From Gonapodya prolifera JEL478 (Eukaryota; Monoblepharomycota; Monoblepharidomycetes; Monoblepharidales; Gonapodyaceae): 64,000 nucleotides of DNA. A program made the position numbers and the translations under genes. The stretch's first letter is position 1, and each line of letters begins with the position of its first letter. This document shows, piece by piece, positions 1-64,000 of the stretch. The notes beneath the pieces were generated by a model, which was not told where the DNA came from, searched no databases, and saw only the letters and a list, made by a program, of their open reading frames with translations. The stretch covers positions 124,554 through 188,553 of the forward strand of contig KQ965802.1 of NCBI GenBank assembly GCA_001574975.1, read 5' to 3'.

Positions 1-203
1 TTCTGAATCTGTGCGACATGAACCGCAGTGGCGAGTTCGAGTGGTGATGGACCAGGAGGAGTGGGGCGTGGGATGGGCCTTCGCCGATGTGATTCTAAGG
101 TGCGAAGAAAGTCTTTGTTCGGATTTTCGCGAGCAGTGTCGATTTTGGAGTTGGTGACTCGGGCGCCGTATGCGAGGAGGAGGCGGACAATGTTCAAAGA
201 CAT
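1..203 (-). CDS. Ankyrin-repeat-like protein, fragment cut by window edge
   Basis: On the minus strand a frame starting with ATG at 203 runs open to the window edge. It begins with MSLNIVRLLLAYGARVTN, which fits the second half of an ankyrin repeat, and ends with SPLELATAVH, which fits the TPLhlA start of the next. About 68 residues are visible. A stop lies four codons upstream in this frame, so this is either the true start or the 5' edge of an internal exon; a possible splice acceptor (TTACTTTCAG) lies further upstream. The function cannot be told from this fragment. Confidence 0.4.
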   Translation of the reverse strand, partial: MSLNIVRLLLAYGARVTNSKIDTARENPNKDFLRTLESHRRRPIPRPTPPGPSPLELATAVHVAQIQ

Positions 204-517
204 AGAGGTCGGTCAACTTCTCCCGGTGATTGAGTTCGACTACGCCACCTCTCGGGCTGATGGTGAGGCTGCTGCTGGTCGGTCTGTCAAATTCGCTACC
301 GAGATGCTGAAAGTAACAAATGTCTCCTTTCCCCGTGTCCTATCCCATCAGAAGATTGTGAACATTTGAGTGTGGCGCGCCAAAACCCTCGGAAAATCCA
401 ACGAGACGCCATCTACACCGCTGCTTTCACCCTTTTTATGGAGGAAGAAGGATTTTCGGAAGAAGAGAGGAGAGGAGAGCCGAAAAAGCGAAGGATACCA
501 AAAGGTATCGCCTCCTA

Positions 518-3060
518 TTGAACTCAGTCAACCTTCCAACTTCTTCAAGGATGATTTTTTTTACGTCAGCGTGCGATGCCTGCAACAGCAAGCACGACCG
601 ATGCGATGGAGGTGAACCTTGTAGCAGATGCCGAGAGCGGAACTTGGTATGTTCATATGAACGGCTGCGTATCGGTGAGTCTGTCCATCCCAGGCGATGG
701 TGCGATTGTATCGTTAACACAGGCGTTTATCTTGCAGGGCCAGGCCCTCGGAGGGGCTGGCTGGAGCAGCTGAAAACGAAATGTATTACCATCGAGGCTT
801 CCCTAATGGCAGCAATGGACGAAATTATGGGCTTGGTCGCGCCAGGAGCGTTTAAACGGGACCCAGTTCCCGACAGAAGCAACCATAAACCTCGAGACGT
901 GATCGACGATATCCTGGAAAACCTTGAAATCACTGTTTCCGCTTTTCGCAACGAAGTCAGAAAGACGAATACGAGGATGAGGCATTATACGCCCACGACC
1001 GTGGCCTCTTCATGCACACTCCGTCAACGGACTCCTCCCGTTCAGCCGCCGAGCGTCATCGAAGAAGAACACTTTGGGGCCGGCGCCATTGATCCGATGC
1101 CGGCTTCTCATGAAACAGAACTGAGTTTGCGTGATGGCGCTTTGCCATCGAAAAATGGATCCGCGGATACTATTGCAAAAGGATGTTCTTCAGTGGCAAC
1201 AGTTTCCACATTGGATCTCGACGGACTCTCTTACGCGCCTTTCATGTTGAGACCTCTTGGATTGTTTGATGATTTGGAACCACTTCCGCCACCAGAAATA
1301 ATGAACTCCCACGTGATGCAGTTTTTCGGCTACAATTGGAAATACCGCTTTACGCGGACGCTGAATCCAATCCACCGACCAACGTAAGGAAACATTCCGT
1401 TCATTACTTCTAACGAAGAAAGCCGTCATGACCCTTTACTCGAATAGGTTCCTTGCGAATATCTCGACGCAGTCACCGCTTCTGCTGTTTTCAGTGCTGA
1501 CGATCGGAGCATACAGCTCGCCAGAAAATGCACTCGCATCGAGACGTGCGTCCAATTCTTTTTTCAATCGCTGCATGCGGATCTTACAACACATTCCAGA
1601 AAATGTGGCCAACGACATATCGTTCATCCAATCATTGATCCTGATGTGTCAACATTCTTCTGGCAGCGATGCTAGTATTGCTCGAACGTTCATCGAGCTC
1701 GCTGCAGCCAAATCCCGCGAGCTGATGCTGACCACTGACCCTAGCATGCTACCCGACCACTGCATTCGAGAGCTTCCTGGAAGTCCTGAGTGGATAAAAG
1801 AGGAGGAGCGGAGGCGAACAGGTGAGTCAAGTGTATCATCCCACGTCACCGCACACGTTTCGACATGCCAATCTCGAACAATAATTTAGGATGGGCGCTT
1901 TTTGGGCTCGACAAAATTGGTAGCTTTCTCAACAGTTCGCCACCCGTTTTCTCTGACGAGGAGCTCAAGCTTCAGCCACCTGCTTCTGACGAGATTTGGG
2001 GTTCAAATCCCTCTTCTACTCCGCCGTCTTCCCTTCTTCACAATCCATTTGCCAACCCTGTGGCGTCCATAGGACCTCTGGAACCTATTTACATAATTGG
2101 CCACACTAGAACTTTGCGCAATCGCAATTGGACCAAAGAGCATCCCGTCGTCACCGAATTCGAGCGAATTTTGGCGGTGTGGTACGAGACATTCTCCAAA
2201 GATGCCAAGACGGTGCTGACGCCACAAATGCTCGAGCCCTCCTTCTTTATCACTCGACGTTCGTTGCGCTCCATAGTCCGCAGGATTGTTTGAACTTGGA
2301 TCCAACGTGGATGGCAAGTGGAAGTTTCCCAAAGGCTCTGGAGCACGCCTTTGCGGTGCGACAGCTACTTCAGCGATTCAAGGGTTGCGGGATCTTCCTA
2401 TCGCCGTTCCCTTTGAATTGCATCTATCAGTGTGCCTTAAGTATGTTTGAGTGCATCCCCTTCTATTTACTTCCGACTTACAAACCTCACTTTCCGCTCA
2501 GTTTGGTTATGCAACATTGTCGCGGGTGCGGAGACATCTATGGTCGATGTCAAAATGGCAATCCAGGAGCTGCAATATTATTCAGCATGGTGGCCTGAAG
2601 CTTTGCGACTTGCGACCGAATTGGAGAGTTTGTACAATATGGTAAGAGGTCGTTTTGCGTGAGTGGAAGGGGGCTGCACGTCTTGAGTGATGTTGAGCGG
2701 AAGAGGTCCACGTACGGGGAAGGATTAATTAAGACACTGCGACGGCTGAAATTGCACCGGAACATTGTTGTTATTTCTTTTCAATTTATTCTTCAGTTGT
2801 CTTGTTGTTATCGTGGACTTGAGGGAAAAATGGCGAATATGATAACTTTACTACACTATGAATATGGCAAGCATCATAGCGTTTGTCGTAAGACACATAC
2901 TCTTACGCGCTGTTGCTGATAGGTTGCGACCAAAAATTCAAGTACTTGTCCGAAGTCATTGAACCAGAATGAACCAGCTCCAGAAAGGACCAATCAAGCC
3001 GCTCGCTCGCAACTCTTTGATGTCGGTGCAAGCTCTTTCGATCGGACTTCCTCCTTGTGA
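518..3060 (+). CDS. Zn2Cys6 fungal transcription factor, one apparent frameshift
   Basis: Probable nuclear DNA-binding regulator of the Gal4 type. The N-terminus has the six-cysteine binuclear cluster (CDACNSKHDRCDGGEPCSRC, then C about six residues on). The later exons look like the fungal-specific regulatory domain (LSPLLLFSVLTIGAYS-like text and ALLLYHSTFVALHSPQD). Proposed exons are 518-674, 738-1383, 1423-1821, 1890-2440, 2502-2641 and 2923-3060, all with GT-AG borders. The reading frame changes once near 2230 inside the fourth exon: the text before and after fits the family, and no intron of normal length fits between. This is either a one-base assembly error or a real frameshift. The last intron (281 nt) is long for this window. 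Target genes cannot be inferred. Confidence 0.75.
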
Positions 3061-3170
3061 TCGTCCTCAAACTGGGAAGAACTCGGGGGGGGGCATGCAA
3101 GGCGACGATTTGACCACATCAAAACTGGAAGGGGAACGATACTTTCGGCTCAGGAAGCCTGATGAGAGGT

Positions 3171-4190
3171 TCAAGAAATGGTGCTGGCTGACGATGCGCT
3201 GTCTCTGAGGACGGTATTCGACGTGCCGGTGGGATGGCGGGGAAATTCAGTTGAGGTGCTTATGGGAGGTACGAAGGCCAGGAAAGTGGACGAGGTTGTT
3301 AGAAAAGTGGAGGAGCGGGTATCATATGGGCTTTCGTCCGGATTGCTTGGCAGGTGTGTATCCTCCTGCGCAGCTGGGAGGTCAGGTGGTGTCCATGGCT
3401 GCCCAGCATCGTCGGCTGGGTTCACTCGTCGTCAGAAGACTCAATCCAGAGTCTACTTCCAACACTTACATGAGCGTCTACTTTCGGGGGGTCGTCGTTC
3501 ACTGGCCTCGCCTGACGCACCGCTCGGGATTATGTTTGATGTTCCGGAGTGCGATTGGAGATTTTCACCCCCGACCGGACTCGAGGGTGGTGCTTCTATG
3601 TCTTGTTCGGATGTTTTTGTCTTATCGAGACCGGCCGACTCCTCGATTCGGAGGAGGGCGTCCTGACAAGTCCTTTGGCGATGGCGATTCATGACGTCTG
3701 GACCGTGGGTCCCAGTCAGTGACCCTCTGTTCACAAGCAAAAGCTCGACTGAACTCGTACCTTTCCTGGTAAACAGCTTCCTGCAGTCCGGGCACAGATA
3801 CGTCCGCTCTCGCGTGCTTCGCTTGTCACTGGATGCGTTGACAGCATCCTCCGGCGCATGAACTATTCCACGCGAATCAGCCGTCGATTCACCCGGATTC
3901 CGTTTCTTTGACGCAGCGCGCGTTGTTCCTCTCGATGTCGACGCCGTGTTTGGGTTTGGGAAGCACGTCGATGTGAGGAAGAAACCCTAAACGCGTTGGA
4001 GTGACTCGGTTACAACCCTCACTTCGACCAAACGCTCGGAGTCCACGCTACCTGCCGTTGGGCGGTGGCTTTGGATTAATGTTCCTCGGAGTGAGTGTGT
4101 GGACCTTGCTGCGGAAGTGAGGAGTTGGGTGCTAATATATCGGCTTGTTTGCTGTCCGGGTGACCCGGGCAGCGAAGCGGATCGCGCCAA
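3171..4190 (-). CDS. Small C2HC zinc-finger protein, 5' end unresolved
   Basis: Minus-strand exons join across introns at 3987-4022 (36 nt), 3698-3760 (63 nt) and 3416-3469 (54 nt); every junction keeps frame. The splice at 3698-3760 builds the finger YLCPDCRKLFTRKDVMNRHR followed by QRTC, giving C-x2-C-x12-H-x4-C, a C2H2-type finger whose last ligand is Cys. The rest is Ser/Pro/Thr-rich and probably disordered. A single finger suggests weak DNA binding or a protein/RNA-binding role; this is inference. The frame stays open upstream of 4190 to about 4320 with no clear ATG, so the first exon is uncertain. Its 3' end faces the 3' end of the Zn2Cys6 gene, 110 nt away. Confidence 0.55.
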
Positions 4191-4329
4191 AAGTAATCCA
4201 CCATTTGTTGACTCCCAGGCGTGGTCGGACGCTTGGTTCTGGGTGTTCTGTCGCGAACGGTTCGGTGAGTTATCGGGTCTTCTACTTTGGCACCGCCAAA
4301 GGGAGCCCCGCTCGATTCAAAGATGACGT

Positions 4330-4902
4330 CTGTTTAACCAACGGGAGTTCCTTCACATACTTTCCAATTTCCACTCCGAGCAAATCTGCGTTCTCGCCGA
4401 CGTGATTTACCTCGGCAATGCTTCCACCGTGTGCTTTGGCAAGGGAAGCAATTTGTACAACTTTAACCCAGTTTAACGCTCACTTGTTTTGTATCTATTT
4501 TCTGTGTACTCCATGTGGCAAGCGTACCGAGAGCATCTTGGGAGATGTGGTGACCTGCTCTGAGAGGAATTGTTATTCCGCGTATTCGTACATAGTTACG
4601 TAATGCTTCCAATCCTTAGCTTTGCGATTATTGTCGTTATCGGGATGTATCAAGAGCAACCCGTTATTACCCATCCGCTATCAACTCTTACGAAGTTCAA
4701 ATGCAAATGCAAATCTACACGTGGGCGTGTCAAGTTAGATGTATGCATCTGACAGTAGATTGCGAGTGGAAAACTTCCATAACAGAGAATGGAAATTATT
4801 CGATCCCACATTGGATGTGCCCTTGGATGGTTAAAATCTGCGGTCACTCACATGTTGTCGGTGGACAACTCATTACTTCTGAAAAACGGAAGTGCTGACG
4901 AG
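4330..4902. other. Intergenic, no gene seen
   Basis: Short open frames here match nothing recognisable and show no coding pattern. The stretch holds the upstream regions of the C2HC finger gene (minus) and the F-box gene (plus). Confidence 0.4.
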
Positions 4903-5972
4903 ATGGCAGCATCGTCCGGTGATGCGCAATCGCTTCCACTGCCTGCGACGATACTGGCCTTACCCCTCGAGACCTTGATCGACATCGCCCACTTTCTTCC
5001 AATCGTTTCCCTATTTCACCTTGCGTCAACCTCCTCCAAGCTTAAGCATATCATTTTGTCGCCCACAACATGGAAGAGGACCCGATTCGACTTCTCCGAA
5101 GCCGGGTTCGGCTTCCGCGATTTGGGCTTCGAGAATTTCTTCGCGACTACGGGGGAGCTCATAAGCTTCAGACTTGAAGATGAAATCGATGGGTGCTCGT
5201 GGATACGGTACCAGGTACATGAACTGGTTTCTGGATATATACGGAGTGGGCCCGGCGACATTTGATTTTGTCCACCAGCAAATGCCGAATGTCACGTACA
5301 GTTCGGCAAAGTTTTGCGTTCTGCTTGATGAAAGAGCCCTGCGTCGCTACACTCCATCGCTGACAGAAGAACTGCATGAGCTCCAAGCTCTCCAGTTGAT
5401 TTTTGAAGTACCAGCGTTTGCAAGACTCCAACGGTCTTTGACGCCGCATGTTGATGGAGCTCTGGACGAATACAGTGATGTTACAGTGGTGAGGGAGAAT
5501 GCAAAACTGCTTTTACCCGGTCTCGAGATCCGTCCTGTGCTCTGCTCATCCAGCGGTCGGCACAGAGCTGCACAGGATAAGAATTAAACCCCAACCAAAG
5601 CGAAGAGTGTGCAAGCAATCCATACGCAGCGCAGCGATGCTTTAGATGCCTGCACTCGGCGACATGCAGGGACTGCGGCACTTTCTACCCAGAGGCACGA
5701 TCTGGAAATGGATTTGCACTCTCCTGGTACGAGATGATTGTGATTGTTGTTGCAATTGCAATCGTGAGATGTATCGGTGGTGCAGTGGCTGCATACCGGA
5801 ATGGGTGAAGTGCACCGATCGCGATTGTCTCAAGGAGATGTGTGGCGTATGTTCTGAAGACAGTTGTTGCAGTTGCGGCGAGGGTCCGTTCTGCCAGGCG
5901 CACCTAAGCGATGGTAACGGAGATTTTTCGCATTGGAAGACGTGCAGGGCTGGTGTCGATCATGCTGGGTAG
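4903..5972 (+). CDS. F-box protein with cysteine-rich C-terminus
   Basis: Probable substrate adaptor of an SCF ubiquitin ligase. An F-box is visible near residues 15-60 (LALPLETLIDIAHFLPIVSL, then FHLASTSSKLKHIIL). Four exons are proposed: 4903-5214, 5279-5488, 5608-5726 and 5786-5972, giving about 275 residues. The C-terminal 80 residues hold many Cys pairs (CFRCLHSATCRDC, CTDRDCLKEMCGVC, CSCGEGPFCQAH), which suggests a zinc-binding module of RING/MYND flavour. Fungal F-box proteins with such tails are common. The two downstream junctions are less certain than the first. An in-frame upstream start exists at 4789, but 4903 sits just before the F-box and is preferred. Confidence 0.6.
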
Positions 5973-6640
5973 GAAGACGTGGAGGGATCATGAACACTGT
6001 GATTACAAATTAAAGAAAACCGTCCTGAATGATGAAAAAGAGAGTTAGTCAGTCCTTCAACGTATATTTCGAAGTGCCTGGCAAAACTATTTTCTAATAA
6101 TCTGGCTTGTTGCGCCCCTCAGCGGCTTCCTCATCACACTGCTCATTGTTTACAAGAACAACAGTCGTCTCACCACAACTCAGGAAAATAAAAAATCTGA
6201 GAGTTCCAGTTTTCTGCTGTTTTGATACGTCACACTCACTGCATAAAGTATTTGCGTGCGCGTCTCCTTGTCAGTCACGCAGGTGAACACCCAGTCAGCC
6301 TCTTACAACAAACCCAACAAGGTAGCGCAAAAGGAGGAACTGTTTCACTGAAGGATTGCCAGGTAGGCGGTGGCTATGCGACTAGGGATCATAATGTTAC
6401 GTATTGCCTCGATGTCCTGAGATTATTCGGGACCCAATCTTGTATTTAACTCGGTGGGGCATTACCGGAATCCGTTCATTTGTAGAGCGTTTGACTGCGC
6501 TCTATTGATTCCCTGGACTTCTCTTTTGCTTGTTCTTGTGGCCCTCGATGAGGCTATGGTGTCCCCTCACTCCCACCTGTTGGCGGACCCCATGGTTTTT
6601 TTGCACGATGCAAAAAGAGCCTCAGCGGCTGATCATCATA
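5973..6640. other. Intergenic, no gene seen
   Basis: Holds the 3' flank of the F-box gene and the upstream region of the first peroxidase. Open frames are short and unrecognised. Confidence 0.4.
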
Positions 6641-6641
6641 C

Positions 6642-6689
6642 CTTTCTTAAATACTCGGCGTCTTCTGGCATGCATCCAGATCTTCAGCC
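6642..6689 (+). promoter_or_regulatory. Probable core promoter of peroxidase copy 1
   Basis: A TATA-like run (CTTAAATACTCGGCG) lies about 40 nt before the peroxidase ATG, followed by a GCATGCAT motif. A related block (ATTAAAAAGGCTCAGCG, then GCATGCAA) occurs at about 9677-9711 before the decayed second copy. The duplication therefore seems to have included promoter sequence. Confidence 0.35.
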
Positions 6690-8591
6690 ATGCGCGTATT
6701 CCGGCCTTCGTGGACTGCCGCCTCACTGGCGATTGCGGTGTCGTCGATCACGACCACTCTAGCACCCGTTCTCGCCGCTGGTCCAATATGGCCATCGCCT
6801 CACGACGCGATCGAAACCCACTTCTACCAGATGACGGGCCTTTTCCGCACCGGTATCATCGACGGCGTCTCTCCGTGCGCCTTCAGCTCCTCGGGAAACG
6901 GCCGCGTCGCAGCCGCTGAATGGGTTCGCACCGCGTTCCACGATATGGCGACTCACGACGTGCAGGCGGGCACGGGGGGGCTCGATGGATCCCTTCTCTT
7001 CGAGATGGAAAGGGGCGAAAATGGGGGGGACGCTTTCAACGCGACTTTCAAGTTCTTCCGCAACTTCTACTCCTACAAATCTTCTCTCGCCGACGTCATC
7101 GCTTTGGGTTTTGTCACTTCAATTGGCTCTTGTGGGGGAGGTTCTCTCCCTCTCCGGGTTGGCCGCGTGGACGCCACTGTGGCAGGGCCAGAAGGAGTTC
7201 CGAAGCCAGACGATCCTCTGGACGTGATGACCCAGAAGTTTGCTCGAGCAGGATTTACGGAACCGGCGCACTTTATCACCTTGGTCGCCTGTGGGCACAC
7301 CCTCGGCGGCGTCCACGGCGAAGACTTTCCGACACTCGTTCCACCCTCTGCCGGGATCCCGAATAACTTTTCACACTTCGACACGACTGCTGCTGTCTTT
7401 GACAGTCGCGTGGTAACCGAGTATGTGAACGGGACAACTTCAAGCCCACTGGTTGTTGGACCGGACCCTTCATTGCGATCCGACCTTCGACTGTTCTCGT
7501 CTGACAAGAACGCAACCGTGACCTCCCTCGGGGCACTTTCGGCGGAAGATTTCAAGGCGAAGTGCGCCGCAGTGTTTTCGAAGATGCTTGACACCGTTCC
7601 AGCAGGGGTGCAGTGCGTGATTGTTGCTCGTCTTCCTGATCTACTATGTGTCCAAACTCACACGAATTCATTACAGACTTTCTGAGCCTCTCCAGCCGTA
7701 CGAGCTCCGCCCCATAAAGCCGCTCTTCGGCGTCTTCAACTCCACTCACCTTGCCTTCTCCACGAACTTGAGGATTCGCCAAAAGGGACGCGGTACAATC
7801 GCAGCAGTGACAGCTCGTTTCGCTGGCTTAAATGGAACGTGCCCCAGTATCGAATCCGGAGGATGTGAGGTGGAGGCCACGCCGCAAAGGTTTGCCGGTG
7901 GTGTCGGCACAGGTGGATCACCAATGGAAGTATTTGAGGTGAGTGTACTTGGTGTGCAATATGCGACGCAACGTCACCTGACCTCACACAAACTCTGCTC
8001 AAATCAGTACTGGACTGCATCTGTCACCTATAGCGCCAATATTTCGATCACTTCGTTCCTGACCACCTTGACTTTCGCCGATAACACGACTGAAGTACTC
8101 AACAATGGGGGATTAGGATATCCTATTAGCGATGCAGTTATTGTGGACAACACGCTGAGCTGCATAAAACCAGTCAACGCATCGAACACGAGTGGGGAAT
8201 GGCTCGTGACAGTTTTTGCTTCTGTGAGTTGCTCCTCATTTTGATTCTATAACAATTGTTCTTGACTTCTTTCTGATCTCCAATACGAACACCCAAATTG
8301 TAGGTTCGAAAATCGCTCGTGTGTGAACGACGAGTCATCCTGAAGGGTATCAGTGCCGTTCCTGTTCTCGGACTGCCCATCCCTCGCCTGGACACAGTCA
8401 TTCATTACATGACTCCTGTAGACCTTGCAACACCTGCCTCTGCGACTGCCAATGCTGCTGGGTACAAATTATTTACGGGAAACTTTACTGTTCTTGGTGA
8501 CGGGCTAGCTAACTCTCATTTCGAAGTGGGAATCGATGGAGTGGCGATGAATGAGTACAACAGTGTCCAGGCATTGAACAGTTGCAGCTGA
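6690..8591 (+). CDS. Secreted plant-type heme peroxidase with long C-terminal extension
   Basis: Likely an extracellular H2O2-dependent oxidase of the plant/fungal peroxidase superfamily (class II-like). Residues 1-30 form a signal peptide. The distal site is WVRTAFHDM with Arg80 and His84; the proximal heme ligand is His203 in LVACGHTLGG. Exons 6690-7612, 7677-7938, 8008-8223 and 8304-8591 splice to 562 residues, far longer than the 330-370 typical of class II enzymes. About 230 extra residues after the catalytic domain (from LSEPLQPYELRPIKPLFG) hold several Cys and N-glycosylation sites and may be an attachment or carbohydrate-binding region, function unknown. The substrate is not evident; no manganese-site pattern was identified with confidence. 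The gene is the intact member of a tandem pair. Confidence 0.85.
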
Positions 8592-9676
8592 AAATTTCCC
8601 AGTACATGACGTAGACTATCTATTTATTGCGAGTCTGTATTAAGCGTAGCGAACAAAAGTACGAAACTGACATGCGCTTATGAGGAAAAGCGGTCCGATT
8701 TTGTGCACTTTTCGTCTGTCTGTATTATAAAAATGTGGTTTAACACGTCAGCTCTTGAGGTGCGCTTCTGCCCCAATGGTATTAATTCGAGCTTAGCAAA
8801 CTAATCGCCAGTGTCTGTCCCAACAACATGTCACTGCCTTCGACGGATTCGCGTCATCTGGATTGCAGTGTTGGAAAGAGAACTTCGCGATCGCCAGACT
8901 ACAAAAGTATATATCGCCAAACCAGCTGGATAAAGTATATCAACACAACATGCATTACAGTTTTGGAAGACAGATCCACATGTGACCATGTATTTGGACA
9001 AATGCAAGCGGGGAATACGGTCTACAAACCCATTTGATCGGCAGGCCGCGGCACAGCCGGGATTACTGCCAATCACAGGCGAGCTTTCGGCGCGCAAACA
9101 GTCTTTCTTCACTTTGACGTGCCTCGTAAAACAGTTTTCGCATTGCATGATCCTTCAACACTGGATTGACGTCAAAAGCTTCTTCCCATATGCTGATGAT
9201 AATTTATCATATCTACTCACCGATTAATGATGGAGTACAACGCCCCACATCTCAGGAACAAAACAGAACCCGAGTATTCATGTCTCTTTATCCGAACGTA
9301 TACTTGGAAGTTCTCAATGTGTTCATGTGCCAGTGCCTCTGGGTCAACTCAGGAATCTGAGAGGGTGCGCCAAAAAGAGGTACTCTTCGCAGGGTCGCAC
9401 GTGGCTGGCACTGACTCGTTCAAAATGAAGATCTGGGTGCAGTGTGCATCAGACCACCTTGAACCTCAATCCACAACCGGTCCCACACGCAGTCAAAGGT
9501 CGCTCTGGAATCCTCTTTCCTTCCTTCGATGCCGTGGCTCTCAAATAAACTTCGTTGTCCCTTATCCCTGCGCATGCTTGCATCTTTTTGCAAAGGGCAA
9601 ACCTTATCCCGCCGGCTCAAGTGCAGTGTATCGCAAATTTTTTGCAGGTGCGGAGACTGACAACCCAAACCCGCAT
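8592..9676. other. Intergenic between peroxidase copies
   Basis: About 1.1 kb without a recognisable gene. A TATA-like stretch (TATTATAAAAATGTGG, near 8722) and AT-rich runs are seen. No remnant of a peroxidase was found here, so the duplicated unit appears to start close to 9677. Confidence 0.4.
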
Positions 9677-9723
9677 TATTAAAAAGGCTCAGCGTTTTCT
9701 AGCATGCAATCAGTCCTCCGACC

Positions 9724-11606
9724 GTGCACGTATTTGTGCTCTGTCGACCATCGCGTCACTGGCGATCGTCGCTGCTTCGATCTTCCCATCTCCCGTTCTC
9801 GCTACTGGTCCAGTATGGCCATCTCCGCACGACGCGATCGAAACGCATTTCTACCAGATGACGGGCTCTTTCCGCACCGGTATCATCGACGGCGTGTCTC
9901 CGTGCTCTTTCAGTTCCGTCGGGCAAGGCCGCATCGCAGCTGCTGAATGGGATCGCACAGCCTTCCACGATATGGTGACTCACGACGCACAAGCGGGCAC
10001 CGGTGGGCTCGATGGATCCCTCCTCTTCGAGATGAATAGGAGGGAGAACGCGGGGCCCTTTTTCAATGCAACTTTCAACTTCTTCCGCAACTTCTACTCG
10101 TACAAATCTTCACTGACCGGCATCATCGCTCTCTGCTTTGTCACAGCAACCGGTTCTTGCGGAGGACCTGCTCTCCCTCTTCGTGTTGGCCGTTTCGATG
10201 CCACCGCGACGGACCGGACTGGAGGTGTTCCGCTCCCCAGTGATCCCGAGGACGTCACGACGCAGAAGTTTGCACGAGCAGGCTTCACGAATCCGGCGGA
10301 ATTCATCACTTTGGTCGCTTGTGGGCACACACTTGGCGGGGTCCCAGGCTTCCCAACACTCGTTCCACCCTCTGCTGGAATACCCAACAACTTTGCGCAC
10401 TTTGACACGACTGCTGCTGTATTCGACAGTCGTGTGGTAACAGAGTACGTGAACGGGACGACCGCAAGCCCGTTGGTTGTTGGACCGGACCCAACATTTG
10501 AGATCCGACCTTCGCCTGTTCTCGTCTGACAAGAACGCAACCGTCAACTCCCTTGCGGCATCTTCGGCGGACGAATTCAAAGTGAAATGTGCCTCCGTTT
10601 TTTCAAAGATGCTCGATACCGTTCCAGCAGAGGTAAAGTGAGTGCTTGTTGCTGAAGACAATTTTGTGTCGAGACTCACGATGTGATCGCAGACTTTCTG
10701 AGCCTCTCCAGCCGTACGAACTCCGCCCCATAAAGCCGCTCTTCGGCGTCTTCAACTCCACCCACCTTTCCTTCTTCACGGATTTCAGAATTCCGCAAAA
10801 AGGTCGCGACCCAATCACGAGTGTGACAGTTCCGTTTCACTGATGAAAATGACCCCTGCGTCGCTTTGAATTCCGGAGGATGTGAGGTGGAGGGCGTCCG
10901 CCAAACAGCCGCTGGTGGTCTTGGCACAGGTGGAATTCCGGTTGAAACATTCGAGGTTGGTTTCCAAAATGCAGCTTTCAAGCCTGGTCGCGTCTTCGCC
11001 TGACAAACGCTATCTTTGTACTCAATTAAGTTTTGAAGTGTACCTGTCCCTATAGCGCCAATATTTCGATATCCTCGTTCACAACGACTTTGACGTTTGC
11101 AGACTACGTGACAGAACACCTCGACAATTGGGGACATGGGTATTCGATTTGTGATGCAGTCATTATGGACGACGCTTTGAGCTGCAAGAAAACTGTGGAC
11201 GAGTCAGATCCCAGTGGGGAATGGCTTATTTCTGTTGTCAGATATGTGAGTAGCTTCTTTTCTCCGGTCGTGGTCTCCACCTGTTTCTCACGCACGCGAA
11301 CACGTTCAATCGCAGGTCCGGAAGTTTTTTGTGGATGACAATGAGTAACCAGTCATCTTAAAGGGTATTCGAGCTGTTTCCGTTCTGGGACTCCCCATCC
11401 CTCGCCTCGACACTGTTATCAGCCAGATGACTTCTGTTGACCCGACAACATCTGCCTCTACGACTGCTGCATCTACTAGGTACATGTTGTTCACGGGAAA
11501 CTTCACTGTTCAGGGTGGCGGGCTAAATAACTCCCACTTCGAAATGGGAATGGAAGGCGTGGCAATGAATGAATTCAATGGAGTCCAAGAGTTGAAGAGT
11601 TGCTGA
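9724..11606 (+). pseudogene. Decayed tandem copy of the secreted heme peroxidase
   Basis: This stretch follows the upstream peroxidase exon by exon, and the catalytic text is still clear (RTAFHDMVTHD, VACGHTLGGV). It has several lesions. The codon matching the ATG is GTG, with a one-base loss just after it. There is one extra base near 10497 (before the conserved LFSSDKNAT text) and one near 10831. The start of the third exon is scrambled near 11035, and an in-frame TAA sits at 11345-11347. Intron positions match copy 1. The frame between lesions is well kept, so inactivation looks recent. A spliced peptide from the intact 5' frame alone would lack the C-terminal half. Confidence 0.8.
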
Positions 11607-11837
11607 TACTTTGAAAACTTAAATATTTATTCATACGATTATCATTACTGAATGTGGAGGTTGCTAGCACGTGATATGAATTGGTCCACGATCGTCACAC
11701 CCTCCAAAAACAATTGCGCATTTACGAACCCCTGAAATATTGCTACTAGTATATTATTGCAGCTATTCGTAATAACCCGATCTCATCTGCATTGCACCAC
11801 ATCCAAATAAATTATTTCAAAACCGCCAACCTTTCCA

Positions 11838-14458
11838 TCACTTAATCTTGAGAATTGGTGGCAGTACAGTCACAATTGGCTGTCCTACTTTCTTCCGTGG
11901 CATCGTTGCTGCATGTCGACCCCACGGTCGTATCTCAGAAAGCAAGACATCGGGCTCAATAATCTGGGTCAAAAGGATCAGTTTATCATGAAACAAAACG
12001 AGCCCTCGGAATCACAATTTTACTCACGACGCCCAGTCCGAATTTTGTTTGCACCCCCGTAGATTTGGTGTTTGGCTTCGGCCCAGGCTGGTCGTCGGGA
12101 TACACACACCGAAGGAAGTCCTTCCTTGCAACACCAAGCTTCGCCTCTCCCACAGACTGAACAAACGCGTCCACGAGGCTATTTTGCGATTGGGGTGGCG
12201 GGGTCGGGGAACTTGGTGCGATGTTGATGCTGGGGCGTTTCGCAGTCTGTTTCGACATCGGGGAGCTCCGCACGTTTCTGGGCGGCGGCGGAGGAGGGCT
12301 TGTTGGGATTGAGGAACTTGCTTTTGACACTCGCCGTGATGATGTCGCAGAGCGGCCTGACTGAGCATCACTTCTTGGCCGGACCTTTTCTGTTTCTGAA
12401 GATTGCACAGTATCCAGTTTCAAGGAGTGTGTAGATTCTCCAACGGCGACGTCCTGATTTTCGTTCGAGACTTGCACGGTTACGTTTTCCTGCTCAGATT
12501 GGAGTTCTGACGGGGACTGTTCAACTGTGGGCACCACAGAAGCAGAGGCTGGTGACTCGGCATCCTCATGCCCAGAGGAAGGCGCTTCAGCGTTAACAGG
12601 TTTGGGTGAGCTGGAACCTCCAAGTTCCTCGTCGCCTTTCATTTCGACACCATCCTCGAGAAATTCGTCGGGTTGATCAGTTCCGCCAGCGGAGCCCGAT
12701 GGTGTTCCTTCCCAGTTCTCATACGATGCGTCGTCAACTAAAGCGTCTTCGTAGCTCGGACTAGCGTCGTTGCCTTCTTTCGCGATCACTTCCTGGCTGT
12801 CGCCGGCTTGGTCCTCGACATAGGAAATCTGCGACGAGGATACGTCCGCGGCCTCCATTTCCACTTGGTCCAGTAGCTCGGACGGGAAGGCGCCCTGCCG
12901 GTCTTTGAGCTTGGTGATCTCCTCAATGAGTTGCGACCCGTTTGNNNNNNNNNNNNNNNNNNNNNNNNNNNNNNNNNNNNNNNNNNNNNNNNNNNNNNNN
13001 NNNNNNNNNNNNNNNNNNNNNNNNNNNNNNNNNNNTTTCATGAGCTGACTCTCAGTCATAGACGCAAGGTGGTCCATGGCCTTGCGCACGTCCGACTGCC
13101 ACATGACCGCGTCCTCCTGGTACCGCAGGCAATGCCAGACTTGGCCGATCACCTTCTTGAGCTCCTTCATCCGGTCGCTCAGCCACTCGTTCTCATCCTT
13201 CAAGTCCTGATTGACGAACTCGAGCGAACGCAGCTTGTGCTCGCCTTCTTCCCGACAGGCCTCGAGACGTTGCTCCGTGATTTGACGGAGCTTGGTCTCC
13301 TTGCGTTCCTGCTCAGTAAACGCCGCCTCGAGGAGCCCATCCGACTCCTGGAGCTTGTCCACGAGCAGCTTAATCACCCGCTGCGCCGCGTAGTTCTTTT
13401 TGGCTAGCTGCGACTCGGCCTCCAGGAGCAGGGAGTTGGCCATCTTGAGCTTGGCGCAGCGCTGCTTCAGAGTGTCGGTTTCGCGGACGAGCTCGGCAGT
13501 GGTGCTTGACATCTTTTGCAGCTGGGATGTCACGGCCATGTTTTCCCTGATGGCACGCTTGGTCGTGTCCGCCATCTGTTGGTCCGCGACACGCCGGAAC
13601 GAGGTCACTGCGGCATCGACTTTGGCGAGCATTTCCTTCTTGAGGGCGGACTAGGGATTGCATAGGTGTTTGGTGTCAGTTACAAGAATTCAAAGCGCTG
13701 GAACACACCTTATCCTGCAGAATCTTACGCTCCAAAGAGTGAATCGTATCTTTGTACGTCTGCTCCTTCTCCACAAGCTGGGCTCTCAGCGACTCAACCT
13801 CGTTCTCCATCTCCACTTTTCGTTTCTTGAAGTCCTGCAGCGACTCCAGCTCTGCCTTCATTTTCATATTGACACTCGTGAGTTGGTCGATCTCCTGTTT
13901 GGCCCCGTCAGCGGCATCCTCCGCCGCGGCCTGCAGCTTCTCAATCTTGCGGGAGTGGTCGTGGTTCAGATGCTTGATGCGCTCCTCGAGTGCTGCGATG
14001 TGGTGCTCATGTTCGGAGACTTTGATGTTGAGGAACTCGACAATGTCTTGCTAGGGAGCGGGGCGTGACATGACACCCGAATGTGACGCTCAAGCGAGCG
14101 CAAGTGGTCCTTACTTTGTCGTGGCTGAACTTGGCTTGCGCCTTGGCGAGCATTTCGTTTTCCAGTCGGAGTGTGTCACACTTGTCCTTCCTTCAGCGAT
14201 GATCGGGCGCACCACAAGACATCACCATTCCACCCCAGTGACATCAGCTGCACAGTCAGCAACGGTCGATCGCAAACAAATCTGCGCAGGAATCCCCACT
14301 CACCATCGAGCGATTTTCTCCGCCTGGTCCCTGAATCCGAGCTCCAGCACCTCGATCTTCGCCTCACACTGCGTCAGCTTCTCCTGCGCTTTGAGCTCTG
14401 CGTCTAAGTCGGGCGACGCCGCAGACGCTGCGCTTCCTTTCTTTGCCTTCTTCGACAT
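11838..14458 (-). CDS. CFAP157: CFAP157-like ciliary coiled-coil protein
   Basis: Structural coiled-coil protein of the flagellar axoneme/basal body. Five exons (14458-14304, 14190-14115, 14050-13709, 13650-12028, 11963-11838) sum to 2322 nt, or 773 residues in one frame. The N-terminus is Lys-rich (MSKKAKKGS). Then come heptad-rich coils with NEMLAKAQAKFSHDK, QDIVEFLNIKVSEHE, LESLQDFKKRKVEMENEV and DTTKRAIRENMAVTSQLQ. These match in order the corresponding segments of animal CFAP157 (EIVAFLKRTL, LEEFRLQKEEV, WETTKRAIKENN). The C-terminal third is acidic then Ser/Pro-rich, and the last exon ends VLPPILKIK. A run of 91 unknown bases lies inside exon 4. Presence of this gene implies a motile zoospore stage. 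BBOF1/CCDC176 is the alternative family, but the TTKRAI-EN signature fits CFAP157 better. Confidence 0.8.
12945..13035. other. Assembly gap of 91 N
   Basis: A run of unknown bases lies inside the large fourth exon of the CFAP157-like gene. The frame is the same on both sides when all 91 N are counted, but the true gap length is unknown. Confidence 0.99.
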
Positions 14459-14829
14459 TGGGAGGGGATGGCCGCACTCGAGACCGTCTCGGCTAAATTC
14501 TTGTTAGCCTCCCAGAAGAATCTCGACAGCTCGGGAGACACACAACAAAAGGTACCCATCAACGGCTCGTGTCTCACACAGCATTGCAAAGATCAACCCA
14601 TCCAAACGCAACCCAACCAAAATGGAAAACATTTCTGTCAGTCTTCACAGTATAAATATTGGATTTTCAAAGTGTTTCGGAGCACCTGCCGTCCCTCGTT
14701 GCCAATGGAGTTTCCTTGAGAAGGTGCGCAGTACATGAAATGTAACGCGAGTGAGAATGCCATGGGTAATGTGAGAGGTGTCACATAGGAGGAGATCCCG
14801 TTCCTCCGCATCTTCCAACGCGCTGCAAC

Positions 14830-15615
14830 TCATGTAAAAGTGGTAAGGCTGGTCAGATCCTTGACCCCTTCGGCAAGCGCCTTCGCTCCATCATCTTGGA
14901 TTTGGTTCACTAGACGGAGAACAAAATAGTGAGCGACATGCCCATATGTACCCAGAAGATTCGTCGGGCTGATACAACTCACTTGAGAGCTGCAACTCCT
15001 GGAGCTTGGTCAGGTCCTTGAGCCCTCCAGCAAGGGCCTTTGCTGCATCGGCCCCAATTCTGTTCCCTGTTTTGTACGATGACAATTGAAATTGGATGCC
15101 CACAGACAAATGGCTGCCTTGTGCGACTTACTTGACAGATTCAAAGTACTGAGGTTTCTCAGACACTTCAGCTCTTTTGAAAGGGCCTTCGCTCCGTCAA
15201 ACCCGATTGCGTTTCCTTTATCATAAAGAGCCAATAGGGGGTGACACCGCTAACATGCATTCACAACTCACATGCCCTAACTCGAAAGTTTGCGCAATTT
15301 ACCTGACAGATTCAAAGCAGTGAGGTCACGCATGCCCTTTAGCCCTTCAGCAAAGACCTTCGCTCCGTCATCACCTATTTTGTTATCTTTGACGCACACA
15401 AAGTTCGTCCGAGATCCCAAACACACTGGGTGAAATGCCCGCCTACAAAGGACAGATGATGATACTCACTCGAGAGATTCAAATTGGTAAGGATGTTTAG
15501 TCCCGTACTGAGACCTTCTGCAAGGGCCCTTGTACCATCATCGCCGATGAAGTTGTCTGCAGGTGGTAAAATGGTTCGTGGAATGTCTAGGAGCGCAACC
15601 ACTGTGAAACTCACT
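14830..15615 (-). repeat. Array of LRR exons, one 28-residue repeat per exon
   Basis: Minus-strand exons at about 15556-15470, 15386-15303, 15215-15132, 15066-14983 and 14909-14830 each encode one ribonuclease-inhibitor-type LRR, such as NAIGFDGAKALSKELKCLRN and NRIGADAAKALAGGLKDLTK. Four are 84-87 nt long, and every intron is in phase 1, so exons can be added or lost without shifting frame. Introns between them are about 65-85 nt. The last exon ends in a stop. This is a clean case of repeat growth by exon duplication. Confidence 0.75.
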
Positions 15616-18133
15616 GGCGAGGTTAAGTGTGATCACCTTAGTATTGACGCTGAGGGTATCGACCAAACCAATAATTCCATCTAGGCGCAAACCGGACCTT
15701 GAAAGATCCAGACTATCTGCTCCATTCCATATATCTTCAATAGCTTTTCGAACCCTTGGAGCAATTCTCCCAAGAAGTGGAGTTGCGCTAAACCCCAGGT
15801 TTGACCGGTCGAACCTGGGGTGTCGGTCCAAGAGCCCTCCTGCGCGATCAAATAGCTCAAGCGCACGATGCCAATCCTTCTTGACACCGTATCCATTTTT
15901 ATAGCATTCGACAAGTCGCTGGAATGCCCCTTGATAACCGGAGCTGGTGGCGGTGCTGTACCACTCCACAGCCTTGTTCTCATCCTGTTTCGGACCCCCC
16001 AGTCCGTGGAAAAGCAAATCTCCAAGATGTGTCATTGCCCCCACATGGCCTTGCTTGACAGCACATTCATACCACCATCTTGCCCGCTCGAAATTGTTTC
16101 GGGACTCGCAGACCATGCCCATATTGAACTGGGCATCTCCGTTGCCAAGGTCTGCTGCCTTGGCCAAGAGATTTTCGGCGTTTTTAATGTTTGCGTCCAC
16201 ACCAAGTCCACCAACGTAACATTCTGCGAGGAGAACCAAAGCGAGGGTGCCAGTTTGTTCCTCTGTAGCCTTATGCAACCACTTCACAGCCTCTTCGTAG
16301 TCCCACTTGACCCCAATCTGATGCATGAGCATATAGCCGAGTCGTGTCTGTGCCTCTCCATAATCCAGCTAAGCTGCCTTTTTGTAGAACTCGACGGCAA
16401 GTTGCAGATTCTTCGTGCAAGGTCCAAGTCCGTATCTATGAAAGTCTCCAATCGCACACAATGATGCTGTGTGTCCTCGATTCGCAGCCTTTGTGTACCA
16501 GAGAGAGGCCATTACAAGATCGCGGTGATGGAGACCAAGTCTAACCTTGCACCATTCAGCAAAGTGGTATTGGGCATCGAGATGGCCAAGTTCCACCGCA
16601 CGCTTGTAGTTCCGGAGAGCCGTGGATAAATCGTTGCCTTTGCGAAGCTTTTGCGCAAGTTGAAACAATTCTTCGGCTTCCATTGGGAGGTCATTTGGGC
16701 TCGATATCAGGAGATTGTCATTGGACGGAACGGGTCGAGTAAGAGGAAGGTCACATCTAGAACATAGTGAATTGATTCATCCAGGTTCCATTAATCCATT
16801 CTGCAACTCCGAGGGAGAACTTACTGAATTTGTTCGAGAGATCCAATGATTTCGTCAAATGTTGGACGGTCATTAGGATGATGAGCCCAACAGCGCACCA
16901 TCAAGGCAGCAACCTCTGTGGGCATCGCATCTGGTACAATTGGCCTTTCCCCTCGGAGGACCCTTCCAAACACGTCCTTCAGGTCGTCATCTTCATCGTA
17001 CGCGAAGGGTTGCTCCAACATCCAGAACTGCAACACGTTGTTTTTTAAAATTTAGAAAAAAAGTGAGAAGGCATCACAGATACGACTCACCACCCATGTC
17101 ATGATTCCAACTTCGTAGACGTCCCTGCGTATGTAACAGTATCCTTTACAACGGTATCAGAGCCGGAAGGGTTCTCCAAGGGTTCATGAGGATCCAAGAA
17201 ACTAGCGAGCCGCTCCGGGGGCATGTACCAGATCGTTCTTGGTGCTGATGAAGCGTCATCACCCAAACGCTGTGCGAATCCAAAGTCTGTGATAACACCG
17301 TGACCCTGAGCTGTAATGAGAACATTTCCTGATTTCAGGTCCGTTTGCTTGACCCTGGCAATATTGTGGAGGTATGCCATGCCTCTGGCGATATCGTAGA
17401 GCTGGCCCAGTGATTTGAAAAGTCATTTTCCTTGGGTTTCTCATTTACCGTAATTACAAACGGACTCACCAAGTTTAAGCATTCATTTTGATACGCTTCG
17501 TCATCACCGTTGCACTTCTTTTTGAACTGTTCGAGGTAGTCTTGGGCGTTTTCGTTTTCCATTATCGGAGAAACAAATAATGGTTTCCCGTTGACGTCGT
17601 TACCGATTCCGTAGAGAGGAAGGACAAACAGAGAGGACAGTTGTACCATACATATGCTTCTCTGTCAATGCGAATGGAGCGTAGATTACCGATGTGCGAC
17701 TTTGCAATGTGAGGGCTACACACTGCCACGGACATACCTTCCTGGTGTATCCTCCTCCAGAACCATCGTCAGCTGCAAAAGTACGAGTCGTCCGTCCCGG
17801 CAGTTCAGTGCGAGTTTCTCGAAACAACGTTCCCTTTGGGTCGGCTACTGTGTGCCTTTCTCTACCCACGCCTGCCCTTGAAGATGACGCCGATGGTTGT
17901 CGTGTCCCGGTGGCAGATTCTGCAGGTGGCGCGACGTCGATGGTAGCGCTGTCCCCGAACGCTCGTGATTCATCCAAAATCACTTGTTTTAGAGCCACAG
18001 GAATTCCCGTCCACCATCCACGATAAACCGATCCGTACCCTCCGCTGTCAAGTTTTTCGCCACTCCACTCGATTTCTGAAAGGTCCACTTCCCAGAACTC
18101 GGGGACTCGCGCAACCTGCAGCCCTGCAGACAT
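14830..18133 (-). CDS. Protein kinase-Sel1-LRR fusion, apparently disrupted
   Basis: Likely an intracellular signalling protein. The order is: kinase domain (18133 to about 16820), five to seven Sel1 repeats (16700-15800), then six LRRs (15700-14830). Kinase motifs are GGYGSVYRG (Gly loop), VALKQV (catalytic Lys), TDLKSGNVLI and DFGF. The HRD motif reads QTD, so His and Arg are lost while the catalytic Asp is kept. Sel1 text includes ERARWWYECAVKQGHVGAM and ALCAIGDFHRYGLG-like units. The layout resembles tyrosine-kinase-like kinases fused to Sel1 repeats in early-diverging fungi. Introns are seen at about 17662-17737, 17402-17469 and after TWV near 17090. Two lesions appear: an in-frame TAG (16369-16371) where Sel1 repeats normally have Glu, and a one-base frame change near 17125 just before DVYEVGIMTW. 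Either the gene is decaying or these are assembly errors. Confidence 0.65.
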
Positions 18134-18182
18134 GGTTAGGAGTTGCTGCGGCAGGGTCCCAATCCTCTTAACAATCCATCTC

Positions 18183-19066
18183 CTAGTTAAGCCTATTCAT
18201 TCTCTGTCTAGCAATATCTGCAATATGGTGCGCTATTTGAGACAAGGTTCTGTCCGAGGTGTCCACTTCGAGTGCGTCTTCTGCTTTCCGAAGCGGCGAT
18301 ACAGCCCTCGTAGTGTCCTGGACATCTCTCTGTTTGATTCCCTCCAACACTTGGTCATAGGTCGGTAACTTTGTTGTGGTCCTCGATTCAGTATTTCCTG
18401 TTCCTCCACTCAACTTCTGCAACTCCAGCAACCGCCTCCGAGCCCTGACCTCGGCTGGGCATGTTATAAATACTTTCAGCTCAGCGTCGGGGAACACGTG
18501 CGTGCCAATATCACGTCCGTCCATCACAATTCCACCGCTACTTCTCGACCCCACATTTGTTGCAGCAGCTCTTTGCATCTTTCCAACCGCCTCCCGAACC
18601 TCAATAAGCTTGGCGACGTCGGATCCGATTCGTGAAATGGCGTTGTCCCGAATGGCGACGGAGACGTCATCATCGCCCAACCAAATTCTGTGACGTGGCA
18701 TCAAGGGAGCAGTTCCTTTCGCAGCAGAGCTTCCTGGCAACGCACGTTCGGTCTCTTGCTTCACGACCGTCGACTCGGCCACCTTTGCGATGATTCTTCT
18801 CGTGTCAGGAGCTTCCAAAGAAACGTGCCGAGCATTTCCATCCTCGAAGAGTTCCGGATGCCATCGAAGTGAGTTCAGAGCGACGCAACGGTAGAATGCT
18901 CCGGAATCGATGTAAGTGAATGAGAGAAGGGAAGCGACCTGCTGGTTGTGTCAGAACAAAGGGATACGAATCTCACAGACATTTGACCTACGAGCTTTGC
19001 AGTCGAACTCTTTCCCGCTCCAGCTGGCCCATCGATCGCTACTCGAAAGATTCTCTGAGTCGACAT
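18183..19066 (-). CDS. Bacterial-type cytidylate (CMP/dCMP) k­inase
   Basis: Phosphorylates CMP or dCMP with ATP in pyrimidine salvage. Two exons (19066-18992 and 18938-18183) give 276 residues. Motifs are those of the bacterial Cmk family: AIDGPAGAGKSSTAKLV (P-loop), FTYIDSGAFYRCVAL (acceptor site), GIVMDGRDIGTHVFPDAE, LKVFITCPAEVRARRR and the C-terminal AVSPLRKAEDALEVDTSD. Most eukaryotes use the unrelated adenylate-kinase-like UMP/CMP kinase instead, so a bacterial origin is likely. The intron splits the P-loop helix from the next strand and shows the gene is native, not contamination. No mitochondrial presequence is obvious: the protein begins MSTQRIFRVAIDG. Its start lies 68 nt from the divergent TAP42 start. 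Confidence 0.85.
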
Positions 19067-19134
19067 TTGTCGTGAAAACTTCGGTGGATTGTCTTAACTT
19101 TTTCAATGGTGATTAGTCCAAAGCAACAGTTGTA

Positions 19135-20478
19135 ATGTTGTCTAACCCAACATCATCCGCACCCGCGCCGCCATCGGACTCTTCGCCCTCTCAGTCGCTG
19201 CGCTCTCTCTTCGACGATGCGGTCGCTCGCTATGTCGCAATACAGGACGACTACTCCTCGCCAGGCGACAGAAACGCAAAGGTCGCAGCAATCATAAGGG
19301 ACTTTGAGCGGTGCCAGCAGGGTATGGGGGATCTGATTTCGTCAAACGAATTGCTAGAGGATATCGGGACGGGAGACTTGAGGTTCCTGGGTGTCGATTT
19401 CTATCTCGGCGAGCTGGAGTTGTTGCGGAGCGGACCGGCAGTGGACCGAATGGACGTTGTGAGCAAAGCCAAGGTGAAATATTTTCAGCTTTTTTCCCCT
19501 TTCCTCTGCCTGACGAACCGGATTCGCGCGGGCCTCATCGTGCAGAGACATCTGGACTCCTTCATCTCGACCTGCAAAGTCACCGGCCTCACCTCGCGGG
19601 AGGACGAGCAATATCTGGAGCAGCAGCTTTGCGGCGGGATCAAGGATGCGCAGAAACGGCGGGAGGAGAAGCTTGCCCGGTTCAAGCGGGAAAAGCTTGC
19701 AAAGCAAAAGATCAAGGTGAGCACCGTCACCCACACTTGCACTCTGTATCTCCCAACCCATCACCTCTCCATCTCGCCAGGACCTCCAAGAGCGCGTCTC
19801 AACTTCCAACTCGCGCAACACCTCATCCGACGACTCCGCGCTCGACGACGATCTGGACCGCTCGCTTGTTCTCGCCACGCTGGACCTGTGCCTCCAAAAA
19901 GCGCTGGACTCGCTCGGCCTGACCACGGACGAAATGGGCTTGCTTGCCAAAATGAGGGCAGCGAGGATTACCGACGAGGAGAAACAGAAACACGCCGAGG
20001 GGACCCGTGCCGATCACAGGGAGCGGTCGCGAGGCATCAAAGACGGGCGGACGGACTGGAAGCTTGACGTGGCGGGGTCGAGCTCGAACGGGAAAAATGG
20101 GCCCCTGTTGTCGTCAGACGGGAAGCCCCTGCGGCCGTTCATTATCACGAGCGAGAGGGAGCGGTTACGTGAGGGCGTGTTCAAGCCGGATTGGCCTCTG
20201 CCCACCATGTCCATCGACGAGTATTTGGAGATTGAGAGGCAGAGAGGGAACATTCTCACGGGGGGCGGGTGAGTGAGGGTGGCTGGGCCCCAGTTGGCAT
20301 GTGGGGCAGTTTATTTACACTGCTTCGTCACCTGGTGAACAGGGAACAACCCGAAAAGGAGGAAATCGACGACAACGACGAGGCCGCCCTTGATGCAGAA
20401 CTCTTGAAGCAGCGCAAGTTCGACGACTTCAAGGACAGTGTCAGGCGGGGGTCGGGAAATCGACACCGCAAGGGATGA
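19135..20478 (+). CDS. TAP42: Tap42/alpha4 PP2A regulatory protein
   Basis: Binds the catalytic subunit of PP2A-type phosphatases and links them to TOR signalling. Exons 19135-19473, 19546-19716, 19781-20268 and 20343-20478 sum to 377 residues, normal for the family. Recognisable parts are the helical N-terminal half (DFYLGELELLRSG, RHLDSFISTCKVTGL) and the conserved C-terminal block GKPLRPFIITSERERLREGV, followed by FKPDWPLPTMSIDEYLEIER. The first intron (72 nt) is divisible by three and reads through without a stop, but removing it restores the helical repeat. The gene shares a very short divergent intergenic region with the CMP kinase. Confidence 0.9.
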
Positions 20479-20728
20479 TACCGGAGGGTGCGGCTGTTGT
20501 CTGGCGCCGGTAACAAGATACTTGGCTCATGTGCGTTGGCTTTTAGTAGCCGTGTGAGTGGACTTGTGGAAGTCCAGGAGATACCAGACGTCATAGGGGA
20601 TGTCACATGTACAACCGCATTGTGTTATTCCAGCCCTACATTACTGGAGAATAAGAACCCCTAAAACCCAATTAATATGTACACCAACGCGCGTGCAGAC
20701 CGTAGTTCACACTTCCAGACCCGCACTA

Positions 20729-22402
20729 TCATTCCGAACCGAACTCCACGTTGGCCGGTATGGACTCCAGACGCACGCTTGGACCCGTGAACGTGAAGGA
20801 GCACTGGGTGTCGGAAATGTGGAGGTACGCTCTGCATTCAAGACGTCAGGGGAACGCGGGAGGACGCGAGGGCGAGCCGACCCGGAAATGGATCACTTGC
20901 AGCGATAGTATCCCGTACTCCTCCGTAGCAATATTGAGTCCCATTCCCCACCCATCTCTGTACATAACTTTCAGCTTCACCAAGTGCCTCCGTCTCAGGG
21001 TCAGCTCGTCTGGGTTGTTGGATCGTACGGTGTTCGGTGTTCGAGAAGTGAGTAAATAGTGACGCAATGGTCTGGAAAGGAGGGTACTACGTGTACCCAC
21101 ATCATGTACAATAAACGCAGAGTGGGGCACCTCCCTCCGAGCGCCAACTTCTTGCGATATCGATCCAGCTGCGCATGCCACTTTGGAAAGTGACGCTAGT
21201 TGCGCTGCAGGGAGCGCTGCGATGTCCAATGATCCGTATCCAAGCGTTACGTTCGTAGACGCTGCTGCCAAAGATCCGGGCACGGTTTCGGAGGGTTTTA
21301 ACGAGACTGACAAGTGCAAGGAGTCAGTCGCGGTAGTGGCACGACTTGGCAGCGCGGACAGGAGTGAGGTTGGCGATGGCTGGGAGGGCGCGACCAGCTT
21401 GGGTGTTTCCTGGGACGACGGGAGGAGGGGTGAGAGATGATGGATAGACGTGGGAAGCCTCCCCCCCTCCCTCCACTCAAGAATGGGATCTCGCTCTGCA
21501 TACTTACTGGAGTAGCAAGGTGCTCACCCGGAGCGTCTACCGTCCCTTTCAATGGCGCAAATGTCTGCTTGAGGCGAGTGAGTTTGTCGTTTTGGGCATC
21601 CGTCCTCTGCATTCTCCGAACCAGAAGCCCCAGTAATGCAAGCACTGTGAGTGTCCAAAACCCGCCCTCCGCTGCGACGCCGACATTTTTGGCGGATATG
21701 GATGTGGTGGAGGAAGTGTCCGTCGCCGGTGCAGTTGTGGCACCAGAACACAAAGTGCTGTTAATTGTGACAGACTTCCCATATGGAATGCCGCTTGCGC
21801 AGTTATACAATCCTGGGCTTTTGATGGCGCAGTACGCTGTCACTGAGGGAGGAAGGATTCCATCAACATTTGCCTGTGATATTGTTGTACTCGAGATCCA
21901 CGCTGGCCAGCTGCGTGAGAGAAGATAGCCGGGGAAATTGGCTCGTGAGGTGATTCCAGGAGAGGCTCAGGTATTCTATTTGCGAGGGACGGGAGAGCGA
22001 GGGTACGGGTCCGCTGAGCTGGTTGCGCGCCAGGATCAAGAATTGCAGCTGGGTGAGAGATTAAAGTGATGGGATTCCTCCCGTGAGCTCGTTGCCACTG
22101 AGGTCCAGGTATTGCAGCTGAGTGAGGACGGAGAGCGAGGGAATGTTTCCCACTAGGAAGCTGGATCCAAGGGACACAGTGGTGACACGTCCGTCAGTGC
22201 AATTGAATGCAGAGTAGGCGCAGCAAGATCCAATTGTCCATGGGATGACTCTGTTTGACTGCGCGAAAAGCTGCTCCAACGGTCCACAGTCACGGGCCTG
22301 CTTGGGAGTCAAGTCGGCGACCGTAGGGCGAGAGTAATGACGGCAGCAGGAAGAACAGAGCAGCAGCAGCGTCACGGCGAAACCGCCAGCGCGCGATTCC
22401 AT
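20729..22402 (-). pseudogene. LRR-transmembrane-SH3 receptor-like gene, copy A (broken)
   Basis: The encoded order is: signal peptide (FAVTLLLLCSSCC), Cys-rich cap with DCGPLEQLFAQSN, a few plant-type LRRs (LTQLQYLDLSGNELTGGIPS), a transmembrane helix (WTLTVLALLGLLV) and a cytoplasmic segment. An SH3-like domain follows (DELTLRRRHLVKLK, YRDGWGMGLNIATEEYG), with a short tail containing FTFTGPSVRLES. Several lesions occur: an in-frame TAA in the LRRs (22061-22063), one-base frame changes near 21870 and 21022, and a last intron whose GT does not keep frame with the conserved tail. It is the first of three tandem copies on the same strand. Confidence 0.65.
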
Positions 22403-22438
22403 ATGGGACTCACTTGGTCGTTGTCTGCTTTGACCACT

Positions 22439-24123
22439 TCAAGCGTGTTGCCGATTGTGCGAGCTCCACGACGGTATCTCCATGGACTCAAGGCGCACGC
22501 TCGGACCCGTGAACGTGAATTGGTTGTCAGTGATCTGGAGGCACGATCTGTGGTGGAGTCGGCACACATCACACGTCAGAACTCGTCAACGGAAACCAGT
22601 CCCAGCAAAGAACTTACAATGGTAGCAGCCCATACTGCTCCGTGGCAATGTTGAGCCCCATGCCCCACCCGTCCCTGAACACTACCTTCAGTTTAGCGAG
22701 ATGTCCCCGCCTTAGCGTCAGCTCGTCATGGCTTTTGGGATCGTACTGTGAAGCGCAGCACGAAGGATCGCCGATTGGTATCACAACGACCGGGCAAAGA
22801 AAGAAATCGCACCCACATGATGTACCACCAGGAATGGCGATAGATCCGGTGGAAGATCAACTCGTGCAGACGAGTTGACGACTGGCCCCACGAGCGCGAT
22901 GAACGATGAGTGCTGTACCTCGCTCAGTCCCGCGGCCGGATCTTTAGGCGTCGCTACCATTTCTTGGAGTGCCCCGGAATCTACTTCTACTCTCGGGATA
23001 TCAGCCATGTCCACAGATCGATAGGCGAGTGTTTTCACCGACGGCGGGGCCAGAGCTGGTGTAGGCAGGAGGGAAGAGGACACTGAGTCTGAAGCAATAT
23101 TCGATGGTAGCACGAATGACGAAATCGCGGTGGCAGTAGTGTCATTGCTTGGTGGTGATAGCGCAGGCAGGGAAGGCTTTTTGGGTGGGACAAGCTCGGT
23201 CGCTTCCTACAACAAATGAGTCAGAAGTTGGAACACAGACCTTGACCTGCATCGCCCTCCACACTCACTGTGTTGTCGTCGAGTTCCAAGTCCCTGCCCC
23301 TGCTTGAGGTACAACGGCACCGATGCCACTGCATCGTGTTCCTTGCAATTTCTCGACCTCGACCTGCGACCATTGTTCTTACTCTTCCGCATCCTCCACG
23401 CAAAACCTCCAGCAAAAACAACCACAGAAGTGCTTCGACGGAACCTCCTATGATGGCTCCGGTGTTGATGGATGGCGGAGGATCAGGTACAGGTGTTGCA
23501 CCGGCAGGTGCTGTTTGTGGGGAAGAAATGGTGGAAGTGCTCGGAGGGTTTGAAGGTGTTATTGTTGTACCATTTGTTGTTGTTGTGGTGGTGGTGGGTC
23601 ACAGTGTGGAGTCCACTCTCAGGGACGTTCCGTCCACGTTGCCTGTGAGGCTGTTGTTTCGCAGGTAGAGAGCCTGAAGCTGAGTGAGAGATGAGAGAGA
23701 GGGGATTGGGCCGGTAAGTTGATTGTAGGAAAGGTACAAGGTTTGCAACTACGCCAGCGTGTCAAGCGGCACCGGGCAGGTGAGATTGTAGTTGTAGAGG
23801 TTCACGCGCGTAATGCGTCCTTTGCGGCATGAAAACGCGGCAAACGAGCAGCAGAACCCGACCTTCCACGGCAAAACGACGTTGGACTGACTGAACAGCT
23901 GCTCGAACGGAGCGCAGTCCAGAGGCTCTGTTTGGGACAGCACGCCGACAGGCAGACAGAGGAGCAGCAGGAGCGCTGCTAACGCAAGCCGGCCAATTAT
24001 CGCGAGCGAGTGCAATGCAGATTCGCTGGCTACGGTCGTGACTTTGCTTGTCCGCGTCCCTTCACTCCCTCGACCCTGTGAACGTGGGGTTGGCAGCGCG
24101 TTCTGGACGTGTGAGATCTTCAA
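22439..24123 (-). pseudogene. LRR-transmembrane-SH3 receptor-like gene, copy B (broken)
   Basis: Same order as copy A: signal peptide (LALAALLLLLCLPVGVLS), cap with CAPFEQLFSQSN and a CC pair, LRRs (TLYLSYNQLTGPIPSL), a Thr/Pro-rich stalk, a transmembrane helix with GGFAWRMRKSK after it, a conserved block with SSFIALVGP, and an SH3-like domain (YDPKSHDELTLRRG, VVFRDGWGMGLNIATEQYG). The tail is ITDNQFTFTGPSVRLES. The SH3 part and its last intron (GTAAGT...CACAG, phase 2) are intact. Lesions seen are an in-frame TAG (23749-23751), an in-frame TGA (23599-23601) after the last LRR, and a frame change in the transmembrane region near 23420. Confidence 0.65.
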
Positions 24124-24405
24124 GCTGGCAATCGTGTGGATAAAGCGATCCCCGAGGCAAAATGAAGTGTGTTTTCTTGGGCTGTCCTATTGCACATCCC
24201 TCCACAGCCACAACGGGCCGCAGCACCCACCCTTTTTGACGCAGAATCGCCAGAACCGTGTCTTTCAGCTCGATGCCCGTGAGCAAATGGCGACCCGCGG
24301 TCAAAGGTCGACGGGGCAGTGACACTTTTGGCGAGACGCGTACGGAGGCATTGCATTATTCCGTGTGACATAAAAAACGACAGCGATAGTACTAATAATA
24401 GTGAT

Positions 24406-26020
24406 TCAATACCGTAATAGCAAAGTCGTGGATTGCGCCAGATCATCCGAGTCGGTCCGAGTCGAATTCCACGCTGGTTCCATCGACTCCAAACGCGCGC
24501 TTGGACCCGTGAATGCAAATTGGTTGTCGGAAATTTGGAGATACGCTCTGTGGTGGAGATGTGGGGTGAAAACAGCGGAAAACACGCCGAAAACAGATCG
24601 CTCACAGTGGCAGCAGCCCGCACTGCTCCGTGACAATGTTGAGTCCCAAGCCCCACCCGTCCTTGAATACCACTTTCAGTTTGACCCACTCTCCTCGTCG
24701 CGGCGCCAGTTCATCTTGGCAGGCTGGCTCGTACTTCGAAGTTTGACCGTGACGGTAAGCAACACAATATTTGAAAAACCAGTCATCACCACCTCACATA
24801 ATGCAAAACCTCGAACGGCGTTTGCTCTGGAGGTAAATTGACTCTGGGAGAAGTGCCGAATTCTGGCCCCACGAGAGCAATAAACGCAGCTTGTCGTACA
24901 GCACCGGCCTCCTGACATCCCTCTTGTACATCCTCAACGCAAAGAATCCCACTACTCCAAGCACTACAATTGCCGCTACCGTCCCTCCTGTTACTGCTGC
25001 AACAGCACCAGCATTTACATCAGGGGACGCGGGAGGCGCATTAGTGCCCAAGGTTGGTTGTGCAGATGCAGTTGAAGAGGTTAAAGATGGCGGTATTGAG
25101 GCAGCTATCGAGGTGGTGGTTGGGCACCGCGAGGGCGTGCCTATTTTGAGGGATGTTTTGCAGACAGGCGGGAAATTTCCTGCGCAGCTGTACAGTACCG
25201 GATTGGAGACGCTGCAAAATGAGAGTGTGGAAGAAAGAATTCCGTCCACGTTGCCAGTAGATTGTTGTTGTCGAGGTACAACTCCTTCAGATGACTAAGA
25301 GAAGAGAGGACGGGAACAGGCCCCTAGAGCTGGTTGGATGAGAGCGACAAGGTGGTCAGTTGACAGAGAGGACAGACGGGGGATTCGGCGAGTGAGCCGG
25401 TTGTAAGCTAGCGATACCGTGGTCACTTGAGTTAACGAGGAGAGGGAAGGAATTTGACCAGTGAGTTGGTTCTGGATCAGAGAGAAGTACTTCAGCTGAA
25501 TGAAAGAGGTGAGTGAGGGAATCTGACCCGTAAGCTGGTTGTTGGCGAGGTTTAATTCGGTCGGTCGAGTGCTAAGAGAAGACAACGAGGGAATCTCCCC
25601 ATTGAGGTTATTGTTTTGAAGTTACAGGTAGGTCAGCTGAGTGAGAGTGGAGAGCGAGGGAATCTGGCCGGTGAGATGGTTGTTGGCGAGGTTCAATTCC
25701 GTCAGTTGCGTGAGGGAAGCGATGGAGGGTATCTCCCTCGCAAGAATGTGGTGCGCGAGGCGGACATTTGTGACGCGCCCATCGGTGCAATTAAATAAGA
25801 GCAGCAGTGCCCCACCACCCACGGGGGGCCCGCCAGACTCAGAAGGGGTCTGAGCGTGCACCTGCTCGAATATAGCGCAATCCTGAGGATCGGCCAAGAC
25901 GGCAGGCAGGCAGAGCAGGAGCAGCACGACCGCGCAATGGCCAGCGTTCGGTCCGGTCCCATCCCGGCTGTCGCGTTGTCTGCGGCCGCGGTCCTCGCGT
26001 GCCTTACTTCGAATATGCAT
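24406..26020 (-). pseudogene. LRR-transmembrane-SH3 receptor-like gene, copy C (broken)
   Basis: Largest member of the array, with more LRRs (LTELNLANNHLTGQIPSLS, PTELNLANNQLTGQIPSL, VTTVSLAYNRL). The signal peptide is HCAVVLLLLCLPAVLA, the transmembrane helix VAAIVVLGVVGFFALRMY, the conserved block QAAFIALVGPEFGTS. The SH3-like domain is intact (YEPACQDELAPRRGEWVK, FKDGWGLGLNIVTEQCG), and the tail is LQISDNQFAFTGPSARLES. Lesions are an in-frame TAA (25622-25624), an in-frame TAG (25324-25326), and frame changes near 25350 and 24920. The start is taken at the ATG at 26020, which leads into the signal peptide. Confidence 0.65.
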
Positions 26021-26408
26021 GGTTTTCTGAACGTGCACGCCGTTGTTGCCGAGTGCGGACGTGAGAAAAAGATCGACGATCGTCACTATACCTCGATGCG
26101 CGAAGGCTTGGTTCCCGGTGCCAGGAAAATGATTCCAATCGGACAAAGAAGGTTGACCTTCGGCGCCGGCATGCCATGCATCAACTCGCCCCCTTTTTCA
26201 AATCAACCCCCTTCACTCACGATCCCACGATTTCGTATTTATGCAGAATATCAGATAGTGTTGCGTTATGCAATCTGTCACTACACTATCCTTCGCAGGG
26301 TGTTCGAATTCTTCTGGCCATCGCCACAGCCCGTCCATGATTGATACTACAACAAACCTGGTATACTAACACAAAAGTCCAATATCAGACGCCCGCCCCA
26401 CGAGTCCA
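26021..26408. other. Intergenic, no gene seen
   Basis: Lies between the start of LRR copy C and the stop of the CCDC43-like gene. Only short unrecognised frames are present. Confidence 0.4.
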
Positions 26409-27164
26409 CTACATCCGCCGCTTCTCTTGCTTTTGAGTCCGCCTCTTCTCCTTCTCCTTCGCCAGCTCGCGTTTCCGCTGCAGCTCCTTCTCCTTCTCGA
26501 TCTGCTTCGAGTGCGCCATGGACTGGAGACGCCGCTTCTCGGCTTCGGCTGATTTCACAATGTCTGCGTTGCGGTTGGCTACCAATCCGTCCGCTTTATT
26601 TTTTGTAATTGGGGAGGCAAGGCAACGTCCAATGAGTGTGAAGTCGACAAGTGGAACACCAACGAGAAAGAACATACCGCTTCCTCCACCCTTATCGGCG
26701 TCTTCAGTCCCGTACAGAATGACTTCCTCCCCGTCGGCACCCTCGACAACTTCCGGTGTCGCGAACCCGTACTTTGCCAGCAAGCGGTCCCGTTCCTTCT
26801 GCTCTTCCCTCGTGAGTATCTTTTTGGGCTTCGCTCCGGCTTCTTCCCCTACTGCAGTTGCCCCGGCAGCAAGTGTTTCTTGCTCTTTCTGCTTTGCAAG
26901 ACTCAGTCGTTGCAGCCGCTCGGTCTCCTCGTCGATTCTTTTCCAGTCCAGATCTTCTTTGTGTTTGGCGAACAACGATGCCATGAAGCCATCGGGAAGT
27001 GAGTCGGCTCCAATGGCCTCCGCGATGATGCCAGTGATGGTTTCGCTCTTCTCCTCCTCTGGGCTGTCGTCGTCGAGAATCCCCGCGACATACTCTGCAA
27101 TCGCGTCGTCGACTCCCACTTGCTGCGATATCCAGCTGCTGAGCGTTTGGACTCCGGCTGCCAT
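26409..27164 (-). CDS. CCDC43-like coiled-coil protein
   Basis: Two exons (27164-26678 and 26593-26409) give 223 residues. The N-terminal half is acidic and helical (SWISQQVGVDDAIAEYVAGI), like the PWI-like fold of CCDC43. The C-terminal half is a highly charged coil, ANRNADIVKSAEAEKRRLQS followed by a Lys/Arg-rich end KEKRRTQKQEKRRM. This closely resembles the end of animal CCDC43. The family's molecular role is poorly known. The start is only 39 nt from the divergent DUF167 gene, so both must share a promoter region. Confidence 0.75.
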   Translation of the reverse strand: MAAGVQTLSSWISQQVGVDDAIAEYVAGILDDDSPEEEKSETITGIIAEAIGADSLPDGFMASLFAKHKEDLDWKRIDEETERLQRLSLAKQKEQETLAAGATAVGEEAGAKPKKILTREEQKERDRLLAKYGFATPEVVEGADGEEVILYGTEDADKGGGSGMFFLVGVPLVDFTLIGRCLASPITKNKADGLVANRNADIVKSAEAEKRRLQSMAHSKQIEKEKELQRKRELAKEKEKRRTQKQEKRRM

Positions 27165-27203
27165 TTTTTCAGGTGAAGACTAGGGCCGCAGCAAACACCG
27201 TGA

Positions 27204-27710
27204 ATGCGTCGATTTGTCACCGTAGCAGCCACAATGTCCAAGTCATCGAATTCAAAGAACTCACCGCTCGCATCTGCAGGGAAGAAAACTGCTGCGACCC
27301 CGCAGCCACCAACACAACAACCATTGGCTCTTCGAACACTCAACGACGGAACCATCACGGTGGGATGCCATGTGAAACCAGGTGCAAAGAAATCAGCCGT
27401 CCTCAGTTTTGATGCTGTCATGGAATGTTCGGTGAGTCCGATTCCCAGCCATATCATCTGGGCAACTGACGACGAATTACACGAACATCGGGTTAAAAGC
27501 TCGCGGCTCCTCCACGAGATGGAGAAGCAAACGAAGAGCTACTCGCGCTCATATCGGAGCATCTCGAATGCAAAAAGCACCAGCTATCGCTCGTGTCGGG
27601 TCACAAGTCGAGAGACAAGGTCGAGAGACAAGGTCGTCAAGGTCGAGGGAATGGAGAAGGACGATATTGTAGCACGCCTTCTTACGGCGGTTACGGAGAA
27701 AAACAATTGA
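27204..27710 (+). CDS. DUF167/UPF0235 (YggU-like) protein with 13-nt duplication
   Basis: Small conserved protein of unknown function found in bacteria, archaea and eukaryotes. Exon 1 (27204-27431) carries DGTITVGCHVKPGAKKSAVL. Exon 2 (from 27500) carries the family hallmark LAAPPRDGEANEELLALISE and LSLVSGHKSRDK. Just after that, a 13-nt direct repeat shifts the frame: without one repeat unit the frame would continue through VVKVEGMEKDDIVARLL to the stop at 27710, as the family expects. As it stands the frame runs on in unrelated sequence past 27710. The start may instead be the second Met at 27234 (MSKSSNSKNS). Confidence 0.75.
   Translation: MRRFVTVAATMSKSSNSKNSPLASAGKKTAATPQPPTQQPLALRTLNDGTITVGCHVKPGAKKSAVLSFDAVMECSVSPIPSHIIWATDDELHEHRVKSSRLLHEMEKQTKSYSRSYRSISNAKSTSYRSCRVTSRETRSRDKVVKVEGMEKDDIVARLLTAVTEKNN
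27607..27632 (+). repeat. 13-nt tandem duplication inside a coding exon
   Basis: GTCGAGAGACAAG occurs twice back to back (27607-27619 and 27620-27632). Its length is not a multiple of three, so it shifts the DUF167 frame. It may be a real slippage allele or an assembly artefact. Confidence 0.85.
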
Positions 27711-27825
27711 TTACTTACGTAATAACGCTGGGAGCTCTCGAAACTGTATATAACATCATTTGCTTTTGCTTCCAGGGCTCGGGACGTACAATTACGATAC
27801 CCATATTCTGCATTCTCCTGGTCTA

Positions 27826-30698
27826 CTACTGCAGCGCGCTCTCCGCATGCTGCCCCCGTGGCCGTCCCTTGGATGCTGCGGATCCACCTTGCCTCTGATC
27901 ACCGGGTTGACTTCCTCGCCCTCCTCCTCTCACCCCTCCACGCCCAACCCGCTGACCACCGCGCTCACTCCCTCGTCCCGGCCGTGTTTCTCCCCTGGGA
28001 TCACCATACGGACCCGCCGAGTTGGGTCTCCCCGGTCCTGCACCTCGTCCCTTGCGTCTCGTGTTCTCCTCCCCCTGCATCGGTGCCTGTTCATGTACAC
28101 TTCTCCCACCCCTGCCTTGAGCACCGGCGGCGTGCGCCCGTCGTGGTTCGACTGCGAGCGGGGTTCCCAACGTCGCGACCTCCACCACATCTCGAAACGC
28201 CTTAGCCCTCCACCCCAACTCTGGTATCGGCCCGCCCCTTTTCAACTCCGCCAGCGTTGTCTGGAACCGCACGCCGTCAAAGTACTCCCACGCCCTCACC
28301 GTCCCCAACGGCCTTCCCGTGGCGTCGTTAGCGAGCCGCGCGGCGAACATGCAGCGCTGGAACGCCGCCGCCACGTGTAACCCCAGCGGCGTGGCGGGGG
28401 TGCCGGCGCGGCCACGAGCGGCCGAGGTACCGTGGCCGGCGTAGCTCGCGGGCTTGAGGGCCTGGTCGACAGCGGTGGCAACAAGCGCGGTCACGACGTG
28501 CGTGGACATGGCGTCCCCTAACCGCAGGTCGGCGCACAGGAGATGCACGGCACACGCGACGGCGGTCAGGGTGGGGGGGTACGCCCGCGCGAGTCTTGCG
28601 AACCCTGCCCTCACGGGCCCCGATTGGGGAACCCCCATGACGGTCAAGAAGGCGGCGGAGCGGACGGGGAGGGGCGCGCAGAGGATGCGGGCGAGGGAGG
28701 GTAAGGGTATGTTGTCGACGGAGCGGAAGAGCGGGGTGGAGATGGTGGGTTCGCGGGCGTGCACGCCGACCCATTCGACGATTTGGCCCGGGTTTTCTGG
28801 GGGGACAAAGTTGATGGGGGTGGCGTCGATGTCGGCGTCAGCGGTGTCGTCGTCGTCGGTAGCTGATTCGTCCTCCACGTCGTCCTCGGAGGAGGTCTCA
28901 GAGCCAGCGTCATCTTCAACCCCGACTGCCTTGGATATCCCACGCGTGATCCCGTCGTCAAGTTCGTTAAAGTCGTCCATCAAGATGTCGCCCGAAGTGT
29001 CAAACGATCCATTTGGAAGCATGGGGTGAGTGTCGTTCTTGCCCAGGCTGGCCATTGATCCATTGGTTTCAATCCCCGCGACCGCCGCCGCCGCCGAATC
29101 GTCCTGTCTCACAGCACTGAGTACGGGCATCATGGCGTCACGCTGGGTGCCAACCATGTCGTCCAACCCACCTTGCCCATTGCCAAGCAGGACGCCATAT
29201 ATCTATCCAAACACACACATGAAGCATCAGCTTACATGTCCCCGCATCTAGGCGAGCTCAAACACAAACACACCCACCCGTCGCATCACCGAGCCCTGCA
29301 CCACCTGCCACCCACTCCACCTTCCGGCAACCTCGATCACAACCCCGACATTCATCGTGCGCGACCGCAGCACGCTCATCAGCTCGTGGTCGAACCTGCC
29401 CGACATGAAGTAGTGCCGCACGAGGTCCATCGGTGCCCTAAACGCCACCTGCTTGTTCTCCGGGTCGAGCCCCGCACGTAGCCCGTCGGGGAACGGTGCG
29501 AGGAGCGACGCGGGCATGGCGTCCGTGCCCTGCTCGCGATCCCCGCCCGTTTCCATCGACGCGAACGTGTACTCTGCGTGAGCGGTCCGCACGGCGGAGA
29601 GGAGGTTGGGAGTGAGGAGGGATGCGAGGATGGATGGCAGTGTGGCGATGGGCGTGACGCGGAGGAAGGCGACGAGGGATGGGAAAATAAGGTGTGAGGG
29701 CGGTAAGGAGGGGAGCGCGTCCGTGAAGATCGGGGTCGGATGGTGGGTTTTGATGATGTGGCGGTGTAGGCGGGAGAGGCTTACGGTGTTAATGTACTAC
29801 ACGAATAACGAATACGATTGGCATTGGCAATGCGCGTGCAGCCCGTGAGCGATAAGTCGTCTATCTTTGTTGTCAGAAGCTCCAGCACTCACATCATTCC
29901 CAGCAAGTGTCGCCAGCCACGCAATCTGCTCCCCATTCAACCCGAGCAGTCGTTCCTTGGTCTCGCGTTCCACCATAACCGTTCGCGTCACCTTGGTGTC
30001 CAGGTCCGTGACCCACAGGACGCGCTCCAGGTTCCACACGGAAAAGTCCGAGTCGTCAGCGAGGACGGCGAACGAATGGTTCGTCATGGCATAGTGCGCG
30101 AGCTCGCGGTCGCATTCGCCAAAGGAGACTACAACCTTTTAGTTGAGATAGGTGAACGGAAACTGCCTGCAACTTCCCACTCCAGGTTGGAATTGGAACG
30201 TACCTTGCACCCACACGCTGCGAACGCATCCGCCACGACGCGCGTGGTACTCATGGGCATCAACGCGGCACTTCTCGCCATCTTGAGCGGCCTTCCACTC
30301 TCCACCGCCGCACTCAAGGCATCGAGCGTCTTGACCACCTTCTTCTGCTCGCCCAACCTCCTCGCAATCCAGGTCTTGCGCTTAGCATCCGTAATCTTTC
30401 CGTCGAAGAAGACTGTGAGGCGGAACCCCTGCCTGGTGAACGCGTCGACGAATGAGCGGACCCGGTTCTTAAACAGAAACTCCCACTGCCCCCCGCAGAT
30501 CCAGTCGAGCTGCGCAGAGTACAGGCGGCGCGTCAGGGCAGGTCCATCCACCGCGATCTCGAGGAGCTCAGGGGGCGCGGACGGGGACGAGACGGTGGAT
30601 GCAACCGATGTCCGGTGAAGGGACGCCAGCTGCGCGAGGTTGACGGGGCGTGGAATCTTGAGCGACTCGAGGAACAGGCGCAGTCCGGCGACGCCCAT
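27826..30698 (-). CDS. FAM120-like XPG-fold protein with RGG-rich tail
   Basis: Four exons (30698-30204, 30135-29893, 29796-29278, 29202-27826) give 877 residues in one frame. The start MGVAGLRLFLESLKIP is the classic XPG/FEN N-terminus. LYSAQLDWICGGQWEFLF and FRLTVFFDGKITDAKR, then VLADDSDFSVWNL and IAWLATLAGNDY, follow the FAM120/constitutive-coactivator (PIN-like XPG fold) pattern. Acidic residues of the nuclease centre are only partly kept (DGPAL, DDSDF), so activity is doubtful. The middle is acidic. The last 110 residues are Arg/Gly-rich (RGGQRVGRGGVRGGGRG), typical of RNA binding. ASTE1/asteroid or Mkt1-like proteins are the alternatives. Confidence 0.7.
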
Positions 30699-30935
30699 CG
30701 GAGGAAAAAAGTGGGGGACAAAGGAAATGGGTTTTTTGGTCGCCTCGGCTCAATTATGCAACAAATTCTTCCGAGCAACCTTCCGTTCCTTGCGGACCAC
30801 GAATCCATCCAAAAGAGGCGTTCACTCCCTCGTGTGGTACTTGTGCGTGAATTTCCGCCGTTCGTCGGATGTCTGTTCACCGGAAAAACTCGCGAATAAC
30901 TACAGACAATTGGGTTGTGCATTCCATCAATCACT

Positions 30936-32569
30936 ATGGCAGAAACAAACCAATACTCGCCAGACGGTCTTGCCATCTCATCGCAGACACAGTTTCACCC
31001 GTCGCAACTCGTGCTGTCCCATCCCTCGGGCAGTCTTGCGGTCGACCAGCATCTACTGGATTCGTTTTTGCCCACGCAACACACGGAAACGGAAACGGAC
31101 CCATCTCAAAATGCAACCGCTGAGCGCCGAGGAGACGCAATGGCTAAGGAGGGTGTCCAACCTCGAAAACCGACCCGATTCTCGTCTACTAGCACGAGCG
31201 ATCGCGAACCGGACTCGTTCCTCACCCACGCCGACCGCCTCATTGACCGGGACCTCGCCGACGACGCGCTCGAGCTTTACATCGTGTCGTCACATGAAAC
31301 TGCTACCGGGAGCGGGAGAAACTCGCGGCACAGCCACGACCGGGACGCAGTGTCCGAACTACTAAACAAGCAACGGGTGCTTGAAGCGCTCGAGTACGAG
31401 AACCTGAGTCCTCTGATTGCGGCCCGATTGAGGTGGGAACTGCAGGATCAGACAGAGGCGTGGCGGAGGACGGGCGGTGTGAGGAGGTTGGAAGGACGGG
31501 GGTTTATGGAACAGGCCGGGCTCTCGACGGAACATCCAAAGATAAAAGCGATTCTGGTCGGTGAATTGCTCTACTGCGCCTTGGGCCCATTGTGGAGCTC
31601 TCACCTTTCATCGTCTTTGGCAATGAATTGTGCACATACGTCGTCACCATAGACCAAACCAACCTTCAACGAAGCTCTTACCATTGTCCACACACACTAC
31701 GGACACAGTTGGGCGTCCAGCAAAGCCCTCTTGGAGTCTGCACGCGCACGTGTGGGTGCAGGTGCAGGCACTGCAGGTGACAGTCTCGACGACGTTGACA
31801 GCTTAAACCTCAACCCGTTCCAGGAGTTTTCGCGTCAAGTCTCTCGCGATCCCGCCGTCGGATCCGGCGGACCCTGTTTTCCGTTCGATCGTGATCTTCA
31901 CGATAGAGCTGTTCAGTTTCTTTGTGACAGACTAGGAGCAGGCGGGCTTGGATCGATGGAGGTCTTGTCCTCTGAGACGAAAAAAGCGAAACCGACCTCC
32001 TGGGAGGTCCACGTGGTTGGAAGATTCGCACGAGGTGCCGCTTGGGGACGTTTGTTGGACTTGGTCGTCGTGCCGGGGAACAGGAAGGAAATGGCAGAGA
32101 GTGAGCTCAGTGAACTAAAAGAGATCGTCTTTGCTTCGTTTGGAGATTTAGGTGCGTTCCTAGTTCAGCTGAAGAACTCGGGACTGACATTAAGGTGGCC
32201 TAATTCTCGTACGCAGCTCCGCCATTCGCATTAATCCCCCCATCTCGTCTCCTATTCCTTCTTCCCACCTCTTCCCTTCCTCCGCCAAACCCCTTCTCTC
32301 CCATCAACACACTTTCGGTCGTCCCAAAGTTCATCCTCTGCGACCTCAAAATGTCACCGCGAGCCAGATTACCGCACGCCCTTGTGTGGTTTACGGGCCC
32401 TTACGTGCATTCGGTTCGACTGCAGAAGATGGCCTGGGTCACGAGGGAGCTCGAGTGGGGACCCAGGGGCGCGACGAGGGTTCTGGACGGGGAAGCGGGG
32501 GTCACGGAGGATGTTGATATTGAGTTCCGGAGTGCGCGGAAGCTGGAGGAGTGGCTGCTGGGGTCTTGA
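30936..32569 (+). CDS. Unrecognised conserved-looking protein
   Basis: Exons 30936-31556, 31653-32151 and 32217-32569 splice to 490 residues in one frame. The first intron begins GTCGGT, an unusual donor. The first 70 residues are polar and disordered. The rest mixes helices (DRLIDRDLADDALELYIV, FNEALTIVHTHYGHSW) with a compact C-terminal part (RLPHALVWFTGPYVHSVRLQ). I do not recognise the family. Codon use and the clean splice joins support a real gene. It starts 237 nt from the divergent FAM120-like gene. Confidence 0.5.
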
Positions 32570-33225
32570 TGGCGTGTTGAGTGGGTGTCGACTTTTTGTG
32601 AGAATTGTCGTGCTGCTGCAATATATTGACGTCGTATTCAGTCTGCAAAATGCCTTGGCCGGGCTTACGACACACGTCATTTTTAAGCCCCCCTCTCTTT
32701 CTGGATCGTTCGTCTCCGTTTTTTTCCCTCACCAGATGACTTCTCAAGATATACACATGTGGGGTTTTCAGTTCACCACGTCAGTTGCTTGGCATAAATG
32801 CGATGTGTCACTAGTGAACTATTTCCAGTACAACGTTTGTATAGAAAATGTACCGGAACTCTAATTTCGACATGCGAATGCATGAGAAGTTCAGCGCGGT
32901 CTCGGGCATGACAAATGATCAAAAGCGAAACTGAGTGCGAAAAGGGATGAACTTAACTGACCATCTCACGAATATATAACGGTGCCATCTATGATTGTCA
33001 GGTTTGGGGATTGGTGTGCTCGGAATGGTGCAGGGCACACCGGCGCCACGGGCCAACTTTTCACAGTATGTTTCAGTGGTCCGAAAATCCCCCGCAATTA
33101 TGTGGTTTTGATTTCTTTCTTTACTGATACATGCATTTGAATTTCTTCATTTTCACGTCGTGTGCTGCTGCTTGTTGCAATTGATTTGAGGAAAACCACA
33201 AGTCATTGAACTCGGATCACTCACC
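32570..33225. other. Intergenic, no gene seen
   Basis: AT-richer stretch between converging genes. No recognisable coding signal on either strand. Confidence 0.4.
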
Positions 33226-33817
33226 CTACAGCACCGCGGCATCATCTGAGCCTTTGCCCTTGAAGAAGTCGGACTCTTTGGGATCAAGGGCCGCAAGTGC
33301 CTGGAAGTGAGCTGGCAGCTTCAAGCACCTCGTCGCATGCCGAACTTCTCCGCTCCTTCCTTTTCCATCAACTGCTCCTCCAACCTGACATGGATTGCGA
33401 AGTAGGCGGCGGCCTTTTGACTGGGGTCCCCATCGGTCTTCGCACACTCCTGCCGAAATCCCCTCTCGAGCTGGTGCAAGCCAATGAGTCAAACAGACGT
33501 TCCCAAAACACTGAAAAAATGCCAAGCAGTACGAGTACCTCGCCGGAGATGAAGACTTTTCTTGTTGGGTGACATCATCGAAGCATTCGATCCAACGTCT
33601 GCAGCTGGAAACCCGCACGATAAAACGAGTCAATCGGGACAAATCATGACCAATCATGACATTTGCTCACCCTTTGTGATGCCCGGATTTCCTTGCTCTC
33701 CGTCAGGGGCATCGCCCGACCGTGGGACATCTGGGACACCGCGTTCTCTACACTTTCGGCGCCGTGAGCCGGCTGGGACTGCTTTGTCACGGAAGAAACT
33801 GCCGCGCTGTCTCCCAT
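33226..33817 (-). CDS. Small unrecognised protein, model tentative
   Basis: On the minus strand an ATG at 33817 opens MGDSAAVSSVTKQSQPAHGA and ends at a good donor (AGG|GTGAGC). Downstream, frames with charged helical text follow: HQLERGFRQECAKTDGDPSQ, AAAYFAIHVRLEEQLMEKEG, and a final LAALDPKESDFFKGKGSDD before the stop at 33226. Several short introns must lie between, and I could not fix all junctions. The protein would be about 140 residues, charged and mostly helical. Function unknown. Confidence 0.35.
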
Positions 33818-34031
33818 GTTCACAAGGAAGTGGATGGATGGCTGTCTGGAGAAAAAAAAGGCAAAATTTCAAGAGGGTGAACCCCCGATGTTCACCCTGT
33901 TACAATATCTTATGCCTTCATTCCCGTTCAATTATAACATTTGTCGACATATACATGCAAAATTTGTACAGCAAACTAACTTGATACCGCACATTTGAAG
34001 CCGCATTTCATTCTTTTGTGCGCCAACCACA

Positions 34032-37000
34032 TCACCGGCGAACTGGTTGCTGGTATCCTCCATTGTAACCCAGCGTCGCGGCGCCGGCCCCTCCGGCCAC
34101 ACCGTACGCCGGAGTCGCACCACCGCCGTATCCAAACCCAACTGGGGCCATGGGTGTAGGAGCTCCATAGCCTCCCATTCCATATGGAACGCCTCCGGGG
34201 GTTTGGTAGCCCTGTATTCCTGCTCGCATAGCAGGAGCACCTCCGTACGCAGTTCCCGGACGCTGCCCACCGTACTGAGACATTGGCATATTCTGGCGAC
34301 CGGGAGGCGCTCCACCTTGTGCTTGTGGTCGTTTGGGGTTCATTTTGAAGAATCGCAGAAGATCGTCGACAGTAGCGTACTGTCGTTCTCTGAACTTGAA
34401 CTTTCCAGGGTCAAGGTAGACCCGTTCATGCTCTGCTGGACTTTGCACGGCAAATCGGTAAACAAGATAGAAGAACCCCGGGGCATCTGCGGAGCAGAAA
34501 GCATACGCGGAGCGATTTGGCTGTCGAATAAGCTGATTCATCAGCTCCTTTTCTACAGTTTCTCGTCGCATGTTCTTCATGAACTTGCTGTGTGCCCGAA
34601 GCTCCCGAATCTTTCCCACCATCGGCTCAATGAAAATATTGATGAGGTGATCCAAAGATTCAAACGTTTGCGAAGTGTCCTTCACAGTCCACTGCTCTCT
34701 ACCAGTTTGGCTGAAAGAATGTTGGATCCCTGATGATTTGGACCAAGTCGCGGATTAGATTCGAAACCACGAACAAGTCTTCAACACTTACCGATATGCC
34801 AATAGCTTTCTCTGTCAAATTTAATCACTGCGACAAGGTTTCCAGGAGTGGAAGACGGTCTCACGACTATCGTCCCTATTTCCTGGCCCGACAAGTAGTC
34901 TTCACTTTCTTGGATCCCCCAGTCCCGGTGATAGTAAGGATGGCTCAATTCGGGCCGCGCACCTTCAGCGGCAGCTTTCATGATATCTAAAAAGAGATAC
35001 CCGAAGATGAGAAGTCGAGCTTGAAAACAAAATTGACTAATATCATACCTCGCTGCTTCTTATCCTTGTCCGCCCTCTCACGATCAAGATCAAAGTACCT
35101 GTCCCGCACTGGCTGCTGTTCTTCGTTTTCACGAATGCCCACTTCGACTTGAAGTGTCCTCTTGTCAAATGCGCGCAGTCTCGCCATGATGGGTTGATCA
35201 ACTTTCAGGATAGCGTCGATCTTCATATCTAGTGGTACGTTGGGACCGTAACGATCTCTAGGAGAAACTTTGGCCTCAAGGCCGTTTCGGAAGGCAATGA
35301 TGGCAAGACCACTTTGCCCTTCATCCCGTGGAGGGAACATTCGAACGACAGTGGCTGGAGCGACCGTGCCCACAGACCACGTTTCGTCGTCTTCTCCGGT
35401 AAGCATCGTGAAGACTTCGTCCTCGTACGTCGGTTTATCCTCGGGCTTCGGAATTTCCGGGGAGTTGTCGAAAAATGGCTTTCTGCGTTCACCATATGGA
35501 TCTTGCAGCTCCTTCTTCATGTCGAGAAGAAGCAACCGCTTGGGTTCTCCAATACGCTTCTCTAGCTCGTCAGCGTAGTCGTCCAGCAAGAGATCATCCA
35601 GCCGCTTTTGGTTACCGTCCATCAGCTCTTCGACATGCCGAGACGGGTTCTCGTCTTCCTCGTCGAGATCATCTGCGTCCATAGCATCGGCCGCCATTTT
35701 CCGAGCGAGATCGTAATCTTCCAGGTGGATGCGAGTATCGTCCAAAGGATCGACCGCGACGTTTCGAGTGAATTCGTGGCCTCGAATCCGAATGAAGCTT
35801 CCACAGTTGTAGAAAACGCGAGCGCCAAGGATCCTGACTCCTGATTCTTGGTCCACGACGAGTTGCCCTCGAGAAATGATGCGTTGACCAGTCTAATCGA
35901 AGACTAGCGTGACCTTTTGTGAATATTAACACTTCCGAAACAAAATGAGCTCACCAACGACTTCGCCTTCATTTGCAACCCCATCGCCTTCCGTGGCCCA
36001 AAACCACAGACAAACTGCAAAGTGTGGGCCTGGTGTCCGAATCGAATAGCCTGGTTGATATCCACTCCCACAACTGCCGTTGCATTCATAAAAGCCCGCT
36101 GGAAGTGGTTCACGAGCATATCTTTGGGAACCTTTTGGGGCAACACGCCGCCATTACGCCGGCACCACGTCAACCACTCCCTCCACCGTGGCACTCACTG
36201 CGCTCTGCTGCGAATGGAACCGCACCCGGGTAATGCTCCCCTCCAAATCGGCCAAGCTTGCATATGCCATCAGAGGGTCCTGGACCATCCTGCCCACCGC
36301 CACACAATACCGCACAATATCTGCATGCTCGGGGAATTCCCTCATCGCGTCCCTACTGGAACGCCAGATCCGAGCAACATCGTCCATCCCGTACACAACA
36401 ACAGGGGCTCGACGGTGTCGCCACATTTGCGAAGCGGCATCAACAGCCTTCTTCACCTCGTCGTACAAAACGCGGGTTTTGGGCGTCTCCCCGGTCACGA
36501 CGATAGCGTCCGCCTTCGTTCGACCAATGAGGTCCTGGAAATTGAGCAGCTCGTCGCGCTTCTCCTTGCTATCCTCCCCATCGATCTTCCGGTCCTGCAA
36601 GTGGTACATCTTGAACACACCCTTGAGCAACCCGTCGGGATTCACCGTCACGACCGTGGCGGGGTCCTTGATCTTATCCCCTGCACCCCAACTCACAACC
36701 AAGAGGTTCAGCCCAATGTGGTGGTCGCGATCATCGTCATCGTCATCATCGTCACTCCTGGAGCTCTTTGGCTCCAACGGCGCCCGCATAAGCTTCTTCT
36801 CCAGATTCTTCGTGGCCTCCTTTGCAATATACAAAGTCGCCTCCCCAATCATCTTCTGCCGCATCCACTTGACAGTATCCCGCTTTATCAACTCCAACGC
36901 CTCCTCCACAATCTTGTGCCGCTGAAGGTTCCACGCCGCGGCAAGATCACTGGCTCCATCAGACTGGATGTGGAACCGCATCGAGGCCAGCAGCGCTTCC

Positions 37001-39449
37001 TCCACCTTAGGGTCGAGCCGAACCGTCACTTTGAGAAGTCCTTCCTCCTCCGCCTTGACGATACAGGCGAACTGACCGTCCGTGAACTGCGACACAGGTT
37101 TGTATCGGAGGTACTTGAACGACTGTGGGGACGGGCAGTGACTTGAACCGAGGCACACAACAAGCGACCGAAAAGTAACAACAACATACGTAGTATGGGT
37201 TCATTTCCGTGATGACTCCCTTGCCTTTATCCGTAGGCTCAACGTTTACTACCGCGTCGTTCGCAAACCTCCTGCGGAATCCACCTCGAAGCTCCGGCTC
37301 GGTCGCAATCTCCTCCGCAATCACAGTTCGGGCGGCTATGCAAATGCATCAATTCAGTGTCATTCACCACCGCGCTAGCCACGTTCACGAACATCGAATC
37401 GAACTCACATGCCATGACGACCTCCGCCCTCGAGAATCTCGACCTCTGCCTCGTGAACCGCTCAAAGTAGTCCAGTGGCATTTCGCCCTCCTCCTCAGGG
37501 AAATGCCGCTTCACATTCTGCGAGTTCATGAAGGCGTCCACAACTCCCGACAGGAACGTCCGCCTGTTTACATGGAACCCCCGCGAGGCCACAAGCATCC
37601 CGGCCTCCTTGAGGTTCTGGTATCGGCTGTGGGGCTTCTTCTCCGCGCGCGACGCTGCTGGCGAGAGTCCGGTCTTATCCTTGGCAGCTTCTTCCTCACC
37701 CCGGGCAATCTCCTCGCCGTAGTGGAGCCTGACATACCGCCGCACGTCCTCGGCAGCAATGGCCGAATCCACCTTGGACTCGATCTGCTCGATGACGGGG
37801 TCATCCCGCGCGTCGAAGCTCCACTTGCGGGCCTGCTCGACCAGGGGCATGAGCGCCTGCAGCTGCGTATCCAGCATCTGGAACTCCTCGTCCAGCTCCG
37901 CAATCAGCCAGAGGTCCTCCTGGGTCAAGTGCGGGTGCCAGTGATCCTTCCTTAACGTAGCAATGAAGGGCACTTCGAGCAAGTTTCCGTCCTCGTCGCG
38001 CATGAACTGCAGCACCTTGATGATGGCGGCCTGCTGCGGCGGGTCCGTGTACGAGGCCTTGTTGAGCGCGTGCGCCATCATGTGCGAGATGTACACGCCC
38101 TCGCGGTGGAACTCGGTCGGGATCTTGCACGTCTTGTACGACCCGCGCGTGTGCCGCAGTTGGTAGCGTTCGGGGATGTCGGTCGTGCGGATGATTTCGT
38201 CGTCTTCGGTGAGGAGCTTTTCGGCGATTACGGTCGGCTCCCAGACCTGAAGTGAGTGGTGGTCGCGGTGTGAGTTCTGTCGAATGGTTTCCCGTGGTCC
38301 TGGTGCCCCACAAAGTCAACTCACGTCTTCCAACTTAGTCACCTTCTTCACACCTCCCTCCCCATCCTCATCCTCATCATCATCCAACCTCGTCGCCCTC
38401 CCACCCGCTCTCGCATGCGGCTGCCCCGCATCCCCGGCCCTCGCCTCGGCCTCCACGACAGCATACTCGCTCGCATCAAACATCTCCATCCACTCCTCCG
38501 ACGCGCCCCCATTCTCCCTCGCCTGGGCCCTCTTGCGCTGCCGAGCCCGCTCTTGCCGCATCGCCCGCTTGTCCGCCTCGTCCATCTCCTCCCCGCCCGG
38601 CTCGTCGTCCTCGATGAACCCGTCCATGGATTCCTCGTCCGAGGCGAGGTAGTACTCGATAGGCTCGGCGGGCTTGCTGGACCCTTCGAACATTTGAGCC
38701 AGCCCGTCGTCAGAGATGGCGTCGTCGTCGTCCCGCGCGGCCCTCGCGGGGGTGGAGGAAGAGGGCGCAGCGTCGTCGTCGTCGTCGTCCACGCGGTTCC
38801 GCCGCAAGCGTTTGACGCGGCGGGTTTTTTGACCGAGGTTTTCGCGGATGAGGTCCAGGTCTTCCTCTTCCACGTCCGATTGGTCTGGGCGAAGTAGGAA
38901 GTGGGGCAGACGGTTGAGGGCAGAGTTGGAGCGAAATGCAAAAGACACCGCGGGCTTCACGTACCGTCGTCAGACTCGTCCTTCTTGGTCTTTGGCTCGT
39001 CCTCTCCACTGTCAGGCTCGTCGACAATGAACCCTTTGAACTCTTCCCTGCAACGAGAAGCGGCCAGATGGGGGTGAAACCACGGAAGCCGACGGCATAC
39101 TACGCAACATGCGACTTACATTGCCTTATCCGGGTCATCCTCCTCTTCGTCCTCGGAGTCCTCGTCGTCGCTGAAAACTGTGGAGCAAGAAAGAATGTCA
39201 CCACCCATTCACCACCACCGGCACCCCTGCTTTTGCCCCTTCCCCAATCCCCTCCCCCTCTCCGCCCTACGCACGATGCGGGTTCTTGCTCGACGGCCTG
39301 GCGGTATCCTCGCCCTCGTCGTCGTCGCTGTTCATGTCTCTCTTGCGCTTCTTCTTCTTTTCCGGGTCCTTGGGGGGGCGCACTCTGCCAGGCGACGTTG
39401 CCTGCGAGGCGGGGCGGTCCACGTCCATGGATGATGCTGGGGTGTCCAT
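34032..39449 (-). CDS. SPT6: Transcription elongation factor / histone chaperone Spt6
   Basis: Nuclear histone chaperone that travels with RNA polymerase II. Eleven exons sum to 4665 nt, or 1554 residues in one frame: 39449-39275, 39177-39120, 39047-38965, 38884-38325, 38246-37409, 37335-37190, 37122-36199, 36131-35955, 35892-35049, 34986-34792 and 34696-34032. Domains in order are a very acidic N-terminus (DEDSEDEEEDDPDKA), a helix-rich Tex-like core, a YqgF-like fold, and HhH text after VVGVDINQAI (LQFVCGFGPRKAMGLQ). An S1 domain follows (RDRYGPNVPLDMKIDAILKV), then tandem SH2 (HPYYHRDWGIQESEDYLSG, TIVVRPSSTPGNL). The tail is Gly/Tyr-rich (YGMGGYGAPTPMAP). The length is near that of yeast Spt6 (1451). 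All exon joins keep frame. Confidence 0.95.
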
Positions 39450-42063
39450 TTGTGGTGGATTGCGGGCGGCTGGTGAAGGGTGCGGGGGGACGGATGCCCT
39501 TGCTGACCGTGGTCACTCAAACGGCAATCTTTTCAATGCCATGAGCTGTTTCTTCCTTCCGTCACGGGTAGCTTTTTCTCTGTCTCGCTTTCCGTGTGAC
39601 AGATTCTTTTGCTCCCTCAGCTACCTCGTATCTCGGCGATGGACGGGTGGTCCAATCGACGTTCTTGGAAAAGAAACTGCTTTTCATCCATTTGCACCTT
39701 GTGTTCTCGTCCCTCGACCCTCACGGAACTTCACGACGCAACACTCCATATTTCGATGCCAGGATTCTTCACCAGAGCCTCGTGACTTGGTGCACGCAGC
39801 GGATTCAACATACTGGCTACAGAGGCACTGGCTTTGCTAGGAAGAGAACACAGGTCTTTCATGGAGAGCAAGAGGTCTCTGGACCCGTGGGTGGTGACCA
39901 GAACGCGGACGGCGCACGAAACACCCAAGGCTGGCCCCAACAAGAGCTGCACCGCAAGCAAGCCAATATGAAGCGGGAAGCTCCTCGAGAACTCCAAGTT
40001 CAGCTTCTGCAAATTGGAGAACTCGACACCGGAAGCAAGTGTCGGGCTCCAATTTGTGGACGCCGAACGGATGGAGACTTCAATGAGTGATGCTCCGGCA
40101 GTCCGGCGATCTGATTTGTGGATGGAAAGCTATTGCAAATATTGTGCGATATTGAATGGATATTTCAATTGAGTTTTGAGAACAAGGCTCGAATCTCAGT
40201 GCTCGCCTTCCCCCGTCTGACTGAAACTCATTCACGCCAAATATGAACTACCAAGTCAGTTCGCAACGGAGGAGCTCAAGGCCAGGGATTAGCCCCACAA
40301 TCTTCTCTTGGGACATGTCAGCATGGCTTTGTGGGCGGGCCTTCGCAGCTGAAGCTGGAACGTACCGCAACTGTCGACCGTTAACCTCCCCGGCAGCAAT
40401 ACTGTTGATAATGAAGTAGCTGCGAATTTTTACGTGGCGCCCACTGCGACAAGATACTTCGCAACTGCACCAATACAACAACTGTAAGAGAGTTTTTACC
40501 AGCTTGTACTGCATTTTTCCCCTCCAACCTCCTTGTCACTTGCACCCTCTCTGTCGGGGTTGCACTCCGACCTTGTGCTGTTCGAGGCCACGCTGGTTTT
40601 GGACCTCAATACAACCAGTCCTGCTTCGTTCCTCGATATTGTGATGGGAGTCCAGCTGGACGTTTCGCAACATGTCTTGGTGCATGATGTTCATGTTCAA
40701 CGTGATTGAAAAGATGCAGGACGGCCGCGGGTGCAGCTCACAATGGGTCAGGAGCAGAGCATGACTATTGCAATGACGAAGGCGAAGTTGATGATGCTTT
40801 ATGAAACGGCGTGCAAGAGTGGTTATAATCAGCCGGGATGTGCTCGTGTGGTTCCCATTTATTGGGTGACATTGGCTGACTCGACTGGTGAGACAAATGT
40901 CGGACTCGGCTCCGATAGGTACTCCGATAGGTACGAACAAGGCAGCATTTGTATTGTTCCACGAGTCCTTTATATGTTCTCCGCCCTCGGTCACTTCACT
41001 CCAGCACGTCATTGGCGCCCTCTCGGCCCTCACACCCACATACAGCATATTTGTGCGGCAGCTGCACCATTACGACAAGAATTAAATAGTTTGCAAAGAA
41101 TTATGTTATAAGGGTGTGGCGACAGTTGGTAGGCCTGGCTGCTTTCCTGCTTTCCTGGTATCACCCTATTTGCCATCATGTCGTGACATCATGCCACCCG
41201 ATCCAATCTTGTCTAGCTTCGCCAAACACGGTGGAAATTGGCGACCCCTACTGCAGCGGCTTCATTGGGGAACGATCTACTTGAGGTATTTTTGTCTGTT
41301 TACACACAAACATGCCAAGAATAGATGCAGAGCTTTTTCTGGAAGGGTAGTGGTTTCGGGTCATGGTGGAGTAAATTTTGTGTATATGATTTTCGCTGCT
41401 CGTAATGGTCTCGATTTGGCTTGTTACCACTTGCCGCACCGCAATCGGATCCATGGAAAGGGACGGGGCTATGCTCCGGAGTTTTCGTGGCGCCCCTCAG
41501 CCGCCCGGGATATCGCCACAACGTTCCATACCCGCCGCGAGACGAACGCCTGCAGAGCATCAGATTTGAAAACATTATGAAACTATGCTGTAATTGAGGG
41601 AGAGAACCGTTCTATACGAGGGCTGGTGTAGGATCACATGAATTCAGCCGAAATGTCGGCTTGGGAAGTCGTCGGAAGCCGCCAGGGTAAACAAACTTCT
41701 AAAGGTACGAACGCCGCACGAAGAAATCTCGTCCTGGGCGTACATAACGGTCGCGCTAAGATTGTGTTGTTGGGTTAGCTGGCGTTGTAAATGAAGTCGA
41801 ATGGTTACCCTCGGGAAGCAGCCGGTGGTCTTCAGTAACGGAAAAATAAGATCGGAATAGGAAGTTCTCGCAAAAGAACACAAACCAAGTCTCCCGTCGA
41901 CACACTCTCTCCGCCAGGCTGCCCCGCTTCGCAAGGTGATCGAGTGAGGTTGAGCGAGGCAAAGAGGTAAAAAGGGGGCGTTGTTGTTGCGACCGTAATC
42001 CTACAACAAACCGCTTAGGACACGGTCTGGGCCCATTAGCTGATAGTGGTATGCTGCTGGTTC
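39450..42063. other. 2.6 kb with no recognised gene
   Basis: Many medium open frames overlap here, but none has a family I can name. Around 40560-40720 the plus strand reads LVLFEATLVLDLNTTSPASF and VMGVQLDVSQHVLVHDV before breaking, and it continues in other frames to about 40850. This looks like a remnant of an extracellular-domain gene rather than a live one. The stretch also holds the 5' flanks of SPT6 (minus) and of the forkhead gene (plus). Confidence 0.4.
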
Positions 42064-44230
42064 ATGTCTGATTCCGTCTTACCGTCTAACCACCCGCTGA
42101 TGCTCGTCGCCCCACCCGCACCGCCGCAGCTGCCCTCAGGGAACATCCCGCACGCAATTCCCCTGCGCTTCGTCTCGTTCGCGCCCTCGCTCGCTTCGCC
42201 CTCCGACGTGGGACTCGTCTCCCCGCTGCGCACGATCGCTTCGCCCGTGCTGCCCTCTTCGCCGTTTCGCATCGACAGCGCTCAGAACTCGCCAATGTCG
42301 GCGACTGTTCCCCCGCAGGGTCTGGGCTTCCATCGATTCGCCGAGTCCGGGCCTTTATCTGCGTCTGCTTCTGCCCATCACCCGGCGGCGGTGGTGCTCG
42401 CTCCATCAAACTCCATGGACGCTCAAGTTCAATACCCCAACACCTCCACTACGAGTGCAAGCCTGACACAATACCAGCCATCGTCAGCCCGAACCGCACA
42501 CCTCTCCGACTGCATGCCTGCGCCCTATGCTACGCCGTACGACGCCCAGCCACGCTGGGACAACCAGTCTGCAGACTCGGTCAACGTTGAAGAACAACAG
42601 GTTGTTTCGGAGTCGACGCAGCAATGGGGTCCGGCCAAGCGGGAACGGTCACCCGCGACACTTTCGACCGAAAAGCCGCCTCACTCATAGTACGTATACT
42701 CTCCTTTCACCTGCTCTCATGCACATACTCAACTCCCCGATGTACATGTTCTCCCCACCAGCGCAACCATAATCACACAAGCCATCCGCTCCTCGCCCTC
42801 GCACCAACTGACGCTCAACGACATCTACAACTGGGTCATGGAGAACTACCCCTACTACCAGAACGCCGCGCACGGATGGAAGGTGAGCTGCGCCGCCGGC
42901 CCCTCATTCTACCTCGTACCTCACTCTTTGTCCGATCCTGTACCAAAACAAACCGCACCGCACGTCTCCTCTCTCCGCTCCGTCGGAATCCTCCGACCGC
43001 CCTCACTCCTTATTCGTGCTCCACCCTCAAACCCTCAGAACTCCATCCGGCATAACCTAAGCCTTAATAAGCAATTCGTGCGCGTGCCCAGACCGCACAA
43101 CGAGCCTGGAAAGGGCGCCGTGAGTGTTCCCTCCCCCTTGTTGCATCCATTTCGCACACCCATGCATTAACCACCCCGCTCCGCCCTCCCCCCCCGCCCA
43201 CACACAGTACTGGACCGTCGACGAAGCCGTGGCCGCCATGGCGCCTCCGAAACGCACAAACCGTGGCGCGCGTGCATCTGTATCCTTCGATGCCTCGTCC
43301 AAATCCGCCGACTCGGCCGCCTCGACATCCCCAACCGTGTCACACTCCACATCAGGTTACCCCACAATGACGTACTCCTCCATCGACTCCACGCAGTACC
43401 ACGCAATGCCACTCTCGGCCGGGCCCACAGAGCATTTTGCACACCATTTTCGCCCTGAAGCGTTCCCCGGCTCGGCACCACTCGGTTCCATGCCACTATC
43501 CGCTCTTCCCGACGGCTCCAATATGACCACAACCCACTTCACACCCTTCACCCACTTCGCCTACCCCGGCTCCGTAACACCCACACCTCTCAACGGCGCC
43601 GACTTGACGGGATACAACGCCGGCGCTGGGGGTTACAACTACCAACTCACGTCCATGGCCCCCCAGCCCTTCTTCACGACCTCCCAACCGGGCGCCGCCA
43701 CGTTCTTCGCACCCCCGTCCATGATGGAACCGCATCACGCCATCACACCACGCGCCGCCGACATGGGGTTCGTCACACGCGGGGGCTCGCAGAGTGCGTC
43801 GTATATGCGCGGGAGTGGCAGGTCCGTATCCCCGCATCCGATCGCCACGAACAGGATCTCGCATCAATGGTCAGAGTCCGCAGTCGATGGGCAGCAGCTA
43901 CACGTGAGCACCTCGGTAGGGTTCAACCCCGACGGCCAGCTCGTCGCATACTCGTCCGCTCCGGCGCAGTATATGGGTTCCGTCACAGGTGCCGCCGCCG
44001 CCGGCGGGCCCACGGGGGGGAGTCCTGTGATTCTCGTGCCGGGCGGCGCGTTCGGGCAGGTGCAAGAGCAGAGGTTCGTGGCGGCACATGGGTACCCGAC
44101 CCTCGCGGCCGGATCTGGCGGTGCGATGCAGTCCCCCGTACGTGCTGTGGGCCAGCACTACGGAGCCGCGAATGGGGCGGTCGGGATGCAGCAGATGCAG
44201 ATGCAGCAAATGACTGTGCAAGTCGAGTGA
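42064..44230 (+). CDS. Forkhead-domain transcription factor
   Basis: Exons 42064-42689, 42762-42882, 43039-43119 and 43208-44230 sum to 616 residues. The forkhead domain is spread over all four exons at residues about 206-285: KPPHSYATIITQAIRSSPSH, QLTLNDIYNWVMENYPYY, the recognition helix GWKNSIRHNLSLNKQFVRV, then GKGAYWTVDEA. An intron splits the recognition helix at GWK|NS, a position common in forkhead genes. Both flanks are Ser/Pro/Ala-rich, and the C-terminus ends in Gln/Met repeats (QQMQMQQMTVQVE). Family members such as Fkh2/Hcm1 control cell-cycle genes; which subgroup this belongs to is not clear. Confidence 0.9.
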
Positions 44231-44863
44231 TGGGGGCGCCGTGGCCGCGAGAGATGGGGCAGGTTTGGATTACGGAATACGGCGGTTTCTCTTTGGAAGC
44301 AGGAGCAGAGATCTTGGAACGTTGGATTTCTTTTGCATTTTTTCATGTACGGTCGAGTCTTGCAACCCTCTTAAACATCGGGGACAGAGTTAATGGTAGT
44401 GGCCGGCCGGACGGCGAACGACGCAGATCTCAATCCCGAGATGCAATCTAATCATGTAATCAATGTATTGTACGATCTGCTGGGTAGATTCGACGCAATA
44501 GCAACATCTAATAATTCTTTCATTTTGTTTGCCTTTCTCACACGGTTACAACACTGTTTTCGCCTGGATGACCAGAGTGACGTGACGACCTCCCCCTCTG
44601 ACATTTGTCCAACAACGAATTCCTGGTTTTCGCTTGCATCGACTGCACTTCAGGAGAACCGCCAGGTGGAGGTGGTTCGAAGGCGTGGGGATGCAACGAA
44701 AGGTAATTGCAAAGATGTCGGAACGTCGGGAGAGCGGCAACGAGACAGGGACCCATAACAGAAGAAAAAAATTCACGTATTTAGAACATTTCATTCGGGT
44801 TTCATATGGCTTGTGAGCTGTTTGATGTTCTGTGGTCTTAGGGAGCAGAACGAGTTCACCTAC
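44231..44863. other. Intergenic, no gene seen
   Basis: Contains the 3' flank of the forkhead gene. Short frames only. Confidence 0.4.
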
Positions 44864-46341
44864 ATGACATCCGGAATCGACCTGGGCACGAGCTACGCCA
44901 CCATCGGCGTCTGGCAGGACGATGCAGTCACGATCATCCGCAGAGGTGCCTGTCTCCCCGTTGATTCTTCGAGTTCTGCTGTTGATACAACTCGGTACCC
45001 TGCTTTCCTTGCAAGTCCCCGGATGTATTGCGTTCACTCCCACAGCAAGTTTTGTCATCCTCTAAGTGTCGTTCCGAGGGAAATTAAAGTTGGTTTGATG
45101 TCCCGCCGGTCCGTTCCGACATCGCTCACGAACCACGAATTGAATCCCAACCATTCTTAGGGCCACTTAGTCGGCGATACTGCTAAGAAACAAATAAAAA
45201 TAAACCCCCACAACACCGTATATGGTTTCACCGGCTCGTGGGTCGTCGGTTCGCTGATGCAGAAGTTCAATCGTGGAGAAAGACGCCGTCAGGCAGTTTG
45301 TCAGACAATCGGCACCGGATCGACCCATCCCTCGTTATCTGACATCTCGCTATCGTCAGACCCTTTAACGTGATCGACCAGGATGGGACTCCAGCTGTCA
45401 AAGTCGACCATAAAGGAGAATCAAGAATCTACACCGTCGAGGAGCTTGTCGCAATGGTGCTCAGCAAAGCGAAGATAATTGCAGAAGCGCACCTACGACG
45501 CAAAGTCAGCGGTGCTGTCATCACTGTTCCGTCGCTCTGGAATTCTCTGCAGAGCTCAATGGTCAAGGACGCCGCCACTATAGCCAGACTCAACGTTCTA
45601 CCGATGATTTCCGCACCTACTTGTGCGGCGCTCCAATTTGGTCTCGCCCTGCAAGAAGAAGCAGAGAGAAATGTGCTCGTTTGCGATTTGGGTGAGTCTC
45701 CTCATTCCCTGGCCCCCGCGCCGACAAAAATGTCCAACGCAACCCGGGTGTGCTCACTTCCTTTGGCGCACAAATTTCCATCCAATAACGTCTCTGAACT
45801 AGAGGAGGAGCTCACTGCGATGTTTCACTTCTGGCCATCGAAGCCGGCGTATACGAGGTGAAAGCGGTAGCAGGAGACACTGACCTTGGCGGAATGGACT
45901 TGTGTTGAACGAATGTTGGACTTTTTCAAACGCGACTTTCAGCAATAGTTTAAGTGTGATGTCTCAGGTGACACCTTTTCAATGTGTCGCCTCCGAGAAG
46001 GATACGAAGCAGCCATGTCTTCCCTGTCTGCGGTGTCAGAGACCACAATCGAGGTAACCGGAGCAGCTTGATCTTTCAATTGCTTCACAAAGAAGTTCCC
46101 CTGATCTGAACTTTTGTGCCTCCAGCTGGTATCCTTCTTTGGTGGAATTGACTATCGGACAACAATCACTCGCACCAAGTTTATCGAAAGTGTTTTGCGT
46201 GACTCTCATATTGACAAGGGTTCAACTCACAATATTGTGCTTGTTGGGGGTTCCATGCGAATTCCGAAAATCCGGAAACTCGTCCAAGATTTCTTTGGTG
46301 GAAATCGAGTTTGCCATATCATACGTTTCTTCTGCTTCTGA
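44864..46341 (+). pseudogene. Degenerate Hsp70-family gene
   Basis: Parts of an Hsp70 ATPase domain occur in order but in broken frames: SGIDLGTSYATIGVWQDD (phosphate loop 1), [77 protein letters not shown], and [18 protein letters not shown] (adenosine site). About 20 residues normally found between TRTKF and the next helix are missing. The frame stops soon after DFFGGN, and no substrate-binding domain follows. Internal stops lie at about 45373 and 45908. The text is clearly divergent from a cytosolic Hsp70 (VPSLWNSLQSS for VPAYFNDSQRQ), so this is an old relic. Confidence 0.7.
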
Positions 46342-46663
46342 TGCGATCAGCTGAGCATGGGGTCATCACAGAATGCGACAACAAGCTAAATATGTATCAG
46401 GTGTACATACATACGGTACACTTCTCTGGCGGGGAATGTTTTATGAACGGACATACGTGTACCCTGCGGAAGAACTTGCTGAATTATATGTTAAGCCAAC
46501 AAAGTCCCTGATAATGTAAACACCATTCCCCGTGTCCCGTTTTCATTTTGAGTTACACGTTATGAATTGTGCGTATGCGTACTACATGGCTATGTTCAAG
46601 TTTTCAGTCAATGTTTCCCCACCCTCCTTCACTAGCTCGAAGCGACTTGCAAAAGGGCGCAAA
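46342..46663. other. Intergenic, no gene seen
   Basis: Lies between the Hsp70 relic and the stop of the next minus-strand gene. Nothing recognised. Confidence 0.4.
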
Positions 46664-47836
46664 TCAGTGGGGAGCGACCCCGGGTTTCTTCCCCACTCCG
46701 ACGTCTTCTCCAACAGCGCCCTTGACCACCCTCGCAACGTCCTCCGTCACGTCCGTCCGTCTCCTTCCATTCCAAAACATCTTTGCGCTCGCCATTTCCC
46801 CCTCACACTTCCTCGCCACTCGACCCCACACCTCGCACGCCTCGTGTGCTCCGTCCCGCCAACCGTACTCCCCGTTCGTTGTTGGAGAGGGGACAGTCCC
46901 GCCATAGGACCTGTCACGAGGGGTTTGGAATACGGTACGTTCGGCGAGAGCAAGGTATGACATATCGAGTGGAGGAGTGGTGGTGGTGGCGAAGAAGGGG
47001 GAGGAGGGCTTTTCGGAGATGACGACGGCTGGGCGATGGGGGTGGGGTTAGAAAGATCAGGAGGAGCTACCACAAGCTGCTCAAGTACCTCTCCGAAAGC
47101 TCGGTGTTACGACGAATCGTGTTCCCGTTTCTCTGGCAAGTCGTTCCCACTCCTCCTCCTTTGAGTTCCTCCGAGGAAATGTCGCTTGGGAGCCAATGTG
47201 CGATGACGCGAGTGGAAAAGACGGGCCAAGTTGCGAGGAAGGCGCAACGTTCTCTTCACTAGACGGTAGTTTCCCCGTGTTCGTATCGTCTTTTGGGGTC
47301 GGTTGTGACGGCGCTGTGTTACTGCTCCAACTTTCCGAGCGAAGTGATGCAGGTGGCGCCTCAGAGGAAGGAATGGTGGTATTGCTACGTGTTGGAGTAT
47401 TCTTTGATCTATTCCCGTCCGCTTTTCGCCGATCTCTGTGTTCAGTTGCGACTGTTCTCTCCTTTCGTGTTAGCGCTGCCTGAAACACATCACGTGTCGG
47501 AACCGGAACAGAGCGAGGAGACGCGCGGGCTTGCGACACTTCAAGTCTTGCATTACTCGAGTTGGAGGAGCTTGTCGGACGAACTGAACCACTGGTATGC
47601 TTTCTGCCCGACGCTGCAAGTTTGTGGAATTCGTTCGGCTGCCGATGTGGTATACAGGCCAGGGAGACTTGGTGTGACGATCGATTGGAGGGGAGATGAT
47701 GCTTGTGATTATTGGGAGAGTACTTGGCTCGCGTTGCGGGACGACGTTCCATCAGAAGCTGGTTGATGAAAGTTAGTTTGCATGATCGGGTGTTACCCTG
47801 ATAAGATTTGGGATCAACAATCTCCAGAGGATTCAC
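46664..47836 (-). CDS. Unrecognised protein, disordered N-terminal half
   Basis: Two exons (47836-47089 and 47028-46664, 60-nt intron) give up to 370 residues; the join keeps frame. The first 240 residues are rich in Ser, Thr, Arg and Asn and look disordered. The C-terminal part is compact and contains ERTVFQTPRDRSYGGTVPSP, GWRDGAHEACEVWGRVARK and DVTEDVARVVKGAV. I do not recognise the family. The start could be the later Met (MERRPATRAKYS). It is separated from the divergent cactin gene by 124 nt. Confidence 0.5.
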
Positions 47837-47960
47837 GTGCCATTAAATCCGAACAAAACCGCGTCGGACTCGTAGCATTGGGCGGTATTCACTTTTATTC
47901 GGTGAGGATTCCTGTTGCTGTGGTTGCCCAACACCACAAAAGTTCCCCTCCACCTCCAAA

Positions 47961-50590
47961 ATGCCCGAATACGAGCGCGACCGCCGACGCAGCCGCAGCC
48001 CCCGCAACCAAGAGCGCGACTGGCGCGACAAAGACCGGTACGGGCGGGACTGCGACAGGGACGAAACACGTTACGAACAGAAGCGCAGCAGGGATGCACG
48101 GGACGAGCGGGACGATCGACGGGACTCGAAACGGTCACGGCGGACAGACGACGACAGGAGCGATGAGAGCGATGATGGTGGGGACAGGAGTAGGAGCAGG
48201 TCGCCTGATAGGAGGTGGGTTTGCCCAAACTGCATGCAAGGCGTTTTTCTGGGGATGTCTTCCTTACTGAAAATCTAGGAAAAAGAGTAAGAGGGAGACA
48301 TCATCCGAGCGTCGAGAGCGCAAGAAGGCTGCCAAGCTCGAGAAAACCATTCTCAAGGAAGACCTCAAGAAGCAGAAGGAGGCGCAACTTGTTGCGCAGA
48401 TGGCCGCCACCCTCGGGTATTCGAACACAGAGAACCCGTTTGGAGACCAGAATTTGACGCAGAAGTTCGTGTGGGCGAAGAAGGTTGAGAAGGATCAGAA
48501 GTCGGGGTTGACCACCGAGGAGCGGCTTCGGAAGGAGCGGAAGCGACATGCAGAGGTGCAGGAGGAGCTGGAAAGACTTAAGCACAGACGCAGGGAGCGT
48601 GAGGAGGAGGCGAGGTACGTTCCAGGTCAAGGACCCCCTTCCGGTACTCCCCACACTGAGGCGTGTCAATTCTCCCCTCCCCCCCACCTTCGTCGAACTT
48701 TATCTACTTGCCCAACGTGTAGAATTCGAGAAGAAGAAGAGGAGCGCCTTCGCCGTGAGCGCGAATGGGCCGCCGCCGGGGACTGGGAGGAGCAAGAGGA
48801 CCAATTCTACCTCTCGCAGAACAAAAAGCGCGCCGTCATTCGGATCAAGGAAGGCCACGCGAAACCCATCGACGTTCTCGCCATGAACATCTCGCTCGCG
48901 TCCGACGGAGAAGTCGCCTCGGAGTTCGAGCAAGCAGGGTTCGACATCGACCCGGAGGAGCCCTACAAGATCCTGCATAACCAGGACCTCCGCCTTTCGG
49001 ACGTCGAGGAGCTTAACCGCGACGTTGAGATGTACCTTTCGCTCGAGAAGGACGAGGCGAATCAGGACTTTTGGCGGTGCATGCTCATCGTGTGTCAGGA
49101 CGAGATCTCCAAGCGCAGGAGAGCGGCCGACCCAAAGTATGCAGCACGCCAGGCCGGTGTGGGTGGTGGTGGGGCGCCGACGATTTCGCCGCAGATCGAG
49201 GCAGAGATCGAGGCGCTTTTGGCGGATAAGTCATACTCGGAGCTGTCGGATCTGCAGAGGCAGGTGGACGATAAGCTGGCGTCGGGAGGGCCGGTGGATG
49301 TGGAGTATTGGGAGGCTTTGCTGAAGGCGATTGTTGTTTGGAAAGCGAAAGCGAAGCTTCGCGAAATGCACAGGCGGCTGCTCCAGAGTAGATTGGAGAG
49401 GCTCAGGGAGAGACAGAGAGAGCAGGCGAGGCAGGGTGAAGAGGATATCAGGAAGACTCTTGCCGGTGGAGGCATCAAACTGCAGCTTGGATCTCAGAAG
49501 AAAGCAGAGCCGAAACCGAAGAAGGAGGAGTCGGAAGACGAGGAGTCGGAGGATGAGGAGGGCCAGTTTACCGGTATTACCAGTACACTGGAGAACCCAG
49601 ACGAAAGTGATGAGGAGGTTGTTGAAGAGCTCGACGCTTACGACGGAACCATGTCGCCCGTTCCGCTCGCCGCCTTGCCCCGAGAGGACCGTGACGCCGA
49701 AGTTCTGGACCCCTTGGAAGACGCTGCCCGCGCCCAAGACGCTCGTCGTAAGGTGCTCCAGCAGCGCATCGTTGCGAAACCCGTCGCCGCCAAACCCGTC
49801 GCCCAGAGGGAGAGCAGGGAAGCCGGGCCATCTGCAAGGGCGGAACTGGACGAGGAAAAGCTGTACCGGCAAGAAGCCAACAAGGAAATGGAGGAGGAAG
49901 AGGAAGCGTTTAATGACGAAGTGGAGGCGGATCAGAAGGGTAAGGTATACTTGTGGCAGGATAAGTACCGGCCGAGGAAGCCGAGGTATTTCAACCGGGT
50001 TCATACGGGGTATGAGTGGAAGTGAGTGCTTGTGTGATTCCGGTATGTGCCAGTGATTTGAGTGATGTTGATACGTCTACCGAAAATTGCAGCAAGTACA
50101 ATCAAACTCACTACGACACGGACAACCCGCCGCCAAAGGTGGTGCAAGGATACAAGTTCAATGTACGTTCTTTCTTTTGCTTGCAAATTGTGAAGTAGAT
50201 GTCGCTGAAACGTTTTGTTGTTGTAGATCTTCTATCCGGATCTCATCGACAAGAGCAAAGCGCCAACATACAAGCTTGTGAAAGACCCGAGCAACCCGGA
50301 TACGGTGAGTCATTTATGAACATATTTGTGTCAGCGCAAGTGTAAACTCTTTCCCAACCCTAGGTTATCATTCGATTCATCGCCGGTCCCCCTTACGAAG
50401 ACATTGCGTTCCGTATCGTCAATCGCGAGTGGGAGTACTCGCACAAGAAGGGATACCGGTGTGTGTATGACAGGGGAATTCTCCAGCTGCACTTCAGATA
50501 CAAAAGGTGAGTTTGCGGTTTCTTGACCGGACTTTTCGAATATTGGTTCTCACTCGAGCGCTACTGTACAGGCACTTTTACCGGAAGTAG
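47961..50590 (+). CDS. Cactin, spliceosome-associated protein
   Basis: Nuclear factor associated with the active spliceosome; it affects splicing fidelity in yeast and animals. Exons 47961-48214, 48279-48614, 48723-50021, 50093-50162, 50227-50304, 50364-50506 and 50572-50590 sum to 732 residues. The N-terminus is an RS-type charged region (RRRSRSPRNQERDWRDKDR). The middle has GYSNTENPFGDQNLTQKFVW and EPYKILHNQDLRLSDVEEL (cactin central domain). The C-terminus is the highly conserved cactin block: KYRPRKPRYFNRVHTGYEWN, KYNQTHYDTDNPPPKVVQGY, GPPYEDIAFRIVNREWEYS, ending LQLHFRYKRHFYRK. The last exon is only 19 nt. Confidence 0.93.
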
Positions 50591-50687
50591 GAAGAGTTGG
50601 AAGAGTAGGAAGAGGTTACGAGATGTAATTGTATTCACCGCATTTGTGCAAGGGCACCTCGCCTCCCCAACTCTTCAAACCGACACT

Positions 50688-52584
50688 ATGAACTCCAGCG
50701 GGGGCAGTACCGCAATCCACGGCTCTTCCAACGCGAGTCCCAATGTTTCACTCAGTCCAGCGAGTCGGGGGTCGCCCTTCGCTGCTGCCGCCGGAAGCGT
50801 CAACCACCAGAAGGACCCAGACAAGCAGGTGAGGCGGCACAGAGGAGGACGGCGATGAAGTCTAGAAACTCGATGTTACGTGGTGATGGACGTGTGGGCA
50901 TCGGGGCTGCTCGGCTGTGGGAGAGAGCTGTCCGATGGGTTGAATGGGATTCGAGTGAAAATGACGATGAAGGATGATTCGACGCGACAGCCCGCCAAAA
51001 CGCACGGAAACGACACAAACGGTCTTTGCTTGATGTATTCTTGCCATTTCTACTCTGTCGCAATCATCTGGTATTAACTTCTATGTCACCCTTCGACACC
51101 ACCTCAGCTTCGAGCCGCCATCGAGCTCATAACTGACGCATACGACTCCAAAACGCTCGCCCTAGCAAACGAAATCTCCCACTGGCGTACCGTGTCCTCC
51201 AACCAACGCCAGCACATTCTCTCGCTCGAAACCGAGCTAGGCACCACACAGAACCAGGTGGATGAGCTCCGGAAACAGCTTGACAGGGCGGAGCAGGAAA
51301 AGCGTCTGCTGGTGGCGAGCAAGAACGCCGTGGTGGAGAAATACAAGGAGTGCGTGAGAGCGGCGGAGAAGTTGGAGGAGTTTCGAAAGGTATGCATTCT
51401 GTACTAGTACCAATCTGCGAGACGGCACCGTGATTGATGATGAACCTCGACAGTCGATTGTTTCCATGGTATCCTTCTCTCCACCCTCCATCCCAACTTC
51501 CGGGGTCGGCGACATCACCGGCGTCTTTGGCGGCGACCTATCATCCCTCCTCCCAGAAGCCGTACCCACCACCTCAAGTCCCCGCCACGGGGCGCGCGCA
51601 GGAGGAAGCCCTGCCGAAACACTCGTCGGCGGACCTGGCGACGTGATGGCCGGCGGGCGTCCAAATTCCCGTACCGGCGGCGGTGGCGGGGGAGGCTGGA
51701 ACGACCGGACCCAATCGCTGAGCCCGACAGCCCGCGGGTACTCGCCCCCGTCTCGTCTCGAGCCGCACCACGAGATTCCTGATATATCGTTTGATCTTTC
51801 GGGGATCAACCCGCCCACGTTTGCGACGACGTCTTTTATTCGGGACCAGGAGCGGGAGCAGGAGCAGCGCAGTGGTCTTGGTGAGGACGGACACGGGCTC
51901 AACTTGTCGGCGGCGTCGTTTGCAGAAGTACAGTTCGAGGACTCCAGCTTTGGGGATCAGTTGTCGCATATTATGAGCCCCAGCGGTCGCGGTGGAAACA
52001 ACACCCGAGAGCAGGAGCAGGACAGTGTGGTAGAATCGGGACATCTGCGTGTGCAATCCCCAACGGAGAGGTCTCATCCCTCGACGGTATTGGGGAATGG
52101 GTTGAGACAGTTTGGCAGCCCGGCTGAGCGACAACAAGTACCGGCGTCAACACCCCCACTGCACACCACACGACCGCCTCTCTCGGCCAACCCCCCACGC
52201 CGAGCTGCACCTGCGCCACCTCAATCCTCCCACCAAGTAGTCAACACATCCATGGCCTCGTCCGCTTCCTCCCGCTCCGCCCCCTCCCCCTCCCCAACCG
52301 ACACATCGCACCTCTACAGCCAAATCCGGTCCAACCTCACCAAACGCGAATTCGACGAGTTCGCCACCACGATATCACGGTTCAATAGGGGCGAGCAGTC
52401 GGCCGACGAGACCGTGCGTGGGCTGGCGAAATTGGTCAGGGATAGAGATCATTTTGTGAGGATGAGGGCGTTGGTGTATAGTGCTGTGAGTGAGGGAGGG
52501 GGAGAGACTGCGGGTGCTGGGAAGCCGGGGCAGGGGCAGGAGGTGGGAGCGCGGGCGGGGACGACGAATGTGAAGGGACGATGA
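50688..52584 (+). CDS. At4g15545-like coiled-coil protein
   Basis: Exons 50688-50828, 51108-51389 and 51454-52584 give 517 residues. Exon 2 encodes one long coiled coil (ALANEISHWRTVSSNQRQHI, LVASKNAVVEKYKECVRAAE) ending KLEEFRKSIVSMV, which resembles the LE-FRK-L-SL end of the coil in plant At4g15545. The middle is low-complexity Ser/Pro/Gly. The C-terminal 60 residues (LYSQIRSNLTKREFDEFATT, RDRDHFVRMRALVYSA) resemble the small conserved C-terminal domain of the same family. Function is unknown in all lineages. The start lies 98 nt after the cactin stop on the same strand. Confidence 0.65.
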
Positions 52585-52917
52585 TGGTTTTGTGGAGGAG
52601 TGGAGCGGTTGGGACAGCGGTGGTTGAGCGGTGGTTGAGCGGTGCGGGTGTTGAGTCGTGTAGTTCGCTTCGTCTGGGGCGATGCGACTGCAGATATTGA
52701 TTTTGTGGATAGTTCTTTTAATTATTTTGCGTTGGCACCAATATACATTGATCGGTCTCATGATTGGGATTGCAATGTTGAGACAGTTACTACATTTCAC
52801 GTCTACAATTTACAAACTCTGCACGAATGCATGAATTACAATACTGGCGTCAACGGAATGCAGTCCTGCTGCGCACACGCCAGTCTAGAAAAACCAGTTC
52901 ACCCGTCAAGCACCTCT
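52585..52917. other. Intergenic, no gene seen
   Basis: Convergent 3' flanks of the At4g15545-like gene and secreted copy 1. A short repeat of GGTGGTTGAGCGGT-like text occurs near 52618-52645. Confidence 0.4.
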
Positions 52918-53779
52918 TCACCAGCTCGCGAATCCCCAGAACGTGTTCTGCAGCGCCTTGGTCACCGGTACTTGGATCGCAAACTTTCCATACCCTCCCT
53001 GCGACTTTCCTCCGGTGGGGCCTTGGGTGATGCACACACCCCTGACTTCCACCATGGTCCCCGCAATCCCATCCGACCCCAAAGTCCACGTGAAGGGGCT
53101 TGACATTTGCGGGGTGGGGTTCCCGTCGTTCAGCGGCGCCGATTGGACGATCGTGCTGCCCATCTTGCCGCACCCGCGCCAGGGGTACAGCATCATGTTC
53201 TTTCCGGGGGAGATGATGGTGCCGATGTGGCGCGGCATGTTGGCGGCTGGCATGTCTTGGATCCAGACGATGAGCCCGACGAGGACTTGGGAGGTGTTTT
53301 TGACTGACACTTGGAACGTGGTTGTTTGCGTGACTGGAGTCGAGGTAAGGATGCGTCGGTGATGTCAGCTATGCGATATGACCTGGGGAACAGGAGGATG
53401 GATACCTTCGGTGCCATTGCAAATGGAAGCAGTGCACAGGTCGAGTGCGGCATACGGCGCCATGAAGTGGTGGTGGTACCCTGCGATGGCAGCCATCCCG
53501 TCGTCTTCCTACAATTGCAAAATGCAAACATTGTCAAGGCTTCATTCTCATGGACCCCAAACTGCGACCGGAACCAGAAGGGAGTTTCGCTCTCACCTGC
53601 AAGTAAGGAACGACCTGCCCCAGCGACTGCGGCGCGCCGTTGGCCTGGTCAAAGACGTCGCAGATATAGGACGGGATGAGCGATCCGTTCGTGAATGCGT
53701 CTGATCCGCGCGAGAGGCACATAACGGCTGCGAGGGCGAGCGAGAGTGCAAAGGAGGTCGAGCGTGTGGAGCGGGGCAT
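52918..53779 (-). CDS. Small secreted protein family, copy 1 (intact)
   Basis: Three exons (53779-53597, 53508-53406, 53333-52918) give 233 residues. A signal peptide (FALSLALAAVMCLSRGSDA) is followed directly by FTNGSLIPSYICDVFDQANG and APQSLGQVVPYLQ. The rest looks like a beta-rich extracellular domain: TTFQVSVKNTSQVLVGLIVW, ANMPRHIGTIISPGKNMMLY, PWRGCGKMGSTIV, SSPFTWTLGSDGIAGTMVEV, RGVCITQGPTGG, ending NTFWGFASW. Five to six Cys could form disulfides. The opening FTNGSL-PSYIC motif resembles secreted proteins of unknown function in chytrids as far as I recall; no enzyme motif is seen. Confidence 0.75.
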
Positions 53780-54453
53780 CGTTGGCGGTGGGTCAGGCAA
53801 GGGTTGGGTGATAGTGTGATGCAACGCGGTCCGTGAAGAGAAACTTGAAAGAGCGGGGGCGAACTGAAAAATGCGGCGAGATTTTCACAGTGCAGACCGT
53901 CTTGGCGCCGCTTGAGGATAGATGCCGATCACATGGCGGGACCACCCTTCTTTGATCTGCCTCACGGGTCTCCTCACATCTCTCGGCACCATAACTATTC
54001 GGCAAAATAATAAATAGCTGGGAATACTGGTGTGCAAGTTCAGTCGGGTAGATGCACTCACCGTACGGGCAGTCTTATCGACGTGGTCGCCTTTCAATCG
54101 TTTTATTGGGCGAACGTGGCACGGCAAGCAACCTCAATGCACCTTTTACGTTATATGACCACCGGATTGTGCAGAGGGGGCCAACGGGACTTTGGGTGGG
54201 TTTGGTATGGTTCTTATGCTCACCGTGACAATAGTTGGACTTGGCACAAACGAACACACAAAAAGATGATATCAGACTTTGTGCTATTAAAGGGTTGTCA
54301 TGACAAAAACCATCAAACATCAATGTATAAAAATCGGACTACCACAATGACCGTTCCAGACGGCCGGACCGGTCGGGGATACACGTCCCCTCGCCGCCCG
54401 TACAACAAAAGTCCACAAACGGCTCCCTCTCCGCTCCCCTTAAAGATGGGCGA
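53780..54453. other. Intergenic between secreted copies 1 and 2
   Basis: Holds the promoter of copy 1 (minus strand). A TATA-like run (CTATTTATTATTTTG on the minus strand, near 54003-54017) is present. No gene seen. Confidence 0.4.
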
Positions 54454-55376
54454 TTACCAGTGTGCGAATCCCCAGAAGGTGTTCTAAAAAGGGAGAAGGA
54501 GGTAAGTATGGGTGGGGAGAAGGGGGAAATGAGGGCCAGTACGTACCTGCAAATCCTTCGTCACCGGCAAATCAATCGCAAACTTTCCATACCCTCCCTG
54601 CGTATCATCCTTGCCCTCAGTGATGCACACGCCGCGNNNNTGTACCTTGTTGCCCGCAATCCCGTCCTGGCCGAGCGTCCAGGTGAAGGGCGAGGAAAGA
54701 GTGGGGTTGGGGTTCCCGTCGTCGAGCGCCGTAGTGTGCACGATCGTGGATCCCTGCTTCCCNCACCCGCGCCACGGGTAGTGCATCATGGCACGTCCGG
54801 GTGTGACGATGGTGCCGATGTGGCGCGGCATGTTTGGGGCGGGGAAGTCTTGGATCCAGACAATGAGGCCGAGNAGGGTGTGGGTGTTGTTCTTGGTGCA
54901 GACTTGGAAGGTCGTGGTGGGGCAGACTGTGTGGTGGTTGGTGGTTGGGTTGGGTTGGGGNTTAGAGATGGTGATCTCGAAAGGGGGGAAAAGAGGCGTA
55001 GAGCAGGCGTACCTTCTGTTCCGTTGACGATGAAGGCGCTGCANAGGTCGAGCGCGGCGTAGGGCGCCATGAAGTGCTTGTGGTAGCCCGCGACCTTCAT
55101 CATGGCGTCGTCCTCCTACGATGCGCGGATGGGCGGGGGAGTTCACATCAGGACCGTTCGGCAACGGCCGCTACAGGCACGCAACCCCCAGCGAGCGCTC
55201 ACCTGCAAGTAGGGCACGACCTGTCCCAGCGACTGCGGGGCTCCGTTTGCCTGGTCGAAGACGTCGCAGATGTACGACGGAATCAGCGATCCGTTTGTGA
55301 ACGCTACCGTTTGCGAGGGCAGCAGAGCGGCAGCGGCAAAGGCGAGCAGACCGACGAGAGCGCGCGTTCGTGTCAT
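54454..55376 (-). CDS. Small secreted protein family, copy 2 (intact, with N bases)
   Basis: Four exons (55376-55203, 55115-55013, 54926-54547, 54483-54454) give 228 residues. The first intron positions equal those of copy 1, but here the final NTFWGFAHW block sits in its own 30-nt exon. Signal peptide LVGLLAFAAAALLPSQTVA, then the same FTNGSLIPSYICDVFDQANG. Core text: GLIVWIQDFPAPNMPRHIGT, MMHYPWRG, PFTWTLGQDGIAGNKV, GGYGKFAIDLPVTKDLQ. Eight unknown bases fall in this gene (54637-54640, 54763, 54874, 54961, 55044); the exonic ones hide a few residues. No stop or shift is seen. Confidence 0.75.
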
Positions 55377-56157
55377 TGCGCGGGGGAGTGTAAAAGTGGG
55401 AGAGGAAAGAGCGGACTGATTGGTGGAAGTCGAGAAGGAATGTGATCGTTTTCTATGAACGGCACCTTGGTTAGGGGGCGGCGCCTCTTCTTGGCGATCT
55501 CGATCATGCGCCAGAGACGGCATACTCTGAGGCGGATTGGTGTAATCCAAGGGGCAAAAAGACAAGCTGTGGATGAGATTTTGGTATGATTTTGTATGGG
55601 TTTTGCAGTGCGTGGGGGTTTGGTACCCCAAATGCAGTTTCCATGGCGGTACCGGGGCGAAGACAAAAGGAAACTCACCACTCACTCAATCTGTTAGAAA
55701 CTCGGGTTTCTGTATTATTCAAACCTGCAGGAAGCTAGAATTGCGCCATCGCTTCAGTGTTGCCCACCGTTTGAATCTGATCGGAGGCAGTGCGGCAGGT
55801 ACCTCCGTTTCCTAAAGGGAAACATGAGACCGTCAGCACTTAATTCTCTCTCCAAAGAAGTGGAACTAATTCTCCCAATCTCTCATAAGCTTCGTTCGAA
55901 TCTCCTCTTACGGTCATCACCACCAAGCACCGGAACATAAATCAAACGCCGGCGGTGGCTTGATCTGTTGTGCGACCTTGTGCGACCCATCCCTGCATCC
56001 TGCTTCCCTGGCAACGAACTTTGTACTGCGGTATCATATTGACAAGAGGGGCACACAAAAGAAATAATAAAGTGGCACGACGTTGACAACCCCTGACGCC
56101 TCGTCGTTCCAAGCCTAAAGTCCACTCATCGTCGCAAAACTCCCCACCATCCGACCA
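55377..56157. other. Intergenic between secreted copies 2 and 3
   Basis: No gene seen. Holds the upstream region of copy 2 (minus strand). Confidence 0.4.
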
Positions 56158-57111
56158 TCACCAGTGAGCGAAACCCCAGAACGTCTTCTGTGTACGCGTG
56201 GAGAACGAGACAGGACACACGAGCAGCATCAATGCATTTTCCCTCCGCGCTGCACGTAAAAGATCGAAACTCACCGCCAAATGTGTCGCCACCGGAAAAT
56301 CCACCGCAAACTTCCCATACCCGTCCTGCGCTCCCCCCCTTCCCCTCCGTAATACACACTCCCCTAACCTGCACCTTACCTTCCGCAACCCCATCCGCCC
56401 CAATCGTCCACGTAAACGGCGCGCTCATCTGCGGGGTTGGGTTCCCTCGTCCAGAGGTTTCGAGTGCACGATCTTGGATCCTTGCCGCCCGCACCCGCGT
56501 CATGGGTAGTGCATCATGTTGAAGCCCGGGTGCGTGATGGTCCCGATGTGGCGGGGAGTGGTGGGGGTGGGGAAGTCTTGCACCCAGACGATGAGGCCGA
56601 GCATTTTTGGGGGGGTGTTTTTGACGGTGATTTGGAAGGTTGAGGTTTGTTGGACTGGTGTTGGCGGATTGTAGGGGAGGGGGCGTGAGTGGGTTTAGTG
56701 GGCGTGTGAGTCCGTTGCACACCGAACAGCACTCACCCGACGTCGCATCCACTATCATCGCAGCGCACAGATCAAGCGCAGCAAACGGAGGCTGGAAGCG
56801 GTAGTGGTATTTCGCCACTTTCACCATCGCGTCGTTCTCCTATTCATTCATCATTGTTCCGAATGCGAATCACATTATGCTCGTTAAAAAAACACTACTC
56901 AACCGCAACAAATCCGAGTCCACGTGACCAATTCACATTCGAATAAGGCACGACCTGCCCCAAACTCGTCGGCGCGCCGTTGGCTTGGTCGAACACGACG
57001 CAGATGTATGAAGGGATGAGAGATCCGTTTGTAAACGCATGCGAGACGGGGAGGAGGAATGTTCCGACGAGCGTTGCGAGTGAAAGGAGGGATAGTTTTG
57101 AGGGGGGGCAT
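56158..57111 (-). pseudogene. Small secreted protein family, copy 3 (broken)
   Basis: The same exon plan and text as copies 1 and 2 (FTNGSLIPSYICVVFDQANG, MLGLIVWVQDFPT, TPRHIGTITHPGFNMMHYP, PFTWTIGADGVAEGKVQV, KTFWGFAHW). Lesions: the ATG at 57111 is followed by seven C, putting it one base out of frame with the signal peptide; the conserved YPWRG Trp codon is TGA (about 56503-56505); and one-base shifts occur near 56452 and in a G run near 56337. The first-intron donor is moved as well (GTGAAT in place of CAG|GTGAGC). This is the most diverged copy. Confidence 0.7.
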
Positions 57112-57181
57112 CGGTGCGCGTGGTGCGAGTAGGGGTGAGCTGGGCGGGTCGGTTGGTCCTCTGTTCACGATTACAAACTAA

Positions 57182-57885
57182 GAGCCCGTTCGATGGCCAT
57201 GGTAAAATGTGGTAAAGTGTGGTTTCGACCTGATACCACCCAATACCACAACCACGGTAAATGGGTGTTCGATAACGTGGTATCGGTACAAACCACAGGA
57301 ACCAATACCACCCCTGTTCGATAGGTATTTAAAACATCATGGTATTGTAGATAACCGTGGTTTCGCTTTACCGCGCAAAAAGCATAGTTTTAAGTGGTAT
57401 CAACCGTGGTTTTACCCTTCAAAAAAGTTGGCACAAAATGGCATTCAAACTACGTCAAAAAGCATCGATAGTCAACGATTTTGCCGGTGGTGCGGACACA
57501 GGAGGGAGTATGAAAACTCTTTCCATATTGGGAGCTCTCTTTTACGAGCCCCACCGCACAGTGAGAACTGAATTGGTAAACCATCAACTCGATGATATGA
57601 CCATTCCTGTCGCCATCGACGTCAGAATCGACCCCCTACATCTTTGAACAATGGAATGAGCGGATTCCGAGGGAACCAGTTTTTAGACCTCATATTGGAT
57701 TCCATTCAATCGCAAATGTTGAAGATTCGATTGAATATATTCGTTGGATTTCCGTAACCACGTCTTCCCTCTCCAACTTGCCCAAACCACACAATACCAC
57801 GCGCAAAACCACTACCATGGTTTGGGGCGCGCATGGACCAAATACCATAACCACGGCAAAATCTGGTTTCCTACCGAACGAGCCC
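57182..57885. mobile_element. MITE-like repeat element, about 704 bp
   Basis: The left end GAGCCCGTTCGATGG and the inverted right end GGGCTCGTTCGGTAG agree at 11 of 15 positions, as imperfect terminal inverted repeats. Inside, GGTATT/AATACC, ACCAC/GTGGT and TGTTCGATA motifs recur many times on both strands, unlike any neighbouring sequence. Three-base flanks are TAA (left) and GAA (right), so a target duplication is not proven. The GGGCYCGTTCG type of end recalls non-autonomous PIF/Harbinger or hAT elements. No transposase is recognised; a 120-codon frame inside (57209-57571) is not convincing. Its right end lies 8 nt from the RPT5 stop codon. Confidence 0.45.
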
Positions 57886-57892
57886 GAAAAGT

Positions 57893-60147
<2,255 letters not shown>

Positions 60148-60397
60148 TGGGGGTTTGGTGGTATCTTGCGCTAGTTGTGTGGTGAGGGAGTGTGACCAAA
60201 GTCACTCTAGAAACCAAGGCAAATGTGACAATCCCTCACTTGTTGCCTGTAATGTTCAACTTCTGTCATTACATTAGAAAAAAGGAAGCGCTGTGTGATG
60301 TATTTTTTGGGGAAACCAGTCCCATTTATTCAATTCGTCACAACTGTGCAATGGATACATCACCACATTTACATCACAGCAGCGAAGCTCCAATACT

Positions 60398-62429
60398 TCA
60401 AATTATGTTGGACCGCACATAATCCAAAATTGCTTTGAACCCGGCCCAATTCTCCTCCCCCGTCGCCACAATCTGGGACGGCGGGAGAATGAAACCCTGA
60501 TCGCAAACGCAAACGTTGTTACCCGTATCACAAGAAAGCGGTGCGGTATGAAGGCCACACGTACCGTAGCGGTGTCTGAAGAGGACGGTCGAAGTTCAAT
60601 AGTGTACGAGTACACGCGGCCGTTGGTCCGGTCTTTGGTTACTTGGGTGTTGACGGATTCGTCCCACGCGTAGTCGACGGCGGTGCCGGTGGCAGGATAG
60701 ACTGGAAGGGGGAGAAGGGTGAACTGGTGGGATGGGGGACCATTGAACATGGGAAATGGTTCAACAGTAGACTCACGTTGTAAGGCAGCTGAAGAGAAGC
60801 GACGAGTCGTACCACTGCCATCAATACTTGCAAAACAAACAACCACCTCAAACACCAAACTCACTCTGACTCGTATACGTCCTGCCCGATTTGACCGCAA
60901 TCGCCGCCGCGCCGGCGTCTCCCGCCGCCTTGAGCTTCGCGGCCTGCGCCGAGGGGATCGCATAGTTGTACCCGGGCGGACGCAGGAGGAGCTGCGAGTA
61001 AGAGTGGTAGTCGATGGACAAGATGGCCGATTTGAGCGTGTTGACAAAGTTGGATGTGATCACGCGGGATTCGGGTTCGGACAGCGGAGAGGGGCCTTGG
61101 TAGTCTTCGGCTGAGGGTGTGGTGGAGGCACCGTCGGGGTCCTGTTTGGTTTCGACGAGTATTGTTAATAAATACGGTTATAAATGTAACACAATTCACA
61201 AAAGGTTAGGACTTACAGCTCCCCATCCTTTGGGATAGTTCCTTCGATAGCAGATACTCGTTTCACACCGCAGAGCAAATTCAGTAAAGCTTCAACTCAC
61301 TCACCTGTTGAGGTCCACCCCAACAGCACTCGATGACGTCACAGCCCGTCTCCTATTCTTCCTCCACAGCCTATCCGTAGTCCAACTGTACTCATAGCCA
61401 TCTGGGTTTACCACGGGCACCACAAAAAGCTCGGTCGAATTCAACGTCCTGACCGCCCACGCATTGTCGGGATCGGACGGGTTGGAGTACGCGGAGACGA
61501 GCTTGTAGGCGATGTACTGCACAGTCGACCCAGCGACCCACTCGCGGGCGTGAATCAGCCCTTGGATGTATACTTGCTTGACAGCCGGGTTTGTGCGGGT
61601 ACCGATACGCACTTGGAAGAGGTCCCGCCCTTGGAAGGATTTCCCGATCGACGCGTTGACGGAGACGAGGGAGGGGTACTGAGTGGCCATGGAGTTGAAG
61701 AAGCCGAGGATGTCGGCGAAGCGGTCTGTGTGGGGTGGGTGGACGTTGGTGAAGTTTCGTCTTGTGTTTTTTTTGGGCGACGAATGCACCAAGTTTCATT
61801 CGGATACTCACGGTAGGCGGTGAACCATGTTGCAGGATCGTAGACGCCTGTTTGTCGCTTTGTCAGACCTGCGACCTGTTTTCAAAGTCGGTTGCATATT
61901 CTCAGCCGATGTCAACAGCTGGTGGCCGGAGACGTGTATCGTCCTGATCAAATGCAACGTACCTGGAGAGCTTGTGCATTCTCATGCGCCTCCGCATCAA
62001 TACCAGCTTGAATGTTATTGTTCACAATCGTCACAGTGCCGCCAGGTGCACCAGCCGCGACGGCTTCCTTCACGGCATCCAGGTCGTCGGGCGTGGGCAG
62101 GCGGACATCAATTGCGCGAGTTTCGTCAGCAAGGTTCACGACGCCCCACACGTCGAGCCCAAAAGAGTGGCGGAACTTGACGACCAAGGACGAGCTGATG
62201 GCGTCGGAGTTGGCGAGGGTGGAGGGGATCGTGACCCGAGCGAGCACTTGGTTGTCGTAGCGGACCCTGGGGGCGCGAGCTAAACCGAACAGAGGCGGAT
62301 TAATTATTATTTGAGCGGATGCATTGCATGTTTGTTGCAAGGAAGTGTTGTCGGCTTACCTTGAATCGGGGCGGCGATGGTTTGCCAAGCCAAAACGGCG
62401 AGGAGGGTGACAAGTAGAGCGATCTTCAT
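60398..62429 (-). CDS. Secreted zinc carboxypeptidase (M14A), copy 1
   Basis: Secreted pro-carboxypeptidase that removes C-terminal residues from peptides. Nine exons (62429-62360, 62279-61963, 61875-61812, 61725-61305, 61241-61217, 61141-60865, 60788-60777, 60701-60565, 60496-60398) sum to 473 residues. Signal peptide MKIALLVTLLAVLAWQTIAA; propeptide of about 100 residues ending ALTKR-type text (GLTKRQTGVYDPATWFTAY) with a dibasic KR cleavage site. The zinc site is HAREW plus the later YHSY His. Substrate residues VDLNRNYPKGWGA and the catalytic Glu in YTIELRP are present. Exon 7 is only 12 nt and is needed to join SQ to LYPATG in frame. The gene lies head to head with a paralog. Confidence 0.9.
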
Positions 62430-62910
62430 CGCAGAGATAGCGATACAGATCGTGGTTAGAGTAACTCGCGAGAATCGGCCTTGAAATACCGTCGAAACCG
62501 CATTTTTTGTGGGCTTTGACGCGATAAAGGTGACCCTGAAGGGCGAAGACCCCCGCTGAAGATCACACTTTCATTATTCCAGGGTCGGTCCGCAGGAAAG
62601 TGAGACAAGTGGGAGAAATTATCAATGAATGCAAGCTTTGGCTGCTATGGGGGAACATGAAAAAGTTACTGTTTCGTCGTAATTAGATGAGTGACACCTG
62701 CCGATAACTCGAACTGTCGGCGTGTAACGCTCTTCCTGTGGGACCGATCTATGAATATCTCATGCTCTGATATTTTTCGTTATTCAAGCGAGTTGAATCG
62801 CGAAACCTGCTACAGGTTTTTCGATCTCCCCCTGTGATTCTCCGTCCCTGAAATTTGCCGAGCGGATATGAGGACGCCCCTGCACACGATCGCGGTCGCC
62901 TGCTACGCAC
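62430..62910. promoter_or_regulatory. Shared divergent promoter region of two carboxypeptidases
   Basis: The 481 nt between the two start codons must hold both promoters. No gene is seen in it. I did not find a clear shared motif by eye. Confidence 0.4.
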
Positions 62911-64000
62911 ATGAGAATCAATCAACACGCAGCGGCGTTCTTCGTCGCTCTGCTGTGCGCGTGGGGGGTAACTGCTGCGCCGATCCACTCTGGTGAGTGA
63001 CCAAGTCTCGATAGCGCGCGACCACTGATTCCTTAGAATCCGCTTCCCCAAATCGGATCCAAGTCCCCAAGGTCCGCTACGACGACCAGAAGCTCGTTCG
63101 CGTTGTCGTGCCAGCAACGCTTCCCGACGCAGAATCGCTCCGCTCAAACGTTGTCGTGGATCTCAAGTCCCTCCATTTAGACGTATGGGGTGTCACGGTG
63201 GTCGACATGGGCCTCGCGGTGGATGTCCGGATTCCCGACCGTGAAACTTACGAAACTGTTGCAGGACGCGTCAGGAGTCTCATACCCTCTGCAACAATGC
63301 AGGTTTTGGATTGGAATATTCAAGCGGCGATTGATGCTGAGAGTGATACAATGGTGAGCTTGCTCTGCAACGACTCATGAGTGGATGCTGACGAGAGATG
63401 CATTGCATGCATCCGCTGCAGAATTCTGCATTAACGAAGAGGCAGACGGGACAATACGATCCCAAGACGTGGTTCACTTCATACCGTATGTACACCCTCG
63501 ACCTCCGTTAATGGTAGCCCTCACTTCTCCATCATCTTCCACCGGCGGCCTTCCTTTGCAGACCGATACTCCGAAATCGCCGGCTTCTTCACCTCCCTCG
63601 CCTCTTCCTACCCCACCCTCGTCTCCCTCAACACTTCGATCGGTAAATCCTACGAAGGCCGCGACCTCTTCATGGCCCGCATCGGGACCCGCACAAACCC
63701 AAATGTCAAACAAGTCTACATTCAGGGCCTCATCCACGCCCGCGAGTGGGTCGCCGGATCTACCGTGCAATACTTGTGCTACAAGCTTGCGTCGGCGTAT
63801 GCTAACGCCTCAAGCCCGGACCATGCGTGGGCTGTCAAGACGTTCAATACAACCGAGTTCTATGTGGTGCCCGTGGTGAATCCGGACGGGTATGAGTATA
63901 CGTGGACGTCAGATAGGCTTTGGAGAAAGAATAGAAGGAGAGCAGTTTCGTCGTCCACTGCGGTTGGAGTGGATCTCAACAGGTGTGTGTGAATGCTTAT
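62911..64000 (+). CDS. Secreted zinc carboxypeptidase (M14A), copy 2, 3' end outside window
   Basis: Paralog of the divergent neighbour. Exons 62911-62992, 63037-63353, 63422-63485 and 63562-63982 match copy 1 in length and phase. Signal peptide AAAFFVALLCAWGVTAA; propeptide with LHLDVWGVTVVDMGLAVDVR; dibasic site in ALTKRQTGQYDPKTWFTSY; YHRYSEIAGFF starts the catalytic domain. The metal motif HAREW and VVPVVNPDGYEYTW and VDLNR are present before the window ends in the fourth intron. The two proteins differ more in the propeptide than in the enzyme, as is usual in the family. Confidence 0.88.

Follow-up and report, generated by a model that had tools for sequence, protein, structure and literature searches.

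A tandem array of decayed LRR-membrane-SH3 genes in a fungal genome and its open relatives: candidate receptors without a kinase

In the leucine-rich repeat (LRR) receptor kinases of plants, a signal peptide, a Cys cap and a single membrane helix are arranged as in the genes described here. Toll-like receptors have LRRs on the outside and one helix, followed by a small adaptor-type inner domain that recruits partners. In the case of the yeast membrane proteins, Fus1 is a single-pass protein specified by a single gene and has no known LRR ectodomain, and Sho1 has four membrane helices and likewise no known LRRs. Both are fungal membrane proteins with an SH3 domain, that of Fus1 binding formins and Sho1 being an osmosensor (PMC3817587). 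LRR receptors were all but absent from the 49 fungal genomes surveyed by Soanes and Talbot in 2010: five genes with LRRs and one membrane helix were accepted there, from four species that include a chytrid, and these receptors are reported to lack any other functional domain and normally to occur once per genome (PMC2939053). Among the literature matches listed, none describes an LRR-membrane-SH3 architecture.

The window analyzed here, namely the entire stretch of 64,000 nucleotides (64 kb), bears on its minus strand three head-to-tail LRR-membrane-SH3 copies, A, B and C, which were delineated with module HMMs and extend from the ATG at 26020 in copy A to the C-terminal tail near 20729 in copy C. 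Their modules follow one another in the order cap, LRR motifs, C-cap (A and C), inner block (A and B), SH3 exon and tail, which upholds the three tandem minus-strand copies proposed in a preliminary description of this DNA. The module HMMs were partly seeded with pieces of the window and their scores are hence partly circular; Pfam, the PDB and a genome search serve as the independent checks. Copy A (24406–26020, minus strand, as are all features given below) is decayed and has an ATG at 26020 and ordered module matches. It opens with the hydrophobic core of a signal peptide (25892–25948; Kyte-Doolittle 2.05 over 19 residues) and a Cys-rich N-cap whose pieces lie in two frames (25727–25888; module HMM). 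These are followed by plant-type LRRs detected by Pfam (25295–25720, with a TAA at 25622–25624 inside), a Cys-containing LRR C-cap (25112–25237; module HMM 2.8e-12), a membrane helix (24950–25006; Kyte-Doolittle 2.32) and the conserved inner block with the FIALVGP motif (24795–24890; module HMM 8.1e-14). An open SH3 exon retaining the acceptor AG before it and the donor GT after it (24605–24736) precedes the last SH3 strand and a conserved tail with the R.ES motif (24481–24549; module HMM 1.1e-13).

Copy B (22470–24030) is decayed, with stops and a lost ATG. It preserves the N-cap (23767–23925; module HMM 2.7e-24), one or two LRR repeats, the remnant of a membrane helix with a frame change apparent by eye (23401–23457; hydropathy 1.95) and the inner block (22814–22915; module HMM 3.8e-15), and the module HMM detected no C-cap in it. 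Its SH3 exon (22617–22748) is open, has kept both the AG and the GT, and has a core that was modelled as SH3; the last SH3 strand and tail lie at 22481–22549 (module HMM 3.7e-16). Copy C (20729–22402), also decayed, has an ATG at 22402 and several stops. It comprises an N-cap (22139–22297; module HMM 9.7e-25), interrupted LRRs matched by Pfam LRR_1 (21863–22138), an LRR C-cap (21748–21855; module HMM 5.8e-13), a membrane helix (21622–21678; Kyte-Doolittle 1.71), an SH3 exon found by module HMM that lacks the acceptor AG at its start and has GC as the donor (20900–21025), and the last SH3 strand with the tail (20759–20833; module HMM 1.9e-12). The elements that the preliminary description had ascribed to the three copies are present, but the motifs it quoted are not common to every copy: C-PFEQLF-QSN is changed in copy A, and FIALVGP is found in copies A and B, copy C retaining only the edges of the block.

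The plant-type character of the LRRs and the single membrane helix, both part of that description, are borne out within and beyond the window. Pfam LRR matches lie above the cut-off in copy A (25295–25621; LRR_4 33.4 bits, cut-off 27, and LRR_1 30.8 bits, cut-off 20.6), in copy C (22061–22438; LRR_1 21.5 bits, cut-off 20.6) and in L041, an open relative elsewhere in the genome (LRR_1 106 bits, LRR_4 83.2). The frame of this relative matches GSO1, FLS2 and PEPR1 at 1e-72 to 9e-67, and the best fold match is ERL1 (3.1e-19). Hydropathy peaks mark a single helix in copies A, B (as a remnant) and C and in the open relatives L041 and L052, the signal peptides and helices being called by hydropathy only. 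The whole-receptor model of L041 (mean pLDDT 59.1) is confident in the repeats only; it places a helix at residues 490–510 with low confidence, and its inner linker is mostly below 50.

A search of the genome to which the window belongs (47.6 Mb) returned 82 matches to the SH3-plus-tail query, 69 to the cap and 128 to the LRRs, and these co-occur in order; hence, the LRR-membrane-SH3 array is real and not a chance assemblage. Using the full lists of 128 LRR and 69 cap matches, we find a cap and/or LRR within 3.5 kb upstream on the same strand at 42 of 107 SH3-like places, three of them the window copies, and both at 28. As controls, the same 107 places yield five downstream on the same strand, two upstream on the opposite strand and five downstream on the opposite strand. 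An initial count from 80 of the 82 SH3 matches (the two left out being second pieces of window copies) had given 35 places, and at 13 of these a cap and LRRs share one open frame of at least 350 aa. Two gene models, L041 (890 aa) and L052 (896 aa), are open from Met to stop, with the donor of consensus GTRAGT chosen among two and three candidates, respectively, and both run in the order signal peptide, cap, LRRs, membrane helix, linker, conserved block, SH3 and tail. A third, L035, is open, and its 5' end falls outside the locus. The splice sites of the SH3 exon recur: in a scan of 27 of the 29 exon matches, an AG stands at the start of 24 and a phase-2 GT after 25. In a purely descriptive comparison, dN is below dS in all nine in-register SH3 exon pairs (A/B, dN 0.20 and dS 0.86; L025/L030, 0.01 and 0.33). 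Two of the 11 comparisons, both involving L010, lack an excess of silent changes and were dropped from this reading because the exon is out of register.

Not every gene of the LRR family comes with an SH3: within 5 kb downstream, no match to this domain follows 32 of the 69 caps and 71 of the 128 LRR places. One of these, L060, does have an SH3, interrupted by an additional intron; in L059 (two genes) and L062 the ectodomain is the same and is followed by a short basic tail with no SH3. Conversely, LRRs are missing from some of the membrane genes with an SH3 tail, so this domain is not restricted to LRR sensing. Kinase-type LRR receptors were also sought in the same genome: among the kinase matches listed (136 of 144, the other eight being second pieces; 136 of 518 candidates scored), none adjoins a cap, and none of the 69 caps has a protein kinase match within 5 kb downstream. 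Nor was a TIR domain seen, the five inner modules tested in Pfam matching SH3 families only. A flagellar radial-spoke protein and a chitin synthase were observed, consistent with the designation 'chytrid'.

That the inner domain is an SH3, as first proposed from the window, is agreed upon by the family profile, by Pfam on the relatives and by a structure model. Against the PDB, the family profile has its best match, among those listed, in the SH3 of SORBS1 (4.2e-9); 45 sequences were listed, and Fus1 is not among them. Pfam recognizes SH3_2 in L041 (22.9 bits, cut-off 21.8) and SH3_1 in L052 and L035 (23.4 and 31.0 bits, cut-off 22.9) as well as in L042, the C4 gene (25.6 bits). The window SH3s fall below the Pfam cut-off of 30, with SH3_9 at 20.6 bits in copy B and 16.3 in copy A, and the readable frame of copy C matches no Pfam family. 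The core of the copy B exon, 43 residues, was modelled as an SH3 core (pLDDT 95.8), the first and last strands residing in other exons outside the model. Of the 50 Foldseek rows listed for it, 37 are named SH3, 12 are FUT8, which contains an SH3, and one is SRD42; TM-scores to SH3 entries reach 0.93, and none of the listed matches has E ≤ 0.001, the best being 8.8e-3. In the case of the inner block, Pfam finds no family besides the SH3 that follows it, and a single-protein genome search, a weak one, yields 16 places at E up to 1. A search of viral contigs gave five stretches with the pattern, one of them confirmed over 20 residues (L064; 12.1 bits with the SH3 HMM), which we treat as chance.

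Taking together the computed architecture, its recurrence in the genome, the SH3 as recognized by the profile and a partial model, the recurring splice sites, dN below dS and the decay, we consider it probable that the three decayed copies in the window belong to a large fungal family of single-pass, non-kinase LRR receptors that signal via a recruited partner. The predicted open member consists of a signal peptide, a Cys-rich cap, plant-type LRRs, a C-cap, a helix, a long linker, a 34-residue block, the SH3 and a short tail. Its ectodomain would face outward and bind a ligand, be it a peptide, a wall fragment or a microbial molecule, and the SH3, with no enzyme of its own, would relay the signal by recruiting a cytosolic partner. 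By analogy with Fus1 and Sho1, the likeliest partners would be formin, WASP or MAPK-scaffold proteins. The short-tailed relatives without an SH3 may be co-receptors or decoys, as in the plant receptor-like proteins.

How the SH3 might engage such a partner is bound up with its groove, in which the Trp of the DGW motif, the Pro and the aromatic residue before the DE motif are retained in all 18 sequences. The last groove position, Tyr in Src, from which we adopted the roles of the groove residues, is Cys in 14, His in three and Tyr in one; the splice pattern by which the tail exon was selected permitted nine residues there, these three included. Because this residue is Cys or His in 17 of the 18, classic PxxP binding by the family SH3 may be altered or lost. 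This raises the possibility, which we hold tentatively and which is compatible with the receptor reading, that the SH3 dispenses with Pro-rich ligands and instead mediates receptor dimerisation or binds a non-Pro motif. The structure matches listed include JIP1 SH3 entries whose titles call them dimerising, and the SH3 of yeast Fus1 has a specificity profile without prolines (PMC2756588); the three invariant groove residues and the latitude of the splice pattern itself at the changed position speak against it.

Less likely is a role as an adhesion or cytoskeletal linker, in which the LRRs would hold on to the substrate, a wall or material of a host and the SH3 would tie the site to actin, with no ligand-triggered signalling. 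The SH3s of SORBS1, vinexin, nebulette and LASP1, all among the best PDB relatives listed, and the formin binding of Fus1 (PMC3817587) would fit such a linker, but partners are not predictable from SH3 similarity, and varied recognition accounts better than uniform adhesion for the number and divergence of the LRR copies, their tandem arrays and the decay of some members. We regard as improbable a third option, in which the SH3 determines where the receptor goes, through endocytosis or polar placement, and a partner does the signalling. Many fungal SH3 proteins work in endocytosis, and the SH3s of yeast NBP2 and BZZ1 are among the PDB matches listed; yet the short-tailed members have the same ectodomain design and no SH3.

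The preliminary description read the array as genes for a possible family of surface sensors. The idea of a family is supported, but the three window copies themselves are decayed and the open relatives lie elsewhere in the genome. Copy A is broken by an in-frame TAA within the repeats (25622–25624) and a TAG after them (25295–25297), its cap is split over two frames, and the block is not in the frame of the membrane helix. No in-frame ATG was found in copy B before the signal peptide and cap, and it is broken by TAG at 23749–23751 and TGA at 23599–23601. Copy C has a TAA at 22061–22063 and a frame break with TGA at 21863–21865, and has lost most of the block and the acceptor AG of the SH3 exon. 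With these differing stops, frame breaks and losses, all three look like pseudogenes. In the neighbouring genes, TAP42-like and cytidylate kinase, the Pfam matches are long and open, and poor base calling in the region is hence not a likely cause of the breaks. A change of genetic code was ruled out, as all three stop codons (TAA, TAG and TGA) are found and their positions correspond to unrelated residues; the open relatives in the same genome contradict it further. That the copies are functional and the breaks reflect assembly errors or hidden introns is very improbable, for although the SH3 exons of A and B retain splice sites and have dN below dS, each copy has several break types at positions differing between copies, the stop types do not fit a single code change, the relatives are open, and the repeat period continues across the stops, so that an intron there would cut the repeats. 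Under the receptor reading, the pseudogenes would be products of the birth-and-death turnover that gene families for recognition usually undergo.

This one fungal genome thus has about 42 candidate LRR-membrane-SH3 loci, some perhaps allelic pairs and some decayed, in addition to further LRR-membrane genes with other tails. That number contrasts with the near absence of LRR receptors from fungi reported in the earlier survey (PMC2939053), whose accepted genes likewise have LRRs and one membrane helix, to which the window family adds an SH3. A bolder and rather speculative extension is that a zoosporic fungus has its own large LRR receptor system, in which the SH3 replaces the plant kinase or the animal TIR as a third route from LRR recognition into the cell; it would sense microbes, hosts or mates, with short-tailed partners and other, Cys-rich ectodomains on the same inner module. 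If these proteins are receptors, the sensing of surfaces, microbes or hosts by early fungi becomes testable via a defined gene set.

Compared with the known systems, the Fus1-type layout of a single helix with a C-terminal SH3 is seen in the L041 and L052 models, the helix being called by hydropathy. The plant receptor-like proteins, with LRRs, a membrane helix and a short tail, are resembled by L059 (two genes) and L062, which differ from the window family in the absence of an SH3. With GSO1, FLS2, PEPR1 and ERL1, the plant LRR receptor kinases, the family has in common the plant-type LRR ectodomain; however, no kinase was found among the matches listed, and the inside is instead made up of an SH3 with a block and tail of its own. 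In contrast to the Toll-like receptors, it has an SH3 in place of the TIR, and the repeat type differs. If the family members are receptors, the SH3 adaptor would join the kinase and the TIR as an inner output of LRR recognition.

The segment 26020-20729 on the minus strand carries one gene type in three head-to-tail copies, A (24406-26020), B (22470-24030) and C (20729-22402), as the preliminary description had proposed. Five module HMMs (cap, C-cap, block, SH3 exon, tail), seeded in part with window sequence, together with an LRR motif and hydropathy, recover the same order in the copies: a Cys-rich N-terminal cap, plant-type LRRs and, in A and C, a Cys-containing C-cap, then a membrane helix, a conserved block and the SH3 exon, with a tail bearing the motif R.ES at the end. 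Of the modules described as common to the three, the cap, LRRs, helix, SH3 exon and tail are present in every copy, but the FIALVGP block is detected only in A and B. This block of about 34 residues (22814-22915 in copy B), with the conserved pattern H-W-A-F..LVGP, lies ahead of the SH3 and occurs with it and the tail; a Pfam search with it returned no family apart from the SH3 that comes after.

All three window copies are broken genes. Copy A is interrupted by an in-frame TAA inside the repeats and by a TAG beyond them; its cap is split over two frames, and its helix and block lie in differing frames. Copy B lacks an in-frame ATG ahead of its signal peptide, contains TAG and TGA codons and very few repeats, and apparently changes frame at the membrane helix. 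In copy C there is a TAA and a frame break that ends in TGA, most of the block is gone, and the SH3 exon starts without an acceptor AG and is followed by a GC donor. In the adjoining TAP42-like and cytidylate kinase genes, Pfam matches run through long open stretches. The SH3 exons of A and B differ at dS 0.86, and hence the copies are old duplicates; their dN of 0.20 is a trace of past constraint. As the breaks differ between the copies, decay probably followed duplication. Beside the array, a Pkinase piece (17099-17422, 1e-12) followed by Sel1 repeats (15538-16776) apparently forms one Sel1-kinase gene (15538-18196, minus strand).

The inner domain is an SH3, so that the earlier reading of it as SH3-like stands on several independent comparisons. 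Spliced inner modules from loci elsewhere in the genome pass a Pfam SH3 cut-off (L041, 22.9; L052, 23.4; L035, 31.0 bits), as does L042 (25.6 bits); copies B and A reach 20.6 and 16.3 bits against SH3_9, below the cut-off, and the readable frame of copy C matched no Pfam family. A profile of 18 family members matched 45 PDB sequences at E <= 0.01, led by SORBS1 (4.2e-9) and vinexin (1.3e-8). The 43-residue window SH3 exon, modelled from 21 family rows with a pLDDT of 95.8, gave 50 listed Foldseek matches, comprising 37 named SH3 domains, 12 FUT8 (a protein that contains an SH3) and one other protein, with TM-scores to SH3 entries of up to 0.93, although the small size of the query keeps every match from reaching E 0.001. 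Each of the 18 family sequences conserves the Trp of DGW, the Pro and the first aromatic, but where the last groove Tyr is expected from the residue roles in Src, 14 carry Cys, three His and one Tyr.

The window belongs to a 47.6 Mb assembly that also encodes a radial-spoke protein and chitin synthase and is therefore that of a flagellate fungus. The SH3, LRR and cap queries matched it 82, 128 and 69 times, and a second SH3 query added 27 places; leaving out two second pieces, we counted 107 SH3 places, the SH3 counts being lower bounds as only the best candidates were scored. Of the 107, 42 have a cap and/or LRR on their own strand no more than 3.5 kb upstream (both in 28), against five downstream on the same strand, two upstream on the other strand and five downstream on the other strand. 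A narrower count with LRRs only had given control values of 3, 2 and 0 of 80 SH3 places, and the rise leaves the reading as it was. The 42 include the three window copies, and L060, whose SH3 is split by an extra intron, falls outside them. Matching gene pairs on contigs C139 and C152, and likewise on C40 and C130, with SH3 exon dS of 0.11 to 0.33 over both sets, may represent two haplotypes or recent duplicates; since some loci have decayed and some may be allelic or recent duplicates, the distinct working genes are fewer than 42. Contigs C17 and C96 hold clusters of LRR-cap genes, of which at least L060 has the intron-split SH3.

Open gene models were obtained for L041 (890 aa) and L052 (896 aa), taking the consensus donor after the block out of two and three candidates, respectively, and L035 is open inside its locus. 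Among the 27 SH3 exons read, 24 start after an AG (exceptions L022, L028 and copy C) and 25 are followed by a phase-2 GT (exceptions L019 and copy C). Cap and LRR were listed in the same open frame of at least 350 aa at 13 of the 35 places first found.

Five further regions, on contigs C42, C63, C116, C47 and C17, were examined. Two genes at L059 (C42) and one at L062 (C63) have the same cap-LRR-C-cap-helix arrangement and a short basic tail in which no SH3 was matched. At L061 (C116) the same ectodomain precedes a long Pro/Ser/Thr-rich inner tail in a 774-codon frame with no SH3 match; this tail is a possible SH3 ligand. Block and SH3 are both present on C47, and at L060 (C17) the block, judged by eye, has diverged. 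SH3-tailed membrane genes also occur with a Cys-rich ectodomain (L040, L047, L050, L053) or a short Ser/Pro-rich one (L048, L055), again judged by eye; hence, the inner module is common to different outer parts. For 32 of the 69 caps and 71 of the 128 LRR places, the 5 kb downstream contain no SH3 match. None of the 69 caps has a kinase match within 5 kb downstream among those listed (136 of 144 listed matches used; 136 of 518 candidates scored).

The survey by Soanes and Talbot (PMC2939053) puts the fungi without LRR receptors at 43 of 49 on the raw figures, or 45 after two corrections, leaving five genes in four species with no other functional domain. No account of an LRR-membrane-SH3 family appeared among the papers listed for the part of the literature searched, passages of PMC6040629 and PMC10406608 concern other matters, and unnamed database entries of such form may exist. 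The LRR ectodomain probably lies outside the cell and binds a ligand, and the SH3 inside would then probably recruit partners. Yeast offers Fus1, a membrane-SH3 protein that binds formins, and the SH3-bearing osmosensor Sho1 (PMC3817587); an SH3 specificity without prolines is reported for Fus1 (PMC2756588), so SH3 domains with altered grooves can still work.

The ectodomain itself compares with known plant systems. The L041 frame matches GSO1, FLS2 and PEPR1, all of them LRR receptor kinases of plants, with values from 1e-72 to 9e-67, and its structure model, with a low-confidence helix at residues 490-510 and a disordered linker, matches ERL1 and further plant receptor ectodomains, bearing out the plant-type assignment of the LRRs. 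The L059 and L062 genes, with their short tails lacking an SH3 match, resemble the plant receptor-like proteins.
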